DNA of 64,000 nt, from the NCBI RefSeq assembly GCF_000311785.1, contig NZ_HE978542.1:62001-126000 (forward strand), read 5' to 3'. Of this stretch, positions 1 to 64,000 are shown one piece after another (the first letter of the stretch is position 1; each line of letters begins with the position of its first letter). The position numbers and the translations under genes were made by a program. The DNA is from Brevibacillus massiliensis (GTDB lineage Bacteria; Bacillota; Bacilli; Brevibacillales; Brevibacillaceae). A model generated the notes under the pieces. It saw nothing but the letters and a program-made list of their open reading frames with translations. It did not search any database and had not been told where the DNA came from.

Positions 1-968
1 CTCACCAGGTTGGCCATGCCCAGCGCCCAATGCTGGTACACATCCTCCAGCAGTTGACGTGCAGCCGCGTTTGTCCCTGCAGCTTGCACCAACTGCTTGA
101 CGACGCTGACCGCCGGATCAGTCTCCGGCAAGATCGCCATCGCTTTGTCCATGACCCCGGGGACAGCGTAATTTTGCTCAAAGGCGCCATATCCCCCGGG
201 AGAACACTTGCGGACGGGGCCGATCATCATGTACCCGATTTCACCTGCCGCCTCGGTGCTGCCCCGGTAAAACTGGCCGTCGATGACAATTCCCGCACCG
301 ATCCCGGTCCCCACGTACATGTAGACCAGATTGGACACACCTTTGCCGACACCCCGGTAGTACTCGCCCAGCGTCATCATATTGACGTCGTTGTCGATGG
401 TGACCGGGACCCCCAGGCGGGCCTCCATTTCCTGCTGCACGGGCAGTCCCATCCATCCGGTACTGGGAGCGTAGCTGACGGTGCCGTTCCGCTTTCGCGT
501 GATCCCCGGCAGCCCCAGGCCCATTCCCAATAACCTGTCTTTTTCAAACCCGGTCTCGGCGAGCAGCGCAGCAAGGCCCGCTTCCAGGCTTTGCGTCGCC
601 GTCTCCCCGTCTGTCGGCTGCACCAGCCGGGTGTGGTAACGGGCCAGCAGATCGCCGTGCAGGTCAGCGATCGCCATATGCAGCATGCTTCCTTCAAATA
701 CGGCGCCAACCACCAATTGAGCCTGTGAATTGTACTCCAGCAAAATCGGTCTGCGCCCGCCTTTCGACTCGCCAACCCCCACTTCGTGGATCAGCCCTTC
801 CTGAATCAGTTCATCTACCAGCGCAGAGACACAAGGGCGGCTCAACTCGGTATGCTTCGCCAAATCCGCCCGTGACATCTGGCCTCGCTTTTTCAGTTGG
901 TACAGGATACCCTGCCTGTTGATTTGCTTAACGAACTTGGCATTACCGGTTCGACCGCGGCCTAGCAA
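1..968 (-). CDS. ROK-family transcriptional repressor (XylR/NagC type), C-terminus outside the window
   Basis: About 322 codons are visible and the gene runs off the left edge. I start it at TTG 968 because an AAGGTGGTG ribosome site lies about 8 nt upstream. Residues about 17-62 form a winged-helix DNA-binding region (LSRPCVSALVDELI). A ROK sugar-kinase-like domain follows, with DNDVN (192-196), GTGIGAG (220-226) and GEIGY (about 242). The CGCGxxGC zinc motif expected near residue 255 is replaced by KCSPGGYGAFEQ, so zinc binding is probably altered or lost. ROK repressors usually respond to a sugar or sugar phosphate; the ligand cannot be read here. A TTAGT/ACTAA inverted repeat sits just upstream and fits autoregulation. 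Its target genes are probably outside the window. Confidence 0.88.
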   Translation of the reverse strand, partial: MLGRGRTGNAKFVKQINRQGILYQLKKRGQMSRADLAKHTELSRPCVSALVDELIQEGLIHEVGVGESKGGRRPILLEYNSQAQLVVGAVFEGSMLHMAIADLHGDLLARYHTRLVQPTDGETATQSLEAGLAALLAETGFEKDRLLGMGLGLPGITRKRNGTVSYAPSTGWMGLPVQQEMEARLGVPVTIDNDVNMMTLGEYYRGVGKGVSNLVYMYVGTGIGAGIVIDGQFYRGSTEAAGEIGYMMIGPVRKCSPGGYGAFEQNYAVPGVMDKAMAILPETDPAVSVVKQLVQAAGTNAAARQLLEDVYQHWALGMANLV

Positions 969-987
969 AAATTTTTCACCACCTTTA

Positions 988-1004
988 TTAGTTAAAATGA
1001 CTAA
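988..1004. promoter_or_regulatory. Candidate ROK/XylR-type operator
   Basis: TTAGT at 988-992 is mirrored by ACTAA at 1000-1004 with a 7-nt spacer. XylR-like ROK repressors recognise TTAGTT...AACTAA-type dyads. The site is 20 bp upstream of the ROK start, so autoregulation is the simplest reading. This is inferred from motif and position only. Confidence 0.5.
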
Positions 1005-1090
1005 CAAAGTTCTTGCTCCGAATTATAAGAAAGGAATAATTATCCAGTCAATATTTTCTTAATATTTTGTCTCTTGCTGTCAGGTTCCGC

Positions 1091-1096
1091 TATAAT
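1091..1096 (+). promoter_or_regulatory. Probable sigma-A -10 box for the 82-aa protein gene
   Basis: A perfect TATAAT lies 34 nt upstream of the ATG at 1130. A weak TTGTCT is 18 nt upstream as a possible -35. No other gene begins in this position. Confidence 0.5.
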
Positions 1097-1129
1097 AAAC
1101 GGTAAGAACCGCATTGTGGAGGTCATGAA

Positions 1130-1378
1130 ATGGTCAACAACCCGTTTGCAAGGTTGTTCCGAAAAAAATGGGAACTCGTCTACTCGACTCAGAATCTGCA
1201 GACGTACGCGGAGATTGCCGGCAGGCTAAGGAATCACGGCATCCGGGTAAAAACAGAGTCATTTAGCGGAGGCGGCGGCCAGGGGGGCGGATACGGCATT
1301 GCCACGACGTACCACATCTACGTGCCCGCCCAGGATGTCCATCAGGCGCACACCGTGGTGCATCACGCCGGATCGTGA
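1130..1378 (+). CDS. Small hypothetical protein with a glycine-rich loop
   Basis: 82 aa, starting at ATG 1130 with GGAGG about 7 nt upstream and a TATAAT box 34 nt upstream. There is no signal peptide or membrane segment. Residues 14-40 look like a beta-alpha unit (WELVYSTQNLQTYAEIAGRL). A Gly-rich stretch at about 45-54 is followed by TTYHIYVPAQDVHQAH. This layout resembles short DUF2007-like 'putative signal-transducing' proteins, but I do not recognise it with certainty. A good rho-independent terminator follows at 1459-1490, so it is probably monocistronic. Confidence 0.7.
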   Translation: MVNNPFARLFRKKWELVYSTQNLQTYAEIAGRLRNHGIRVKTESFSGGGGQGGGYGIATTYHIYVPAQDVHQAHTVVHHAGS

Positions 1379-1458
1379 GGATTTTTGGAACTTTTTAACG
1401 GGCTTCTGCGTATACTGATAGTACCGGATCCTGTTATTTACAGCGCGTTTCGTCATTG

Positions 1459-1490
1459 GAACTACTCCATCGATGGGTAGTTCTTTTTTT
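1459..1490 (+). terminator. Rho-independent terminator
   Basis: The stem GAACTAC (1459-1465) pairs with GTAGTTC (1477-1483), with a CC/GG extension, and seven T residues follow (1484-1490). It terminates the 82-aa gene before the aminopeptidase. Confidence 0.8.
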
Positions 1491-1607
1491 CTCTGGACGA
1501 AGGCCTTGATAAAAATATTTTTATCTACAGCTTCCTCCTGCTATTCGTTTTTTCCCGGCTTTTGTGTACAATATGAACGTAATAACCATGAAATGGAGGG
1601 ACAGTCG

Positions 1608-2720
1608 ATGAAAGATCCACGCCTTGATCAGCTGGCAGGCAATCTGGTCAACTACTCGACCCGTGTGCAGCCGGGTGAAAACGTTCTGATTTATGCCATC
1701 GGCCAGGTGCCAGAACTGGTCCGAGCGGTGATCCGCAAGGTGTACGAAGCGGGCGGCCATCCGTACGTACAGCTGATCGACCAGACGATCAACCGCGAGC
1801 TGATGTTGGGCTTGAAAGAGGAACAATTGGCGGTCATGCGGGAAGCAGACGTCAGCTTCATGAAAAAAATGGACTGTTACATAGGGATTCGCAGCGGCGA
1901 CAACATCAATGAACTCTCCGATGTGCCTGACGAAAAAATGAGCATGTACAACCGGCTGTTCCAGCGCCCCGTGCTCGACGTGCGGGTGCCGGAAACCAAG
2001 TGGGTCATCCTCCGCTATCCCAACGCTTCCATGGCCCAGTTGGCCAACATGAGCACGGATGCGTTCGAGGACTTTTACTTCAAGGTCTGCAACCTCGACT
2101 ACAGCAAGATGTCGAAAGCGATGGACAACCTGGTGGCTCTCATGGAAAAGACGGACAAGGTGCGCATTACCGGTCCGGGCACCGACCTTGCCTTCTCGAT
2201 CAAGGGGATTCCGGCGATCAAGTGCGCCGGCAGCAACAACATCCCGGACGGCGAAGTATTTACCGCACCGGTGAAGGATTCGGTCAACGGCGTGATCTCC
2301 TACAATACGCCTTCGCCTTACAACGGCTTTACGTACGACAACGTCAAGCTGACCTTCCGGGATGGAAAAATTATCGAAGCGACTGCCAACGACACCGAGA
2401 AGATCAACAAAGTGTTTGACACCGACGAAGGCGCCCGTTACGTCGGCGAGTTTGCCATCGGGGTCAACCCGTTTATCCAGAATCCGATGAAGGACATCCT
2501 CTTCGACGAAAAGATCGACGGCAGCTTCCACTTCACCCCGGGGCAGTGCTACGACGAAGCGCCGAACGGCAACAAATCGTCCATTCACTGGGATCTGGTC
2601 TGCATCCAGCGTCCGGAGTGGGGCGGCGGCGAAATCTACTTCGACGACCGGCTGATCCGCAAGGACGGACGTTTTGTCGTGCCGGAGCTGGAATCGCTCA
2701 ACCCGGAAAACCTCAAATAA
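1608..2720 (+). CDS. M29-family aminopeptidase (AmpS/PepS, aminopeptidase T type)
   Basis: 370 aa, starting at ATG 1608 with GGAGGGAC upstream; a longer upstream reading lacks a ribosome site. It is a cytoplasmic metallo-aminopeptidase that releases N-terminal residues from peptides. The family has its dinuclear metal ligands in the C-terminal half. Here that half contains GEFAIGVNP, SFHFTPGQCYDEAPNG and a conserved terminal segment with SIHWDLV and GGGEIYFDDRLIRKDGRF. Length matches the family (about 370-410 aa). There is no signal peptide. It appears to stand alone, with TACAAT about 40 nt upstream as a possible -10. It converges with the MFS remnant across a hairpin. Confidence 0.93.
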   Translation: MKDPRLDQLAGNLVNYSTRVQPGENVLIYAIGQVPELVRAVIRKVYEAGGHPYVQLIDQTINRELMLGLKEEQLAVMREADVSFMKKMDCYIGIRSGDNINELSDVPDEKMSMYNRLFQRPVLDVRVPETKWVILRYPNASMAQLANMSTDAFEDFYFKVCNLDYSKMSKAMDNLVALMEKTDKVRITGPGTDLAFSIKGIPAIKCAGSNNIPDGEVFTAPVKDSVNGVISYNTPSPYNGFTYDNVKLTFRDGKIIEATANDTEKINKVFDTDEGARYVGEFAIGVNPFIQNPMKDILFDEKIDGSFHFTPGQCYDEAPNGNKSSIHWDLVCIQRPEWGGGEIYFDDRLIRKDGRFVVPELESLNPENLK

Positions 2721-2738
2721 ACCGTCAGACGAAGTGAA

Positions 2739-2763
2739 GGGCAGGTCGGCATCCGATCTGCCC
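2739..2763. terminator. Bidirectional hairpin terminator between converging genes
   Basis: GGGCAGGTCGG (2739-2749) pairs with CGATCTGCCC (2754-2763). It lies 18 nt after the aminopeptidase stop and 14 nt after the stop of the opposing MFS reading frame. T-tracts are short on both sides. Confidence 0.6.
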
Positions 2764-2777
2764 GCTTTCATTCCGCT

Positions 2778-3855
2778 TCACACCGCTGCCGGCTTTCTCT
2801 GCTGCCGCCGCAAATACATCTGCTGCCCCTGCCAGTAGAACAGGATCGCTGCCAGGGCGACTGCACCCATGGCCAAAAACATCGCACTCCCCCCATAGGC
2901 GGCAAGGATCAACCCGCCAAGCCAGGGCCCGAGGAAATTGCCCAGCTCGGCGAACGTCTGCGCTCCGTAGTACGTTCCCCGCATCCCCTCGGGAGCGATC
3001 TCGTCCAGCATGATGTATTCCGCCGGCACGACCAGGATCTCCCCCAGCGTAAATACCACCATGGAGACGATCAGCCAAGCGGCGCTCTGCGACAGGGCAA
3101 AGCCCATCTCCCCTGCGGCAAACAAGACACTTCCCCAACATATGCTGAGCAGATAACTTCGCCCCTCCGCCCATTTCGACAGCGGATACTGCAGCAGGAT
3201 GACGGCGAGCGAGTTGACGCTCATCAGCACGGCAAACAGCTTGATCCCGTCGTGGAAGTTGGCTTTGACATACTGGGAGAGCGTGACGGACATCTGGCCG
3301 TGCACGGTCATCGTCAGCACCCCGCCCAGGATAAAGAGCAGCAGAACGCGATCGCCGCGCACCGTTTTCCAGGCCCAAGGCAGCGTCAGCCGCTCCAGCG
3401 GCTCCGCCTCTGCGCCCGTCGGCTCGTCTATCCCGGCAGCCAACCGGTAGACGACACATGTGAACAGCAGATACGCCACTCCCGTCATGACAAACGGCAG
3501 AGGGCTGCCTGACAGGCCGAGAAACCCTCCGACGAGCGGGCCGACGGCAAACCCGACATTCCCCGACCAGTAGCGCAGCGAAAAGAGGCGAAACCGCTTT
3601 TCCGGCGGGGTCAGATCGCTCATCAGCGCCTTGGAGACGGGAGCGAAGCAGGCTGCGGCGACAACCGGCCAGCGGTCCGGCACCGATGATCAGGCCGATC
3701 ACGGCGGGGGTCAGCCCGGCCCGGTCGCTCAAGTAAATCGCCAAAAAAGGCATCGTCATCGCCTTTGCCAGCGTAACGAAAGCATTTCCGATCAACAGAG
3801 TCAAGACGAGCGGATGGTACCCGGCACACCGCTGGCGCATTTTCCTCATCTCCAT
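2778..3855 (-). pseudogene. MFS transporter with an internal deletion and frameshift
   Basis: Two reading frames together make most of a major facilitator superfamily protein. Residues 1-64 (TM1-TM2, ending IIGAGPLAG) lie in the frame that starts at ATG 3855. The rest (VVAAACFAPVSKALMSDL onward, about 295 aa with the remaining helices) continues in another frame from about 3660. In this family about 60 residues, including TM3, normally separate these two segments. I therefore read a deletion of roughly 180-190 bp that also shifted the frame. The ATG overlaps the stop of the upstream regulator gene (TGATG), so the pair was translationally coupled. A sequencing or assembly error is possible but would need a large gap. 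The likely ancestral job was drug or metabolite efflux controlled by the neighbouring regulator. Confidence 0.8.
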
Positions 3856-4769
3856 CAGCCGCGCGGCCCGCTGTGAAAAAAGCCGAGCAGCCGCTCAGGC
3901 AGTTCCGCCAACGCCGTTTCCCGCAGGCTGTAATGCTGCAGCGTATCGCCATGGAAGTGTGAGCGGATCAATCCGGCAAAGCGAAGCGCCAGGAGATGGT
4001 GATGGACGGTGCTTTTGGCCAGGCCGGTCAACTGCAGCACGTCGCTGAAGCTACGCGGTTTGTCGGCGAGCAGCCGGAGAATGCGCAGACGGCTTTCGTC
4101 CGCCAGGCAGCGCGTCACCAGCAGCAGCTCGCGAGGCGGCTCCCCTGCCGAAGACGGAGGAGTCACGGGATACAGACATGTGCTGACACCGCGGAAAGAG
4201 TCGAGGACATTGGCCGGTGAACAGTGGAACTGTGGGACGAGGAACACCTTTTTTAATCCGTCGACTGGCTCCAGCCGCAGGCCGTTGGAAATCAGCTCGA
4301 CCGCCTCGATTGGGTCCAGCCCTCGGATGAGTTTTCGCTTCTCCTCCCCATCTGCGGCAAGGTTGGCAAGCACGCCCGGGTCCAGGCGGGAAAAGTACTG
4401 TTCGTTCCACTCGGAAAGCAGGTGAACCGTTCGGTCGCGAATGTCGCCCAGGTCGCCGGGCAGAGATTCCACCCACGGCGCCAGCCGCTCGTACAGCTCT
4501 CCCGGAGGCAGCTGTTCCAACCACCGCAAAAACTGCTGCGGCGTCCGCTCGCCCGGGCACTGCCAGAGCAGCAAGCTCATCCGATGCAGCACTTCCAGGC
4601 CCTGGTCGTCCAATTCGGCTGCCAACCTGCCGCTCAATTGCGCTCTCGTCTCCCGAACCCATTCACTCCCCAGGTAAAGGGTTTTATGCAGGCCCCGCCG
4701 AACGTACGCATACAAGCTGACCACCAATTCATACGCCGGGGCAAAATCGATCTCCACCGTATACGGCAT
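3855..4769 (-). CDS. ArsR-type winged-helix transcriptional regulator with a long N-terminal domain
   Basis: 304 aa, starting at ATG 4769 with GAGGTC upstream. The DNA-binding domain is at the C-terminus (about residues 215-295): ELLLVTRCLADESRLRILRL, then the recognition region LTGLAKSTVHHHLLALRFAGL and a wing. The first 200 residues are a family-specific region without a motif I can name; such proteins resemble Bacillus ArsR/HTH_20 regulators of adjacent transporters. Its stop overlaps the start of the MFS gene, so it was the local regulator of that transporter, now damaged. A perfect CTATCGA/TCGATAG dyad lies between this gene and the divergent protease gene and may be its operator. Confidence 0.85.
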   Translation of the reverse strand: MPYTVEIDFAPAYELVVSLYAYVRRGLHKTLYLGSEWVRETRAQLSGRLAAELDDQGLEVLHRMSLLLWQCPGERTPQQFLRWLEQLPPGELYERLAPWVESLPGDLGDIRDRTVHLLSEWNEQYFSRLDPGVLANLAADGEEKRKLIRGLDPIEAVELISNGLRLEPVDGLKKVFLVPQFHCSPANVLDSFRGVSTCLYPVTPPSSAGEPPRELLLVTRCLADESRLRILRLLADKPRSFSDVLQLTGLAKSTVHHHLLALRFAGLIRSHFHGDTLQHYSLRETALAELPERLLGFFHSGPRG

Positions 4770-4781
4770 TTTGTTCGACCT

Positions 4782-4809
4782 CTATCGAAATATATTTATG
4801 AATCGATAG
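4782..4809. promoter_or_regulatory. Perfect 7-bp inverted repeat, candidate operator of the ArsR-type regulator
   Basis: CTATCGA (4782-4788) is repeated inverted as TCGATAG (4803-4809) around a 14-nt AT-rich spacer, 13 nt upstream of the regulator's ATG. Position suggests autoregulation and possibly an effect on the divergent protease gene. Confidence 0.5.
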
Positions 4810-4941
4810 TAATAGAACTATTCCGAAAAATCAACACTTCTTCCGCATGTACTTCCCGCAGGCGCTGGTACATATTTGGGCGTTCCTTCGCTGGCCTTGT
4901 GCCATACATTGATATATACCTAGTTGCGAGGGGATGAATAC

Positions 4942-5439
4942 GTGAAGCGAAAGAAATTATCGACCCTTGTCAATCATGTGTACCCGGCAAACAGCAGCCT
5001 GCATCCGTTGAATTTTTTTGTCCCGCTGGTAGAACAGGTAAAGAATGGTGTCGTGTCAATCGTTACAGCCGGAAAAACCAGTTCGTCCGACCTGAAGCGC
5101 CTCATCCACGAATTCTTGGGGGATGAATTGGAGGATGTGACGCAGCGCAATTTCGGTTCCGGATTTATCTTCCATCCCAAAGGGTATATCCTGACCAGTG
5201 AACACGTCGTAGCGAACAGTGAAACGATATTGGTAAAGCTGTGCGATGGCCGTGTCTTTCAAGCAAAGCCTGTCTACACGAATCAAACAAGGGATTATGC
5301 AGTCTTGAAAATAAACGCCGGCCCTCGGATTCAACCCCTTCCCTTGGGCAGCTCCGCCGAGACGAGAGTAGGAGAATGGGTGCTGAGCATCGGTGCTCCT
5401 ATGGGTCTGGAAAACTCCGTCACAGCGGAGTGCACATGA
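4942..5439 (+). CDS. HtrA-type (S1C, trypsin-like) serine protease, N-terminal part, interrupted by a mobile element
   Basis: I prefer GTG 4942 (GAGGGG about 8 nt upstream) over TTG 4924. The part before the break holds the first two triad residues, His88 (YILTSEHVV) and Asp118 (TRDYAVLKI). It is preceded by the fold-typical NFGSGFIFHPKGYIL and ends with the conserved GAPMGLENSVT. After Thr161 the sequence enters the element and stops after four foreign codons (AECT). No signal peptide or membrane anchor is visible, so the product is probably cytoplasmic. The piece alone lacks the catalytic Ser and cannot be an active protease. The missing 77 residues are at 9867-10100 in the same frame. A CATACATT at 4903-4910 resembles a sporulation sigma-E -10 box, but no matching -35 is seen at the right spacing. 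Confidence 0.9.
   Translation: MKRKKLSTLVNHVYPANSSLHPLNFFVPLVEQVKNGVVSIVTAGKTSSSDLKRLIHEFLGDELEDVTQRNFGSGFIFHPKGYILTSEHVVANSETILVKLCDGRVFQAKPVYTNQTRDYAVLKINAGPRIQPLPLGSSAETRVGEWVLSIGAPMGLENSVTAECT
5421..5425 (+). other. Left attachment site (attL) core
   Basis: CACAG within codons Val160-Thr161-Ala of the protease. Host sequence lies to the left and element sequence (CGGAGTGCACATGATC) to the right. The identical pentamer occurs at 9863-9867 in the same codon phase. Confidence 0.7.
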
Positions 5440-5465
5440 TCAGAGCAAAGCGGCCGGAACTGTTG

Positions 5466-5648
5466 CTATCTTTTTGCCGATTCGCTTTTCGGGAGCAATC
5501 GGGCGGCCAGCCTGTAAAACTCCTCCACTTCTTCCCGGGTTGGCTGTTTCGTCGGCGAAACGATGCGGATTTCACCGTATTTTCCCGCAAGCACCTTGAG
5601 GACGCGCCTTTGTTCCACGAGCTTCCCCTCCCGCCGTTTTCCCCCCAC
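5466..5648 (-). CDS. Small basic protein beside attL; candidate recombination directionality factor
   Basis: 60 aa, starting at GTG 5648 with GGAG 8 nt upstream. It is rich in Lys/Arg at the N-terminus (GGKRREGKLVEQRRVLKVL), has a middle strand-like GEIRIVSP, and a C-terminal helix PTREEVEEFYRLAARLL. I do not recognise the family. It is the only gene on the minus strand of the element and lies about 40 bp inside the left end. Small basic proteins of this size often serve as directionality factors for large serine recombinases (for example SprB of SPbeta, recalled as about 58 aa). That role is inferred from size, charge and location only. It could equally be an uncharacterised housekeeping peptide. 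Confidence 0.55.
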   Translation of the reverse strand: MGGKRREGKLVEQRRVLKVLAGKYGEIRIVSPTKQPTREEVEEFYRLAARLLPKSESAKR

Positions 5649-5760
5649 TTTATGATCTCCGCACTCGTCCTATGCGGGCGGTGCCGCACCAAATTCCCGG
5701 ATCATTTATACATTAACAAGTAGGAGTTGTTCGAGAAAGAACAGAGAGGATGTTGGATAC

Positions 5761-6867
5761 ATGGGGAAGCCTCATATCGGGATCCTGACTTACCGCAACG
5801 GTCATCGGTTTCAAGAGCCCGGATATTTTCGCCGGCTTATTTCCGAAGGACAAAAACTTGGCGCAACCGTCTTTTTGTTCTCCCACGAAGACGCCTTTGA
5901 GCAGAAACGGATGATTCGCGGCTTTTACCCCTCGGCAAAAGGCGGCTGGGAAAACAAGCTGTTTCCGTGGCCGGATGTGGTCATTGACCGCTGCCGCAAA
6001 GGGTCGCCGGGCTATCGCCAATTTCGTAAAAAAAAGCTGTTCCTCTACGCCAACAACACGTACACCAACAAATGGAATGCGACGCGGCTCTTTATGCAAG
6101 ACGATGCCGTGCAGCGCTGGATGCCGCACACCGTGGCCTATTCGCCGGAGCATCTCAAGGAAATGCTGAAGAAATACCGCCTGCTCTACATCAAGCCGGG
6201 CAATGGGACAGGCGGCCGCAGTATTCTGAAGCTGACCCGCACTGTCGAGGGATACACCGTGCTTGGCCGGGATAACAGGCTGGTCAAGAAAACAGCCCGT
6301 TTTCAAACCCTTCCGCCGCTGATTCGATGGTTGAATCGGTGGGTGAAAACCGAGCGGATCAGGGAAGGCAACTTTATGATTCAACAAGGTCTCGACCTTT
6401 CACTCGTTCCAGGCCGCGCTACCGACACCCGCCTGCTCATCCAAAAAAACGAGTTGGGCGAATGGGACATCACTGGACTTGGAATCCGCATCGGCGGAAA
6501 AAACAGCTCCACTTCCAACCTGCACGGCGGCGGCAAAGCCGTCCCCTTCGAGAGCTTTATGGTCCAGCGCTTCGGTCCGGAAAAAACCAAGTCCATCCTC
6601 TTGGAATGCCGCGAGCTGGCCCGACAAGTCGTCCAGACGATCGAACGCCACTTTGGCCCGATGATGGAATTCGGCTTGGATATCGGCATTGACGTAAACG
6701 GTCGCATCTGGCTGATCGAGGTCAATCCCAAGCCCGGCCGGGAAATTTTTAAGCGGATAGGCCGAATGGACCTGTACCGCCGTTCGATTCAACGTCCTCT
6801 CCTGTACGCCCTGTACCTTTTGCAAGCGTCCAAACGCCCCCCGCTGAACCGGGAAAACGCCGGATGA
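5761..6867 (+). CDS. YheC/YheD-family ATP-grasp protein (spore-coat associated)
   Basis: 368 aa, starting at ATG 5761 with GAGAGGATG upstream. The N-terminal third (GILTYRNGHRF...) and the central KYRLLYIKPGNGTGGRSI segment match the YheC/YheD group. The ATP-grasp metal/ATP residues are in MMEFGLDIGIDVNGRIWLIE and VNPKPGR near residues 300-325. Family members of Bacillus are described as endospore-coat-associated; the substrate ligated is not established. There is no signal peptide. The gene is cargo of the element, 112 bp after the small minus-strand gene, and is followed by a strong terminator, so it is its own unit. Finding a spore-related protein inside the element is indirect support for a link to sporulation. 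Confidence 0.88.
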   Translation: MGKPHIGILTYRNGHRFQEPGYFRRLISEGQKLGATVFLFSHEDAFEQKRMIRGFYPSAKGGWENKLFPWPDVVIDRCRKGSPGYRQFRKKKLFLYANNTYTNKWNATRLFMQDDAVQRWMPHTVAYSPEHLKEMLKKYRLLYIKPGNGTGGRSILKLTRTVEGYTVLGRDNRLVKKTARFQTLPPLIRWLNRWVKTERIREGNFMIQQGLDLSLVPGRATDTRLLIQKNELGEWDITGLGIRIGGKNSSTSNLHGGGKAVPFESFMVQRFGPEKTKSILLECRELARQVVQTIERHFGPMMEFGLDIGIDVNGRIWLIEVNPKPGREIFKRIGRMDLYRRSIQRPLLYALYLLQASKRPPLNRENAG

Positions 6868-6887
6868 CAAAGACGTTCGAGCACTTT

Positions 6888-6913
6888 GCTCTTTCTTCGG
6901 AAAGAGCTTTTTT
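6888..6913 (+). terminator. Rho-independent terminator after the ATP-grasp gene
   Basis: GCTCTTTC (6888-6895) with a TTCG tetraloop pairs with GAAAGAGC (6900-6907), followed by six T residues (6908-6913). A textbook intrinsic terminator. Confidence 0.92.
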
Positions 6914-7062
6914 ACTGGGCCTTTTGTCCTGATTTCTCGTTGGGACTATGTGTTCAAATTCCTGGATGGAAAATTTTTAGCCCTTAATCCTCTGGAAATG
7001 CTGCTTTAAGATGGGAATAAGCCCAGAAGCAAGGGTAAACAACCACATCTAGGAGGGACAAC

Positions 7063-8034
7063 ATGACAAAACGAGATTGGGTAACACGATCAACGATGGC
7101 GATCATGCTGAGCGCATCCCTATTGATGTTCGCTGACGGCGGACAAGCTGTCTTTGCAGCAACCGCCCAAAAAGCCGATTTGTCTGACACCGTAGAGACG
7201 GCGTACGACCTGGTCGGCAAACCGTTCAAGAAGAATGCCGAAGGGCCTTCCGCTTTCGACACCGCCGGTTACATCCAGTACGTTTTCTCCCAACAAGGAG
7301 TGAAGCTGCCGGATAACATTCGCGATATGTACAACAAGGGAACGAAGATCAATACGGCTGACCTGCAGCCAGGAGATGTCGTCTTTATCAAGACAAGCCC
7401 AAGTTCCAGCCTCTTGAACTACGCCGGCATCTACGTCGGCAACGATACGTTCCTGTACGCCTCTGCGGGCAAACAAAAAGTGATTGAGCAAAGTCTCTCA
7501 AAAGTGAAGGATAAACTGGCCGGTGTGCGCCGATACATAGACATGGAGACAGAACAGCCCCCGGCAGAAAAACCGGCCGATCCGCCGAAAGACTCCGGAA
7601 CGGCAAAACCGGACAAGAACAGCGAAGCCTCGACCTTGGGGCAAAAGATTATCCTAACGGGTGAAAAGTACTTGGGCACACCGTATAAATTCGGGGCCAA
7701 GACAGGCAATACCAGCTCTTTTGACTGCTCTTCGTTCACCCAGTATGTCATGCAGCAAAACGGCATCAAGATCAGCCGCGGAGCCCGGGCCCAATTTAAA
7801 GACGGAAAAGAGGTTGACCGCAAAGACCTGCGCGTCGGCGACCTGATCTTCTTCTCCACAGAGCACAACATTAAAAAATACCCGGCCGGCTCGATCAACC
7901 GTATCGGCCACGTAGGGATTTACGCCGGCAACGGAAAAGTCCTGCACACCTATGGAAAAGGCGGCGTGAGATACGACACGATCGAAAAAGGCTGGTGGAA
8001 CGACCACTACGTAACGGCTGCCCGCTACTTCTGA
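7063..8034 (+). CDS. Secreted two-domain NlpC/P60 cell-wall hydrolase
   Basis: 323 aa, starting at ATG 7063 with AGGAGGG 6 nt upstream. A signal peptide covers about residues 1-33 (cleavage near QAVFAA). Two NlpC/P60 repeats follow. The first (about 40-160) reads SAFDTAGYIQYVF where the catalytic Cys should be, so it is probably inactive and may bind substrate. The second (about 195-323) has the intact SFDCSSFTQYVM Cys and the RIGHVGIYAGNG His region. A Pro/Glu/Lys-rich linker (about 165-190) separates them. Active family members cut the gamma-D-glutamyl-diamino acid bond of peptidoglycan stem peptides. It is element cargo, flanked by terminators on both sides, so it is transcribed alone. Confidence 0.92.
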   Translation: MTKRDWVTRSTMAIMLSASLLMFADGGQAVFAATAQKADLSDTVETAYDLVGKPFKKNAEGPSAFDTAGYIQYVFSQQGVKLPDNIRDMYNKGTKINTADLQPGDVVFIKTSPSSSLLNYAGIYVGNDTFLYASAGKQKVIEQSLSKVKDKLAGVRRYIDMETEQPPAEKPADPPKDSGTAKPDKNSEASTLGQKIILTGEKYLGTPYKFGAKTGNTSSFDCSSFTQYVMQQNGIKISRGARAQFKDGKEVDRKDLRVGDLIFFSTEHNIKKYPAGSINRIGHVGIYAGNGKVLHTYGKGGVRYDTIEKGWWNDHYVTAARYF

Positions 8035-8090
8035 TCCATATTGGCTGCCAAAACTGAAAAAACGCCTCTTTGCGAATACTCTCAGAAAAA

Positions 8091-8127
8091 GGAGATACCT
8101 TTTACCATAAAGGGATCTCCTTTTTTT
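8091..8127 (+). terminator. Rho-independent terminator after the NlpC/P60 gene
   Basis: An AAAGGAGAT...ATCTCCTTT hairpin with a central bulge precedes a run of eight T residues. It isolates the NlpC/P60 gene from the recombinase gene. Confidence 0.8.
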
Positions 8128-8196
8128 TCGTCCGGTGGCATGGAGTGGCACGGCGCCAGCGACGGATTCGAAACACATGGGGGAGGTGGCATACGC

Positions 8197-9804
8197 GTGT
8201 ACAACCGGCAGTTCAGTCCCCGGGCCTTGATCAAGCATCCAGTCGTCTACCTGCGGAGGTCGCGGGAAGATGCGGAGCGGGAAGTCCGTACCGGAGAGGA
8301 CACGCTCGCCATGCAGCGGGAAGTCATGGAACGGCTCTTGCGAGAGTACGGCCTGCCGTACGACCTGAAGGTGGAGATCGGCAGCGGCGACAAGATCGCA
8401 GCCCGGCCGATTTTTCAGCAGGTGCTGCACGATTTGCGCAGCGGCCTCTACGACAGTATCGCCGTCAAGGACATTTCCCGCCTGACGCGCGGGGATTTTA
8501 CGGATTACGGAACAGTCTACGACCTGATTTGCAGCAGGCGGATCTACATCATCACGCCTTACCGCCTCTACGACCCGGGAAACGCAAACGACCTCAGGCA
8601 AATCCGCTTTGAGCTGTTTTTGTCGCGGGAGGAGTTTGAAGTCATCCGCGAGCGGATGCAGGGAGCCAAGTACGCCTATGCGATGGCAGGGAAATTTATG
8701 GGCTCTACGCCCGCCCTCGGATACCTGTTCAATCCCAAAACACAGCACCTGGAGATCGCACCCCGGGAGGCTGAACTGGTCAGGCGGATCTTTGCGCTGT
8801 ACATCAACGGCCTGGGAGGAAAAGAGATGGGCTATCGCGCCATCGCTACCTTTCTCACCCGTTCCGGTGTGCCCTCGCCGCGGGGCCACGCCCGCTGGAC
8901 TCCGACCACGGTGAGAAAAATCCTGCAGAACCCCGTCTACGTGGGAGAGATTCGCTACAGGACCGGCTCCGTGCACAAGGGCGGGCGTTCTGACAGGGAG
9001 GAAGACGAACAGATCGTCGTCACCTCCGCCCACGAGCCGATCGTCAGCACAGAAGTCTTCGAGCAGGCACAGACCAAAGCCCGGCAGATGCGCAAACCCG
9101 CCACCCCGTTCGATCGCGAGACGAGCGAACTGTCCGGTCTGATCCGCTGCGGCAAATGTCAACGCGCCATGGTCAAACAGACTGCCAAGAGCAGTTACCA
9201 AAAAAAGGACGGTTCCGTCAGCCGCTACTATAAAGAGATGCTCTGGTGCACGACGGTCGGCTGCACCTATGTTTCCTACCGCGCCGTTGAAGATGCCATC
9301 CTTTTCTTTCTCCGGCAGCTGCCGGCGCTTTCCCCCTCCGAGCTGCGAAAGCACTGGTCCGCTCCGAACCCGACGTGGGGCCAGACAACCGCTGAAGATG
9401 AGTTGGCCCATCTCCTCCGGCAGCGCTCGGAGTGGGAGAAACGGCTCACCTTTGTCTACCGCAATTACGAGTCAGGCACGTATTCGGAACCTGAATTCAT
9501 CTCCCGCAGGGAAGAAGTCTGCAGCCAGATCCGGCAGATCGATCTGCTGATCTCCCGGCTGCGGCAGTCCGCTGACCCGGCAGCAATGGAAACCTGCGGA
9601 AGATCGGAGCGGCCAGCCCGACCTGTCTTCCTGCACGAGCTGTATCGGTCGCAGCAGGCTGCGGCGGCCAAAAACCGACTGCTGCGCGGATTGATCGAGT
9701 CAGCCACCCTGCGTGTTTCCGCAAAGGGCAGAGGGAGGAGACCGCCTGCCTTTCAGCTTGAGATCGCCTTTCGCCTGGCGGTATTATTCGGCGAATCCCT
9801 GTAG
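8197..9804 (+). CDS. Large serine recombinase (site-specific integrase/excisionase)
   Basis: 535 aa, starting at GTG 8197 with GGGAGGTGG 7 nt upstream; upstream codons back to 8041 run through a terminator hairpin and are not coding. The resolvase domain (about 1-150) contains [12 protein letters not shown] with the catalytic Ser, and [16 protein letters not shown] recombinase domain (about 170-290) has [33 protein letters not shown] and [18 protein letters not shown] zinc ribbon follows (IRCGKCQ ... LWCTTVGC), then a basic C-terminal coiled-coil region. Length fits the family (450-550 aa). It ends 58 bp from the right attachment core, as usual for these integrases and for SpoIVCA in the skin element. 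It presumably recombines the two CACAG sites. Confidence 0.95.
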
Positions 9805-9862
9805 CGGCCGCTGTTTGCACGGCAAGGCTCTTCTGTCTTTGGTGGGTACGTGTTGACTTTGC

Positions 9863-9867
9863 CACAG
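9863..9867 (+). other. Right attachment site (attR) core
   Basis: CACAG, same codon phase as at 5421-5425. Element sequence is to the left (GTGTTGACTTTGC) and host protease sequence to the right (TGGGAATTATC). Confidence 0.7.
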
Positions 9868-10100
9868 TGGGAATTATCAGTGCAAAAAACCGCCGGCTGC
9901 AGGTTTCCCGCCGCGCCTACGAGGAAATCCTGCAGACAGATGCGGCGATCAATCCCGGCAACAGCGGCGGACCGTTAATCAACCTGTACGGTGAAGTCAT
10001 CGGAGTAAACGCGTTTATTATTCAATCAAGCCAATCGCTCGGCTTTGCGATTGGAATAGATTCCTTAAAGCCTCATTTGCACAAATTTTTTCGCGAGTGA
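9867..10100 (+). CDS. HtrA-type serine protease, C-terminal part with the catalytic Ser
   Basis: 77 codons from GTG 9867 to TGA 10100. The first codons read [10 protein letters not shown], the strand that follows SVT in HtrA proteases. Then come [16 protein letters not shown] with the catalytic Ser (Ser194 of the rejoined protein), GEVIGVNAF and [12 protein letters not shown]. The His88-Asp118-Ser194 spacing of the joined protein (30 and 76) is almost the DegP spacing (30 and 75). There is no PDZ domain; the joined 238-aa protein is a bare protease domain. No ribosome site precedes GTG 9867, so this part is probably not made by itself. The key residues are intact, suggesting the split gene is still under selection, which a dead gene would not be. 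Confidence 0.9.
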
Positions 10101-10111
10101 GCAGAAGCATT

Positions 10112-10146
10112 GAAACGCTTCCCCTCGATCACGCGGGAAGCGTTTC
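10112..10146. terminator. 12-bp perfect hairpin between converging protease and eutC ends
   Basis: GAAACGCTTCCC (10112-10123) pairs perfectly with GGGAAGCGTTTC (10135-10146) around an 11-nt loop. It lies 11 nt after the protease stop and 12 nt after the eutC stop. There is no good T-tract, but position suggests a shared terminator. Confidence 0.65.
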
Positions 10147-10158
10147 GACACGTCCAGT

Positions 10159-11004
10159 CTAGATCGCCAGCTGTACGCCGCTCGCCTTTTGCTCGAGCAT
10201 TTTTTTCAACACCGTGCCGATGTGGGCTCCTGCTTCAATCGGAGGTGTCCCCCCTTTATGGATATTGGAGATGACTGTTCGCTGCGACTCTACCGTACCC
10301 TTGCGGGGGCGGTAGCACATGTAGGCGCTCATCGACTGTGCCGAGACCAGTCCCGGCCGCTCCCCGATCAGGAGCACAAATACGTCCGGCTGGAGGATTT
10401 CGCCGATGTGGTCCATACACGCCACCCGGCCGCCGCGGACAAAAAACGGCGTTCCCCACTGCAGCCCGTAGGCTCTTAGCGAATCCAGCAAAGCGGGAAA
10501 CACATCGCGCAAATTGGCATCGATCGCGTTAGCGCTCAATCCGTCAGATACGACGATCTGCACTTGCGGCCTTTGCTTGCACTTCTGTTTGATCACCGAT
10601 ACGCCTTCGTCCGTGATGATTCGGCCCATGTCCGGCCGCTTCAAGTAGTTTTCCGTATTTTGAAAACAGGTTTCCACGGCAAACAACTGAAATTCGTCCA
10701 GGATGCTTTGACTCACCTCGCCGTAGACCGCATCTACTGCGGCGGCGTGATCTCTGCGAAAGCGGAGCACCTCTTTGGTCAGCGGGCGCGTGCCGGCCCG
10801 CCACACTCCGATGCGGGCGGGCGTACTGGCCAAAAGCTCGCGAAGCCCCTCTCTCCATTTTGGCTGGGGAACGGCTATCCTCTCTTCCTCTTGTTCACTG
10901 TCCTCTCCTTCCGCAACGTCCTCTGTTTTTTCTCTTCCGAGCTTTCGTTCCAACTCCGCCATTACCTTATCCACCAACGTGTCAAGTACAAGCTCTTCTT
11001 TCAT
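10159..11004 (-). CDS. eutC: Ethanolamine ammonia-lyase small subunit
   Basis: 281 aa, starting at ATG 11004. EutC with EutB forms the coenzyme-B12-dependent lyase that turns ethanolamine into acetaldehyde and ammonia. Family segments include RIGVWRAGTRPLTKEVLRFRRDHA, QIVVSDGLSANA, FVRGGRVACMDHIGE, LLIGERPGL and the conserved YMCYRPRKG. About 40 N-terminal acidic, charged residues (TEDVAEGEDSEQEEE) are a variable extension. It is the last gene of the eutS-P-A-B-C operon, 13 nt after eutB. Confidence 0.96.
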   Translation of the reverse strand: MKEELVLDTLVDKVMAELERKLGREKTEDVAEGEDSEQEEERIAVPQPKWREGLRELLASTPARIGVWRAGTRPLTKEVLRFRRDHAAAVDAVYGEVSQSILDEFQLFAVETCFQNTENYLKRPDMGRIITDEGVSVIKQKCKQRPQVQIVVSDGLSANAIDANLRDVFPALLDSLRAYGLQWGTPFFVRGGRVACMDHIGEILQPDVFVLLIGERPGLVSAQSMSAYMCYRPRKGTVESQRTVISNIHKGGTPPIEAGAHIGTVLKKMLEQKASGVQLAI

Positions 11005-11017
11005 CGGGCCGCCCCCC

Positions 11018-12379
11018 TCACATGAAAATCGTCGGATCGCCGGCGATCGGCGTCAACTTCCCGCGCTCCATCAGCCCCATCTTCTCCAGCCACTGTTCGA
11101 ATGCCGGCGCCGGGCGCAGCCCCTGCAGCTCCCTTAGCGTGGCGATGTCGTGGTAGCTGGTAGATTGGTAGTTTAACATGCAGTCATCCGCCATCGGCAC
11201 GCCGATCAGGTAATGCACCCCGGCGGCTGCCAGCAGCACGGCGAGGTTGTCCATATCGTTTTGATCCGCCTTGATGTGGTTGGTGTAGCAGACGTCAACG
11301 CCCATCGGCAGCCCCTGCAGCTTGCCCATGAAGTGATCCTCCAGGCCGGCGCGGATGACCTGTTTGCTGTCGTAGAGATACTCGGGTCCGATGAATCCGA
11401 CCACGGTATTGACGATGAACGGGCGGTACCTTTTTGCCAAGCCGTAGCAGCGCGACTCCAGCGTCACCTGGTCGATTCCGAAGTGGGCATCCGAAGACAG
11501 CTCCGATCCCTGCCCGGTTTCGAAATACCAGCAGTTGGGACCGGTCGATGTGCCCTCCCTGCGGATCAGCTCGTCTGCCTCATCCAGCAGTTCGACGCTG
11601 ATGCCAAATGCCGTATTGCCCTGCTGCGTTCCCGCCAGGCTCTGGAAAATCATATCGGCAGGCGCTCCCTGGCGGATCGCCCGCATCTGGGTGGTGACGT
11701 GGGCCAACACGCAGTTTTGCGTGGGAATCTGCCATTTGTCCATCACTTCTTTGGTCGCCTGCAGGATATTTTTGACGCTGTCGGTGGTGTCGATCACCGG
11801 ATTGACCCCGATCACCGCATCGCCGATCCCGTAGCTGAGCGCCTCGTACAGCGAAGCGATGATCCCGGGAATGCTGTCGGTCGGATGATTGGGCTGCGCC
11901 CTGCCGGCCAGCACGCCCTTCTGCCCGATCGTGATGTTGCAGTGGGTGATCACCTCCGCTTTGGCCGCAGCTTGAATCAGATCGAGATTGGACATCAACT
12001 TGGCGACGGCGGCGACCATTTCGCTGGACAAGCCGCGGCTGATCCGTTTCAACTCAGCTGCGCCCACGTCGGAGCGGAGGATGTACTCCCGCAGCTCGGC
12101 GACCGTCCAATTTTTGATCTGACTGTAGATCTTTTCGTTTATCCCGGCTTCGATCACCCGGGAGACTTCATCCTCTTCCGGAGGCAGCAGCGGATTGTTC
12201 CTGATGTCCGCGAGTGTCAGGTCGGCGAGGACCTGCTTGGCCGCCACCCTCTCCCGCATGTCGGCGGCGGCGATGCCGGCGAGCTGATCCCCTGACTTCT
12301 CTTCGTTCGCCTTGGCCATGACCTCCTTGAGGTCGCGAAATTGGTACGTCACCCCCAGCACGTGTGTCTTTAATCTCAT
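11018..12379 (-). CDS. eutB: Ethanolamine ammonia-lyase large subunit
   Basis: 453 aa, starting at ATG 12379, overlapping the eutA stop by 4 nt (ATGA). The TIM-barrel catalytic subunit carries the substrate and B12 sites. Visible family segments are GRAQPNHPTDSIPGI, DAVIGVNPV, AHVTTQMRAI, ETGQGSELSSDAHFG and the C-terminal GVPMADDCMLNYQSTS. Length is that of E. coli EutB. Overlap with eutA indicates translational coupling, sensible because EutA repairs the EutBC holoenzyme. Confidence 0.97.
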   Translation of the reverse strand: MRLKTHVLGVTYQFRDLKEVMAKANEEKSGDQLAGIAAADMRERVAAKQVLADLTLADIRNNPLLPPEEDEVSRVIEAGINEKIYSQIKNWTVAELREYILRSDVGAAELKRISRGLSSEMVAAVAKLMSNLDLIQAAAKAEVITHCNITIGQKGVLAGRAQPNHPTDSIPGIIASLYEALSYGIGDAVIGVNPVIDTTDSVKNILQATKEVMDKWQIPTQNCVLAHVTTQMRAIRQGAPADMIFQSLAGTQQGNTAFGISVELLDEADELIRREGTSTGPNCWYFETGQGSELSSDAHFGIDQVTLESRCYGLAKRYRPFIVNTVVGFIGPEYLYDSKQVIRAGLEDHFMGKLQGLPMGVDVCYTNHIKADQNDMDNLAVLLAAAGVHYLIGVPMADDCMLNYQSTSYHDIATLRELQGLRPAPAFEQWLEKMGLMERGKLTPIAGDPTIFM

Positions 12380-13842
12380 TGGATCCCCTCCACTCCGGCC
12401 TCGTGAAACGCGAGCGTTTTGATCACCACGGGAATCAGCGTCCCGGCGATCGGCTCGCCCAGGTCGATGTAGTCTCCGTATTCCACCCGCACCTGGTCGA
12501 TGCAGATCACGCGCGGCCGATGCTGGCAGCGGATCGTGAGCGACTGCCCCAGTGCTTTGGCCATATCGTTTTCGCAGATGACGGCCATGATACTGCTGTC
12601 CGGAAATGCTTCCGCAAACTGTGCGGCCAGCTCGTCTGCCAGCAGCTGCAGTTCGGCGTACGAACAGTACCCCATGCCGGTAATCGCGAGCGCAAACGGC
12701 GGCGAGACCGTCGCGTCGAACAGCCGGCGGCCCAGCTCCATCATTTGTCCGATCTCTGCTTTTACCGCTGCTGCGGTTAGCTGACGGCCGCCCACCTCCA
12801 GCTTGAGCACAGGCACGTTTCGCAGCGGCAGCAGCGATGCGTCGATATGAACGGTAGAGCCGCTGATCTCCGTACTCTGCATGCCGGCTCCGATGACCGT
12901 GGCCCGAACCGTCTGCACTGCCGGGACTACGCGAAACGGGCAGTGCCGGCTCTCCTGTGCAAGCGCGTGGGCCAAGAGCGGCCCGAAATCCCCGTACGTC
13001 GCTGTTTCATCCAGGTTCGTCGGCGCCGGTTCGCCGATGAGCTGCCCGATCCCGCCGGAGATCATGACCTCGTCGATCGCCGGAACTTCCGCAAGCGGCC
13101 GCCCCAACAGCAGCAGCCCGGCGGCTCCCTGCTCCTTGCCGGCCAAATACGACAGCATACAGCGGCTAAGCTGGCGGGCGATCTCCTGCAGCAACGAGAA
13201 GCTGACCTGCTGCCCCGGCACGATTCGAAAACCGCGTTCCCGAAGCCAAGGCTGGATCGCTGGTGCAACGTAGTGAATCACGCCTGCCTGATCGAGCCGA
13301 ACGAGCCGTCCGCCGATGTGGAAGGTGACCGTCCCGATCGCTTTGCCGCGCTGAAACAAGGCTGTGTTGGCGGTCCCTCCGCCGACGTCGATGTTGGCGA
13401 TCACGCCTTGGATGTTCCGGGAGCGCGCCTCGGCCCCCGAACCCTTGCCGGCCAGTACTCCTTCCAAGTCGGCCCCTGCCGTGGCGACGACAAAGTCGCC
13501 CGAGCGCTCGGCCAAAAAGTGCACGATCTCCTGCGCGTTTTTTTTGGTCGCCGTCTCGCCGGTGATGATCACCGCTCCCGATTTGACCTCGGAGAGTGTG
13601 AGCCCGGCCCGCTTGTACTCTTCGCTTAGAATGCGGGAGACCCGATCCACGTCTATCTCGTCGCCCGTTTTTAAAGGGGTGCTGTAAATCGCGCTGGCAT
13701 AGATCAATTCCCGCTCGACGATCTGGTATCTGGGCAGGGAAAAGTGGCTGGACATGCGGGCCAGCCGCAGCCTGCTGACGATAAATTTGGTCGTGCTCGT
13801 CCCCAAATCGATGCCGACACTGGTAATCCACTGTTCCTCCAC
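12376..13842 (-). CDS. eutA: Ethanolamine ammonia-lyase reactivating factor
   Basis: 488 aa, starting at GTG 13842 with GGGGAGG 8 nt upstream. It is an actin/Hsp70-fold ATPase that swaps inactivated cobalamin out of EutBC. The phosphate-1 motif VGIDLGTSTTKF is at about residues 9-20. Further ATPase segments are ANIDVGGGTANTALF (about 170-184) and EVMISGGIGQL (about 256-266). Overlaps eutB and lies 28 nt after eutP, so the unit is compact. Confidence 0.94.
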   Translation of the reverse strand: MEEQWITSVGIDLGTSTTKFIVSRLRLARMSSHFSLPRYQIVERELIYASAIYSTPLKTGDEIDVDRVSRILSEEYKRAGLTLSEVKSGAVIITGETATKKNAQEIVHFLAERSGDFVVATAGADLEGVLAGKGSGAEARSRNIQGVIANIDVGGGTANTALFQRGKAIGTVTFHIGGRLVRLDQAGVIHYVAPAIQPWLRERGFRIVPGQQVSFSLLQEIARQLSRCMLSYLAGKEQGAAGLLLLGRPLAEVPAIDEVMISGGIGQLIGEPAPTNLDETATYGDFGPLLAHALAQESRHCPFRVVPAVQTVRATVIGAGMQSTEISGSTVHIDASLLPLRNVPVLKLEVGGRQLTAAAVKAEIGQMMELGRRLFDATVSPPFALAITGMGYCSYAELQLLADELAAQFAEAFPDSSIMAVICENDMAKALGQSLTIRCQHRPRVICIDQVRVEYGDYIDLGEPIAGTLIPVVIKTLAFHEAGVEGIQ

Positions 13843-13870
13843 GTCTTGCGCCTCCCCAAAAGCACGTTCT

Positions 13871-14326
13871 CTAATCGGCGTCGCCTGTCAGGCCCAGGTC
13901 CTGCAGCAGCCTGGCCCGCAGTTCGTCAATTCCTTCGCCTGCAAGCGCCGAAGTGACAAAGATATCCCCTTCCGGCAGCGATTCCCGCAGCAGCAATTTC
14001 GCCCGCTCCACATTCGCCTTGGGATGATCCGCCTTGGTGATGACACCGATCGGGCGAAGCGGGAACCCTTGGGCAAAACCAGGAGGAAAAGAATTCCGCT
14101 CCCGTGCGGCGTCCTGGACCATCACCAACACGCCTGATTCCAGTGCAGTCGCCATCAACGAGCGGTAGTACATCGGGTTCTCGCTGTACTCCCCAGGCGT
14201 GTCGATCACCCAGTCCCGGTATTCCAGTGCTTGCGTCTTGCGCGCCGGCTGCCGGTCGGCAAACAGTGCCTGCACCAGAGACGTTTTTCCGGCGCCGACC
14301 GCGCCGATGATCATCGCCCGGCCCAT
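13871..14326 (-). CDS. eutP: EutP-type small P-loop protein (acetate kinase-like)
   Basis: 151 aa, starting at ATG 14326, 2 nt after the eutS stop. Walker A GAVGAGKTSL (about residues 8-17), switch-like WVIDTPGEY (39-47) and GVITKADHP (about 93-101) match EutP/PduV. EutP/PduV proteins accompany microcompartment operons and have been linked to compartment positioning or acetate kinase activity; which applies here is not visible. Confidence 0.92.
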   Translation of the reverse strand: MGRAMIIGAVGAGKTSLVQALFADRQPARKTQALEYRDWVIDTPGEYSENPMYYRSLMATALESGVLVMVQDAARERNSFPPGFAQGFPLRPIGVITKADHPKANVERAKLLLRESLPEGDIFVTSALAGEGIDELRARLLQDLGLTGDAD

Positions 14327-14328
14327 GG

Positions 14329-14670
14329 CTAAGACCTCGTCAGCAGCGCCGTTGCGAAGCGCAGCTTTTTGCTGAGAAATCCGTTTACCGCGGCGATGGC
14401 CATCTCGACTGCCGACACCTCGCCGACGATCACCAGCGATCCGGTAAACCGGTCGAGAAAGCCCAGCTCGACGTCAGCCGCTTTGGTCGCGATGTCGGCA
14501 GCGATAATCGACGTCTCCGTCGGCGTCAACGTAAGAATGCCGATCGCACCTGCCTCTTTTAATCCCAACTTGGTATAGAGAATCGGATCCGGGTTGGCGA
14601 TGACGTGGGCCAGCGTCACCTGTTTTCCGGGCACGTACTCTTGGATCACCCTCTGCCTTTCTTCGTCCAT
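14329..14670 (-). CDS. eutS: EutS bacterial-microcompartment shell protein
   Basis: 113 aa, starting at ATG 14670 with GAGGAGG 7 nt upstream; a TTG one codon earlier is less likely. A single BMC domain is present ([42 protein letters not shown]). The [12 protein letters not shown] segment contains the glycine at the bend typical of EutS hexamers. It is the first gene of the operon and the only shell protein in the window; no EutM/N/L/K, aldehyde dehydrogenase or EutVW regulator is next to it. Confidence 0.94.
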
Positions 14671-14755
14671 CAAAAAACCTCCTCTTGTTTGTCTACTTCG
14701 CTATACGGTGGTTGTCAACCAAAAAAGGTGACTTGGTGCAGAACTACATTCATAT

Positions 14756-15115
14756 TCACTCCCAATGCTTAGGATGATCAATATCTCCATTATATTCGGC
14801 ACTTCCAATTCCACTTTGCTCTATTCTCCCATCTCTATTAACATACAAGTAGTAAACTCCCCTTTCATCATTAAAAATGAGCCTTCCATAATACCTTCCA
14901 GTCTTGCGAATGTAGAAAACCTCTGTACGATAAATATCACTTTCTTTTATGGAATGAACTTTCACCACATGTTCTCTCATATCTTTGTCCATTTGTGCTA
15001 ATTTCGAATTGTATCCACCTACAATCCACTCCCAGTTGCTAATGAGCAGATAAAGGAAACCGATAAGGATTATTGTCATTGTTATTGCAATTATTTTTTT
15101 CATAATATTTGCCAT
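14756..15115 (-). CDS. DUF3139-like membrane-anchored small protein
   Basis: 119 aa, starting at ATG 15115 with AGGAGG upstream. One N-terminal membrane helix (about residues 7-27, IIAITMTIILIGFLYLLI) precedes a polar domain exposed outside. Conserved-looking residues include YRTEVFYIRKTGRYYGRLIF and the C-terminal HPKHW. I place it with DUF3139 proteins, which have no known function. It is AT-rich compared with eutS next door, and divergent from the broken amidase-like gene. Confidence 0.72.
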   Translation of the reverse strand: MANIMKKIIAITMTIILIGFLYLLISNWEWIVGGYNSKLAQMDKDMREHVVKVHSIKESDIYRTEVFYIRKTGRYYGRLIFNDERGVYYLYVNRDGRIEQSGIGSAEYNGDIDHPKHWE

Positions 15116-15199
15116 TTCTTCCTCCTAATAGTTGATATATCTTCCCTGTTTCATTTATAATAACATTGTATGAAAATTCTGGAAAGAGGGGATGGTATT

Positions 15200-15790
15200 A
15201 TGAGGAAGGTTCTCATTATGTTGCTAGTCCTGTGTCTTACTTTATTGTCTAGTGTTGCTTTTGCTGCCGAGGAAAGAGAAATAACTCCTGCAGGTGAAAG
15301 CCCGGATGTATACTAACCGGGATCAAACTCCGTTGTTCCTAAACCGGGAGATATATTAATATCCAGCAAGTCTAAAGGAACATATTATGTTGGACATGCT
15401 GCTATAGTCGTCAGCCCAGATAGACTTGTGCAAATTGTTGGTTATGGTGACCATCCACACAGAAAGTCAATAGAAGATTTTTTTAACGATAACAATCGCA
15501 GTACAGTAACGGTATACAGGTATAGCAACTCCACTAAAGCAGAACAAGCTGCCGATTGGGCAGAATGGTATCGAAGGAATTATAGTGATGCTGAGTATGG
15601 TTTTAATGATTTATACGATTATGAGAGTGGATTAATGTATTGCTCCAAGCTTGTCTGGGATGCTTATTACTATGGAGCCGGTGTTTCTCTTGCAACTTCT
15701 TGGGGTACTATAGGCGGATACAACCTCAAGATGTCTAAACCTTACGATCTCCCTAATAGCGCCAACGTGAGAGCGGTTTATACAAGATAA
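15200..15790 (+). pseudogene. Secreted YiiX/YycO-like papain-fold hydrolase interrupted by an in-frame TAA
   Basis: ATG 15200 has AGAGGGG 8 nt upstream. It begins a signal peptide (MRKVLIMLLVLCLTLLSSVA, cleavage near AFA-AEE). After 38 codons there is TAA at 15314-15316. The same frame then continues open to 15790 with KPGDILISS, GHAAIVVSPDRLVQIVGYG (His region) and LMYCSKLVWDAYY (Cys region). These are the permuted NlpC/P60-like (YiiX) landmarks. The full product would be 196 aa. The reading-through part without the signal (from 15428) lacks the His region and would be inactive. Either a pseudogene or a sequencing error in one base; stop-codon readthrough is less likely. Confidence 0.78.
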
Positions 15791-15816
15791 TCCAAATGAC
15801 CAAAAAATAAATTATT

Positions 15817-15858
15817 GTTCAAAGGGTCCCATATTCAGGCTAATATGACCCTTTGAAC
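15817..15858. terminator. Long hairpin terminator
   Basis: GTTCAAAGGGTCCCATATT pairs with AATATGACCCTTTGAAC (one unpaired base) around a short loop. It lies 27 nt after the papain-fold pseudogene and before the next small gene. The T-tract is weak (TTGTATTTT). Confidence 0.7.
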
Positions 15859-15886
15859 AATTGTATTTTAAAAGGGGGTACTAGGG

Positions 15887-16144
15887 TTGATTAAAAAATA
15901 CTTTACCATATTCTTAATTTTGACTATTGCATTGATTCCTTTGACTTCTGTAGAGGCTGATCAAAACGGCATTCTAGCCATAAAATTTGTAAAGGTTACA
16001 ATCACTTATACTTTAAAAAGTTGCCCCGAAACATATAATTATGTAGATGCAGAAGGATATCAGGGAACTTTGAGTCTAACCGCATATAATCAATCAGGCC
16101 CCGCCTGGGTTTGTGAGTATTCAGGCTATGTCCGTCAAAATTAA
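15887..16144 (+). CDS. Small secreted hypothetical protein
   Basis: 85 aa, starting at TTG 15887 with AAAGGGGG 9 nt upstream. A signal peptide (about 1-25, FLILTIALIPLTSVEA) precedes a short polar domain with two Cys (SCPETYNY and WVCEYSGYV), which could form a disulphide. I do not recognise the family. It sits in the same AT-rich island as the two genes before it and is followed by a terminator. Confidence 0.6.
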   Translation: MIKKYFTIFLILTIALIPLTSVEADQNGILAIKFVKVTITYTLKSCPETYNYVDAEGYQGTLSLTAYNQSGPAWVCEYSGYVRQN

Positions 16145-16191
16145 GATTTTATCCTACAAGGAGTCCTGCTAATGTACAAGATATAAGGAAC

Positions 16192-16219
16192 GCCCGAAAA
16201 TCTAAATTCGGGCCTTTTC
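16192..16219 (+). terminator. Rho-independent terminator
   Basis: GCCCGAA (16192-16198) pairs with TTCGGGC (16207-16213), followed by CTTTTCT. It closes the small secreted protein gene. The remaining bases to 16431 are AT-rich, with no ORF I can support. Confidence 0.75.
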
Positions 16220-16431
16220 TACTGTTTTCCGCGATTAGCTATAATTGTCCTTATCAAATGTCCATCTTTTATGGACAAATTTCCATTTGAACTATAAAGC
16301 AAAATTCACTTTTGTACCCGCTTTCTCTGGTTTCCGATATTTTATGAAAAATTTAGAATATTTAAACCAATGATAAAACGATTGCAACGAAATTGCAACC
16401 GCTTATCCATCATTTGCATACGTTCAATGGT

Positions 16432-16998
16432 TCAATGGGACGCCGTTTTCTCATCGCGCTGTTCGGTGTGCTCGGACTCCTCAGGCTCGTCCTGAACGGC
16501 AAAGCGGAACAACCCGGGGAAAATCCGCGGCAAATCAAGCATAAAGTACGTCAAGATTGCGGCGATCAGACCGATGACGAACAGTTTGGAGCTGAGCACC
16601 AGTCCGAGGGCTGCCGCTACCCAGAGGCCGGCGGCAGTCGTCAATCCGCGAATCTGTCCGTGATCCTTGATGATCGCCCCCGCACCGAGAAAACCGACGC
16701 CGGCGACGACTTGTGCCGCCACACGCCCGGGATCTCCCACCATTCCCGCCGCGTTCAAGAGATGCGATTGAAATCCGTGAATGGAGGCGATCCCGAACAG
16801 ACAGCTTCCGAAACAAACCAGGGAGTAGGTGCGAATACCCGCAGCTTTTGTCTGATTCCGCGACTTGTAGTACCGCTCCCGCTCCAACCCGATGACCGCG
16901 CCGACGACGATCGCCGCCGCCATCCTGACTAAAATCCCTAGCAGAACCCAACCATCTTCAACCCCTAGAAATTCCCAGAAGCTTTCCATTGTGCACAC
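16432..16998 (-). CDS. MgtC/SapB-family membrane protein
   Basis: 188 aa from GTG 16998; ATG 16989 is an alternative start (the GGAGGTG site suits neither spacing perfectly). About five membrane segments are visible: LGILVRMAAAIVVGAVIGLERE (with the family's GxERE motif), TYSLVCFGSCLFGIAS, AAQVVAGVGFLGAGAIIKD, RGLTTAAGLWVAAALGL and VIGLIAAILTYFML. A short charged tail follows. MgtC-like proteins affect magnesium and phosphate homeostasis by acting on ATPase or transporters; the exact role here is unknown. It is 19 bp upstream of the GDPD gene on the same strand, facing out of that operon's end, so it could be the next gene after the importer operon or separate. Confidence 0.9.
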   Translation of the reverse strand: MCTMESFWEFLGVEDGWVLLGILVRMAAAIVVGAVIGLERERYYKSRNQTKAAGIRTYSLVCFGSCLFGIASIHGFQSHLLNAAGMVGDPGRVAAQVVAGVGFLGAGAIIKDHGQIRGLTTAAGLWVAAALGLVLSSKLFVIGLIAAILTYFMLDLPRIFPGLFRFAVQDEPEESEHTEQRDEKTASH

Positions 16999-17016
16999 GG
17001 CACCTCCACTGCTGCT

Positions 17017-17742
17017 TTATTTTCTGCAATAAGTACCTGGTACGTTTGTGATAATGCCATCCACTCCTGCTCCGACGGCGCGGGCAAAGTCATCCGGATG
17101 ATTCACCGTATAGACCAAGACCCGCAGCCCCTCGCGATGGGCCGCCGTGATCAGCTCGGACGTCGCCAGATGATGCCAGACGTGGAGGGATTGAACCGGA
17201 TAAGGCAAAGAACGCACATACACGATCGGGTCGTAGAGCACAGCCTCATATAAAAGGCCCAGCGGCAGCTCGCTGTCCGCCTGGTGCACCTGTGCCAATA
17301 CGCGATGATCGAATGAAGAGATGACGAGAGCGAGCTTCTGCTTCCATGAACGAAGCGTCCCGGCCATTGCTTCGGCAAATCGCGGATAAAACACCGGGCC
17401 GTTCTTCAACTCGATGTTGACAATTGCGCCTGCCGGACAAAGCTCGAGCACTTCTTCCAAGGACGGCACTTTTTCCTGCGCAAAACGGCTGTCAAACCAC
17501 GAACCTGCATCCAGCTTGGCCAGCTCGGCCAGCGTTTTCTTTCCTGCCAGTCCGGTGCCGTTGGTCGTTCTCTCCAACGTATGATCGTGGATGACTGCGA
17601 GCCTGCCGTCACTGGTAAGGTGTACGTCAAGCTCAATTCCGTCAGCACCCTGCTCAAACCCGAGGCGAAAAGCTGCAAGCGTATTCTCCGGCGCGTGGGC
17701 AGAAGCGCCGCGATGAGCCAATATCAATGGAAGTGAGCGCAT
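17017..17742 (-). CDS. Glycerophosphodiester phosphodiesterase
   Basis: 241 aa, starting at ATG 17742 with AGGAGGAAAA upstream. It hydrolyses deacylated phospholipid diesters to glycerol 3-phosphate and an alcohol. The GDPD landmarks are complete: HRGASAHAPENTLAAF (His and Glu), GADGIELDVHLTSDG (metal-binding Glu/Asp), VIHDHTLERTTNG (second His) and NIELK. There is no signal peptide, so it is cytoplasmic, like UgpQ. It is 10 nt after the ABC ATPase gene, as the fifth gene of an import operon, so it likely processes the imported compound. Confidence 0.95.
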   Translation of the reverse strand: MRSLPLILAHRGASAHAPENTLAAFRLGFEQGADGIELDVHLTSDGRLAVIHDHTLERTTNGTGLAGKKTLAELAKLDAGSWFDSRFAQEKVPSLEEVLELCPAGAIVNIELKNGPVFYPRFAEAMAGTLRSWKQKLALVISSFDHRVLAQVHQADSELPLGLLYEAVLYDPIVYVRSLPYPVQSLHVWHHLATSELITAAHREGLRVLVYTVNHPDDFARAVGAGVDGIITNVPGTYCRK

Positions 17743-17752
17743 CTTTTTCCTC

Positions 17753-18793
17753 CTATTCTATCGGTACGAGGTCGGCTTCCTTGACGAACAACTGTACAGA
17801 ATCGCCGACGCCAAGCCCGTCCGACGCCTGGTCGTTGAGCAGGTCGACGGAGAGCTCGGCCTCCTCTACCCTGCATTGCAGCCGAATGATGCTGCCGTGC
17901 AGTTTGATCGCCGCGATCCGCCCCTCCAGCAAATTGCCTGTCTGCTGCCCATCTGCCAGCTTAATGCTCTCCGGACGGACGCCGACCGTAACCGGCCCCG
18001 GCGTAACCGGATGGGCCGTGTGCAGCACGCTTGCGCCAAAGCGAATTGTTCCGTTCACATCTGCCGTCCCCGACAGGAAATTGAACGTTCCGATAAATTC
18101 GGCCGCAAAACGGTTAACAGGATTGCGGTAGACCTGGTAAGGAGTGTCCAATTGGATGATCCTGCCCGCATCCATGACGGCAATCCGATCGGACAAGGCC
18201 AGCGCTTCATCCTGATCATGGGTCACAAAGATCGTCGTAACGCCCAGATCGCGCTGCAGCTCTTTGAGCAGATCCCGCAGCGACTCGCGAATTTTGGCAT
18301 CCAGCGCACTGAGCGGCTCATCCAGCAGCAGCACCTGCGGCTCGACTGCCAGGGCACGGGCCAGCGCCACCCGCTGCTGCTGGCCGCCCGAGAGTTGATC
18401 GGGCAGCTTGCGCTCCTGTCCGGCCAAGCCGACACGCTCGACCAATTCCATCGCCCTCTGTCTTGCCCGCTCCTTTGGCACCCGTTTCATCTCCAGGCCA
18501 AACATGATGTTTTCGAGAGCTGACAGATTGGGGAACAGCGCGTAGGATTGAAATACCATGCCGATGTTCCGTTCGCTCGCCGGGATGGCGGTCACGTCCT
18601 TGCCGGCGATCCAGACTGTGCCCCGGTCTGCCTCCTCCAACCCTGCCACGATCCTCAGCGTCGTCGTCTTGCCGCATCCGGAAGGGCCGAGCAGCGTGAG
18701 AAACTCCCCCTTTTCAACCGACAGGGTGAGGTCCTTGACGACTTGATTCTGTTTATAATATTTGTCAAGGTTAGATAATTCGACATATCCCAT
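17753..18793 (-). CDS. ABC importer ATPase (PotA/UgpC-like, with TOBE domain)
   Basis: 346 aa, starting at ATG 18793. It powers the importer encoded upstream. Walker A GPSGCGKTT (about 36-44), Q-loop FQSYALFP, signature LSGGQQQRVALARAL, Walker B VLLLDEPLSALD and the switch His in VTHDQDEALALSD are all present. The C-terminal about 110 residues form the regulatory TOBE domain (VGVRPESIKLADG). Only 2 nt separate it from the permease stop. Confidence 0.95.
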   Translation of the reverse strand: MGYVELSNLDKYYKQNQVVKDLTLSVEKGEFLTLLGPSGCGKTTTLRIVAGLEEADRGTVWIAGKDVTAIPASERNIGMVFQSYALFPNLSALENIMFGLEMKRVPKERARQRAMELVERVGLAGQERKLPDQLSGGQQQRVALARALAVEPQVLLLDEPLSALDAKIRESLRDLLKELQRDLGVTTIFVTHDQDEALALSDRIAVMDAGRIIQLDTPYQVYRNPVNRFAAEFIGTFNFLSGTADVNGTIRFGASVLHTAHPVTPGPVTVGVRPESIKLADGQQTGNLLEGRIAAIKLHGSIIRLQCRVEEAELSVDLLNDQASDGLGVGDSVQLFVKEADLVPIE

Positions 18794-18795
18794 GT

Positions 18796-19623
18796 TTACC
18801 CCTCCTTTGCTCCGCCCGAGAACCCTGTGGCATCCGCCTTTTTATGAAATACCCGCTCCATCAGCCAAAGCAGAACAAGCGAGGCCAGGCTGACGATGAC
18901 GAAGTAGAGTACGACCATCGCGCTGGACAGGTGGCCGTCCTTGTGGGAGGCCTTCTCCAGGATCACCTGCAGCGTAGGAAATTGTCCGCCGACCAGCATG
19001 TTGGCGAGGACAAACTCGCCGAGTGCCACCGAAAAGGTCAGGATGCTGCCGTTGATCACTCCCGGCAGGATGTTGGGCAGGAGGATCCGCGTAAAAATCT
19101 TGCGCATCGGCGCCCCCAGCGTCTGGGCCGCTTCGACCAGACGTTTGCCGTCAAGCGCTGTGACGCTGTTGACCACCGCATTGTACATGTAAGGAAGGCA
19201 GACGATCATATAGGCGAACAGCAAAATCCAGAAGGTTCCGGCAATCGGCAGAATTCCTGAGGAGTACAGCTGGATCAACCCGACGGCAAGGATTACTCCC
19301 GGAAAGGCAAAAGGCAACAGCGCCAACGTCCGCAGCACTCCCTGAAGGCGCGGAAAGAACAGACTGACCAGCAGCACGGCTGGCACGAAAATGATCAGAT
19401 TGCACAGTACGGTCGCTCCCGCCACCAGGAGCGAACGGCCGATCGCCAGCAGCACGGCAGAGTCGGTAAACATCTGCAGATACCATTTGACGGTATAGGT
19501 CTCCGGCAGCACGGTAGCGTCCCACTTGTCCGCCAGCGAAAAGAGCAGCGTGCCGATGATCGGCAGCCCCAGGTAGAGCAAGACCACCAGGTAAATCGCG
19601 GCAACAAACGCTTTACGGCTCAT
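18796..19623 (-). CDS. ABC importer permease, second subunit
   Basis: 275 aa, starting at ATG 19623, overlapping the stop of the first permease by 4 nt (ATGA). Six membrane segments and the ATPase-contact EAA loop (LVEAAQTLGAPMRKIFTRILLPNILPG, written here only in part) place it with the PotC/UgpE type of binding-protein-dependent permeases. The longer reading upstream overlaps the first permease and is a shadow. Confidence 0.92.
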   Translation of the reverse strand: MSRKAFVAAIYLVVLLYLGLPIIGTLLFSLADKWDATVLPETYTVKWYLQMFTDSAVLLAIGRSLLVAGATVLCNLIIFVPAVLLVSLFFPRLQGVLRTLALLPFAFPGVILAVGLIQLYSSGILPIAGTFWILLFAYMIVCLPYMYNAVVNSVTALDGKRLVEAAQTLGAPMRKIFTRILLPNILPGVINGSILTFSVALGEFVLANMLVGGQFPTLQVILEKASHKDGHLSSAMVVLYFVIVSLASLVLLWLMERVFHKKADATGFSGGAKEG

Positions 19624-20471
19624 CCTCTCCCCCCTCTGTAGCGGTTCAGCATCATCCGATTCAGCCAGATGCCGGCGATCATGATGACGGCCAGCACCAT
19701 CGCCACCGCGCTGGCCAGCTCCGGCTCGTAGCTGACTTCGCCCGCGATCAGCCGCGACAGGCGGAGCGGCAGGATATTGAAGATGCCGGTGGTCAGCGCG
19801 TAGGCCGTCGCGTAGGCGCCGATGGCATTGGCGAACAGAATGCCAAATGTCCCGGCCAACGCCGGCGCGATTACGGGAATCCCCACCCGCCTCCAGAACT
19901 GCGCCGGTTTTGCCCCGAGGATGAATGCCGCTTCCTCCCATTCCCGCTTGATGCCGTAAAAGGCAGGCACCATCAGCAGCGTGGCCAGGGGAATCTGGAA
20001 GTAGACGTAAGCCAGCGACAGGCCGACGATGCCATACAGGGTAAAGCCTGCGCCATACAGGTCCAGGCCGAACAGCTTGGCAAACAGGATCGTCACCATT
20101 CCGTTGCTGCCCATGATGACGATAAAGGCGAACGCCAGCGGAACTCCGGCGAAATTCACCGTAATGCTGACGAACGTGGTCATCCACTTGTGCGCCCGCT
20201 TGCCGCTGCGAAACATCGCGTAGGCGGCAAGTGTGCCGATCAAAAGCCCGAGCAAGGTAGAAAAGACAGACAGGGAGAGGCTGTTTTGCAGGGATTGCAG
20301 GTAGAATTTGCTAAACAGCGCCTTTTCGTAATGTTCGAGCGTAAAGCCCCCCTCCCTGCCGGAAAAGCTGCTGGCAAGGAGGCGCAGGGCGGGCAGGATT
20401 TCAAACGCGGCCAAAACGAGCAAAGCAGGCAGCATGACGGCAGCGTACATCCACAGTTGCTTTCGTTTCAT
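19620..20471 (-). CDS. ABC importer permease, first subunit
   Basis: 283 aa, starting at ATG 20471 (MKRKQLWMYAAVM), 2 nt after the binding-protein stop. It has six membrane segments and an EAA-type loop (EWEEAAFILGAKPAQFWRR). It is of the PotB/UgpA type and pairs with the second permease to make the channel. Confidence 0.92.
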   Translation of the reverse strand: MKRKQLWMYAAVMLPALLVLAAFEILPALRLLASSFSGREGGFTLEHYEKALFSKFYLQSLQNSLSLSVFSTLLGLLIGTLAAYAMFRSGKRAHKWMTTFVSITVNFAGVPLAFAFIVIMGSNGMVTILFAKLFGLDLYGAGFTLYGIVGLSLAYVYFQIPLATLLMVPAFYGIKREWEEAAFILGAKPAQFWRRVGIPVIAPALAGTFGILFANAIGAYATAYALTTGIFNILPLRLSRLIAGEVSYEPELASAVAMVLAVIMIAGIWLNRMMLNRYRGGRG

Positions 20472-20473
20472 CG

Positions 20474-21616
20474 CTACTTCTGCTCCGGCAGTACCTGTTC
20501 TTCCCACAGGGCGGGAATGACCTTGGAAGCGGTCTCATCCCACTTGGCGTAATCCTTGATCGTCTTCGAAGCGGAATAGGCGGAATCCGGCAGGAGCTTC
20601 TTGGCTACGTCGTCCGGCAGCTTGACATTTCGGATGGGGCGGGCGAACCCTTTGGCGTAGGCGATCTGAGCTTCGTCGCTGAACAGAAAATCGTTGAACG
20701 CCTTGGCCGTGTACGGATGAGGAGCGTATTTGTTAATGACGGCGACATACGGGATGGTCACCGAGCCGTCAGACGGAATCACGACCGTCAGCTCATCCAT
20801 GTTCAGCTGGTCTTTCCAGTTCAGTGAGTTGAAATCCCAGATGATCCCAACGGCAATTTCCCCTTTTTGAACGTTGGCGATATTCACCTCCAGCGGCTTG
20901 TAGTTGCCCGCCTGAAACAGCTCCCTGAAGAAGTCGATGCCCGGCTGGATATTGGCCTCATCTCCTCCCCGGGAGAAGGCAGCCGCCAGCACACCCGCTT
21001 TTGCCTGTGCCGAGCGCAGCGGATCGTCAATCGAAACCTTTCCTTTATATTCCGGCTTTAACAGGTCAGCGAAGCTCTTCGGCACATTCAACACTTTCTT
21101 GGTGTTGACGATAAACGAGATGGAGCCGGTGTACTCCGAGCACCAGTAGCCCTCGGGATCTTTGGCCCAGTCAGGGATTTCGTCCCAGTACTTATTTTTG
21201 TGCGCTGTCAAGATGCCGCGGCTTTTTCCGGTCGGGCCGAACGTGATTCCGACATCCCCTACGTCCGCGACCGGCTTATCCTTCTCCGCCTCAAACTTGG
21301 CCAGTTCCTCTGCGCTGGACATATCCGTATCCGTGTGGGTAATGCCGTATTTTTCGGTAAATGTCTTCCAGATCTCTTCGTAGTTTGCCCACGTATCCGG
21401 CATTCCGTAACTGACGATCGCCCCTTCTGCCTTGATCTTCTCTGCCAGCTGCTCAGGTGACAACTCGGCGTAGTCGGCGGCCGGTTCGGTGGGAGCTGCC
21501 TTCGAACCTTCCTTTCCGTCCGTTGAACCGGTTGTGCTGCCTCCGCACGCCGAGAGCAGTGTCATTGAACTGACCAACAGCGCTGCGAACCACCTTTTCG
21601 CTGCCGTTACTCCCAT
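20474..21616 (-). CDS. ABC importer solute-binding lipoprotein
   Basis: 380 aa, starting at ATG 21616 with GGGGGAAGCGAAC upstream. A lipoprotein signal ends at LLSACGG (Cys about residue 24), so the mature protein is tethered outside the membrane. The body is a periplasmic-binding-protein-like type II fold of the AfuA/PotD broad group (ADVGDVGITFGPTGKS, GEIAVGIIWDFNSLNW). The ligand cannot be read from sequence. With a GDPD as the last operon gene, a glycerophosphodiester or related organophosphate is a fair guess; iron or polyamine ligands are known for other members of the group. Confidence 0.9.
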   Translation of the reverse strand: MGVTAAKRWFAALLVSSMTLLSACGGSTTGSTDGKEGSKAAPTEPAADYAELSPEQLAEKIKAEGAIVSYGMPDTWANYEEIWKTFTEKYGITHTDTDMSSAEELAKFEAEKDKPVADVGDVGITFGPTGKSRGILTAHKNKYWDEIPDWAKDPEGYWCSEYTGSISFIVNTKKVLNVPKSFADLLKPEYKGKVSIDDPLRSAQAKAGVLAAAFSRGGDEANIQPGIDFFRELFQAGNYKPLEVNIANVQKGEIAVGIIWDFNSLNWKDQLNMDELTVVIPSDGSVTIPYVAVINKYAPHPYTAKAFNDFLFSDEAQIAYAKGFARPIRNVKLPDDVAKKLLPDSAYSASKTIKDYAKWDETASKVIPALWEEQVLPEQK

Positions 21617-21733
21617 GTTCGCTTCCCCCTTTTACTGCCTGATGGCCTATGCTCTTTATGCCAAGATATTCGCAAGCAGTCCGGTGCATTCATCATGCGG
21701 AAGCTGATTTTCACCAACAGGAAAAATCTGTGT

Positions 21734-21750
21734 ATTGTTGAATAAACAAT
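21734..21750. promoter_or_regulatory. Inverted repeat between the importer operon and the divergent small gene
   Basis: ATTGTT (21734-21739) and AACAAT (21745-21750) form a perfect 6-bp dyad with a 5-nt centre, about 120 bp upstream of the binding-protein ATG. A candidate operator of unknown partner. Confidence 0.35.
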
Positions 21751-21789
21751 GGTAAAGTCAGTTTTCTTGGAAATTCGCAAACAGAGGGG

Positions 21790-22239
21790 GTGATGTTGGT
21801 GGGGAATGGGATGGGCCGCAAACAGGTTAGCCGCGCTCTTCTTTCAGGTTTAAGCCTGTTGACGCTGATCGCATTATTTGCCGGATTTTTTATACTGAAA
21901 GGAAAATACTCACCCGAGAATAAAGTGAAGCTCGTCATTGACCACGTAAGAAATGGAAACGACATGAATGTCCAGCTTAGACAGGAGGAGATTTCACTCA
22001 TTCGTTCTTTTGATGAATTTGCTGTTGGCCACCAGCCTGCTTTGCCTGTCGTGAAGGTTCAACAGGTCGCAAGCAACGACGATGAAGTTCAGGTAGTGGC
22101 ATGGTTGGCGGCGATCGATTACACCGAGGATAATCGCATTCGCGAAGTGTATACGGGATCACTGCTGTTTACATTGAACAGATCGTCCCTGTTTTCATGG
22201 AAAGTGAGCAAGGTAGAAGAAATGCAGCCCATAAACTAA
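21790..22239 (+). CDS. Membrane-anchored hypothetical protein
   Basis: 149 aa from GTG 21790; ATG 21793 and TTG 21796 are possible starts, with GAGGGGG just upstream. One N-terminal membrane helix (about residues 16-36, LLSGLSLLTLIALFAGFFIL) precedes an extracellular alpha/beta domain with VQVVAWLAAIDYTED and GSLLFTLNR. I do not recognise the family; the shape is that of small extracytoplasmic NTF2-like domains. It stands alone, divergent from the importer operon. Confidence 0.72.
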   Translation: MMLVGNGMGRKQVSRALLSGLSLLTLIALFAGFFILKGKYSPENKVKLVIDHVRNGNDMNVQLRQEEISLIRSFDEFAVGHQPALPVVKVQQVASNDDEVQVVAWLAAIDYTEDNRIREVYTGSLLFTLNRSSLFSWKVSKVEEMQPIN

Positions 22240-22348
22240 AAAAGGCATAAAAAAACAGATTATACAAAAAAAGAGGGCCGCTGTTCCCTCTCGAAATAAC
22301 GTATTTTCATTCGGCAAGGGATGCGGGCTTCGTCAGCTGCGGCGCCTG

Positions 22349-22498
22349 CTAACCTGTTTCTTTGGACAAAGCGATCAAGTAGACGGTGTTTCCTTCCTGA
22401 TTCTGATTGAGCTGTTCTTCTGCCTGGCGCAGTTTTTCCAACTGTTCTGGCGTCAGAGCGGCAATTGGCAATTGATCCAGATGGTTGTACTTATCCAT
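22349..22498 (-). CDS. Small hypothetical protein
   Basis: 49 aa, starting at ATG 22498 (MDKYNHLDQLP) with GGAGG 6 nt upstream. A longer frame exists but this start has the ribosome site. The sequence is helical and polar (LTPEQLEKLRQAEEQLN) and ends with a hydrophobic strand VYLIALSKETG. It resembles short uncharacterised Firmicute proteins. No function can be assigned. Confidence 0.65.
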   Translation of the reverse strand: MDKYNHLDQLPIAALTPEQLEKLRQAEEQLNQNQEGNTVYLIALSKETG

Positions 22499-22911
22499 TG
22501 AGTTCCTCCATTTTACTGCTTTGCTGAGACTATTATGTCCCAGGTTCGGCAGGCTATGAATCGATGCCTGCGGCAAAATATAGGACTTACCTGGTTTGTT
22601 TTTCCAACCGTATAATGGGGGAAATTACCAAAAAAGTACCAGACAAAGAGGCGGCGTCAGGAAGGAACTTTCACTGTGGATGAACATACGAGACTTTATT
22701 ATCATCACATCTAGGAGTCGCGACAGGGAGGTATATTCTTGACTTGGCGATTGCCGAGAATTTCGATTCTGCATTCCTGGAAGACGAACAGATGAATTCA
22801 GTCTTTCGCGTGTACGAATGCTCCGTACTCCGCATTAAGCAGTCAAGTGCGATCTGCACATTGGAGGAGACGGAAACCTGATCGTGAAAACCGGGGATGG
22901 CTCTGGGCTGT
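22499..22911. other. Gene-poor stretch with a possible short coding remnant
   Basis: No confident gene. On the plus strand, TTG 22743 to TGA 22880 reads as a protein-like 45-residue stretch (LAIAENFDSAFLEDEQMN, then VFRVYECSVLRIKQSS). AGGGAGG lies upstream at poor spacing (11 nt or more). This may be a very small gene or a remnant. The rest is unassigned. Confidence 0.35.
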
Positions 22912-23358
22912 TTACTCCTTTTGCACCTCATCAATGTATATTTTATTGAGCAATAAGCTGACATCCGTTTCAACCGACTCCAAGCGAAGGGAGAATCGAT
23001 CCTGGCGACGCTCCAAACGGTCAAAAGCCGTATTAGCTTCATTTCTAAATTCCTTCAATTCAATCTCAATTGAATCCATACGCGTCTCAAGCGAATCCAT
23101 GCGCGTCTCAAGCGAATTCATGCGCGTCTCAAGCGAATTCATGCGCTCCTCAAGTGAATTCATGCGCGTCTCAAGCGAATTCATGCGCTCCTCAAGTGAA
23201 TTCATGCGCTCCTCAAGCGAATCCAGGCGCATTTCCACCGAACCTAAACGGGTTTCAATCCTGTCCAAGCGACTTTCAAGTGAATCAAATCTTTTGTCTA
23301 ACCTGGATATTGCTTCAAGCACCAGAGTGGCCAATTGATCCCCGCTCATCCATCCCAT
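22912..23358 (-). CDS. Coiled-coil protein built on tandem heptads
   Basis: 148 aa, starting at 23358 (MGWMSGDQLATLVLEAI). Residues about 17-100 are a continuous heptad coiled coil made of near-identical 7-residue units (MNSLEER, MNSLETR, MDSLETR). A less regular coiled coil follows (FRNEANTAFDRLERRQDRF) and then ESVETDVSLLLNKIYIDEV. It is a soluble, highly charged, probably oligomeric rod. The underlying DNA is a 21-bp tandem repeat, so the rod length may vary between strains. The function is unknown. Confidence 0.82.
   Translation of the reverse strand: MGWMSGDQLATLVLEAISRLDKRFDSLESRLDRIETRLGSVEMRLDSLEERMNSLEERMNSLETRMNSLEERMNSLETRMNSLETRMDSLETRMDSIEIELKEFRNEANTAFDRLERRQDRFSLRLESVETDVSLLLNKIYIDEVQKE
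23077..23223. repeat. Seven tandem copies of a 21-bp unit
   Basis: The unit begins CATGCGCGTCTCAAGCGAAT and repeats seven times with few changes (GCGCGTC/GCGCTCC, GCGAA/GTGAA, final T/C). An eighth decayed copy lies at 23224-23244. Each unit encodes three heptads' worth of one 7-residue repeat of the coiled-coil gene on the minus strand, so repeat number changes keep the frame. Confidence 0.92.
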
Positions 23359-23884
23359 CCCCCATTCGGAATCTTTGTTATAATCCTATCACCCCTTAGG
23401 CATTTGGACAAATAAAAAAAACGGCCAGCTTTGGCAGTTTAGCCGATTTATGCAGATTAAGCGATTCTGACCACTTTTTGCTTGTCGGTCTTCGGCAAAA
23501 ACGGAAGGTGCTGTCTGGCGGCTTCGATCCCGATATCCTCCGCCGGCATCAGCGCCTCTTCGCGAAAGGGAAGGGTACGGCTTTTTTCTCCCGCATCATT
23601 TCGTTTTCAAATCGCAGACATTGACGTGGTTGGCATCGGCGATCATGCTTATATCGTTTCCGTGGACAATGAAGCGTTATTCTTAGATGGATTCTCCTTT
23701 TATAAAACAAACCGGCGGCTGCCCATTTTACTTTTTTCGACAAATTGTTTGAATTGACTGTATTTTTTCACGTGAAACATTTTTTAGCGACTGTGTGAAT
23801 CATAACCGGCATCCTTGCAGAATGAAAACAAAAAAGCGCCCGGAAAGTTGTCATAGCATCTTACCGGACGGTCGTTGCAAGGTC
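23359..23884. other. Intergenic region with probable gene remnants
   Basis: No intact gene. On the minus strand, about 23590 down to the TAA at 23463-23465 reads as a plausible protein tail (REEALMPAEDIGIEAARQHL, then PFLPKTDKQKVVRIA), with no start or upstream continuation: a 3' fragment of a lost gene. On the plus strand, about 23605-23755 also reads well (DIDVVGIGDHAYIVSVDNEA). A frame-shifted or degraded small gene is possible. A terminator for mtnE lies at the right end. Confidence 0.4.
23828..23873 (-). terminator. Terminator after the aminotransferase gene
   Basis: On the minus strand GTCCGGTAAG pairs with CTTTCCGGGC, followed by GCTTTTTTG. It lies about 12 nt after the aminotransferase stop. 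Confidence 0.7.
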
Positions 23885-25054
23885 CTAAAACAGTTTCAGT
23901 TTGGCGATGCGCTGCACGGCTTCCTGCAGGCGTTCTTCCGAGGTCAGGAGAGCCGCTCGGACGAACCCTTCCCCGGTTGGACCAAATCCGATACCTGGCG
24001 CCATGACCACATGCGCTTTCTCCAAAAGCAGGTCAGCAAACGTGGCAGAATCCATCCCGCTTGGCGTTGGCAGCCAAACGAAAAAGGAACCCTGGGACGT
24101 CCTGGCCTTCCAGCCGCTTTCCTCCAACGCCCGAAACAGGGCATTGCGGCGCCGTTCGTAAACGGAAACCAGTTCGCGCACACAGTCTTGGGGACCGGTC
24201 AAGGCCTTGGCTGCGGCCAGCTGCACCGCGCCAAACAGGCTGCAGAAATAGTGGTCCTGAATCACATTGATCAGGCGAACCAACTCCCGGTTGCCAACTA
24301 TCGCACCCACCCGCCACCCGGCCATGTTGTACGTCTTGGATAAGGTATAAAATTCAACGCCTACTTCCTTTGCCCCGGGAACCTGCATAAAACTGACGGG
24401 TTTCTTCCCGTCAAAACTGATGGCCCCGTAGGCGAAGTCATGACAGACAACGATCTCATGCCGTTTGGCAAACCGGATCGCCTCTTCAAAAAACGAAAAC
24501 GGCGCATTGACTGCAGTGGGATTATTCGGATAGTTTAGGAACATCAACTTCGCTTTTGCCAAATCCTCTCGAGACAGCTCCCCAAAGTCAGGCAGAAAGT
24601 CGTTTTCCTGGCGAAGCGGCATCATTGCCATCCGCCCGCCGCTGATCGCCACTCCTGACCAATAATCCGGATAGCCCGGATCCGGTACCAAGGCGACGTC
24701 TCCTGGATCCAACAAAACCTGACAAATTTCGACAAGACCCGTTTTGCTGCCGAACAGGATCGCCACTTCTTCTTCCGAGTTGAGGTCAACGTCAAACTCT
24801 TGTTTGTACCAATGCGCTATAGCCGCCTTCAGCTCATGCCTGCCCTGAAACGGGGGGTATTTATGATGAACAGGATCTGCCGCCTGCCGCTGAAGTTCTT
24901 CCACGATATGGGGCGGTGTCGGCAAATCGGGATTTCCTTGGCCCAGATTGATCACATCGTGTCCTTCTGCGGCGATTTTGCTTACTTTTGCCACAAGTGA
25001 TGAAAAAAACTGCGTGGGTAAACGATCCATCATGGCAGCCGGTTGAATACGCAT
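23885..25054 (-). CDS. PLP-dependent class I/II aminotransferase (MtnE/YkrV-like)
   Basis: 389 aa, starting at ATG 25054 with GGAAGGG upstream. It closely follows Bacillus YkrV/MtnE, the glutamine transaminase of methionine salvage: PTQFFSSLVAKVSKIAAEGH, VINLGQGNPDLPTP, FLNYPNNPTAVNAP, HDFAYGAISFDGKKPVSF, and the PLP lysine in YTLSKTYNMAGWRVG (about residue 235). The fold type I large domain is complete. There are no other methionine-salvage genes beside it, so a different keto-acid substrate is possible. Monocistronic, between two terminators. Confidence 0.92.
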   Translation of the reverse strand: MRIQPAAMMDRLPTQFFSSLVAKVSKIAAEGHDVINLGQGNPDLPTPPHIVEELQRQAADPVHHKYPPFQGRHELKAAIAHWYKQEFDVDLNSEEEVAILFGSKTGLVEICQVLLDPGDVALVPDPGYPDYWSGVAISGGRMAMMPLRQENDFLPDFGELSREDLAKAKLMFLNYPNNPTAVNAPFSFFEEAIRFAKRHEIVVCHDFAYGAISFDGKKPVSFMQVPGAKEVGVEFYTLSKTYNMAGWRVGAIVGNRELVRLINVIQDHYFCSLFGAVQLAAAKALTGPQDCVRELVSVYERRRNALFRALEESGWKARTSQGSFFVWLPTPSGMDSATFADLLLEKAHVVMAPGIGFGPTGEGFVRAALLTSEERLQEAVQRIAKLKLF

Positions 25055-25096
25055 AAGCGGCCCTTCCTTTCATTACGGTAAATGGTGATATAAAGA

Positions 25097-25120
25097 CCCC
25101 TTCTTCCGAGGAAGAAGGGG
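25097..25120 (-). terminator. Strong terminator after the efflux adaptor gene
   Basis: CCCCTTCTTCC (25097-25107) pairs with GGAAGAAGGGG (25110-25120), a perfect 11-bp stem. On the minus strand it is followed by TCTTTATATC. It separates the efflux operon from the aminotransferase gene. Confidence 0.85.
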
Positions 25121-25214
25121 CTGTTTCGCTTCAAGAGCGCAACCTTGTTTTTAATAGTAGCTACCCCGTTTTTTGCTGTCAATTCTTTTCTGCGAGAAGC
25201 TGTCGAAAAGGGAA

Positions 25215-26459
25215 TTAGTTGCTAGTCGTTTGGATCTGAATTTTTGAACCGTCTTTCAGCAGCGATTGGCCGCGAACGACGATCTGGTCGCCTTTTGCAA
25301 GGCCGCTCTTGATTTCAATCCGATCGCTATTTTCAGACCCGGTCTCGACTTCCACTTTTTGAACCGTGTCACCATTCACTTTGTAGACAAACTTTTTGCC
25401 CTCAGACTCGACGACAGCCTTGCGGGAAACGACAAGTGTATTGGCGTTTTGGCCAGCGGCGTTTTCCAGGCTGACGTTGACCACCATGTCTGCCTTCAGT
25501 TGATTGTTCGGGTTGGGAATCGAGATCTCGATCGGGTAAGCTTTCAACTGCTGATCCATCACCGGACTGACAGCCGTTACCTGACCTGTCACCTCTTTTG
25601 ATAAAGCCGTCACTTGGACGGTCGCCTTCGTTCCCACTTTGACATGATTGATTTCCGACTCCGCCAGATTTACTTTTACCTTCAGCGGATCCGTATTGAC
25701 GAGCACGACCGTCGGCCCTTGAGGAGAAGCCATTTCTCCTACTGCAGCATTGACGGAAGAGACATACCCGGAGATGGGGGCGGTTACGGTGGCGTTAGCC
25801 AGCTGTTCCCTGGCATTTTCCAGCGTTACCCGCGCCTGATCCACAGAAGCTTGCGAAACGCCGACCGGGGTCATCTTCTTGGCGCTTTCCAGGTTGCTTA
25901 CGGCATTGTCGTAAGCGGTTTGGGCGTTCGTCAACGCCGTTTCGGCCTGCTCCAACTGCTGTTTTGGAATCGCCCCCTGCTGGAACAGTTCGCTCATCCG
26001 CTGGTGGTTCAGCTTGGCGTCATTCAGGGCCTGTTCTGCCTGCTTCAAACCGTTTTCCGCCTGGGTCAGCCCCTGCGAGGTACTCGTTCCGCTTTGCGCC
26101 AGGTTGGCCACGGCCAGTTTATACGCCGCTTCCGCCTGTTTCACGCTGTTGGCCAGATCGGTCTTATCCAGGGTGAAGAGAACCTGCCCCTTATTCACCT
26201 TTTGACCTAACTTTACAGGGATCGACTGAATTTTGCCGCTGACCTTGGGCGATACATTTACCTCTTCATTCGGAGCCAGCTTGCCGACAAAACCTGCTTG
26301 GTCGTTTACTGTACCGGTATCGACGGTTTCCACTTGAACGGGAGTAGGTGCCTCTGGTTGTTCGGCTTCAGGCGCTCCACCGCTGGGCGAGCAGCCCGCG
26401 ATGACGATTCCTAGTGACATCGCGAGCAAAAAGCCAAGACGTAATCTATTTCGCTTCAT
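25215..26459 (-). CDS. RND efflux adaptor (HlyD/MFP-family lipoprotein)
   Basis: 414 aa, starting at ATG 26459 with GGAGGAGAAACG upstream. A lipoprotein signal ends GIVIAGCSPSG (Cys about 23). The body has lipoyl-like halves (VSPKVSGKIQSIPVKLGQKV and ATVTAPISGYVSSVNAAVGE) around a long alpha hairpin (about 95-215), then beta-barrel and membrane-proximal domains. It bridges the RND pump outwards. It is 12 nt after the pump gene in the same operon. Confidence 0.94.
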   Translation of the reverse strand: MKRNRLRLGFLLAMSLGIVIAGCSPSGGAPEAEQPEAPTPVQVETVDTGTVNDQAGFVGKLAPNEEVNVSPKVSGKIQSIPVKLGQKVNKGQVLFTLDKTDLANSVKQAEAAYKLAVANLAQSGTSTSQGLTQAENGLKQAEQALNDAKLNHQRMSELFQQGAIPKQQLEQAETALTNAQTAYDNAVSNLESAKKMTPVGVSQASVDQARVTLENAREQLANATVTAPISGYVSSVNAAVGEMASPQGPTVVLVNTDPLKVKVNLAESEINHVKVGTKATVQVTALSKEVTGQVTAVSPVMDQQLKAYPIEISIPNPNNQLKADMVVNVSLENAAGQNANTLVVSRKAVVESEGKKFVYKVNGDTVQKVEVETGSENSDRIEIKSGLAKGDQIVVRGQSLLKDGSKIQIQTTSN

Positions 26460-26471
26460 ACGTTTCTCCTC

Positions 26472-29400
26472 CTATTCCACATTCGACCCGATAGCAGCGG
26501 GCGAATCGGCTTTCTTACGTCTGCGCAATCGGAATGAACGCAGCTTTTTCCCCCAGTCGTCAAACCACGTGTAAACGACAGGAACCAGCACCAGGGTGAT
26601 CAGTGTCGAGAAGCTGAGACCAAAGGCGACGACAATCGCCATCGGAGCTTGCGATTCGTTTCCGGATCCTCCGCCGAAAGCCATCGGCAGGATCGCCAAA
26701 ATGGTCGCCAGCGATGTCATCAGAATCGGACGCAAACGCAGCGGTCCAGCCTGCAGAATCGCCTCTTTCAGCTCGAAGCCCTTCTTGCGCAGGTTGTTGA
26801 CGTAGTCTATCAGCACGATCGCGTTGTTGACGACGATACCGACCAGCAGAATGTACCCGATCAGAGCCGTTACGCTAAGCGAAGTCCCGGTGAGGAACAG
26901 ACCGACTACCACACCGATCAGGGTCGGCGGGATCGAGAACATGATGATAAACGGACTGTACAACGATTCGAACTGCCCCGCCATGACCATGTAAATCAAG
27001 GCAATCGACATGATGATGGCGAAGAACAGGCTGATAAACGACTTGGCCATATCTTCCGATTGTCCGCCAAACTGGATGCTGTACCCGTCCGGCAGGTTGA
27101 TTTTGTCAAGCTTCACCGTAATGTCACGCACGATAGAGTTCAGGTCTCGGCCGGCAATATCGCTGCTGATCGTGACTTCCCGCGATTGGTCGGAACGGTT
27201 GATCTTTTGCGGCACCTCTTCGCGCTTGATCGAGGCAACGGAAGACAGCGGGATTTGTGCGCCGCTCGCAGTCGTAATCCGCAGGCGATCCAGGTAATTT
27301 CGCTCCTCCTGGAAGTCTTTTGGCATCGTTACCCTGACGTCAATTTCATCATCGCCAGTCCGGTACTTCGTCATCGTCGATCCCTGGAACGCCGTACGGA
27401 CATTGGAGATGATTTGCGACGTCGTCAGGCCGTACAAGCTCGCTTTTTCGTGATCGACGACGACCTGGAACTCCTCGACGCTGTCGTCCAACGAGGAGGA
27501 CACGTTCCGCGTTCCCGGTACGGCTTTGACCTCCTGCTCAATGATTTCGCTGATGTCCTTCAACACGTCAAGGTCATCCCCGTGCAGGGTGATTTGTACA
27601 GGGGAACCGCTGCCACCCATCCCCTGATCGTCCTCTTTGACGACGATTTCCGGGCCGGGAATATGTGCCACCTGTTTGCGCAGTTCTTCCACCACTTCAA
27701 GTGTTGAGCGTTTCCGCTCCGTTTTCGGAACCAATTCGACGCTAATGCTGCCCAAGTTGCCGCTGGTGGCCGACAAGAACGAACCGCCGCTGCCAGCGGA
27801 TGAATACACCAGCTTTAATTCAGGTATTTTTTTGACGATGTCCTCTACCTGCTTCACAACGGCCGATGTCTCTTCCAGCACCGTGCCGTTTGGCATGGTG
27901 ATAGAAATCGAAATTCGCCCTTCGTCCTGGGCCGGGATGAATTCCGCCCCGACGAACGGAACAAGCGCTACGGCCCCGACAAACATGGCCAGTGTCAGGA
28001 CAAACACGGTTTTCCTATGTCCTAGCGCCCATTTTAACAGGCGTCCATATCCTCTCGCCATCTTGTTGAAACCAATGTTGAACCATTTAAACGGGTTGAT
28101 TCCCCGATATTTGGCCGTGTGTTCCCCCTCTTCGTGGTCCGGAATCTTCTTGAGCCACAAAGAAGAGAGCATCGGCACAAGCGTAATCGAGGCGACAAAG
28201 GCGGCAATGTGAGAGAACACAACCGTCAACGCCAGCGGCTTAAAGATCTGGGCAGCGAGCCCGTCGACGAACACGATCGGCAAGAAGACGCAGATCTGTG
28301 CCAGAGCCGAGGCCGCGACCGCATTGCCCACTTCCCGCGCGCCGAGCTTTGCCGCTTCGAGCATTCCTTTCCCCGCCTGACGGTGCCGGAAGATGTTTTC
28401 CAAAATAACGACGGCAAAGTCGACGAGTGAACCCAAACCGAGCGTCAAACCGGACAGCGTAATCAAGTTGATGGTCTCGCCGGTAAAGTACATCAAACAG
28501 AAGGTTGCGATGATCGAGATGGGTATCACAATTGCCACGATAATGACAGACCGGACGCTGTTCAAGAACAGCATCAGGATGAGGATCGCGAACAATCCCC
28601 CGAACAGAGCGTGTTCTGCCAACGTGTAGATCGAGTCTTTGATAAATTGCGATGTATCCATGATCATCGTGACTTTCAGTCCATCAGGCAGATCCTTTTC
28701 GAGCTGTGTCAGTTCCTTTCTGACCCCGTCTACCACCTCAATGGTGTTTCCGCCAGACGCCTTCAGGACCGAGATGCCAACAGTCGGTTCCCCATTCAGG
28801 TACGCTTCCTGGGTGACTTCCTTGTACGTATCGTTGACCTGGGCAATGTCTTTCAAGCGGATACTGCCGCTTCCTACGTGAATCGGCGTATCTCCGATCG
28901 CATCGACGCTCTGGTACTCCCCTTGGACGCGGATGTTCAGCTTCGTCTCTCCCTGGCGTACCGCTCCGGCTGATCCGGACTGGTTGGTCGCCCCCAACGC
29001 TTGCTGAATCTGATCGATGGTCAAACCGTAAGCGGCGATTTTGGACGGGTCGAGCACCACGTCGATCAGGCGGTCTTTCCCGCCTGTTACCATGACCGAG
29101 GCAACGCCGTCTACGCGCTCCAAGCGCGATTTGATCGTATTGTCGGCGATCGACTTTAATTTGACGGTGTCATTGTCACCCGTCAAGCCCAACGTCACGA
29201 TCGGCATGCTGTTCGGGTCGAACCGCAGGACTCGCGGTGATTTGGCCGAGTCGGGCAGGGCCCCCCGAACCTGGTCAATCTTATCCCGAATGTCGAGCAT
29301 AGCCTGGTCCATATTGGTTCCCCAATTAAATTGGACGATGACCTGTGAGGCACCGCTCATCGTTACGGAATTGATTTTGTCCACGTTAGAAACGCTGCCT

Positions 29401-29612
29401 AGTGCCTCTTCTATCGGCTTCGTCACCAGCTTCTCTACCTCGGCAGGGGCTCCCCCTTCTACGCTGGTGACGACGACAGCGACCGGCAGATTCAGTTCCG
29501 GCATCAATTCTACCGCCAATCGCGGCAGCGAAACGAAGCCGAACATCAGCACGGCAATGGCCAGCATGAAGATGGTGACCGGTCGTCTGATCGACAAGTC
29601 AGACAAGTTCAT
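26472..29612 (-). CDS. RND-family efflux permease (SwrC/AcrB type)
   Basis: 1046 aa, starting at ATG 29612. It is a proton-driven trimeric exporter with 12 membrane helices and two large outer loops. The membrane core includes LGLGSLVDFAVVILENIFRH (TM4, with the proton-relay Asp) and GIVVNNAIVLIDYVNNLRKKG (TM10-11). Full length for the family and intact. Substrates cannot be told from sequence; the Bacillus relative SwrC exports surfactin. Directly follows the MarR gene and shares the operon. Confidence 0.95.
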   Translation of the reverse strand: MNLSDLSIRRPVTIFMLAIAVLMFGFVSLPRLAVELMPELNLPVAVVVTSVEGGAPAEVEKLVTKPIEEALGSVSNVDKINSVTMSGASQVIVQFNWGTNMDQAMLDIRDKIDQVRGALPDSAKSPRVLRFDPNSMPIVTLGLTGDNDTVKLKSIADNTIKSRLERVDGVASVMVTGGKDRLIDVVLDPSKIAAYGLTIDQIQQALGATNQSGSAGAVRQGETKLNIRVQGEYQSVDAIGDTPIHVGSGSIRLKDIAQVNDTYKEVTQEAYLNGEPTVGISVLKASGGNTIEVVDGVRKELTQLEKDLPDGLKVTMIMDTSQFIKDSIYTLAEHALFGGLFAILILMLFLNSVRSVIIVAIVIPISIIATFCLMYFTGETINLITLSGLTLGLGSLVDFAVVILENIFRHRQAGKGMLEAAKLGAREVGNAVAASALAQICVFLPIVFVDGLAAQIFKPLALTVVFSHIAAFVASITLVPMLSSLWLKKIPDHEEGEHTAKYRGINPFKWFNIGFNKMARGYGRLLKWALGHRKTVFVLTLAMFVGAVALVPFVGAEFIPAQDEGRISISITMPNGTVLEETSAVVKQVEDIVKKIPELKLVYSSAGSGGSFLSATSGNLGSISVELVPKTERKRSTLEVVEELRKQVAHIPGPEIVVKEDDQGMGGSGSPVQITLHGDDLDVLKDISEIIEQEVKAVPGTRNVSSSLDDSVEEFQVVVDHEKASLYGLTTSQIISNVRTAFQGSTMTKYRTGDDEIDVRVTMPKDFQEERNYLDRLRITTASGAQIPLSSVASIKREEVPQKINRSDQSREVTISSDIAGRDLNSIVRDITVKLDKINLPDGYSIQFGGQSEDMAKSFISLFFAIIMSIALIYMVMAGQFESLYSPFIIMFSIPPTLIGVVVGLFLTGTSLSVTALIGYILLVGIVVNNAIVLIDYVNNLRKKGFELKEAILQAGPLRLRPILMTSLATILAILPMAFGGGSGNESQAPMAIVVAFGLSFSTLITLVLVPVVYTWFDDWGKKLRSFRLRRRKKADSPAAIGSNVE

Positions 29613-29614
29613 CT

Positions 29615-30070
29615 CTACTCACTCCCTTTTTGCTCCTTCAATGTGTCTCGTCTAGCTATTAAGTACGAATTGAGAATGTCAAGAGCATCGCTGATCTTCA
29701 TTGCATCCTCATCGGTGATACCTTTAAACAGTTGATGAACGCAGTCATCGCTTAAAAACGGTACCTTCTTCTCCAATACTTCAGGGCGATCCGCCAGATA
29801 GACGCGCACGACGCGCCGGTCATGCTCGTCTTTTCGCCTGACGACGAGATGCTGCCGCTCTAACCTGTCGATGATGCCGGATGTCGTGCTGTAGGGCAAC
29901 TCCGTCAGTTTGCTGAGCTCCCCTATCGTACGCGGGGAGTCCTTGATCATTTTCAGCACGTACACCTGCAGTCTGGTCAGCCCGCTATCGGCGAGAACAA
30001 TCGTCAAAATGTCAAAAAACAGTTTGTTCGTCTGATTCAGTGTTTCGCTTAGTTTCACAATTTTATCCAT
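29615..30070 (-). CDS. MarR-family transcriptional regulator of the efflux operon
   Basis: 151 aa, starting at ATG 30070 with AGAGATG-like weak site upstream. Winged helix at about 45-95 (IGELSKLTELPYSTTSGIIDRLERQ), wing with RKDEHDRRVVRVYL. MarR proteins repress drug-efflux genes until a ligand binds. It is the first gene of the MarR-RND-adaptor operon, only 2 nt from the pump gene. Two copies of TTTC-N7-GAAA lie 19-67 bp upstream of its ATG and are likely operators. Confidence 0.92.
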   Translation of the reverse strand: MDKIVKLSETLNQTNKLFFDILTIVLADSGLTRLQVYVLKMIKDSPRTIGELSKLTELPYSTTSGIIDRLERQHLVVRRKDEHDRRVVRVYLADRPEVLEKKVPFLSDDCVHQLFKGITDEDAMKISDALDILNSYLIARRDTLKEQKGSE

Positions 30071-30088
30071 CTCTTGCCTCCGCTACTA

Positions 30089-30137
30089 TTTCAGCACATG
30101 AAATATTATGGCACAGAAGATATTTCGAGACAAGAAA
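30089..30137. promoter_or_regulatory. Two tandem TTTC-N7-GAAA palindromes, candidate MarR operators
   Basis: TTTCAGCACATGAAA (30089-30103) and TTTCGAGACAAGAAA (30123-30137) have the same half-sites and length, with centres 34 bp apart. They lie 19-67 bp upstream of the MarR ATG. The pair is consistent with autoregulation by two dimers. Confidence 0.6.
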
Positions 30138-30242
30138 TAAATTCTAACGTTTTTATAAAGCGGGGAAAGACGTGCAGGGCGGCGATCTAACAATGTATTA
30201 CGAACAAGTGGAAAAAAAATTTCCCTTTCTTGCAAAAAAATA

Positions 30243-30276
30243 AAATGCAGTTTCACCACGCGGATGAACTGCATTT
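30243..30276 (-). terminator. Terminator after the P450 gene
   Basis: AAATGCAGTT (30243-30252) pairs with AACTGCATTT (30267-30276). On the minus strand it is followed by TTATTTTTTT. It lies 10 nt after the P450 stop. Confidence 0.85.
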
Positions 30277-30286
30277 GATGACAGGG

Positions 30287-31630
30287 CTATCGCTGCTTTA
30301 CCACCATCCTGATGCCGTTCTTCGGCCGCAGCGTGACCAGCGGCTCGGGTTCAACCGGCGGATGGTCGGGCGCGAGCCGAAGCTGGAATCGCTGTGCCAC
30401 GGTCGCAATGACGAGGGCCGCTTCCATCAGGGCGAAGTTGTTGCCGATACAAATGCGCGGCCCGCCGCCAAACGGGAAGAAGGCAAACTGGGGGATTCGC
30501 TTGAGCAGGTCCCCCTCAAAGCGTTCGGGGATAAATTGGTCGGGTTGGTCAAAGTACTCCGGTTTGCGGTGCATGACGTATTGGCTCATCATGATCGTCT
30601 CGCCTGGTTCAAATTGGTACTCGCCGATCTGGACCGGCTCCACGACCTCGCGGTTGATCGCCCAGGCAGCCGGGTACAGCCGCAGCGCTTCCCAGACGAT
30701 GTTGGTGGTGTAGGTCAATTTCGGAATATCCTCTGCAGTGGGCAGCCTGCCTTCCAGTACCGTGTCAAGCTCCTCCCACAAACGGCGCTCCGCCTCCGGA
30801 TGCTGGGACAAAAGGTACCAGGTCCACGACAGCGTGTTGGCCGTCGTCTCATGGCCGGCGATAAAGATGGTCATCACCTCGTCCCTGACCTGCTCGTTGG
30901 TCATGCCTGTTCCGTCCTCTTCGTCCCGGGCGGCAAGCAGCATCGCGAGCAAGTCGCTCAGGTCCGCAGCGTTTTTCCGGCGCCTCTCTTCTATTATTTT
31001 ATAGATCGCTTTGTTTAAAATCTCGTTGGCCTGCTGAAACTCACGGTTGCTCTTCGTCGGCACCGAAGGGGGGATGTCGAAGATGGAACTGGCTTTTCGG
31101 CTGACGTAATGAAGCCCCACCTCGATCGCACGGCCGATCTCCTTGGCACTTTCATGTACATCGGTGCCGAACATGGTATTGGTAATGATCGCCAAGGTGA
31201 GCTCCATCATATCCTGATTGATCATCCGCTCCTCCCCGTCCTGCCACGAATCGGTCATCTTTTTGGCAAATCCGACCATGTCATCCGCATAGGAGGCGAT
31301 GCGTTCTTTGCGAAAGGCCGGCTGGATCAGCCGCCGCTGCCGCAAATGCTTCTTGCCCTCACTGGTCAAGATCCCCTCCCCGACGACCGCTTTCGCTGTC
31401 TGCAGCCCCTTTGCCTTGTGAAAACTGGCGTGTTGGGTCACCAATACTTCTTTTATGTAATCGGGGTTGCTGATCAGATACACATGGCGTTTCGGGCCAA
31501 AACGGATGTGAACCACGTCCCCGTACTCCTCCGCCGCCCGCTGCAGGAAAGCGAGCGGATCTTTGCGAAATTCCAACAAGTTGCCGGAGATGGGCAGCCC
31601 CTTCGGCCCGGAAATCAATGATTTGACCAT
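30287..31630 (-). CDS. Cytochrome P450 monooxygenase
   Basis: 447 aa, starting at ATG 31630. All core signatures are present: I-helix AGHETTANT (about 258-266), K-helix EALRLYP (ExxR) and the heme loop FPFGGGPRICIGNNFA with the Cys thiolate (about residue 392). No N-terminal membrane anchor and no fused reductase, so it needs separate ferredoxin or flavodoxin partners, which are not in the window. Closest in shape to soluble bacterial CYP102A-domain/CYP4-like enzymes. Substrate unknown; fatty acids are a fair guess. Monocistronic. Confidence 0.95.
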   Translation of the reverse strand: MVKSLISGPKGLPISGNLLEFRKDPLAFLQRAAEEYGDVVHIRFGPKRHVYLISNPDYIKEVLVTQHASFHKAKGLQTAKAVVGEGILTSEGKKHLRQRRLIQPAFRKERIASYADDMVGFAKKMTDSWQDGEERMINQDMMELTLAIITNTMFGTDVHESAKEIGRAIEVGLHYVSRKASSIFDIPPSVPTKSNREFQQANEILNKAIYKIIEERRRKNAADLSDLLAMLLAARDEEDGTGMTNEQVRDEVMTIFIAGHETTANTLSWTWYLLSQHPEAERRLWEELDTVLEGRLPTAEDIPKLTYTTNIVWEALRLYPAAWAINREVVEPVQIGEYQFEPGETIMMSQYVMHRKPEYFDQPDQFIPERFEGDLLKRIPQFAFFPFGGGPRICIGNNFALMEAALVIATVAQRFQLRLAPDHPPVEPEPLVTLRPKNGIRMVVKQR

Positions 31631-31725
31631 CGACTATCGCTCCTTTTTCGTCTTTCTCCATCTAGTATCTATACCTTTTCCCCGTTTCATGTAAAAATGT
31701 TTCAGCATGCGCGAAATAGAAAAAA

Positions 31726-31762
31726 GCAAGTCCCAAAAAGTCTGGTCCAGACTGGGACTTGC
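31726..31762 (-). terminator. Terminator after moaC
   Basis: GCAAGTCCCA (31726-31735) pairs with TGGGACTTGC (31753-31762). An inner TCTGG/CCAGA stem is also possible. The minus-strand side continues TTTTTTC. Confidence 0.85.
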
Positions 31763-31782
31763 CCCCTCCTCTGTGTGATTGA

Positions 31783-32271
31783 CTATTGATTATTCCGGTG
31801 GTAGTCGCCGCTCTTTCCGCCCGTTTTGCTCACCAGATACGTAGGGCCGAGCACCATCGCTTTATCCATGGCTTTACACATATCGTACACAGTCAAGACA
31901 ACTGCGCTGGCACAAGTGAGCGCCTCCATCTCTACACCGGTCTGCCCTGTCGTCTTCACCGTCGCTTCCACAGCCAGCGTTTCTTCCCCTTCAAAGCTGA
32001 ATTGGATGTCAATTCCCGTAAGCGGCAGCGGGTGGCACATCGGGATGATCTCCGCTGTTTTTTTTGCTGCCATCACTCCCGCTACCTGGGCGACAGCCAA
32101 TACGTCACCTTTGCCGACGTTGCCTTCGCGAATGCGTCTAAGTGTTTCCTTGTTCATCGTGACCTGACTGCGGGCAACTGCCGTCCGTGCTGTAACCGCT
32201 TTTTCTGATACATCTACCATTCTCGCCCGCTGCTGCTGATTAAAATGGGTCAATTCATCTTTTGGATTCAT
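31783..32271 (-). CDS. moaC: Cyclic pyranopterin monophosphate synthase
   Basis: 162 aa, starting at ATG 32271. It acts with MoaA in the first step of molybdenum cofactor synthesis. Family segments: [49 protein letters not shown] and the highly conserved [20 protein letters not shown]. The C-terminal SKTGGKSG is usual. It stands alone; the MoaD-MoaE fusion gene is 12 kb away. Confidence 0.96.
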
Positions 32272-32346
32272 CTGTGCCCGTCCTCCGATCGATTTTTTCT
32301 TACTCTTACCCTATCGGAGTATCTGGACAAAATCAACGAAAAAAAC

Positions 32347-33225
32347 CTATTCGGCTGCTCTTAGTTTTCGTTTCATTCTTGTGGCCAAAATTTCCAAGGC
32401 GATGGCAAACGCTAAGATGAAATAAGTAATTACGCCAATTTCCCGCACGTCATAATAAAATGCGCTTGCCATAAACATATCAAACCCGATCCCGCCGGCA
32501 CCGGCCGCCGCTCCCATAGCGACTGCAACGGCAAAGTTGATTTCAAACCGCATGAAGGTCCAAGAGATGAGATACGTTATGGAAGAAGGGATGACGGCCT
32601 GGAACACAATCTGCCACCAATTGGCACCGCTTGCCTTGAGCGCTTCCACCACATCTTTATCCAACTCTTCGAAAGACTCGGAATAAGCCTTAATCAAATA
32701 TCCGACGGAATGAAAGGTCATGCCGATAACAGCCGCAACACTCCCCAAACCGGCTGCTACCGCAAAAATCAAAACCCACAAAACCGTTGGAACCCCCCTG
32801 ATGAAAGCAACCATTCCTTTTATCATCACGGAAACCGTGTTCGAGGATAAGTTTCGTGCAGCCAAAAGCCCTAAAAACAACGCAATAACGGCGCCGAACA
32901 ATGTCGTAAGAAACGCAAGCCCGAGCGTAACGATGACTTGCTTAAGAGCTCCGGCAAACGTAAAATGCTGAAAATGCGGCTCTAGAAACATCGTCTTGAC
33001 CGTAACGAGCGAGTTATAAGCCGCTTCGAAAAAATGGACGTCTTTATAATCGAAGCTACTGAAACCGTACAAGGTCAAAGCGACTAACGTGAGCAGGGTG
33101 ATTTGGATAACGAAGGAAGCCTTATTGAAAGGCTTCGTTCTGATCGGTTTGTTGTGAATCTGTCCAGCCTTGTTCCCGGCTTTATCATTGACGGCTCTGA
33201 TCGATTCATCCCATCCCCATCCCAT
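32347..33225 (-). CDS. phnE: Phosphonate ABC permease, second copy
   Basis: 292 aa, starting at 33225. PhnE family: six membrane segments, GLLAARNLSS, FIRGVPTVLWVLIFAVAAGLG, and the EAA loop ELDKDVVEALKASGANWWQIVFQ. Immediately follows the first phnE copy (stop at 33226). Two-permease arrangements are common in PhnCDE importers of Firmicutes. Confidence 0.93.
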   Translation of the reverse strand: MGWGWDESIRAVNDKAGNKAGQIHNKPIRTKPFNKASFVIQITLLTLVALTLYGFSSFDYKDVHFFEAAYNSLVTVKTMFLEPHFQHFTFAGALKQVIVTLGLAFLTTLFGAVIALFLGLLAARNLSSNTVSVMIKGMVAFIRGVPTVLWVLIFAVAAGLGSVAAVIGMTFHSVGYLIKAYSESFEELDKDVVEALKASGANWWQIVFQAVIPSSITYLISWTFMRFEINFAVAVAMGAAAGAGGIGFDMFMASAFYYDVREIGVITYFILAFAIALEILATRMKRKLRAAE

Positions 33226-34011
33226 TTACAAGATCACCCTTCTCACATAATTTGAAATATACTCTATGATTAAAATAGCCGCGACAATGACGATCACTAC
33301 CAAGCTGGCTGAGCTGTAATTCAAGCTTTTATAATATAAGCTAAACAAGAATCCGATTCCCGTCCCTGTCAAAATTCCTATGAGAGTCGCATGGCGGATG
33401 TTCGTTTCCACCATAAACAAAATCCAGCTAAGAAGCTGAGGCATGCTCGCAGGAATGACGGATTGAAAAATAATCGGAAAATAACCAGCTCCCGTAGCTC
33501 TTAAGGCTTCCACGGAACTTTGGCTTACCTCGTCGATCGATTCCATAAAAGCCCTTGTCAAAAATCCGAACGTTCCGAAAAACAGCGCAAAATATCCCGT
33601 TAAGACGTTTTGTCCGAACGAAAACAGCAAAATCATGGACCATGCTGCAACATCGATGTTGCGGAACAAAGCTGCGACAGCTCTGCTGAATGAGCTGAAT
33701 ATGCCGTTTATTCCAGTCGTATTGGAGCCTAAAATCGCGCACAGCAGAGCGAACAAAGCAGCCACCGTTGTTGCCGCAATGGATACCAGCACCGTTTCAA
33801 CAAGTGTTTTCAATATGTCCGGCAGCTTTGTCATTGCCTTCTCATTCGGATAAAAGTTGGAAAATGTCCATTCTACCGCTTTCGGAATCGAGGTAAAGCC
33901 TTTGATCACATCATATTCCGTCACGGTGATTGCACCCCAAGTCAAAAATATCAACAAGGCGAAATAAATGAACGAGTTTCGTCTTTTCTTCGCAAAGAAA
34001 TCAGCCTGCAT
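33226..34011 (-). CDS. phnE: Phosphonate ABC permease, first copy
   Basis: 261 aa, starting at ATG 34011 (MQADFFAKKRRNSF) with GGGAGGA upstream; it overlaps the end of phnC by 11 nt. Six membrane segments, FRNIDVAAWSMILLF and the EAA-type loop QSSVEALRATGAGYFPIIFQ. Partner of the second PhnE. Confidence 0.92.
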   Translation of the reverse strand: MQADFFAKKRRNSFIYFALLIFLTWGAITVTEYDVIKGFTSIPKAVEWTFSNFYPNEKAMTKLPDILKTLVETVLVSIAATTVAALFALLCAILGSNTTGINGIFSSFSRAVAALFRNIDVAAWSMILLFSFGQNVLTGYFALFFGTFGFLTRAFMESIDEVSQSSVEALRATGAGYFPIIFQSVIPASMPQLLSWILFMVETNIRHATLIGILTGTGIGFLFSLYYKSLNYSSASLVVIVIVAAILIIEYISNYVRRVIL

Positions 34012-34789
34012 GTTGTCCTCCCTGCTCATCAACGGTTTTCCCAAAATCGGTACCATAGATGCTTTGGAGCTCATTTGTCTTGACTCCATCAGGCGTTCCG
34101 TCATACACCACTCTTCCTTTATTAACTCCAATAATTCGGTCCGAATATTTCAAAGCCACGTCCACTTGGTGCAAATTGATGATAACGGTAATTCCCATGG
34201 AGGACGATATATTTTTAAGATGCTCCATAATAATCCTGGAGGCGTTCGGGTCCAAAGAAGCGATAGGTTCATCGCAGAGCAGCATCTTCGGGTTTTGGAC
34301 CAAGGCTCTGGCAATCCCAACCCGCTGCTTTTGTCCGCCGCTTAGCTGGTCGCATCTTTTGTAAATGTGATCTTCCAAACCGAGAATCCGCAAAATGCTG
34401 TAAGCCTGCTGCTTTTCTTCTTCGGTGTACAAGCCCAGAACGCCGGCCAGCGTGGACTTATAACCAAGCCGGCCGTGCAGGACGTTTTCAATCACGCTTA
34501 AACGGTTGACCAAATTGTAATGTTGGAAAATCATGCCGATTCGCGTGCGCAGCTTCTTTAACTCTTTTTTCCGAAAATCCATTACATTGGCGCCATCGAA
34601 AATAATCTCGCCGCTGCTCGCATCAATCATACGGTTAATGCATCGAAGGAGAGTCGACTTTCCCGCTCCCGAAGGTCCGATGATCGAAACAAATTCTCCT
34701 TCTTTCACAGCGAAGCTAACATCTGATAACGCCTTTGTATCATGACCGTATTGCTTGGATACATTTTTAAATTCCAGTAACGTTGTCAT
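34001..34789 (-). CDS. phnC: Phosphonate ABC importer ATPase
   Basis: 262 aa, starting at ATG 34789. Walker A GPSGAGKSTL (about 38-47), Q-loop IFQHYNLV, signature LSGGQKQRVGIARALVQ, Walker B MLLCDEPIASLDP and the switch His in INLHQVDVALK. The PhnC-typical RRLGYKSTLAGVLGL-like helical segment is present as HGRLGYKSTLAGVLGLY. Follows phnD by 13 nt. Confidence 0.95.
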   Translation of the reverse strand: MTTLLEFKNVSKQYGHDTKALSDVSFAVKEGEFVSIIGPSGAGKSTLLRCINRMIDASSGEIIFDGANVMDFRKKELKKLRTRIGMIFQHYNLVNRLSVIENVLHGRLGYKSTLAGVLGLYTEEEKQQAYSILRILGLEDHIYKRCDQLSGGQKQRVGIARALVQNPKMLLCDEPIASLDPNASRIIMEHLKNISSSMGITVIINLHQVDVALKYSDRIIGVNKGRVVYDGTPDGVKTNELQSIYGTDFGKTVDEQGGQHAG

Positions 34790-34802
34790 GGCAACTCCTG
34801 GC

Positions 34803-35870
34803 TTATTTGGACAATTCCCGGATCGGATTGTACCAAGCGTCTTCTACCGTAACGAAATGTTCCTTGCCGGTTTTCTGCTTGAATATAGCTGTTCCCTTGG
34901 AATCCTTCGGCAGGAAAATTTTCGGGTTTTTCGTGACCTCATCGGAAGTAAAAGCGTCTCTAAGCTTCTTAACGTCTTCAGCACTAACCGTTCCCATATT
35001 GACGGCGAAAGGTCCGTTCAGAACCGGCGTTACGGAAATGACTGCAAATTCTTTCCCAACCAGCGTGTTAAACGGCTCAGCGGCGCCTTGTTTTACCTTG
35101 TATATCGCTCCAGGTTTATTGGCCGTTCCGGATGCCAATTCCACGTAGTTGGACACGCAACTATCACAGAACGCAGCTACATCCGCCTTACCCATCAGCA
35201 GGTTGGCCGCAGAGCCTTGGTGCGAACCTCCGAACAGCACCTCGCTGAAAAACTTGTCTTTGCCTCCTTGAAGCAAATCTTCCTCCGTCAAGTTTTTATA
35301 TTTATCTTGTTTGCTGAAATGGCTTACGATCCCGGTAGAAGGCACTTTAAATCCGGAAGTGGAGCTGTTGGAAACGAAAGAGAATTTTTTACCGACAATG
35401 TTGTCGATGGAAAAGCCGTCGCCGTTTTTATAGGCTTCTTCATCTCCTTTTCTAACACTTAACCAGCTGTAGTAAATAGCATCATCCAATGTACCTGATT
35501 CGCCGCTATTTACGATAAGCGGTTGAACCTCCTTGTTTTTGGCGTTCGCTTCAACATAGCCTTGAGCTCCCATATACGCCAGGTCGGCATTCCCGTTGGC
35601 GATGGACTCGATTGCAATGATGTAATCCGTTGTCGTCTTATGTAATACTTTCTTTCCCGTTGCTTTCTCAATCACTTTCCCAATTTCATCCCGCGTATCT
35701 TGCAAATCCGCACCCGATTCGTTCGGATACCATGCGATCGTAATGGTGTCTTTCGTTTGGGCCGTGGTTGCGGGGGCAGACGTGTTGTTGGAATCAGCCG
35801 ATTTGGAACTGCAAGCTGTAACTACCGCTACCAGAGATAAAGCAATACAAAGGGCAAATGCTTTTTTCAT
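34803..35870 (-). CDS. phnD: Phosphonate-binding lipoprotein
   Basis: 355 aa, starting at ATG 35870 with GGAGAGGAG upstream; an upstream in-frame ATG lacks a ribosome site. Lipoprotein signal ends VAVVTACSSKS (Cys about 20). PhnD family segments: TIAWYPNESGADLQDTRDEI, YMGAQGYVEAN, SFVSNSSTSGFKVPSTGIVS, FGGSHQGSAANLLMGKADVAAF. It captures phosphonates for import. A 130-bp gap upstream carries three 11-bp-spaced PhoP-like hexamers, so phnDCEE may have its own promoter. Confidence 0.94.
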   Translation of the reverse strand: MKKAFALCIALSLVAVVTACSSKSADSNNTSAPATTAQTKDTITIAWYPNESGADLQDTRDEIGKVIEKATGKKVLHKTTTDYIIAIESIANGNADLAYMGAQGYVEANAKNKEVQPLIVNSGESGTLDDAIYYSWLSVRKGDEEAYKNGDGFSIDNIVGKKFSFVSNSSTSGFKVPSTGIVSHFSKQDKYKNLTEEDLLQGGKDKFFSEVLFGGSHQGSAANLLMGKADVAAFCDSCVSNYVELASGTANKPGAIYKVKQGAAEPFNTLVGKEFAVISVTPVLNGPFAVNMGTVSAEDVKKLRDAFTSDEVTKNPKIFLPKDSKGTAIFKQKTGKEHFVTVEDAWYNPIRELSK

Positions 35871-35954
35871 TTTAAATCTCCTCTCCAATTTCAAATCGGT
35901 TTTTCTTGATGATGTGTTATTCAAGTCAAGTATACAAATTGTTTATCAATGGTT

Positions 35955-35982
35955 TGTTACTCGAATTTTAAATTCATGTAAG
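35955..35982 (-). promoter_or_regulatory. PhoP-box-like direct repeats upstream of phnD
   Basis: On the minus strand CTTACA (35982-35977), TTAAAA (35971-35966) and GTAACA (35960-35955) are spaced exactly 11 bp apart. Each matches TT(A/C/T)ACA in five of six positions. Weaker than the other two Pho sites in this cluster but in the right spacing and place. Confidence 0.5.
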
Positions 35983-35999
35983 ATAAAAATAACAACGAT

Positions 36000-36701
36000 T
36001 TAACTCGATACAAATTGACCATCCTGGATGCGGTATTCCCGGTTGCACAGATTTTGCATGAATTCAAGATCGTGGAAGATGCCGAGCATTGTTGTTCCTT
36101 CTTTCATCAACTGCTCGATCAATACCTTGACTTTGATCTTTGAAGCATGATCGAGACTTGCCGTCGGTTCGTCCAGCAGCAGCAGTCTCGGGCGCTTCAC
36201 CATCGCCCTTGCGATGTTTAATCGAAGCTTCTCACCGCCTGAGAAAGTGGTCGGGTAACTGTCCCATAAGCTGCGGTCCAATTCGAAATGATCGAGCATC
36301 TTCTCCGTTTCACGGTCGGCAAATTCAGCTTCGCGGCCCATCTCCAAAATCGCATGCTTGACCAATTCCCTGGCTGTCGTTCTGGGCATTACATTCAAAA
36401 ATTGCGATACATAGCCTATCTCATTCTTGCGCAACTCGATAATCGTTCTCTCGGGGGCATGAGCAAGGTCGATTGGCCCGAATTTTTTGGAATTGTATAC
36501 AATATGACCTTTTTGCGGCAAATACGTGCGGTAAATGCACCTTAGAACCGTTGATTTTCCGCTGCCGCTTTTTCCGGTGATACCGACGAATTCACCTTCC
36601 TTAACGAAAAAGCTTACGTTATTTATCGCTTTGATATGTTTGTTTATGTTATGCAAAGTAAATGATTTGGACAAATGCTCGATCGTCAGTATGTTTTCCA
36701 C
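36000..36701 (-). CDS. phnL: C-P lyase accessory ABC protein
   Basis: 233 aa, starting at GTG 36701 with AGGGTGGGG upstream; an ATG 18 nt earlier has no ribosome site. Walker A GKSGSGKSTVLRC, signature FSGGEKLRLNIARAMV, Walker B LLLLDEPTASLD. PhnL sits with the PhnGHIJK core and is needed with PhnG, H, I and M for ribose 1-phosphonate triphosphate formation. It follows phnM by 14 nt. Confidence 0.93.
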   Translation of the reverse strand: MENILTIEHLSKSFTLHNINKHIKAINNVSFFVKEGEFVGITGKSGSGKSTVLRCIYRTYLPQKGHIVYNSKKFGPIDLAHAPERTIIELRKNEIGYVSQFLNVMPRTTARELVKHAILEMGREAEFADRETEKMLDHFELDRSLWDSYPTTFSGGEKLRLNIARAMVKRPRLLLLDEPTASLDHASKIKVKVLIEQLMKEGTTMLGIFHDLEFMQNLCNREYRIQDGQFVSS

Positions 36702-36715
36702 AAAACCCCACCCTA

Positions 36716-37894
36716 TCAAATCCTGTAATTGGTTTTCTGTATCAGCTTTCCGTCCACAAACACCGTAGTGATGACCGGAAAATCAGGTTCGATCTTTTCA
36801 ATCACGAGAAGGTCAGCCTTTTTCCCTTCCCGGATGGAGCCGATTTCCTCATCAATGCTGACCGCTCTTGCGGGATTCAGTGAAACGAGCTTGAACATTT
36901 CAACCAAGTCCATCTGACAATGGTTCGCGAGATAAAATACAGCATGAAGCAGCGCAGCCGGATAATAATCGCTGCACAGAATGTCGATGCTGTGATGCCG
37001 GACCGCTTCCGCAGCCGACAAGTTTCCATTGTGCGAACCGCCCAAAATCACATTCGGCGCCCCCGCTACGGTATACATCCCTTTTTCCTTTGCTTTCCTG
37101 GCAATTTCCAGAGTAATCGGGAATTCGCTGATGACGGCGCCGAAGCTTTGCACCAGCTCCAGCTTTTCAATTGAATCGTCGTCATGGGAGGCAATAGGTA
37201 TCTGATGTTCTTTGGCCAGCTCCGCGATCTCCCGGATCCCCGCCTCGGTTATTTTCGGTTTCGTTTGATGCTTGAATATGAGTTCATCGATGCTTTCGTC
37301 GTTGATTTGCTCATACCCTTTGATCGTTTTCCTGTAAACTTCCAGGTCCCGGTATTGCCCTTGTCCCGGCGTATGATCCATGAATGAGACAAGATGTACC
37401 TTCCGCTCGGAGATATACCTTTTTACATTATCGATTTCCTCCACATTGTCGATCTCAAATCTCGCGTGAAACCGATGGCGTACCAAATGCTTGGTCTCAT
37501 GAGTCTGATCGATCAAATCAATCAATTTCCTCACATTTTCCGGCTCACGGATCGGCCTGTACTTATAATCGAGAGATTTAAAGATCGACAGCGAGTGATA
37601 CATCGTTGTTATGCCATGGGAAATCAGTTCTTTTTCGGCTTCCCGAAGGCCTAGGCGGAAATCCATCAGAGAGGTGGGCCTTGGCGCCGTCATATGTTCG
37701 ATATAATCGGAATGAATGTCGATGAATCCCGGGGAAACATACCCGCCAGCCGCATCGATCACCTCGATGCATTCGTCAGGCTCTATCTCCCCCTGCCTCG
37801 CTATTCGCTCGATCCGGTCCTCCCGGATTAATAGATCGAAGCCTTCAAGAATCGTCTCTTCCGTTATAATGAGTCCATTCTTAATCAGATACAT
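36716..37894 (-). CDS. phnM: Alpha-D-ribose 1-methylphosphonate 5-triphosphate diphosphatase
   Basis: 392 aa, starting at ATG 37894. An amidohydrolase-fold metallo-enzyme that removes pyrophosphate from the phosphonate-ribose triphosphate. Metal-binding segments FIDIHSDYIEH, HRFHARFEI, SFMDHTPGQGQY, ASHDDDS and ILCSDYYPAALL are all present, in family order. Length is normal. Confidence 0.95.
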   Translation of the reverse strand: MYLIKNGLIITEETILEGFDLLIREDRIERIARQGEIEPDECIEVIDAAGGYVSPGFIDIHSDYIEHMTAPRPTSLMDFRLGLREAEKELISHGITTMYHSLSIFKSLDYKYRPIREPENVRKLIDLIDQTHETKHLVRHRFHARFEIDNVEEIDNVKRYISERKVHLVSFMDHTPGQGQYRDLEVYRKTIKGYEQINDESIDELIFKHQTKPKITEAGIREIAELAKEHQIPIASHDDDSIEKLELVQSFGAVISEFPITLEIARKAKEKGMYTVAGAPNVILGGSHNGNLSAAEAVRHHSIDILCSDYYPAALLHAVFYLANHCQMDLVEMFKLVSLNPARAVSIDEEIGSIREGKKADLLVIEKIEPDFPVITTVFVDGKLIQKTNYRI

Positions 37895-37920
37895 ACGACT
37901 GCCTCCATCTGTTGGTTTGA

Positions 37921-38766
37921 TTAGAGCAGCGAATGAACCAACTGCTGCGTATAGGCATGCTGCGGGTCTTCAAGTATTTGGTCGGTTAAGCCTTGTTCGA
38001 CCACTTGGCCGTTCAGCATGACCATCGTCCGGTCGGCAAGCATGCGGATCACGCTGAGATCGTGTGAAACAAGGAGGATGCTGATGTTCAGTTCCCGTTG
38101 CAAATGCTTGATCAAATCGAGCACGTTGGCTTGCACTGATAAATCGAGTCCTGTCGTTACTTCGTCCAGCAAAAGAATCGGCGGGTTGTTGGATAACGCC
38201 TTGGCGATTTGAACCCTCTGCTGCATGCCTCCGGAGAAGTTTTTCGGGGCTTCCTTCATCCGGTATACGGGAATATAAACCCGATCCAGCAGCTCTCTTC
38301 CCCTCGCTTCCATCGCCCCAACATTTCGGTTTCCGGCTGCGATCATCTTCTCCGCAATATTACCGATCGAGGTAAACTGCATTCTCAAACCCATCACTGG
38401 ATTTTGGTAAACTTTGCCCATCAAGTGATTCCGGATAAATCTTTTTTGCTGGGCAGACTCCTCAAACAGATTGCTCCTACCTTCCTTATAGGCCTGGAGG
38501 TAGGCTTCTCCGCTTGTCACCTCCTGGTCAAAATAAATGCATCTCATCAACGTCGACTTGCCGCTGCCGCTCTCGCCCACTATGCCTAAAACTTCACCGG
38601 GATATAGTTCAAGCGATATATCCTGACACGAATATACGGTGCCGCAAGCCGGACAGTAATTTTTGTCTAATTTCCGTCCCGCCCGGCTTCCGCATTGATC
38701 GCATCCGCTGCCGAATTGCTTGTTCAAGTTTTTGATAGTCAGGATCGGAGCTGCCGATTCACCCAT
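37921..38766 (-). CDS. phnK: C-P lyase complex ABC protein with a zinc-ribbon insertion
   Basis: 281 aa, starting at ATG 38766. Walker A GESGSGKSTLMRCI, signature NFSGGMQQRVQIAKAL, Walker B ILLLDEVTTGLDL (Glu replaced by Glu-Val: DEV instead of DEP). PhnK binds the PhnGHIJ core. Between strand 1 and Walker A there is an insertion with four Cys in two CxxC pairs (CDQC ... CPAC), likely a small zinc ribbon. E. coli PhnK lacks it, as far as I recall. Confidence 0.93.
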   Translation of the reverse strand: MGESAAPILTIKNLNKQFGSGCDQCGSRAGRKLDKNYCPACGTVYSCQDISLELYPGEVLGIVGESGSGKSTLMRCIYFDQEVTSGEAYLQAYKEGRSNLFEESAQQKRFIRNHLMGKVYQNPVMGLRMQFTSIGNIAEKMIAAGNRNVGAMEARGRELLDRVYIPVYRMKEAPKNFSGGMQQRVQIAKALSNNPPILLLDEVTTGLDLSVQANVLDLIKHLQRELNISILLVSHDLSVIRMLADRTMVMLNGQVVEQGLTDQILEDPQHAYTQQLVHSLL

Positions 38767-38781
38767 CTTTACGTCACCTCT

Positions 38782-39642
38782 TTATAAGGACTGCATAAGA
38801 ACTGCCGATTGCCGATTCATCCGGCTTAAACAATAGCTGGTATCATTGCACTGGTAATAGATGACGCCGGCAGCGGCATCGAACAGTTCGTCCATAAACA
38901 CCCCTTGAGCTCCACACAGCTTGCAGGACTTGTCTTGGAAAGATTCCGTCCGAAAAGGAACGTCTTCGAACGAAAGCGAGACGACCCGGGTATAGGGAGG
39001 AACCGCATAAATCTTTTTTTCCCGGCCTGCGCCAAGCAAAATTAACGCCTCGGAGTTGTCCAGCTTCGGGTTGTCGAACTTCGGTATAGGACTCGGCGCC
39101 ATCACATACCTGTCATGCACCATAACCGGATGGTCGGCGCCGGTCGTCATATTTCTGTATTTCATGATTTGCTCGAACAGCATCAACCATGCGCCGCTGT
39201 AATCCTTTTCCCCGTGCAGCTTCTTGGTTTCCCGCTCACTGGGTTCATACTTCCGAAGAGGTTCCGGCAGCGGCACTTGCAGAACGAGAATCTGGCCGGG
39301 CTTAAGCGGAATTTCCGGAATCCGGTGCCTCGATTGAATGAGCGTCGCTTCCGACGTATCTTCTACGGTTTTCACGCCCGTCGTTTTTTGAATCAATTTT
39401 TTAATGCTCACAGCGTTGACGGATTCGTCCGATCCTTGATCGATTACTTTGAGCACGTCCTTTTTCCCGATCAGGGACAAGGTGAGCTGAAGCCCTCCGG
39501 TTCCCCACCCCCGGCCAATAGGCATTTCTCTGGAGGCGAAAGGCACCTGGTATCCAGGGATGGCGATGGCTTTCAAGGTCGCTCTGCGGATTTCTCTTTT
39601 CGAGCCTTCGTCAAAAAAAGCGAAATTATATTGGATTCGCAT
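38782..39642 (-). CDS. phnJ: Carbon-phosphorus lyase (radical SAM, catalytic subunit)
   Basis: 286 aa, starting at ATG 39642, overlapping the end of phnI by 17 nt. It splits the C-P bond of ribose 1-phosphonate 5-phosphate. The cluster motif CX2CX21CX5C is exactly present at Cys240, Cys243, Cys265 and Cys271. Gly30 in AIPGYQVPF is the counterpart of the glycyl radical residue of E. coli PhnJ. Full length and intact. Confidence 0.97.
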   Translation of the reverse strand: MRIQYNFAFFDEGSKREIRRATLKAIAIPGYQVPFASREMPIGRGWGTGGLQLTLSLIGKKDVLKVIDQGSDESVNAVSIKKLIQKTTGVKTVEDTSEATLIQSRHRIPEIPLKPGQILVLQVPLPEPLRKYEPSERETKKLHGEKDYSGAWLMLFEQIMKYRNMTTGADHPVMVHDRYVMAPSPIPKFDNPKLDNSEALILLGAGREKKIYAVPPYTRVVSLSFEDVPFRTESFQDKSCKLCGAQGVFMDELFDAAAGVIYYQCNDTSYCLSRMNRQSAVLMQSL

Positions 39643-40780
39643 AGGTTACACCTCCTTCAGCTTTCTCGCTTTGAACTTGCTTCGTCTTGCGCACATCGTT
39701 CAACTTGGATTGGAAGGTGACATAGTGCGGCATTTTCAAGTGAGAAATAAACCCTGTAGACTCCACTGAATCGATATGGTAAAGAACAAATTCCTCGTTC
39801 TGCGTCGGTATGCTTTGATCGCCTTTCTCGAGGTTTTTGTCCAAAATGCTCATGGCAATCGCTTTGGTTTCATTTTGTCCGTAGCAGAGCCCGTAACCGA
39901 TATCAAACTCAAGCTCTTTTCTGCCTTTTTCTCTTTCCACGGTTGCCGGCATCAGCATTTCCACTTCCGTCACTTTGATGTCTCCAATGTAGTAAGCTTC
40001 GTCCTCGTCCTCAGATGGCTTCAGCGGATTGTTGATATAGACGGGCAGTTGTCCGACACGCAACTCGCCGACGGTAGGATGGGTCGCTCCGTATCCGCGG
40101 ATAACTGCATACGCCAACGAAGTAACAGCCCCCGTCTGCCCCCGGGTTAAAATTTGCAGCTTCTGGCTGCGGCTGGCCGGGAACGTCAAGCTCTTTCTCG
40201 TCACATCGTCCGGCTCCCGGTCATCTGCTGGACAATTTGCTATGAGACCTTCTTTTCTCAAATAATCCAACACTTTTGGCAACCGGGTTAAATCAGTATC
40301 TTGATTGAGGCTCTTCTCCCCAGCTCCGGCTTCATGTTCAAATTCGTGCAGCCATTCGCTAACCGCCGCTTCCGTTTCACCGATCAAGTCAAAATCCAGC
40401 AAGCGATGGCTATAATCCGTTGACGCTCCAAGGATTTGCCCGCCCGGAATATCTTTGAAGCTGGCGGAAATTCTTCTTTCTACCAGCATCTGCTCGGAAA
40501 CAACCGTTTTCGAATAATGCTTTCTGGGCAAAGTGGACCGGTATGCTCTCAGAAGAAAAACAGCTTCCTCCGGATTGCCTTCCGCTTGCTTGATCGCAAG
40601 TGCCGCCAACGTTTCGCTGTACAGGCCGCTCTCCGACATGACTTGATCGACCAAGCCTCTCATTCCGCTTTCGATCTTATCGACGTCCAGCACTTTTTTT
40701 TGCTTTACTCTCTCGTATTTGATTCGTTTCAATGATTCCTCAATGGCAAAGGTGCCGCCTTTCACCGCTACGTACCCCAT
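39626..40780 (-). CDS. phnI: Nucleosidase-like subunit of the C-P lyase complex
   Basis: 384 aa, starting at ATG 40780 (MGYVAVKGGTFAIEES). PhnI attaches the phosphonate to the ribose of ATP with loss of adenine, aided by PhnG, H and L. Family segments: LVDQVMSESGLYSETLAALA, RRISASFKDIPGGQILGAS, YAVIRGYGATHPTVGELR, DIGYGLCYGQNETKAIAMS. Starts immediately after phnH stop. Confidence 0.95.
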   Translation of the reverse strand: MGYVAVKGGTFAIEESLKRIKYERVKQKKVLDVDKIESGMRGLVDQVMSESGLYSETLAALAIKQAEGNPEEAVFLLRAYRSTLPRKHYSKTVVSEQMLVERRISASFKDIPGGQILGASTDYSHRLLDFDLIGETEAAVSEWLHEFEHEAGAGEKSLNQDTDLTRLPKVLDYLRKEGLIANCPADDREPDDVTRKSLTFPASRSQKLQILTRGQTGAVTSLAYAVIRGYGATHPTVGELRVGQLPVYINNPLKPSEDEDEAYYIGDIKVTEVEMLMPATVEREKGRKELEFDIGYGLCYGQNETKAIAMSILDKNLEKGDQSIPTQNEEFVLYHIDSVESTGFISHLKMPHYVTFQSKLNDVRKTKQVQSEKAEGGVTYANPI

Positions 40781-41380
40781 TTACCTGACTTCCTCCTTCC
40801 GTATCTGAGTCGTCCTTGGCAAACAAAGGAGACGATGGCTCTCGTCGATGAAGATGAGATCGATTCCAAGCGGATACTCGGCGTTTTTTTCCTCCCGAAT
40901 TTGGATCCAGTCCGCGCTCGCCTTCACTTGAACAAAGCTTTCGCCGCGAATGCCCGGACCAGTCAGCCGTAAAGCCTTGTCCCCCGACACCGCCTCCGTT
41001 TCTACGATAACGGTGGCTGATTGGTGAGGATCGATCAGCTCTCCGATCTTCGCCTTTTGGAGAGCGTTCCGCAAATCGTCCGATGCAGCATCCTGCAGAA
41101 CAAAAATAAAATCCGCACGCTCCGCTTCCGCTGTATTGGCGTAAGTTAGCCGGTTGAACATGTGCGTAACCTGGGCTTCCTTTTCGGAAAACACTTTGAA
41201 GGTGACCTCCGTATCCAGAAGCATCATGGCGATTATCATGGTCGAAGGAAAACAACCGGCATCCCTGTCCAGCTTGCCAGCCTCAGCGGCAAGATCGGAG
41301 ATCAATCCCGGCCTCGACATGGAATCTACTACTTTTCTATAGGAAGCTTGAATATCGTGAACCAGGTCCAGCTTCACCAT
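40781..41380 (-). CDS. phnH: C-P lyase complex subunit PhnH
   Basis: 199 aa, starting at ATG 41380 (MVKLDLVHDIQASYR) with AAGGGGAG 5-6 nt upstream; the ATG five codons earlier overlaps the phnG stop region. The fold is a degenerate PLP-enzyme-like domain without cofactor. Segments SYRKVVDSMSRPGLI, LLDTEVTFKVF and GIDLIFIDESHRLLCLPRTT are typical. Confidence 0.93.
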   Translation of the reverse strand: MVKLDLVHDIQASYRKVVDSMSRPGLISDLAAEAGKLDRDAGCFPSTMIIAMMLLDTEVTFKVFSEKEAQVTHMFNRLTYANTAEAERADFIFVLQDAASDDLRNALQKAKIGELIDPHQSATVIVETEAVSGDKALRLTGPGIRGESFVQVKASADWIQIREEKNAEYPLGIDLIFIDESHRLLCLPRTTQIRKEEVR

Positions 41381-41391
41381 TGTCTCCCCTT

Positions 41392-41817
41392 TCATTCCGT
41401 GTCCATTGTTTCAAAATCTACTTTGGTCCTTAGCATTTTGGCTGCGAATGCTTTTCGCTCGTCCGCGATTCGGTCCGCTTCGGCCTGCAGCAATACCGAC
41501 CAAGCAGCGGTTTCTTTCAGCCGGGCTTCATATGCCGCATCAATGACTGCCAAATCGTAGGCTCGCTCCGGTTCGTCGCCTTTCAAGATTCCAATCCCCA
41601 TACAGCCTTCAATTTGGACCTTGCATTCGGTAACGAATACTTCGCCCAAATAAAACAAGCTTTTCTGCGCGGTTTCTCTTACCTTTACCATCACCAAGCC
41701 ATGATTCGGCTCCTCTATCGTTGTCACTTGATACCGATTTTTGATTTCTTGCGCTAATGCAGCTGCAAGCCCGGCAGAACCGTTAATCAGGATCTCCGTT
41801 CTTTGTTTCCGCTTCAT
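41392..41817 (-). CDS. phnG: C-P lyase complex subunit PhnG
   Basis: 141 aa, starting at ATG 41817 (MKRKQRTEILI) with GGAAGGAGG 8 nt upstream; longer readings are not supported. PhnG-like segments: LVMVKVRETAQKSLFYLGEVFVTECKVQI and GIGILKGDEPERAYDLAVIDAAYEARLKET (given in part). First gene of the phnGHIJKML row. Two TTAACA repeats with 11-bp period lie 70-85 bp upstream. Confidence 0.93.
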   Translation of the reverse strand: MKRKQRTEILINGSAGLAAALAQEIKNRYQVTTIEEPNHGLVMVKVRETAQKSLFYLGEVFVTECKVQIEGCMGIGILKGDEPERAYDLAVIDAAYEARLKETAAWSVLLQAEADRIADERKAFAAKMLRTKVDFETMDTE

Positions 41818-41884
41818 GCCAAACCTCCTTCCCGCTTGTGATCGTCTGCCAACAACCACGATATCTTGTTGCCAGGCCAGCGGA

Positions 41885-41901
41885 TGTTAAGTTCATGTTA
41901 A
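41885..41901 (-). promoter_or_regulatory. PhoP-box pair upstream of phnG
   Basis: On the minus strand TTAACA (41901-41896) and TTAACA (41890-41885) are perfect hexamers with an 11-bp period. They overlap the stop codon of the GntR gene and lie about 70 bp before phnG. PhoP of Bacillus binds TT(A/C/T)ACA repeats of this spacing. Confidence 0.65.
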
Positions 41902-42599
41902 AGTACATAGGTAAAGTAGTCGCCGCGGTAGATCGTTTTGCTGTACTCAAGCGTTCGGCCGGTCCGGTGATCCACACATTCGGATTCTAAAACTAACAAA
42001 GGGATCAAACCTGAACACGCAAGCAGTGCCCTCTCATATTTGGAAGGGAAAGTAACGCTTAGCAAAGTTTGTGTGGAACGGAGGTCCGTATATCCTCTTT
42101 CCCTGTAAAATTCGAACATCGAGGTAATTTCGCTCCCGATTCGTTCGATTTCGCCAAACATCGTTTCCGCCACATAAGAAATATGTACAGCCATCGGGAC
42201 TTGATCGATGATTCGCAGCCTTCCCACTTTAAACACCCGATCCTGCTCTTCCGCTCCGAGTGCTTCATAAATTTTGTTGTTATATTCGATTGGCTCGCAA
42301 AATATATTTTTCGATTGATAGTTATAGCCCAGCTGCATCATCTTTTTGCTGAAGCTTTCTCTTGTGAACAACGCCAAGGGTATACGCTGATGCCGGTCTT
42401 TGACAAAGCTGCCTTTTCCTTGTTTGGAATAGATATAGCCCAGCTCTTGAAGCCTTTCATAAGCTTTCCGCGCGGTGATCCGGGGGACACGGAACAGATC
42501 CGCAAGCTCGTTCTCAGACGGCAGCTTATCGTCGGGATCGTATTTGCCTGCCTGAATATCCGCAATCAAGTGATCCATGATATCCATCTCTTCAGACAT
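41898..42599 (-). CDS. phnF: GntR/HutC-family regulator of the phosphonate cluster
   Basis: 233 aa, starting at ATG 42599 (MSEEMDIMDHLIADIQ) with AGGAGG upstream. N-terminal winged helix (LPSENELADLFRVPRITARKAYERLQELG, in part) followed by a UTRA ligand domain (about 75-225). PhnF-type regulators of this family repress phosphonate or phosphate genes. It lies between the acetyltransferase and phnG genes, on the same strand. Confidence 0.88.
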   Translation of the reverse strand: MSEEMDIMDHLIADIQAGKYDPDDKLPSENELADLFRVPRITARKAYERLQELGYIYSKQGKGSFVKDRHQRIPLALFTRESFSKKMMQLGYNYQSKNIFCEPIEYNNKIYEALGAEEQDRVFKVGRLRIIDQVPMAVHISYVAETMFGEIERIGSEITSMFEFYRERGYTDLRSTQTLLSVTFPSKYERALLACSGLIPLLVLESECVDHRTGRTLEYSKTIYRGDYFTYVL

Positions 42600-42664
42600 T
42601 TCAGCCAACCTCCTAAACGATAACTCGGAAACAAGGCACGGGGCATTCAGCATCAGATGCAGGT

Positions 42665-43297
42665 TCAGCTGTATTTCCGGAGAAAGCTTTCCATATCATT
42701 CAGTTCGTAAAAACGTTGTTCCAAAACCTCGCGCGGCCATTCCCACCAGGCAATTTGCAGCAGCTTATCAGCGATCTCCCGGGGAAACCTTACTTTAATA
42801 AGCTTGGCGGGAACGCCCGCTACAACCGTATAAGGCTCAACATCTTTCGTCACGACTGCGCCCGAGCCTATGACCGCCCCGGTTCCTACGCTGACTCCTT
42901 TCATCACGATCGCCCCGTGCCCGATCCAAACATCATGGCCAATCGTGACCCGGTTGGAACGGCGCCAGTTGAAAATCGTTTCATCATCCGTGTCGGCAAA
43001 ACCGTAAGCTGCCCTGCGGTAGGTCATGTGGTGCTGAGTCACCCGATCCATCGGATGGTTTACAGGATTAATACAAACGTGGGAAGCAATAGAAGTAAAT
43101 TTTCCAACCTCCGTATAGTTGATCGTCACGTCATCCATTGTATAAGTGTAGTCGCCGAGCTTTGATTCAACGATTTTGTTGCGGGGACCGATCGAGGTCC
43201 ATTGCCCGGCGAAGCTGTTTTCCATATGAGTGCTTTCATGAATGCTTGGTTCGGCTGAAAGCTTGGCATAAGATCCTGGCCGATGAATGTGCCGCAT
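42665..43297 (-). CDS. Phosphonate-cluster hexapeptide acetyltransferase
   Basis: 210 aa, starting at ATG 43297. Left-handed beta-helix acyltransferase of the xenobiotic/chloramphenicol acetyltransferase type (VTIGHDVWIGHGAIVMKGVS, VGTGAVIGSGAVVTKDV, PYTVVAGVPAKLI). The N-terminal half ASHVCINPVNHPMDRVTQHH has the catalytic-type His. A subgroup of this family is consistently found in C-P lyase operons. The substrate is unproven; aminoalkylphosphonates, as for PhnO, are plausible. Confidence 0.88.
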   Translation of the reverse strand: MRHIHRPGSYAKLSAEPSIHESTHMENSFAGQWTSIGPRNKIVESKLGDYTYTMDDVTINYTEVGKFTSIASHVCINPVNHPMDRVTQHHMTYRRAAYGFADTDDETIFNWRRSNRVTIGHDVWIGHGAIVMKGVSVGTGAVIGSGAVVTKDVEPYTVVAGVPAKLIKVRFPREIADKLLQIAWWEWPREVLEQRFYELNDMESFLRKYS

Positions 43298-43323
43298 GCT
43301 GCAACAACTCCTTTTAGGTACGG

Positions 43324-44184
43324 TTATTTTACGATCCGCATTTCTTTTCGCGCTTTTAACTCGTTTACGCAGGCCATGCCTGGGCTTTTGGAGCCCAACA
43401 ATACTTCTTTTTCTCCATAAAAACCGTGAAAATCCGACCCTCCTGTTACGACCAAATCGTATGCCAAGGCGTACTCCTGAGCTTTCACTTCGTCATCGGG
43501 CTCGTGCAGCGGATGCCATGCTTCGATGCCCTGAAGCCCGCTTTCCACCAGTTCCGGTAAAGCGTCGAAATTATGGTACTGCCCGGGATGTGCCAGAACG
43601 GGCACGCCTCCGGCCATCCGGATTGCTTGAATGGCGGATTTTGCATCGACGTATTCCATAGGAATATAGGCTATGCCTGGCTGCTCCCCATTCTGGCCGC
43701 GGGAAAACAGTTTTTTGTACAACTCTCCGTAAATGGCCGTAGTGTACCCTTGTTCGACCAGCGCATGCATGATGTGTTGTTTATAAATGCCAGTGCCGCC
43801 TTCCGCAAACTTCATTACTTGTTCCAAGGTGATGGAATATCCGGCTTCGACCAGTTTGTTAATCATGGCCAGGCTTGCTTGCTGGCGTTTGTCGAGCAGC
43901 GGTCGGCATAAGGTCGCAATTGCGGGGTGCCCCGGTTCGATAAAGTAACCCAAAATATGTACTCTCGTTTTCCTCATAAAATCGTAAGCAGATATTTCAA
44001 TGCCAGGGATAATTTCGATACCTCGTTCTTTTCCGAGGATCACCATTTCCTCAAGGCCTTTGGTCGTATCATGGTTCGTGATGGCCAAACAGCCTACGTC
44101 TTCTTTCAAGGCAAGATCCAGCACTTCGTCAAACGAAAAGGAACCATCGGATACAGTCGTATGACAATGCAGCTCTACTTTCAT
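43324..44184 (-). CDS. PHP-domain phosphodiesterase of the phosphonate cluster
   Basis: 286 aa, starting at ATG 44184 with GGAGGTTCTCCT upstream. Complete PHP metal motifs: ELHCHTTVSDGS, AITNHDTTKG, IIPGIEIS, PVLAHPGQYHN and VTGGSDFHG. A PHP protein in the phn operon of Eggerthella lenta hydrolyses the 5-phosphoribosyl 1,2-cyclic phosphate product. The usual PhnP (beta-lactamase fold) and PhnN are absent here, so this protein probably replaces PhnP. First gene of the cluster, behind the best Pho boxes. Confidence 0.85.
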   Translation of the reverse strand: MKVELHCHTTVSDGSFSFDEVLDLALKEDVGCLAITNHDTTKGLEEMVILGKERGIEIIPGIEISAYDFMRKTRVHILGYFIEPGHPAIATLCRPLLDKRQQASLAMINKLVEAGYSITLEQVMKFAEGGTGIYKQHIMHALVEQGYTTAIYGELYKKLFSRGQNGEQPGIAYIPMEYVDAKSAIQAIRMAGGVPVLAHPGQYHNFDALPELVESGLQGIEAWHPLHEPDDEVKAQEYALAYDLVVTGGSDFHGFYGEKEVLLGSKSPGMACVNELKARKEMRIVK

Positions 44185-44249
44185 AGGAGAACCTCCTTAG
44201 CATCGCTTTAAGACCACGACCCAAGTCTAACTTGATGCCAAGTTGCAAG

Positions 44250-44289
44250 GGTTAAAGCACTGTAAACGGAATGTTAAAATACATGTAAA
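44250..44289 (-). promoter_or_regulatory. Four PhoP-box hexamers upstream of the PHP gene
   Basis: On the minus strand: TTTACA (44289-44284), TTAACA (44277-44272), TTTACA (44266-44261) and TTAACC (44255-44250). Periods are 12, 11 and 11 bp. The first three fit TT(A/C/T)ACA perfectly. The array ends 66 bp before the PHP ATG, leaving room for a -10 and leader. Confidence 0.7.
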
Positions 44290-44337
44290 CGTCTGTCCTG
44301 CCGATTTCACAAACGGACCTCGCCCGTGCGAATGCTT

Positions 44338-44367
44338 GCCAGCCAAGGCTCTGGTGTGCCTGCTGGC
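44338..44367. other. Stable hairpin in the leader before the MoaD-MoaE gene
   Basis: GCCAGC...AGGC pairs with GCCT GCTGGC (44338-44367), with an 8-nt loop and a 2-nt bulge. No T-tract follows, so it is not a typical terminator. It lies in the 268-bp gap between the divergent PHP gene and moaD-moaE, and could be part of a structured 5' leader. I see no known riboswitch consensus. Confidence 0.4.
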
Positions 44368-44453
44368 GGTCCGCGCCCACTTGTGATATCGTCAAGGGGA
44401 GGATTCAACCCTGTTCCAAAACAGAGTAATAAATGGAAAGTGAGGAATCGTAG

Positions 44454-45158
44454 ATGAGAGTATCTGTTCTGCTTTTTGCCGGTTTGGCTGAGCGTGCGGG
44501 AACACGCCAGCTCGAAGTGGAAATTCCCGAGGGGGCAACCGTAGAATTCCTGCTTCAGCAGATTGGACAAACCGCCCCCGCTCTGGCATCGCTCTTGCCC
44601 AGCTGCTTTGTCTCGCTTAACCAGGAGTACGCCGCACCAGATCAGACGGTGCCCGCGAATGCGGAGGTCGCGCTGATCCCCCCTGTCAGCGGCGGGGAAG
44701 ATTCCTCACGGTTTTTGGTGACAGAAGAACCGCTCAGCGCAGATACACTGATCAAACTCGTGTCCAACCCGCACGCCGGAGCTGTCCTTACTTTTGTCGG
44801 CACGGTTCGGGAGTTCACCAAAGGACAGCGGACTGTATATCTGTCCTACGAAGCATATGCCCCGATGGCTGTGGAAAAAATGAAACAGATTGCAGCGGAA
44901 ATCGAAGAGCGCTGGCCAGGAGCACAGGTCGCCATGCACCATCGCATCGGCCAATTATCGATTGAGGAGATCGCCGTGATCATTGCCGTTGCCACGCCGC
45001 ACCGGAATGAATCTTTTGAAGCAGGCCGTTATGCGATCGAACGGTTGAAACAGATCGTCCCGATCTGGAAAAAGGAAGTGTGGGAAGACGGCAGTGAATG
45101 GAAGGGACATCAGCAGGGTCCCTGGAACCCGCTCGCACCTGCTGATCCGACTGTATAA
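44454..45158 (+). CDS. MoaD-MoaE fusion (molybdopterin synthase)
   Basis: 234 aa, starting at ATG 44454 with TGAGGA 7 nt upstream. Residues 1-82 are a complete MoaD ubiquitin-like domain, ending EVALIPPVSGGEDSS. The sulphur-carrying C-terminal Gly-Gly is therefore internal. Residues about 87-234 are MoaE (HAGAVLTFVGTVREF, IAVATPHRNESFEAGRYAIERLK, PIWKKEVWEDGSEW). A free Gly-Gly end is needed for thiocarboxylate formation, so the product is probably cleaved after Gly-Gly, as described for MoaX of mycobacteria. No frameshift or stop separates the two parts. Confidence 0.94.
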   Translation: MRVSVLLFAGLAERAGTRQLEVEIPEGATVEFLLQQIGQTAPALASLLPSCFVSLNQEYAAPDQTVPANAEVALIPPVSGGEDSSRFLVTEEPLSADTLIKLVSNPHAGAVLTFVGTVREFTKGQRTVYLSYEAYAPMAVEKMKQIAAEIEERWPGAQVAMHHRIGQLSIEEIAVIIAVATPHRNESFEAGRYAIERLKQIVPIWKKEVWEDGSEWKGHQQGPWNPLAPADPTV

Positions 45159-45269
45159 CCGCTGATGCCGCAAGATGTTTGCAATCGTCATGCGGCGGCC
45201 TACATAGGTGACCAAGGGCAACTTTGAACATTGTGTGAAAATAGGGTGGAAGATTTGCCAAGAATCAAG

Positions 45270-45275
45270 TATAAT
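45270..45275 (+). promoter_or_regulatory. -10 box of the aconitase gene
   Basis: A perfect TATAAT, 92 nt upstream of the start codon TTG 45367. No strong -35 is seen at 17 bp. The untranslated leader would be about 85 nt and contains the dyads listed next. Confidence 0.5.
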
Positions 45276-45291
45276 GTACTCGAACAGAAAC

Positions 45292-45320
45292 GAAACGTCG
45301 TTTCATCTGGTGAAACCAGA
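45292..45320. promoter_or_regulatory. Two adjacent dyads in the aconitase leader
   Basis: GAAACGTCGTTTC (45292-45304) and TCTGGTGAAACCAGA (45306-45320) lie side by side, 10-20 bp downstream of the expected start of transcription. The first resembles an operator, the second can form an RNA hairpin. Citrate-responsive (CcpC) or other control is possible but not shown. Confidence 0.45.
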
Positions 45321-45366
45321 ATCTTTCCCCAGCCATTTCTTCTGTATAATAAAGGAGGTAATACGT

Positions 45367-48096
45367 TTGGCTAACAAAGACGCTTATTCAGTAAAATCGT
45401 CATTGACCGTGCAGGGCAAAGCGTATGCGTACTATCGCATCCAGGGCCTTGAAGAACAAGGCATCGGGCAAGTTTCCAAGCTGCCTTTTTCGATTAAAGT
45501 GCTGCTCGAAGCGGCGGTTCGCCAATTTGACGGCCGCGCGATCACCAAGGAACACGTTCAGCAGCTGGCCAATTGGACCAAAGGGCGCGATGCCAACAAA
45601 GAGGTGCCGCTGGCGCCTGCCCGGATCGTTCTGCAGGACTTCACCGGCGTGCCGGCTGTCGTCGACCTGGCAGCAATGCGCGTCGCGATGAAAAAGAGCG
45701 GCGGCGATCCAAAACGGATCAACCCACTGGTACCTGTCGATCTGGTCATCGACCACTCTGTCATGGTAGACGAGTTTGGTTCGGCAGATGCGCTCGCAGC
45801 CAACATGAAACTGGAATTCGAACGCAACGAAGAGCGCTACCGCTTCCTGCGCTGGGCGCAAACGGCATTTGACAACTTCCGTGCCGTACCTCCGGCGACC
45901 GGGATCGTTCACCAAGTAAACCTGGAATACCTGGCAACCGTTGTCGCCACCCGTGAGATCGACGGCGAAGTCGTCGCTTTCCCGGACTCTCTGGTCGGTA
46001 CCGACTCCCATACCACGATGATCAACGGTTTGGGCGTGCTCGGCTGGGGTGTCGGCGGCATCGAGGCAGAAGCAGGGATGCTGGGACAGCCGCTCTACTT
46101 CGTAACGCCTGAAGTCGTCGGCTTCAAGCTGACCGGTACGTTGAAGCCGGGAGCTACCGCCACCGACCTGGCCCTGACCGTAACGCAAATGCTGCGGAAA
46201 AAAGGCGTTGTCGGCAAGTTCGTCGAATTCTACGGACCCGGCCTCTCCAACATCTCGCTTGCAGACCGCGCTACCGTTGCCAATATGGCGCCTGAGTACG
46301 GCGCGACGATGGGCTTCTTCCCTGTCGATGCCGAAACGCTTAACTACCTGCGCCAAACCGGCCGCAGCGAAGAACTGATTCAATTGGTCGAAACCTATAC
46401 CAAAGCACAAGGCTTGTTCCGTACGGATGACACTCCGGATCCGGTCTTCTCCGACACGTTGGAGCTTGATCTGTCCACTGTCGTTCCCAGCCTTGCAGGA
46501 CCGAAACGCCCGCAAGACCGGGTAGAGCTGACGCAAATGAAAGAAGCTTTCAACCAAAGCCTGCGCACTCCGATCGACAAAGGCGGCTTCGGTCTCGATG
46601 AGGCCAAAATCGCGAAAAGCGTGGAAGTGCACCATCCCAACGGCGAAACCAGCACGATGAAAACAGGAGCTGTCGTCATCGCGGCCATCACCTCCTGCAC
46701 CAACACCTCCAACCCGAGCGTCATGTTGGGTGCCGGGCTGCTCGCCAAGAAAGCGGTGGAAAAAGGCCTGAAAAAACCGGGCTATGTCAAGAGCTCGCTG
46801 GCTCCCGGCTCCCGTGTCGTCACACAGTACCTTGTCGACGCCGGCCTGATGGATTCGCTCGACGCCCTTGGCTTCAACGTCGTCGGCTACGGCTGCACGA
46901 CTTGTATCGGAAACTCCGGTCCGCTGCCGGAAGAAGTCAGCAAAGCAATCGCTGACAACGACATGACGGTAGCTGCCGTACTGTCCGGCAACCGCAACTT
47001 TGAAGGACGCATTCACGCGCTGGTCAAAGCGAACTACCTGGCTTCTCCGCCGCTCGTCATCGCGTACGCACTGGCTGGAACCGTCGACATCGACCTTGAG
47101 ACGGAACCGCTTGGCCATGACAAACACGGCAACCCTGTCTACCTGAAAGACATCTGGCCAACGCCGCAGGAAATCGCCGAGGTCATGAGCAAGGCGATGA
47201 ACCCGGAACTGTTCCGCGCCCAGTACGCCCAAGTCTTTACGGCAAACGAGAGCTGGAACAAAATCGACGTGCCGACCGGCGACTTGTACGAGTGGGATCC
47301 CAACTCCACCTACATTCAAGAACCGCCGTTCTTCAAGAATCTGTCTCCGGAAGTGGGACATATCGGTGAAATCAAAGGCGCGAAAACACTGGCCCTGCTC
47401 GGAGATTCCGTCACGACTGACCACATCTCGCCGGCAGGTAACATCTCGCCAACCAGCCCGGCCGGTCTTTATCTGCAGTCCAAGGGAGTGGAGCGCAAAG
47501 ACTTCAACTCCTACGGTTCCCGCCGCGGCAGCCACGATGTGATGATGCGCGGTACGTTTGCCAACATCCGCATCCGCAACCAAGTGGCACCTGGTACGGA
47601 AGGCGGCGTGACCAAGTACCTGCCAACCGGTGAAATCATGTCGATCTACGATGCTTCCATGAAATACCAGGCAACAGGTACGCCGCTGGTCGTCATCGCC
47701 GGAAAAGAGTACGGAACGGGAAGTTCCCGCGACTGGGCGGCAAAAGGTACCTTCCTGCTTGGAGTCAAGGCAGTCATCGCCGAGAGCTTCGAGCGCATTC
47801 ACCGCTCCAACCTGGTAGGCATGGGCGTTCTGCCGCTGCAGTTTGCAGACGGTGCAAGCTGGCGTTCGCTCAACCTGGATGGCACGGAAACCTTTGACAT
47901 CCTGGGCCTGAGTGACAACGTGCAGCCTGGCCAACGCATCAAAGTGCACGTTACCCGCCAAGACGGCAGCCAGTTTGACTTCGATGCGATCGTCCGCCTC
48001 GACAGCATGGTAGACGTCGACTACTACCGCAACGGCGGTATTCTGCAAGCTGTTCTCCGTCAAATGATGGATGAAAAACAAGTGCCGGTAAGCTAA
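45367..48096 (+). CDS. acnA: Aconitate hydratase A
   Basis: 909 aa, starting at TTG 45367 with AAAGGAGG 8 nt upstream; upstream codons are leader. Interconverts citrate and isocitrate in the TCA cycle using a [4Fe-4S] cluster. Cluster Cys lie in [14 protein letters not shown] (about 440) and [13 protein letters not shown] (two Cys, about 506-509). Substrate segments [19 protein letters not shown] and [16 protein letters not shown] are intact. Length is typical. Monocistronic with a strong terminator. Confidence 0.97.
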
Positions 48097-48160
48097 GCAT
48101 ACAGGCAAAGGCCCATGACTGATGTGGGTCTTGCCCCTGTCTGGCGGCATACTTTATACG

Positions 48161-48203
48161 TAAAAACCAGGAGTCCGGTTATTGTACCGGGCTCCTGGTT
48201 TTT
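48161..48203 (+). terminator. Strong terminator after acnA
   Basis: AAAAACCAGGAGTCCGGT pairs with ACCGGGCTCCTGGTTTTT (one mismatch), loop TATTGT. The stem's own T-run ends it. The remaining gap to 48366 contains a second weaker hairpin and no ORF. Confidence 0.88.
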
Positions 48204-48366
48204 ATCCCCCGATATCTCCAGGCGGGCAATTGTTAACCCATTTTCACACGCGGGTACGAACCACTTTTCCTAAAAACAGGTGATATACCTTTTTTCATGA
48301 AAAATAACCCTTCCATGGAAACAGGAAGGGACTAGCTTTTTAACCGGAATGGGCCTTTCTGACTCC

Positions 48367-49329
48367 TTACATGTACCTTGCGATCAGGTCGGCGAACAGC
48401 TTCATATCTACATTTCCCCCGCTGACCAGCACAACTGTCTTTTTCCCTCTCAGCCTGGTTCTCTGAAAGGCCATCGCAGCAAGGGCGGCCGCTCCTGAAG
48501 GCTCTGCCACCAGCTTTCCTCTCGCCGCCAGCAGAACTGCCGCCTTGGCGATCTCCTCTTCGGACACCAGTACCATCTCGTCAACGTATTTTTGCGCATG
48601 GGCAAACGTCCTCTCGCCGACCCGCTTGGCCTTGAGTCCGTCGGCCATCGTCTCAAGCTGATCGACTTCTGTCAGGCGGCCGGTGACGACCGATTCGTAC
48701 ATCGATCTTGCCCCTTCCGGATTGACGCCGATGACCTGGATAGCGGGATTGCTTTCCTTTAATGCAGCCGCCACTCCGGAGATTAACCCGCCGCCGCCGA
48801 CGGGGATGATCACTGCTTCCACGTCGGGAAGCTCATCGAGTATTTCCAGGCCAATCGTTCCCTGGCCGGCGATCGTCAGTAGGTCGTCAAACGGGTGGAC
48901 CATGGTCAGCCCTTCGCTTTGGCTTAATTCCAAGGCCCTCTGGTACATCGTGATGGACGTGCTCCCGCCGTCGACCACCCTGGCCCCGTATCCGATCACG
49001 GCCGCCTTTTTGCTTTGAACCGGCTCTGTCGGCATGGAGATAGTTGCTTTTACGCCCAGCAGGCGGGCTGCATAGGCTGTTCCCGCGCCGTGATTTCCGG
49101 CTGAGAAGGCGACGACGCCTGCGCTTTTTTCCGCCGCTGACAGATGGGAAATTTTATGATACGCCCCCCGCACCTTAAACGACCCCGTCTTTTGCAGGTT
49201 CTCGGGCTTGAAATAGATTTCATTTCCCGACATGTCGCTGAATGTCTTCGAGTACTGCAAAGGAGTGGCCTGTATCACGCCGACCAGGTTTTCTCTCGCC
49301 TGTTGAATATCTGAAACGGTAACGTACAC
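48367..49329 (-). CDS. Threonine dehydratase / serine racemase-like PLP enzyme (fold type II)
   Basis: 320 aa, starting near 49329 (GTG/ATG; MYVTVSDIQQARENL) with AGGAGTGAAG upstream. PLP lysine in LQKTGSFKVRGAYHK (about residue 53), phosphate loop PVGGGGLISGVAAAL (about 178-192). It lacks the C-terminal ACT regulatory domain of biosynthetic IlvA, so it is a catabolic-type lyase for threonine, serine or hydroxyaspartate. Last gene of the 48.4-59.3 kb catabolic cluster. Confidence 0.9.
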   Translation of the reverse strand: MYVTVSDIQQARENLVGVIQATPLQYSKTFSDMSGNEIYFKPENLQKTGSFKVRGAYHKISHLSAAEKSAGVVAFSAGNHGAGTAYAARLLGVKATISMPTEPVQSKKAAVIGYGARVVDGGSTSITMYQRALELSQSEGLTMVHPFDDLLTIAGQGTIGLEILDELPDVEAVIIPVGGGGLISGVAAALKESNPAIQVIGVNPEGARSMYESVVTGRLTEVDQLETMADGLKAKRVGERTFAHAQKYVDEMVLVSEEEIAKAAVLLAARGKLVAEPSGAAALAAMAFQRTRLRGKKTVVLVSGGNVDMKLFADLIARYM

Positions 49330-49387
49330 GAGTCTTCACTCCTCCTGGATCTTCACGTATGCCCGTTCGCCATGCGTGTGAAACGAA

Positions 49388-50047
49388 TCACTGTTCCCGG
49401 CCGCTGCGCGCCTGTTTGACCGCTTGGGTAAACTGGGCAGCCAGTTCCGTCAGCTTGGCAAAATCTCCGGATTCGACAGCCTGCCGATTGACCAGGTGGC
49501 CGCCAATGCCAACGGCAGCGACTCCGGCCTTTACGAAGGCGGCCAAATTGTTCAGATCGACTCCACCCGTCACGACGATCGGAACATGGGGGAAGGGACC
49601 CTTGACGTCCTTGACGTACGAAACGCCCAGTGTCGCTGCCGGAAAAACCTTTACCATCGCAGCCCCCCACTCCATGGCGGTGATGATTTCTGTCGGTGTC
49701 ATCACCCCGGGTATTGCGATTTTGCCATAACGCAGCGAGGTTCGGATGACGTCTTGATGAAGACTCGGACTAAAGATAAAATCAGCCCCGCTGGCGATCG
49801 CCAACCTGGCCGACTCACTGTCAATGACGGTTCCTGCCCCGACAATCGCCCGCCCTTTCAGGTTTTGGGACAGTCGGCGGATCGCGTCGAAGGCTCCCGG
49901 CGAGTCGACAGTCACTTCCAGGGCCGTAACCCCGCCTTCGACCAGGCTTTCCGCCACTTTGTCAACCTTGTCTTCCGGCACCCTCCTGATGACGGCAATC
50001 ACCCCCGATTCCGTCAGCTTTCCGAGCAACTCTATGATCGGCAGCAT
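49388..50047 (-). CDS. eda: KDPG (2-dehydro-3-deoxyphosphogluconate) aldolase
   Basis: 219 aa, starting at ATG 50047 with GAGCGAAAGG upstream. Splits KDPG into pyruvate and glyceraldehyde 3-phosphate. Landmarks: GVIAVIRR (Arg/Val strand), GGVTALEVTVDSP (Glu), AGTVIDSESARLAIASGADFIFSPS, and the Schiff-base lysine in MVKVFPAATLG (about 130). A TIM-barrel class I aldolase. Follows the KDG kinase gene by 17 nt. Confidence 0.94.
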   Translation of the reverse strand: MLPIIELLGKLTESGVIAVIRRVPEDKVDKVAESLVEGGVTALEVTVDSPGAFDAIRRLSQNLKGRAIVGAGTVIDSESARLAIASGADFIFSPSLHQDVIRTSLRYGKIAIPGVMTPTEIITAMEWGAAMVKVFPAATLGVSYVKDVKGPFPHVPIVVTGGVDLNNLAAFVKAGVAAVGIGGHLVNRQAVESGDFAKLTELAAQFTQAVKQARSGREQ

Positions 50048-50064
50048 CTGTACCTTTCGCTCCT

Positions 50065-51006
50065 CTACCTTTTGATCTCTTTTGTCTGGTCTGAAAAAAT
50101 CTGCGATTCGAACGGATATCCTTCCACATCTCCGGCCACCGTCAAGGCGTACGCGCCAATCCGATTTCCCAATTCTACCGCTTTCCGGTACGGCCAGCCG
50201 CGGATAAGCCCCGACAGGAACCCGCCGGCAAAACCGTCGCCGGCACCGATCGGATCGACGATTTGCGCGACGGGAAAACCGGGAACATACTCATCGGCTC
50301 CGCAAGTGGCATAGTACGCCCCTTTTTCTCCCAGCTTGATCACGGCCAGATTTACGCCCGTTTGTAAAAAGACCTTCGCGATCTCTTCCGGGGATGTCTG
50401 TCCAGTCAGGATTTCTCCCTCCTCCAGGCCCGGCATGACAATGTCACACTTCTTGGCAACCTCCAGCAGCACTTCCCGGGTACGCTCCTTCGTCCAGAGC
50501 TTCAGGCGAATATTGGGGTCGAACACGACGGTTAATCCGTGCTTTTTCGCCAGGGTGATGGCATGGTGAACCGCATCCAGACAAGATGGACCAAGCGCAG
50601 GGGTAATGCCCGTCAGGTGAAGGAACTTTGCCCGGCTGAGGTACTCCTCGTCCACATCGGCCGGCGACAGTTTGCTGGCGGCCGAATCCTTGCGGTAATA
50701 AGTGACTCTCGGTTCTTGCATCGCCTGGCGCTCTTTAAAAAACAGTCCCGTGGGAAACTGGTCGTCAAAGAGGACCCGGGAGGTATCAACTCCTTCCCCC
50801 CTGATAAAATTTCGCACGTACACGCCAAACTCGTCGTTTCCCAACCGGCTGAACCATCCTGCCTGGTGGCCCAACCTGGCGAGGCAAATGGCAACGTTGG
50901 ACTCGGCACCGCCAATCGATCGGTGAAACGTGGTTGCAAACCGCAGCGGCCCCACGGTAGGAGGATAAAACAGGACCATCGTCTCACCAAAGGTAACTAC
51001 ATCCAT
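50065..51006 (-). CDS. kdgK: 2-keto-3-deoxygluconate kinase (PfkB family)
   Basis: 313 aa, starting at ATG 51006 (MDVVTFGETMVLFYPP) with AAGGAT 8 nt upstream; it overlaps the preceding Rid gene by 23 nt. Ribokinase fold with GGAESNVAICLARLG near the N-terminus and the anion-hole/catalytic segment DPIGAGDGFAGGFLSG (about 250-265). Beside KDPG aldolase, the KDG-specific assignment is strong, though other sugar-acid specificity is possible. Confidence 0.9.
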   Translation of the reverse strand: MDVVTFGETMVLFYPPTVGPLRFATTFHRSIGGAESNVAICLARLGHQAGWFSRLGNDEFGVYVRNFIRGEGVDTSRVLFDDQFPTGLFFKERQAMQEPRVTYYRKDSAASKLSPADVDEEYLSRAKFLHLTGITPALGPSCLDAVHHAITLAKKHGLTVVFDPNIRLKLWTKERTREVLLEVAKKCDIVMPGLEEGEILTGQTSPEEIAKVFLQTGVNLAVIKLGEKGAYYATCGADEYVPGFPVAQIVDPIGAGDGFAGGFLSGLIRGWPYRKAVELGNRIGAYALTVAGDVEGYPFESQIFSDQTKEIKR

Positions 51007-51490
51007 GGTATCCATCCTTACTGAATTCATCTTCGATTTCTACAATGACTTCGATTTCAACTGGCGTATGAAAGGGCAGTTCGTTGGAGGAGATCGCAGA
51101 GCGAGCGTGTTTGCCTTTTTCGCCAAACACCTCGACAAACAATTCGGAACATCCGTTTATGACATATGGCTGTTCGGCAAAACCATCCGCGGAATTGACG
51201 AACGCCAGAACTTTCACAATCTGTTTTACCCTATCCAAATCACCTAAAAATTCCTTCAAAACAGCCAGGCAGTTAATTCCCGTCTGCCTCGCAGCGTCGT
51301 AGCCCTGCTCAACCGTTAAATCGGAGCCTATTTTCCCCTTGTACTTCAGTACTCCGTCAACCCGGCAGTCCTGGCCTGACAGGTAGACAAGATTGCCTAC
51401 CCGCTTGGCTGGCTGGTAAATCGCGGCCGGTTTCGGCGCAGGCGGCAGTGTGATACCCATTTCGGCTAATCTTTTTTCGATCCTTGCCAT
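50984..51490 (-). CDS. Rid-family protein, atypical (active-site Arg replaced)
   Basis: 168 aa, starting at ATG 51490 with AAAGGAG upstream. Chorismate-mutase-like Rid fold: [68 protein letters not shown]. Canonical RidA has Arg before Leu-Pro (ARLP); here it is Glu (NELP). So imine deaminase activity is doubtful. It fits the longer 'YjgF-like 1' subgroup. A second, similar copy is at 52358-52822. Confidence 0.9.
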   Translation of the reverse strand: MARIEKRLAEMGITLPPAPKPAAIYQPAKRVGNLVYLSGQDCRVDGVLKYKGKIGSDLTVEQGYDAARQTGINCLAVLKEFLGDLDRVKQIVKVLAFVNSADGFAEQPYVINGCSELFVEVFGEKGKHARSAISSNELPFHTPVEIEVIVEIEDEFSKDGYHGCSYLW

Positions 51491-51531
51491 AGTTCCAGAC
51501 TCCTTTTTATTCAAGTTGGCAGCTGTGATGG

Positions 51532-52326
51532 TTACGTAGATTCGGCCTCCACGAGATCAAGCTTGAGAAAATCTTCAATAAACCGCTCCATCCGCAGGAT
51601 GACCAGGTCGATGATCTCTCGTCCAAGCTGCAGTGATGCATCCCGGGCATCGCCAAACGATCCGTCTTTCGTCAGCTGGTTCCAACTGTACGGATAGTCT
51701 ACCCGCGGTCCCGGTTCAAACTGGGTAAATACCATGGGGTAATCCAGCATGTCAGCAGGGCGCAGGTCATCCGCCCTGACAATCCCGGGATCGAGGTACA
51801 ATCCGAAAGACGCTTCGGCTTCACAGGCGTGACCGTACCGGACAGATTTTACCTTGCGGGAGATTTCCTCCGACGCCAGGTTCCAATAAAAGATGTTGGC
51901 AATTTGAACGCCAAGCTCATGCTTGGCTACTGTTGACGCCACGGAGAGCGTCGTCTGATTGCCGCCATGGCCGTTCATCAACAGGAAACGCTTGATTCCA
52001 TGCCGTTTCATGCTTTTGATATAGTCAAAAACGACAGCTTGCAGTGTGGCTGGGGACAGCGTCATGCTCCCCGCGAAATCCATGTGATGATAGGAAACAC
52101 CGACAGGGATCGGAGGGAGAACGAGCAGGCGCGGATACATCCGTTCGGCTATTTTGTTGGCAACCTCATGGGCCAGGCGGGTATCGGTATCCAATGTCAT
52201 GTTGCAGCCGTGCTGTTCTGTGGAGCCAACGGGTATAATGGCCGCCTCCACCTGCTTGAACCGCTCTTCGGCTTCAAAGGTGGTCATCCGGCCGAGCTCA
52301 AACATCGCTTGATTGGCTGTACTCAT
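51532..52326 (-). CDS. Creatininase-family metal-dependent amidohydrolase
   Basis: 264 aa, starting at ATG 52326 (MSTANQAMFELG) with AGAGGGGG upstream. Family landmarks: IIPVGSTEQHGCNMTLDTDT (Glu, His, Asp metal ligands, about 37-56), LPPIPVGVSYHHMDFAGSM, and FLLMNGHGGNQTTLSV. Members hydrolyse cyclic amides or lactams (creatinine, formamide precursors). The substrate in this cluster is unknown. Lies between the two Rid genes. Confidence 0.92.
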   Translation of the reverse strand: MSTANQAMFELGRMTTFEAEERFKQVEAAIIPVGSTEQHGCNMTLDTDTRLAHEVANKIAERMYPRLLVLPPIPVGVSYHHMDFAGSMTLSPATLQAVVFDYIKSMKRHGIKRFLLMNGHGGNQTTLSVASTVAKHELGVQIANIFYWNLASEEISRKVKSVRYGHACEAEASFGLYLDPGIVRADDLRPADMLDYPMVFTQFEPGPRVDYPYSWNQLTKDGSFGDARDASLQLGREIIDLVILRMERFIEDFLKLDLVEAEST

Positions 52327-52357
52327 AACGGTATCCCCCTCTTTTCCATCGATTCTT

Positions 52358-52822
52358 TTACGCTTCCACTTCCACAATGATCTCTACTTCAACCGGGGTA
52401 TCGAACGGAAGTTCATTGGTTCCGATGGCCGATCTGGCGTGTTTGCCTTTTTCTCCGAACACTTCCACCAGCAGTTCGGAAGCCCCGTTCATCACATAGG
52501 GCTGATCGGAAAAGCCCGGCGCACTGTTGACAAAGCCCAGAACCTTGACTACCTTCTTAATCTTGTCCAGGCTGCCAAGATGCCATTTCAACACCGCCAG
52601 GCAGTTAATCATGCATTGGCGCGCTGCCGCCTGGCCTTCTTCTATCGTCAATTCCTTCCCCAGCTTGCCCTTGTAGATCAACTCCCCGTTCACCCGGCAG
52701 TCCTGTCCGGAGGTATACACCAGGTTGCCCGTTTGATTGACGGGAACAAAGCAAAACTTAGGTTTGGCGACCGCGGGAAGGACGATATTCAACTCTGCCA
52801 ATTTTTGTTCGATAGACATCAT
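52358..52822 (-). CDS. Rid-family protein, atypical, second copy
   Basis: 154 aa, starting at 52822 or the next codon ([11 protein letters not shown]). It has the same arrangement as the copy at 50984-51490: [64 protein letters not shown]. The Arg of canonical RidA is again Glu. The pair probably arose by duplication around the creatininase gene. Confidence 0.9.
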
Positions 52823-52839
52823 TTCACCAGCTTTTCTCG

Positions 52840-54006
52840 TTATTTGTTTTCCAACATCACATCAAATGAAGCCAAATCCTTCAGGCCGTTTCCTGTTAAG
52901 ATCACTGCGACCGTCTCACGATTGCCGATCTGCCCTGTCTGCAGACTCTTCGCCAATCCGGCGACTCCTGCAGCCGCAGAAGGCTCAGCGAGGATCCCCT
53001 CATCCTTTGCCAGCCAGGCCTGCGCCTCAAGAATTTGCCGGTCCGATACATCAAGGGCAAATCCGGATGATTCCCTGATTTTTTGCAGCGTATAGGTGCC
53101 GTCCTGGGCATAACCGTCCAAACCGTCCCCGATTCCGCCGGCAATCGTCCGAGGAGCTGTTTGCGGCTCTACTATGCTGCGTCCCGCCTGAAACGCTCGG
53201 GCTACGGGATTGCAGCCCGCTGCCTGAATCCCTGCGATCCGGGGAAGGACGTTTGCCATGCCCAACTCGCGCAGTTCGACAAAGCCCTTCCAGATCCCCG
53301 CCAGCACCGGACCGGCGCCAAAGGGAACACAGATGACATCAGGCCCGCTCCGGTTCATCTGCTCCCAGAGTTCAAAGGCGATCATTTTGTCGCCTTCCAC
53401 CGTATAAGGGTTGAGAAAGGTGGTCGTGAGGTTAAACATCTGTTCCCGGTCTGCCATTTCCTTCGCCCGGTGGAAGGATTGGCTGTAGGGGCCGGGTACT
53501 TTCAACACCCTGGCACCGTAGGCTGCGGTCTGTTTTACCTTTTCCGCCGGCGTCGATTCGGGAACGAGGATGGTGGCGGCCAATCCCGCCCGAGCGCAGT
53601 AGGCGGCGACCGCGGCGGCGGCGTTTCCGCTCGAAGCGACCACGACCTGCCGAAACCCGAATTCCACCGCCTTGGAGACGCCGACTGAGATCGGCCGGTC
53701 CTTGAAGGAGCCGGTCGGGTTGGCAGATTCGCACTTCAGCCAGAGGTTCTTAAGACCAAGCCTTTGCGCCAGCCGGTTAGCCTTTACCAGCGGCGTACGC
53801 CCCTCGCCCAGAGAGATCAGCTTCTGTGGGGCGACAGGCAGCAGCAGTTCACCGGAAAACGCCTCTGTACGCTGCTGCAGGTGATCCTTCAGGGCCTGAT
53901 AGTCGTAACAGACGTCCAGCAATCCGTCACACCCCGGACATGTGTAGTACGGGAGCAGCGGGTATTCTGTGCCGCAGCCGATGCAGCGCAGCCGTGTGGC
54001 ATACAT
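52840..54006 (-). CDS. Threonine synthase-like PLP enzyme with N-terminal zinc ribbon
   Basis: 388 aa, starting at ATG 54006. Residues 5-35 form a two-CxxC zinc ribbon (RCIGCGTEY ... TCPGCDG). Fold type II PLP domain follows: KCESANPTGSFKDRPISVGV (PLP Lys about 105), ASSGNAAAAVAAYCARAGL, PFGAGPVLAGIWKGF. Threonine synthase makes threonine from O-phosphohomoserine, but in this cluster it may act as a lyase on a related compound. Confidence 0.88.
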   Translation of the reverse strand: MYATRLRCIGCGTEYPLLPYYTCPGCDGLLDVCYDYQALKDHLQQRTEAFSGELLLPVAPQKLISLGEGRTPLVKANRLAQRLGLKNLWLKCESANPTGSFKDRPISVGVSKAVEFGFRQVVVASSGNAAAAVAAYCARAGLAATILVPESTPAEKVKQTAAYGARVLKVPGPYSQSFHRAKEMADREQMFNLTTTFLNPYTVEGDKMIAFELWEQMNRSGPDVICVPFGAGPVLAGIWKGFVELRELGMANVLPRIAGIQAAGCNPVARAFQAGRSIVEPQTAPRTIAGGIGDGLDGYAQDGTYTLQKIRESSGFALDVSDRQILEAQAWLAKDEGILAEPSAAAGVAGLAKSLQTGQIGNRETVAVILTGNGLKDLASFDVMLENK

Positions 54007-54009
54007 GTT

Positions 54010-55197
54010 CTACTCCCCCTGCTCCCGCAGCATGTGCAAGGCGAGATGGACAAAGATGCGCGAGGCGTCCACTACTTCTGCAATCTCCACATACTCGTCA
54101 TTGACATGGGCCTGACTCAATGAGCCTGGACCAAAGACAACCGTGGGGATGCCCTTGTCGACGGAAAAGAACGGTGCCTCACAGGTGGCTTCGAATATTT
54201 TCACCTGGCACGGCTGCTCCCTGACCAGTCTGTTTGCCTGCTCCATTCCTTTGACCAGAGGATGATCCGGCGCGATCTGGCTGGCTGCCAGATAGGAGGA
54301 GCACTCCAGCTCATAGGTGGAGACATCTGCCACTTCCTCTACGCATTCGCGAATCTCTTGCAGGATCTCCTCGTACGTCTCCGACGGCAAAATCCGGCGG
54401 TCGATCTCGATTACACAGCTTCCCGGCACGATGTTGGGCGCGGTTCCTCCCTGAATCTGGGTGACATTCAAGGATGCCGAACCCAAAAGCGGGTCGACCC
54501 TTTTCTTTAATGAATTACCTAAACTTTCTAAATTATGAATGATTTTATTCATCTTGTAAATCGCATTGTCGGGATTGGTGACAACAGCAGCATGGCCGGG
54601 TGTACCCAATGTCTGGATCCGGTACCTGGACACGCCGCGATGGGCTATGCAGATATTCAGTTCCGTCGGCTCGCTGATGACTGCCCAGTCAGCGGTGAGG
54701 TCCGTCGTCAAAAAGTGTTTCATTCCGAGATTTCCGCGTTCCTCATCCGCATTGAAAAACAGAATCAGCTCGCCGGCGAACGGGTTGCCCAGCCGCTGCA
54801 AAACGATGGCTGCGTAGATCATGGCGGCGACGCCCGATTTCATGTCTGCAGCCCCCCGGCCGTACACCCGTCCGTCCTGGACGATGCCCGCAAACGGATC
54901 CATGCTCCATTGATTTCCCGCTGGCACGACGTCGAGATGGCCGTTGTAGATCATCGACGGGCCTGGCCGCATACCCTGCAGGCGTGCGATCACGTTGGGC
55001 CTTCCAGGAGCCGCCCAGGACAGTTCTGCCTTGATCCCGTGTTCCGCGAGCAGCGCTTGAACATACCGGCCCGCCTCTTCTTCGGTTCCCAGAGGATTTT
55101 CGCTTTGTTTTTGGATCAATTCCCGCAAGATGCCGATTACTTCATCCTGATGAAAGTTTGCTGTGATTCTCTCTTGAATCGAACGCAAGCTGTTCAC
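54010..55197 (-). CDS. M20-family metallo-deacylase (ArgE/DapE type)
   Basis: 395 aa, starting at ATG/GTG 55197. Metal ligands are in IYNGHLDVVPAGNQWSMDPF (His, Asp), VYGRGAADMKSGVAAMI (Asp) and FNADEERGNLGMKHFL (Glu-Glu). A dimerisation domain occupies the middle (about 180-290). Family members remove acyl groups from N-acyl amino acids or cut small peptides. In a TRAP-linked catabolic cluster, removal of an acetyl group from the imported compound is a reasonable guess. Confidence 0.92.
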   Translation of the reverse strand: MNSLRSIQERITANFHQDEVIGILRELIQKQSENPLGTEEEAGRYVQALLAEHGIKAELSWAAPGRPNVIARLQGMRPGPSMIYNGHLDVVPAGNQWSMDPFAGIVQDGRVYGRGAADMKSGVAAMIYAAIVLQRLGNPFAGELILFFNADEERGNLGMKHFLTTDLTADWAVISEPTELNICIAHRGVSRYRIQTLGTPGHAAVVTNPDNAIYKMNKIIHNLESLGNSLKKRVDPLLGSASLNVTQIQGGTAPNIVPGSCVIEIDRRILPSETYEEILQEIRECVEEVADVSTYELECSSYLAASQIAPDHPLVKGMEQANRLVREQPCQVKIFEATCEAPFFSVDKGIPTVVFGPGSLSQAHVNDEYVEIAEVVDASRIFVHLALHMLREQGE

Positions 55198-55212
55198 ACC
55201 CCTCTCGTCTCC

Positions 55213-56298
55213 CTAGTAGTTCTTGCCGCGGGCGTCGATCTTGAGTGTTCCCGCGAATTCGCCATTGCGATACCCGTACAAGTAATCGTTGAGGTTGGGG
55301 ATGACGCAGCTGTGATTGGGTATAATCTCGATCCGGTCCCCCACCTGGAAGTGGTGCTGAGCGGGATCAAACTGGAGGTAACCGTGCTCCTCATTTAACT
55401 TCACGATCTTTACATCCGGCTTGCCGACGATATACCCATACGTATCTCCCGCCACGGAGAGGTCGCTCGTCAAGGTCTTCGAACCGGCGTCGATCGTTGC
55501 ATGGCCCGGCAGCGGCACGCTGACGACCGTGGCATGCACTCGCAAGGCGCAGTCCTGTTCCGTGTAGACCCCGAGATGGACGGCGTTCATATCGCCAAAA
55601 ATGTAGTTGCCGGCACGAGCTTCGGTAATGCCTGTCAGTTCTTCGGCGAGGTAACTGGACGGGGTCGACCCGCCTGACATCACGCGTACGGGAATTCCGT
55701 CTCCTTCCAGAAGCCGCTTGGCTTCCAAGAGGAGCTCTGCCTCCCGCCTGGTTTCTGCCTTCAGTTCCTCCAGTGATGACTTGCCGTAGATCTGGCCGAC
55801 GTAAGTAAACACCCCGGCGATTTCAATTCCCGGCAGTCCCGCGATTTGTCTGGCGAACTCCTGTACTGGCGCCCCGGGCTGAACCCCGCCGCGATGGCTG
55901 CCCCCGTCAATCTCAATCAGAACTTCCAGCTTTCGTCCCGCATCCTGGCCGGCTGCGGACAATCCTTGGGCTACGGCGACGCTGTCTACCGTGGTGCGAA
56001 CGTTGACCTTCTGGACGAGACGAGTCAGCCGCTGCAGATTTTCTTCCCCGACGATCGGAAAAGCGATCAGGATGGCATCAATTCCCGCCTCTGCCATCAC
56101 CTCTGCTTCCGACAGCTTTGCGCAGGTGATGCCTTTAGCTCCCATCGCCAACTGCTTTTTGGCCAATTCGATGCACTTATGCGTCTTGATGTGCGGCCAG
56201 TGGTCGATCCCGGCCTGATTCAGCCGCTCGACCATCGCAGCGATATTCTGCTCTACTTTGTCCAAATCTACCGATACGTACGGTGTAATGTGATTCAC
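55213..56298 (-). CDS. DSD1-type PLP enzyme (D-serine dehydratase / D-threonine aldolase-like, fold type III)
   Basis: 361 aa, starting at GTG 56298 (VNHITPYVSVDLDKVEQN), preferred over GTG 56310 whose ribosome site would overlap it. Alanine-racemase-like N-terminal barrel with PLP lysine in HWPHIKTHKCIELAKKQ (about 45). C-terminal metal site PNHSCVIPNLNDYLYG carries the His-x-Cys pair of eukaryotic-type D-serine dehydratases. D-threonine aldolase and, as I recall, D-glucosaminate dehydratase are in the same family. It eliminates or splits beta-hydroxy-D-amino acids. Confidence 0.9.
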   Translation of the reverse strand: MNHITPYVSVDLDKVEQNIAAMVERLNQAGIDHWPHIKTHKCIELAKKQLAMGAKGITCAKLSEAEVMAEAGIDAILIAFPIVGEENLQRLTRLVQKVNVRTTVDSVAVAQGLSAAGQDAGRKLEVLIEIDGGSHRGGVQPGAPVQEFARQIAGLPGIEIAGVFTYVGQIYGKSSLEELKAETRREAELLLEAKRLLEGDGIPVRVMSGGSTPSSYLAEELTGITEARAGNYIFGDMNAVHLGVYTEQDCALRVHATVVSVPLPGHATIDAGSKTLTSDLSVAGDTYGYIVGKPDVKIVKLNEEHGYLQFDPAQHHFQVGDRIEIIPNHSCVIPNLNDYLYGYRNGEFAGTLKIDARGKNY

Positions 56299-56356
56299 TT
56301 GAAAACACACCCTTCTTTCTTCGCTTTTCCGCCAGCAGCACCCAGGCCCGATCAGG

Positions 56357-57631
56357 CTAGTTCATGAGGACATCGGGCAGCCACATCACCAGTCCCGGAA
56401 TATAGGCGATTAAGATGACGACCAACGCCCCAATCACAAAGTACGGAATTAAATCCTTGTAGGTATTTTCCACTTTGATCTTCGCCAGGTGACACGACAG
56501 GAACAGCGTGGTGCCGACAGGCGGCGTAAACAATCCCAGCGCCAGGGCACAAAGCATGACGATGGCGAAGTGAATCGGATCCATGCCGATGCCGGTCGCA
56601 ATCGGGAAAAAGATCGGGATGAAAATGAACAGGTTGGGCACGAGGTCCATGATCATTCCGGCGATGAACAAGATCAGCACCAGGATGAGGATCATCAGAT
56701 AGTCGGGAATTCCCAGGCCAAGCAGGGCGCTTGAGATCATCGCAGGGATTCCTTCACTGATCAGGATGTAGGTGAAGATCGAAGACGAACAGACGATCAT
56801 CATCACGACAGTCGTGCCGACGACCGTTTCTTTCAGGGCCGCCATCAGCTTTTTCCCGTCGAGCGAACGGTAGACAAAAAAACCGATGATAAACGCGTAA
56901 ACCGCCGACAAGGCAGCTACTTCCGTCGCTGTGGCGATGCCGAACACGATCGCCCCGATCATGAAGATCGGCATGATAATCGCCCAAAAAGCTTGCATGA
57001 CACCTTGCGCCACCTCTTTGAAGGTAGGGCGCTGCTCGCGCGGATAGCCCCGCTTGACGGAGATGACGATCGTGGTCACCAGGTAGGCCAGGGAGATCAG
57101 AATCCCCGGAATGGCGCCGGCAATAAACATCTTGGCAACGGACAGATTGGCCAGCCAGGCGATGATAATCATCGTGCTGCTGGGCGGAATGATGATTCCG
57201 ACGACGCTGGCCGAGGCGTTGATCGAGGCGGCAAAGGATGGCGAATAGCCCTTTTTCTTCATCTCCGGAATGAGCACGGAGCCAACCGAGGCTGCATCCG
57301 CGACACTGGAACCGGAAACGCCGGCCAGTACCATGTTGGTCACGACAGACACGCAGCCCAGTCCGCCCGGCAGCCAGCGCACCAGCGAATGGGCCAGTTG
57401 GATAATCCGCTGGGCGATTCCGGCGTGTACCATCAGACTACCGGCCAAAATGAAGAACGGAACGGCCAGGAAGGCAAACGACTGGGTGTTGGAGAAAAAG
57501 CGCTGCGCTACGATCGAGAGCGGGATTCCCTCAACCAGCACGTACATCAACGCTGCCGCTCCCATCGAAAAGGCAATGGGAACGCCAAAAGCTATCAGGA
57601 CAAAAAGGCCGACGATCATGATCCAGATCAT
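56357..57631 (-). CDS. dctM: TRAP transporter large permease (DctM)
   Basis: 424 aa, starting at ATG 57631 (MIWIMIVGLFVLIAFG), overlapping the dctQ stop by 4 nt. About 12 membrane segments. Typical pieces: GVPIAFSMGAAALMYV, ANMVLAGVSGSS-like TNMVLAGVSGSSVADAAS, IIPPSSTMIIIAWLANLS and FTPPVGTTLFLSCHLAKI. Sodium- or proton-coupled uptake of organic acids. Confidence 0.94.
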   Translation of the reverse strand: MIWIMIVGLFVLIAFGVPIAFSMGAAALMYVLVEGIPLSIVAQRFFSNTQSFAFLAVPFFILAGSLMVHAGIAQRIIQLAHSLVRWLPGGLGCVSVVTNMVLAGVSGSSVADAASVGSVLIPEMKKKGYSPSFAASINASASVVGIIIPPSSTMIIIAWLANLSVAKMFIAGAIPGILISLAYLVTTIVISVKRGYPREQRPTFKEVAQGVMQAFWAIIMPIFMIGAIVFGIATATEVAALSAVYAFIIGFFVYRSLDGKKLMAALKETVVGTTVVMMIVCSSSIFTYILISEGIPAMISSALLGLGIPDYLMILILVLILFIAGMIMDLVPNLFIFIPIFFPIATGIGMDPIHFAIVMLCALALGLFTPPVGTTLFLSCHLAKIKVENTYKDLIPYFVIGALVVILIAYIPGLVMWLPDVLMN

Positions 57632-58137
57632 TGTTGTTCCTCCATGTTCTTCTCGCCAAAGAAGAGTAGAATCACTTTGTAAATGAGAATGAGCAAGACC
57701 AGACAGAAAGCAAAGGTTTCGGAAATGTACATCCACGATTTGGAGATTCCGAGGATCGGCAGCGTCTGCCTGTACACAGAGACGGACAGGTCAAAGCTGG
57801 ATTTAATCAAAAAAACGGAGAAAAAAATCATGATAAGGTAGATGATCAAATCAGCGTATTTTCCGGATTTCCCGGCAAAGCATTTTTCTTTAAAGACGGT
57901 AATCGCAACGTTCTCATCGTTTTTGGTGATAATCACGGTGCCGAAAAAGACGATCCAGGGGAAGATAAGGGCGGTCAGCTCTCCCGTAAATGTAAACGGA
58001 AGATTAAAAATATACCTGCTAAACACGTCCAGGAAAACGACGATTGTCAAAACGACCATCAGAATGCTCGAAACGACAGCCAGCACATTCGTAAATCTTT
58101 CGATCAGCCTGTTTACTGCCACGAGAGAACTTTTCAT
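57628..58137 (-). CDS. dctQ: TRAP transporter small permease (DctQ)
   Basis: 169 aa, starting at ATG 58137 with AAAAGGAG upstream. Four membrane segments: VVSSILMVVLTIVVFLDVFS, ELTALIFPWIVFFGTVI, LIIYLIMIFFSVFLI and TFAFCLVLLILIYKVIL. Forms a complex with DctM. Follows dctP by about 70 nt. Confidence 0.92.
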   Translation of the reverse strand: MKSSLVAVNRLIERFTNVLAVVSSILMVVLTIVVFLDVFSRYIFNLPFTFTGELTALIFPWIVFFGTVIITKNDENVAITVFKEKCFAGKSGKYADLIIYLIMIFFSVFLIKSSFDLSVSVYRQTLPILGISKSWMYISETFAFCLVLLILIYKVILLFFGEKNMEEQQ

Positions 58138-58205
58138 GTGGACACTCCTTTTCAGGTCGGGCACAAATGAAGGGAACATCTGCGCCCGTCCCGTTGAAAA
58201 CTGGA

Positions 58206-59273
58206 CTATTTCTTGTGCGTTGCCCGATATTCTTCCAGGAATTTTTGCACCTCTTCAAAGTTTTGCTTCCCGACGATATCCGCAAGCTTCGCATAGGCAG
58301 GCTCTACCTTCGCCCTGAATGCCGCGATGTCCGGGTGCGTGATCTCCTCGAAGTTGGCCTTCATGCTGTCAAGCACTTCGGAGTTCCTCTTCTGGGTCAG
58401 CTCTCGGGACAGGTCTCTCGCCTCGTTGGCCGCATCCTGGATAATCGTTTGCAGCTCGGGGTCGAGACTGTCCCACAAGCCTTTGTTCATGATGAAATTG
58501 ACGTGATAGTAAAAGTGGTTAGTAATGGCTAAGTATTTCTGCACTTCGTAAAATTTCTGGTCGTAGATGGCATCCAACGGGTTAAACTGACCGTCCACTA
58601 CGCCTTGTGACAGGGCCAGGTAAAGCTCTGAAAACGGAATGGTAGATGTAATCGCGCCCAATTGATTGAAAGTTTCGATCGAAGTAGGTTCATTCGGGCT
58701 TCTCATTTTGACTCCTGCGATATCATCCGGTGAGTTGATCGGATGCTTGTTGTTGGTAATCTGGGCAAATCCGAGGTCTGCATGGGCCAGCACTTTGTAG
58801 CCGAACTCTTCCGCTTCTTTCTTCCATCTGTCTCCAATCGGTCCATCCAGAACCGCATACGCCTCATCGTAGTCGTTGATCATGAACGGGAGCTGCAGTG
58901 TTCCGTACTGCGGAAGGATATTGGTCATCGAACCGCCGCCGGCGAGTTGGAAATCAAGGGCGCCAATTTTTACGGATTCAAGCATTTCCTGCTCTGTGCC
59001 AAGAGTTTCGGATGGGAAAATCTGGATTTCCACTCGCCCGTTCGTCTTTTCCTCTACGATGTCCTTGAATTTTTTTGCGGTTTCGTAGCGCACGGACTGT
59101 TCATTTGTGTTAAAGCCCAGTTTAAACTTGTAGGTTTTTCCCGAATCTTGGGTCTTGCCTGCTTCGCCCGCTTGCTGATTCGGTTCTGCAGCCTGATTGC
59201 CGCAGCCGGCTACGAGCAAAAATACCATGATGAAAAATCCATAAGCGAAACGCTTTGACCAAGACGATTTCAT
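58206..59273 (-). CDS. dctP: TRAP transporter solute-binding lipoprotein (DctP)
   Basis: 355 aa, starting at ATG 59273 (MKSSWSKRFAYGFF) with AGGGGGTTC upstream. Lipoprotein signal ends FLLVAGCGNQA (Cys about 24). DctP fold: FKDIVEEKTNGRVEIQIFPS, LGTEQEMLESVKIGALDFQL, GVKMRSPNEPTS (the Arg-containing carboxylate-binding segment) and FYYHVNFIMNKGLWDSL. It binds an organic acid, most likely a sugar acid or acylated amino acid. Confidence 0.94.
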   Translation of the reverse strand: MKSSWSKRFAYGFFIMVFLLVAGCGNQAAEPNQQAGEAGKTQDSGKTYKFKLGFNTNEQSVRYETAKKFKDIVEEKTNGRVEIQIFPSETLGTEQEMLESVKIGALDFQLAGGGSMTNILPQYGTLQLPFMINDYDEAYAVLDGPIGDRWKKEAEEFGYKVLAHADLGFAQITNNKHPINSPDDIAGVKMRSPNEPTSIETFNQLGAITSTIPFSELYLALSQGVVDGQFNPLDAIYDQKFYEVQKYLAITNHFYYHVNFIMNKGLWDSLDPELQTIIQDAANEARDLSRELTQKRNSEVLDSMKANFEEITHPDIAAFRAKVEPAYAKLADIVGKQNFEEVQKFLEEYRATHKK

Positions 59274-59310
59274 ATTGAACCCCCTAATTTTTACATTAAT
59301 TATCATGATT

Positions 59311-59338
59311 ATGCTTACAATTCCTGTTAATGCTTACA
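59311..59338. promoter_or_regulatory. Direct repeat ATGCTTACA upstream of dctP
   Basis: ATGCTTACA occurs at 59311-59319 and 59330-59338, a 19-bp period, 38-65 bp upstream of the dctP ATG. Candidate binding site for the regulator encoded next to it. Confidence 0.4.
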
Positions 59339-59416
59339 TTGGCTTTCACCTCCTTCAAAGGCAAACAGGGAACAACTGATTCAGTTTGCTCCTCTGAGTG
59401 CCGTTGTCAACCAGGG

Positions 59417-60061
59417 CTATTCCTCCAAATTGCGCGCCTCATCCAAGTAGTTGTACAAAGTGAATTTTGAGATATCCAAAAACTTGCAGACCTTGTCCCC
59501 CGCTTTTTTTATGTGAAATGCCCCTTTTTTATCCAGGTACAAAATCGCCTTCATCTTGTCTTCCTTGGTCATATGCGAGACAGGTTTGCCGATTTCCTTT
59601 TGACATTCTTGCAGCAAGAAGTCCATCAACTCGTTTACGTCGCGGACGAAAACCTCTTTTACTTCGTTTTCCAGACTGTATTTGGTAATGGACCGAAGTG
59701 TATTTTCGGCGACAATCAAATCGGAGATATCAAAGTTGATACAGATGGCGCCTATGGTCTTGCCCTGGCTGTTTTTAATGTATATGGAAGACGACCTGAG
59801 AATTTTTCCCTCTTTGGTCTGTGTGATATAGTTGTACCGGTCCCCATCCTTAACAGTGCCTCTCAAGACTTCCAGCCCCAGATTACTGCCGCAATCTCCC
59901 GGCTTCCTTCCTGTTATATAGCCATTCTCGATGGCGACAATGGTACTTTCGTAGCCGCCGCTTAAATCGTGAAGGACGACCTCGCACTTTTCCCCAAACT
60001 GTGCAGCGATCCCCCGGATCAGGTTGGTTAAAAATTCCTGTTCATCTTTAATGTTTTCCAA
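59417..60061 (-). CDS. YheO-type PAS/HTH transcriptional regulator of the catabolic cluster
   Basis: 214 aa, starting at ATG/TTG 60061. N-terminal PAS_6/YheO-like sensor (about 10-115): CEVVLHDLSGGYESTIVAIE, RSSSIYIKNSQGKTIGAICINFD. The C-terminal HTH (about 160-210) is KAILYLDKKGAFHIKKAGDK and FLDISKFTLYNYLDEARN. It precedes the TRAP operon with a 143-bp gap that carries a direct repeat and is the obvious candidate activator. Confidence 0.9.
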   Translation of the reverse strand: MENIKDEQEFLTNLIRGIAAQFGEKCEVVLHDLSGGYESTIVAIENGYITGRKPGDCGSNLGLEVLRGTVKDGDRYNYITQTKEGKILRSSSIYIKNSQGKTIGAICINFDISDLIVAENTLRSITKYSLENEVKEVFVRDVNELMDFLLQECQKEIGKPVSHMTKEDKMKAILYLDKKGAFHIKKAGDKVCKFLDISKFTLYNYLDEARNLEE

Positions 60062-60566
60062 GCAACTCCCTCACAATCTAAATATTTTTTAGACAAGAAG
60101 AAAATTAATTTTGTAGTTGTAATTTAACATTAATTTTCATTTAGGTCAATAATTCATTTTTTGTTTATAATCAGATTATTTTTTTACTTGCTTGCAACAC
60201 AGCGATGCATGCTTATTCCCGTGCAGCGGACAATAGAAGCGTGGAAAGAAAGCTTGTGGAGGTGAGAGGCGTGAACATACTGGCCAAGCTCCTTTTGCCG
60301 CTCGTCCTTCAGTCAGCGCGCCAGGCACCAATCATCCGCTAAACGTCTGAATCTGGATGGGGTAGGAAAGCTTGTAACAAACCTGGGCAGGGCCCGCTAA
60401 TCCTTCGTGCGGGAACTTGAGCAGCCGTACGATATAGGCAGTACAGAGCGGCAAGTGCCTCCCCATAAAAATATCTGCCGTTTACTGCCGCCTAGTGATA
60501 ATATAGACGTGTGCGGTCGATCGGAAATTGTCAGCAATAGTTCGGAAAATTGAATGGGGTGTAAAA
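60062..60566. other. Intergenic region with AT-rich promoter stretch and a tiny ORF
   Basis: 60062-60200 is strongly AT-rich (TTGTTTATAATCAGATTATT), a likely promoter area for the regulator gene. A 23-codon ORF, GTG 60271 to TAA 60342, has GGAGGTGAGAGGC just upstream and encodes a hydrophobic/basic peptide (MNILAKLLLPLVLQSARQ...). It could be a leader or small membrane peptide. Beyond 60350 I see no gene or recognised RNA. Confidence 0.4.
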
Positions 60567-61499
60567 ATGAATACGGACCCGGAAGCAGCAAAACGGCAAG
60601 GGATCAAGGCAGGGGTCGGCTACGCCATTCTGGCCTACGCCACATGGGGATTGCTCCCCTTGTACTGGAAGTCGCTCGACCTCATCCCTTCGGACGAAAT
60701 TCTTGCTCATCGCATTTTTTGGTCATTTCTCTTCGTCGCCGCTGTCTTGACCATTCGCCGGCGATGGAAAAATATCAAACCCGTCCTGACCAATAAAAAA
60801 CAGCTGCTGGCGGTCACGCTCTGCTCGATTTTGGTCACCGGAAACTGGTATATTTACATCTGGGCCGTCAATCACGGACAAGTGATTGAAGCCGCCCTTG
60901 GCTATTATATCAATCCTTTGCTCAGCATCGCATTGGGAATGATCGTGCTTGGGGAGCGATTACATTTTTGGCAGCTCATCTCCTTGGGACTGGCTGCAAT
61001 CGGTGTGGCGATCATGACGATTGAGCACGGGCGGATCCCCTGGATTGCCGTTTCGCTGGCGCTTACTTTTGCCCTGTACGGTCTGGCTAAAAAGCTGCTG
61101 CGCGCTGATGCTCTGACCGGACTGGCCCTGGAGACCTTTATGATTACGCCGTTTGCGCTTGGATACCTGATGTTTCTTGAAGGAAGCGGCAGCGGAACCT
61201 TTTTTAAGCTCCCCACCGCAGTCCTGCTCCTCCTGATCTGTTCCGGCATTGCCACCGCGATACCGCTTCTCTGGTTTGCCCGGAGCGCCCAGTCGGTTCC
61301 GCTCAGCATGCTTGGCTTCATCCAGTACCTTTCGCCGACGATCAGCCTGCTAATGGGCGTATTTCTCTTTAAAGAGCCCTTTACCATCGTGCATGCGATC
61401 ACCTTTACATTTCTTTGGAGTTCTCTCCTGCTGTACTCGTTGTCGTATACCGGCTTATTCCGCAAAAAACCGCGGATCAATCGGACCAGACACATTTAA
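60567..61499 (+). CDS. rarD: RarD/EamA-family permease
   Basis: 310 aa, starting at ATG 60567 (MNTDPEAAKRQGIKAGVGYA). Ten membrane helices in two EamA repeats: AILAYATWGLLPLYWKSLDL, ILVTGNWYIYIWAVNHGQV, ALGYYINPLLSIALGMIVLG, PLSMLGFIQYLSPTISLLMG. RarD proteins were named for chloramphenicol sensitivity; substrates are unproven. Upstream of thyA by 22 nt, possibly co-transcribed. Confidence 0.93.
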   Translation: MNTDPEAAKRQGIKAGVGYAILAYATWGLLPLYWKSLDLIPSDEILAHRIFWSFLFVAAVLTIRRRWKNIKPVLTNKKQLLAVTLCSILVTGNWYIYIWAVNHGQVIEAALGYYINPLLSIALGMIVLGERLHFWQLISLGLAAIGVAIMTIEHGRIPWIAVSLALTFALYGLAKKLLRADALTGLALETFMITPFALGYLMFLEGSGSGTFFKLPTAVLLLLICSGIATAIPLLWFARSAQSVPLSMLGFIQYLSPTISLLMGVFLFKEPFTIVHAITFTFLWSSLLLYSLSYTGLFRKKPRINRTRHI

Positions 61500-61521
61500 C
61501 TAGGAAGGAGCTTACCTGCAC

Positions 61522-62316
61522 ATGAAGGCATACCTGGATCTCTGCAGCAGAATCCTGACCGAAGGTGTTAAAAAAGATGACCGGACGGGAACGGGCACGC
61601 TCAGCGTCTTTGGCCATCAAATGCGCTTTGACCTCAGCGAGGGCTTTCCCCTCTTGACGACCAAAAAACTGCATACCCGATCGATTATTTACGAACTGCT
61701 CTGGTTTTTGCAGGGAAGCACAAACGTCCGTTATCTGCAGGAAAACGGAGTCCGCATTTGGAATGAATGGGCGGATGAAAACGGCGAACTTGGACCGGTC
61801 TACGGCAAACAATGGCGTTCCTTCAGCGGGGCGGACGGCAGGACGGTCGACCAGATCGGGTGGGTGGTAGACGAGATCAAACGAAACCCCGATTCCCGCC
61901 GACTCATCGTCAGCGCCTGGAATCCGACGGAGATCGACAAGATGGCCCTGCCTCCCTGTCACTGCCTGTTCCAATTTTACGTCTCGGAAGGAAAACTGTC
62001 CTGCCAGCTTTACCAGCGCAGCGGCGATACCTTCCTCGGCATCCCCTTCAACATCGCCAGCTACGCGCTCTTGACGCATATGGTCGCCCATGTCACCGGC
62101 CTTCGTCCCGGAGAATTCGTCCATACGATCGGCGACGCCCATCTGTACCTCAACCACCTGGAACAGGTAAAAGAGCAGTTGACCCGCACGCCGCTTCCGC
62201 TGCCGACGTTGAAGCTGAATCCCCGGGTGAAGTCCATTTTCGACTTTACGTATGAGGATATAGAAATTGTGGGTTACGAGGCACATCCGCACATAAAGGG
62301 GAGCGTATCCGTATGA
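61522..62316 (+). CDS. thyA: Thymidylate synthase
   Basis: 264 aa, starting at ATG 61522 with AGGAAGGAG upstream. Makes dTMP from dUMP using methylene-tetrahydrofolate. Landmarks: [27 protein letters not shown], the catalytic Cys in [13 protein letters not shown] (about 146), [20 protein letters not shown]. Normal length. Its TGA overlaps the folA ATG. Confidence 0.98.
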
Positions 62317-62789
62317 TCAGCCTGATTGCGGCTTATGCAAACGGCCGGGTGCTCGGCAAGGACGGCAAGATGCCCTGGCACCTGCCCGGCGAACTGCAGT
62401 ACTTCAAACAGGTGACCAGCGGCCACACCGTCGTGATGGGGCGCAAGACATTTGAGTCGATCGGACGTCCCCTGCCCAACCGGCGCAACGTCGTACTGAC
62501 GCGGAGACATGACTTTGCCGCACCAGGGGTTGAGGTGGCACACAGCAAGCGGGAGGTACTTGAGCTGGGAGACGTGATGATCATCGGGGGGGCGGAGCTC
62601 TACGCCCTGTTTATCGACGACGCCGACCGGCTCTACCTGACGGAAATCGAGCTCGATACAGACGGCGACGCCTTTTTTCCAGAGTGGGACCGCGACCAGT
62701 TCACCCTGGTCTCCGCTACCCCGGGAAAAGTGGACGAGAAAAATCCCCTGCCCCATACCTTTTACGTGTATGAGCGAAAACAGCGCTAG
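62313..62789 (+). CDS. folA: Dihydrofolate reductase
   Basis: 158 aa, starting at ATG 62313, 4-nt overlap with thyA. Regenerates tetrahydrofolate after the ThyA reaction. Landmarks: [20 protein letters not shown] (Asp-containing NADPH/substrate loop), [34 protein letters not shown]. Classic thyA-folA pair. Confidence 0.97.
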
Positions 62790-62806
62790 TTTGCAGACAA
62801 GAATGA

Positions 62807-62846
62807 AAACGCCCTGCCGGTTCAAACCTGATCCGGCAGGGCGTTT
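62807..62846. terminator. Bidirectional terminator between folA and the IclR gene
   Basis: AAACGCCCTGCCGG (62807-62820) pairs with CCGGCAGGGCGTTT (62833-62846), a perfect 14-bp stem with a 12-nt loop. It serves both converging genes. Confidence 0.9.
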
Positions 62847-62856
62847 CCTCTTTCCG

Positions 62857-63639
62857 TTATTTCACCATTTTTCCCATGCGTCTCGCCACTTCGATGAGCG
62901 GTGTGGAAAATTCCGTCATCTTCTCCAAAGTGAGACGGTTGGAAGGACCGGAAATGGCCAGCGAAGCCGTGATCCTGCCCGTCCGGTCGAAAATCGGAGC
63001 GGCCACGGCGGCAGCCCCAATCTCCCGCTCTTCCACACTGGTGGCGTAGCCCAATTGGCGTATTTGCGCCAACTGCTGGCGAAAGACGTCTCGATCGACG
63101 TACTCCGGCCAAGCCGGGTCGCTCAGGATTTGTTCCTGTGTGGCCGGATCGGAATAGGCGACGAGAACTTTACTGGAGGCTCCGACAGCCAGCGGCATCC
63201 TCGCACCAATCGGGGCCACGCGGCGGATCGCTTGCTTGCTCTCTACCGCCTGGATGCGAATCCGCTCATTGCCATCCCTTACGTACAGGCTGATCGTTTC
63301 CCCGACGATGTCGCGCAGCCGTTCCATCTCAGTCAGCACGATGGCAGCGGGATCATCAGATTGAGCCAGGTTCGCCGACAGTTCCCAGATGCTGAAACCC
63401 AACCGATACTTTTCCGTATGGGGATCACGAATGACGAATCCCTTTGCTTCCAAAGCGGCGAGCAGTCGATACACCGTGCTTTTGTGCAGGGAAATCCGGC
63501 TGGCGATCTCGCTCAGCCCAAGCTCTGTAGAATTTGTAAAACAAAGCAGGATATCCAACGCGCGTTCGACCGAGCGAACCGTCGACTTGTGCTCTTCCAC
63601 GCCCACACCCACTTCTTTCCGTTTAAGATAATGTTTCAT
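62857..63639 (-). CDS. IclR-family transcriptional regulator
   Basis: 260 aa if started at ATG 63639; the first about 12 residues are unlike the family and a GTG further in (near VGVEEHKSTVRS) with GGAAAG upstream may be the true start. Winged helix at about 20-80 (SVERALDILLCFTNSTELGL, RISLHKSTVYRLLAALEAKG). Ligand-binding GAF-like domain follows (VRDGNERIRIQAVESKQAI, PLAVGASSKVLVAYSD, IGAAAVAAPIFDRTGRITA). Targets unknown; a sugar-acid or aromatic pathway is usual. Confidence 0.92.
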   Translation of the reverse strand: MKHYLKRKEVGVGVEEHKSTVRSVERALDILLCFTNSTELGLSEIASRISLHKSTVYRLLAALEAKGFVIRDPHTEKYRLGFSIWELSANLAQSDDPAAIVLTEMERLRDIVGETISLYVRDGNERIRIQAVESKQAIRRVAPIGARMPLAVGASSKVLVAYSDPATQEQILSDPAWPEYVDRDVFRQQLAQIRQLGYATSVEEREIGAAAVAAPIFDRTGRITASLAISGPSNRLTLEKMTEFSTPLIEVARRMGKMVK

Positions 63640-63648
63640 CAGGTGAAA
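63634..63648. promoter_or_regulatory. Palindrome at the IclR gene start, candidate operator
   Basis: TTTCATCAGGTGAAA is a 5-bp inverted repeat with 5-nt centre that covers the ATG at 63639. If it is the operator, the real start codon should lie downstream, in agreement with the better ribosome site there. Confidence 0.4.
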
Positions 63649-63703
63649 TGTTGTTCTACTTTTAAGTATAACCGATTCAAGAAGATGGGTAAACCAAGCC
63701 TGG

Positions 63704-64000
63704 CTACAGCGTTGCTTCCGGATTGTAGCGTTTCACATAGGCAAATATGTCATCGCCTCTCAGCGGTTCCATTACCGCGCGGATCTGATGCTGTTCCAAA
63801 TACGCCTCCAGCGCTTGCCGGCCCCGTTCTATCCGTTTCCGGGCGGCATCGGCCAGCGTCAGCATATAGGGAACCAGCAGCTGCAGATACCAAAGCTGCC
63901 TGCTTTCCTCGCTGACGTCTATCTCCAGTTCGATATCGCTGCTTTGAAAGGCGTACAGGGTGTCGAAGAGGCGGCCCCGCTCGTCGGCGTCATGGCCCTC
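63704..64000 (-). CDS. C-terminal part of an unrecognised protein, continuing beyond the window
   Basis: 98 codons ending in TAG at 63704-63706 are open to the right edge. The sequence is helical and charged (RGRLFDTLYAFQSSDIELEI, LWYLQLLVPYMLTLADAARK, RGRQALEAYLEQHQIRAVME) and ends RYNPEATL. No motif I can name; no signal or clear membrane segment in this part. Confidence 0.65.
   Translation of the reverse strand, partial: EGHDADERGRLFDTLYAFQSSDIELEIDVSEESRQLWYLQLLVPYMLTLADAARKRIERGRQALEAYLEQHQIRAVMEPLRGDDIFAYVKRYNPEATL

Follow-up and report, generated by a model that had tools for sequence, protein, structure and literature searches.

A serine-recombinase element splits an HtrA-type protease gene in Brevibacillus massiliensis and is predicted to leave it by precise excision

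A protease gene split between two CACAG cores

In Brevibacillus massiliensis, a 4,442-bp element with a large serine recombinase inside it splits the only PDZ-less HtrA-type protease gene of the genome into two pieces. We predict, with a probability of roughly 0.8, that the element leaves this gene through its own recombinase, likely in the mother cell, and that the rebuilt gene would encode an active protease of 238 codons; excision in the mother cell is the part that we infer. The window analyzed here is the whole 64,000-nucleotide stretch of contig NZ_HE978542.1, in which we located the following features of the split gene and its element:

4942 to 5421, plus strand: left (5') piece of the S1C protease gene, with the catalytic His and Asp; GTG start
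5421 to 5425, plus strand: CACAG core of the left junction, with the AC of 5422-5423 as predicted crossover
5466 to 5618, minus strand: 50-aa ORF with a good Shine-Dalgarno sequence, candidate recombination directionality factor (tblastn)
5761 to 6867, plus strand: YheC/YheD-type ATP-grasp protein (PF14398, E 5.5e-78)
7063 to 8034, plus strand: NlpC/P60 cell-wall hydrolase with two domains (PF00877)
8194 to 9804, plus strand: large serine recombinase (Resolvase, Recombinase, Zn ribbon; PHROG 95 integrase, E 1.2e-81)
9863 to 9867, plus strand: CACAG core of the right junction, with the AC of 9864-9865 as predicted crossover
9864 to 10100, plus strand: right (3') protease piece, NPGNSGGPL with the catalytic Ser

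CACAG occurs at 5421 and again at 9863, in identical codon phase. Joining the two pieces from CACAG to CACAG yielded an ORF of 238 codons plus a stop, with the other two frames closed. The Pfam Trypsin_2 match is divided between the left and right pieces, and the joined product, whose best PDB sequence match was HtrA (1l1j, E 4.5e-54), carries the His-Asp-Ser triad in a trypsin fold, with H88, D118 and S194 invariant among five aligned homologues. These results reproduce what the initial annotation had read from the window, namely a serine-recombinase element splitting an HtrA-type protease gene, CACAG in the same phase at both junctions, a 238-codon join and the HtrA spacing 88-118-194; the recombinase, which it had placed at the right junction, indeed ends 59 bp ahead of the right core. 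We found no C-terminal PDZ domain, as in full HtrA/DegP, in the 238-aa joined product, and the Brevibacillus homologues among the matches listed carried PF13365/PF00089 only. Neither protease piece reached the HtrA/Deg NCBIfam cut-offs.

The window genome has a single strong match to the short PDZ-less protease. We considered an intact paralogue that might substitute for the split gene and rejected it; the second HtrA-like match in this genome has a 412-codon frame.

We compared the four ORFs of the element with PHROGs and found no phage structural or replication genes: the recombinase matched integrase and DNA invertase families, the NlpC/P60 domains matched tail, head, lysis and unknown families, and the remaining two ORFs had no match. 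The best NCBIfam match of the recombinase was XisF, at 85 bits and thus far below the cut-off of 375. Rfam at gathering thresholds gave no match in the window.

Two insertion sites across the Brevibacillaceae

We surveyed all 39 Brevibacillaceae genomes of the collection searched; the order is represented there by the same 39. Both protease pieces were present in every one, with one strong match per genome. The gene was split in 31 of them and whole in eight (G002, G027, G029-G031 and G034-G036). The initial annotation had proposed a search of relatives for an uninterrupted homologue and had named intact genes with a different junction sequence as evidence against its reading; the eight continuous genes carry the expected junction residues, LENSVTAGIIS, which rules out a chance match between the two halves. 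No stops were found within the aligned pieces, and all 30 splits with both pieces on the same strand rejoined to full-length ORFs with an intact signature.

The splits fall at two sites. Site 1, after GSP and before LGLEN, is used in 29 genomes, and site 2, between SV and T, is that of the window and is used in five: 26 genomes are split at site 1 only, two at site 2 only, namely the window and G028 (a match to the Brevibacillus dissolubilis record L005), and three at both (G032, G033 and G037). Recombinases related to that of the window (51-56% identity) lie at the same codon in four relatives. Between types, the 29 site-1 and five site-2 recombinases share 25-30% identity with the reference of the other type, counted over the aligned parts. 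The two crossover sites are served by different recombinase types.

The elements of the window and of site 1 span 2.1-4.4 kb, and the site-2 elements of the other relatives are larger. Site-2 cargo varies: the window element has YheCD and NlpC/P60, those of G032 and G033 have Kdp genes, and that of G028 has type II/IV secretion-pilus genes; a YheCD gene is also present in 24 of the 29 site-1 elements. The Kdp potassium-system genes lie on the plus strand of the stored loci (L099 4583-11302 in G032, L100 4235-8673 in G033), with Pfam matches to KdpD in both elements and to KdpA in that of G032, and they would leave the mother cell upon excision. The secretion or pilus genes of G028 (L095 4711-6920, minus strand; T2SSE and T2SSF by Pfam) lie between the protease pieces. 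We also observed a host gene of about 50 aa close to the protease in many relatives' loci; its window counterpart is at 22355-22498 on the minus strand, about 12 kb off, so the neighborhood differs in the window.

In the three doubly split genomes, a site-1 element of 2.2-3.1 kb and a site-2 element of 6.4-10.2 kb isolate GSPLGLENSVTA between them, with 27 nt separating the two crossovers (a "micro-exon"). Contamination of these assemblies is listed as 7% for G032, 9% for G033 and 1% for G037. Removing both elements in silico restored ORFs of 240, 242 and 241 codons, respectively, each with an intact signature. A 27-nt coding piece shared by three genomes would be hard to explain unless both elements are removed, and to us it argues strongly, at the level of sequence, that the DNA has to be joined.

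Two arrangements depart from this pattern. In G028 the protease pieces lie at 1075-1551 and 13073-13300 of L095 with the right piece inverted, so excision would not rebuild the gene; recombination between its att sites would leave 11.7 kb in place but inverted, and would give an in-frame product of 236 residues. We found no inverted repeats of at least 8 bp in the scanned stretch that would explain the flipped piece, and the arrangement may be a local misassembly. In G167, from another family, the protease orthologue is split at site 1 with its right piece on another contig (L107, L118). Next to the end of the left piece are a third serine recombinase and phage-tail-like genes, named by eye, and site 1 is here occupied by a prophage-like insertion. 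The protease of G228 lies at a contig end.

Crossover position and candidate directionality factors

We scored the symmetry of the predicted circle junctions around each possible crossover dinucleotide. At site 1 (n = 29) symmetry peaked at TC with a mean of 0.66, against 0.38 for the next best position and a background of 0.28; at site 2 (n = 5) it peaked at AC with a mean of 0.52, against 0.35 and 0.27. As means over the 29 and over the five elements, the predicted circle junctions are thus imperfect inverted repeats about the shared dinucleotide. The window crossover is best placed, on these grounds, at the AC of 5422-5423 and 9864-9865, which would make GTCACAGTGGGAATT the predicted excised junction and GTCACAGTGGG the rebuilt join.

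All five site-2 elements contain an SD-led minus-strand ORF of 50-56 aa, close to the left end in four. A tblastn search with the 50-aa ORF of the window gave E values of 3e-5 in G028, 0.003 in G037 and 0.4 in G033; the ORF in G032 resembles it by position and loose alignment only. In 27 of the 29 site-1 elements, an HxlR-type winged-helix protein is encoded ahead of the recombinase. Both the 50-aa ORF and the HxlR protein are candidate directionality factors; for scale, SprB, the accessory protein of SPbeta, has 58 aa (PMC4191935).

Promoter and link to sporulation

Upstream of the protease gene we found two promoter-like elements:

4874 to 4885, plus strand: GerE-box-like motif ATTTGGGCGTTC
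4903 to 4911, plus strand: sigma-K-like -10 element CATACATTG

A RWWTRGGYNNYY-type box followed 29-30 nt downstream by CATANNNTR is present in 33 of the 39 family genomes, against a mean of 0.02 and a maximum of 1 in shuffles. The genomes that the pattern misses are G011, G022, G026, G033, G035 and G038, in which the TTGGGC core is kept, as judged by eye. We take RWWTRGGYNNYY to be the GerE consensus. In the open-licence literature searched, the only paper found with this sequence gives it for the cyanobacterial regulator PedR (PMC13421787), and the GerE consensus is not spelled out in the passages of PMC517825 examined. Among published sigma-K promoters, a -10 element such as CATATGTTA is typical (PMC4750369); it ends in TA, whereas those of the protease genes end in TG.

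We then examined a sample of 398 Bacilli genomes that includes 36 of the 39 family genomes. At an E value of 1e-25 or below, the left piece was found in 92 genomes, every one of which also has SpoIVA; in the whole sample, SpoIVA is present in 268 of 398. For the 56 protease-positive genomes outside the family, the association with SpoIVA has P = 9.7e-13 with phylogeny ignored, and 54 of these 56 genes have open frames of at least 238 codons, their right pieces not individually checked. On this distribution the protease family appears to track spore formers, with SpoIVA in all carriers in the sample. The window genome itself has genes matching SpoIVA and sigma-K and an 81-codon GerE/LuxR-type frame. 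That sigK is itself split in this genome was ruled out by its 240-codon open frame. The conserved GerE-like and sigma-K-like promoter and the restriction to SpoIVA-bearing genomes together support a probable late mother-cell role for the protease gene.

A sigma-E-like motif (at most two mismatches) precedes 9 of the 29 site-1 recombinases (shuffles: mean 0.38), a weak signal. Upstream of the window recombinase we found no recognizable sporulation promoter, sigma-E included.

Selection on the pieces and history of the two sites

We calculated dN/dS for pairs with dS between 0.05 and 1.0, among genomes split at site 1 alone and among intact ones. Across these 26 genomes, the left piece had a median dN/dS of 0.050 (45 of 325 pairs usable) and the right piece a median of 0.000 and a pooled value of 0.024 (39 of 325 pairs). 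Intact genes had medians of 0.102 on the left and 0.012 on the right, with few usable pairs (4 and 3 of 28). The pieces of site-1-split genes are under strong purifying selection. In these 26 split relatives the halves are thus strongly conserved and show none of the decay that the initial annotation had named as evidence against its reading.

The tree of the 29 site-1 recombinases agrees with that of the host gene (Mantel r 0.957, a value reached in 0 of 2000 permutations), which indicates that site-1 elements are largely vertically inherited. The intact gene of G002 belongs to a clade of nine genomes (support 100); the eight others all have site-1 splits, and the clade is nested within a larger split one. 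Over 132 positions, G002 shows 4 differences to the predicted excision product of G005 and 4 to 9 to those of the remaining seven, and carries no scar; from its sequence, it looks like a natural product of scarless excision. In a metagenome, a 980-base contig encodes a 150-aa ORF (P0036) that matches the joined product of the split genomes G021 and G025 at 100% identity through site 1; it may come from an excised copy or from a strain free of the element. The record of a laboratory Brevibacillus brevis, P0079, consists of the left piece alone.

The two genomes split at site 2 only both cluster with intact ones in the tree, the window with the three genomes G034-G036 (support 98) and G028 with the four genomes G027 and G029-G031 (support 99). 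The history of site 2 may be one of recent gain or of repeated loss. Given these intact sisters and the total of five site-2 elements, long-term maintenance is shown for site 1, not for the site of the window.

Proposed mechanism and alternatives

In the reading that we favor, the recombinase would pair attL and attR, likely aided by a small directionality protein for which the 50-aa ORF at 5466-5618 is the candidate. Excision would yield a chromosome reading GTC-AC-AGTGGG at the join and a circle. The rebuilt gene would be transcribed late in the mother cell from the conserved GerE/sigma-K-like promoter, and the split copy would stay in the germ line because the mother cell dies. For the family as a whole, we think it probable that the Brevibacillaceae rely on obligatory DNA splicing of a spore protease, with two serine-recombinase "DNA introns" at neighboring codons, at least one of them inherited vertically across several genera, and in three species a gene in three pieces with a 27-nt micro-exon that would be fused only upon removal of both elements in the mother cell.

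The element might instead excise precisely as a mobile island, stochastically or under stress, and spread between cells, its link to sporulation being incidental. The variable cargo of the site-2 elements resembles that of mobile islands, the gene is whole in the sister species of the window, and a prophage-like insertion occupies site 1 in G167. Set against this are the largely vertical inheritance of the site-1 elements, the late mother-cell appearance of the host promoter and the confinement of the gene, within the sample, to SpoIVA-bearing genomes, and we consider a mobile island unlikely. Still harder to sustain is plain insertional inactivation, by which the split gene is dead and its pieces persist by chance or after a recent insertion. 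The intact sister species would allow the insertion in the window to be recent, but the pooled dN/dS of the right pieces of site-1 splits, the aligned pieces free of stops and the 27-nt piece kept in frame in three genomes all oppose it, and inactivation at site 1 is disfavored. It is just as improbable that the two pieces are translated separately and come together as a protease while the DNA stays unjoined. The left piece does have its own promoter and start, and in 3 of the 29 site-1 genomes the right piece lies within an SD-led ORF (among ORFs of 30-150 aa) that starts inside the element; yet 3 of 29 is a small share, and the 27-nt piece of G032, G033 and G037 could hardly work as a polypeptide of its own.

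Comparison with known gene-splitting elements

The interpretation that the window element follows the logic of skin-type gene-splitting elements was borne out for every feature that sequence can decide. Like skin, SPbeta, vfbin, gin and yin, it is intragenic, has a short core in the same phase at both ends and encodes a large serine recombinase, and its att site is, in the group means, an imperfect inverted repeat about a dinucleotide. Close in kind is gin, in gerE of Bacillus cereus ATCC10987, which is likewise non-phage, with a serine recombinase and an imperfect-inverted-repeat recombinase site (PMC5595907). It has a 9-bp core, its gerE is rebuilt in frame during sporulation, and it needs the accessory factor GirX. 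However, gin is an element of 31 genes with three recombinases, and the gene that it splits encodes a regulator (PMC5595907), whereas the elements of the window and of site 1 are of 2.1-4.4 kb and target a protease; unlike gin, the site-1 elements are inherited across genera. SPbeta, in spsM of Bacillus subtilis, also uses a large serine recombinase, with SprB, and excises precisely in sporulation, but is an active prophage (PMC4191935), whereas the window element showed no phage structural genes. The yin element of Clostridium botulinum likewise splits a sporulation-protease gene, yabG, and has a serine recombinase; it is a prophage, in one strain, in a gene for a cysteine protease (PMC10747680), while the gene here encodes an S1C serine protease and is split in 31 of 39 family genomes. 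Heterocyst interruption elements are also excised in development, from cyanobacterial genes in heterocysts, and 10 of the 87 interrupted genes in that study held more than one (PMC4874684); they are a precedent for several elements per gene, but not for a sporulation gene.

In the open-licence literature, which leaves most subscription journals outside, we found no published report of this protease-splitting element and none of several elements within one sporulation gene, among the matches listed. What is new is the target gene, the small non-phage elements inherited across genera, the two sites per gene and the 27-nt micro-exon. One gene is targeted at two codons by different recombinases, and in another family site 1 is also the target of a prophage-like insertion. 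The sporulation gene-splitting elements named in the literature examined occur as prophages or islands in some strains or species, which leaves their benefit to the host open. Here, in the majority of a family's genomes, small non-phage elements divide a gene whose pieces are preserved by selection, which makes the question of a service to the host testable in culturable Brevibacillus.
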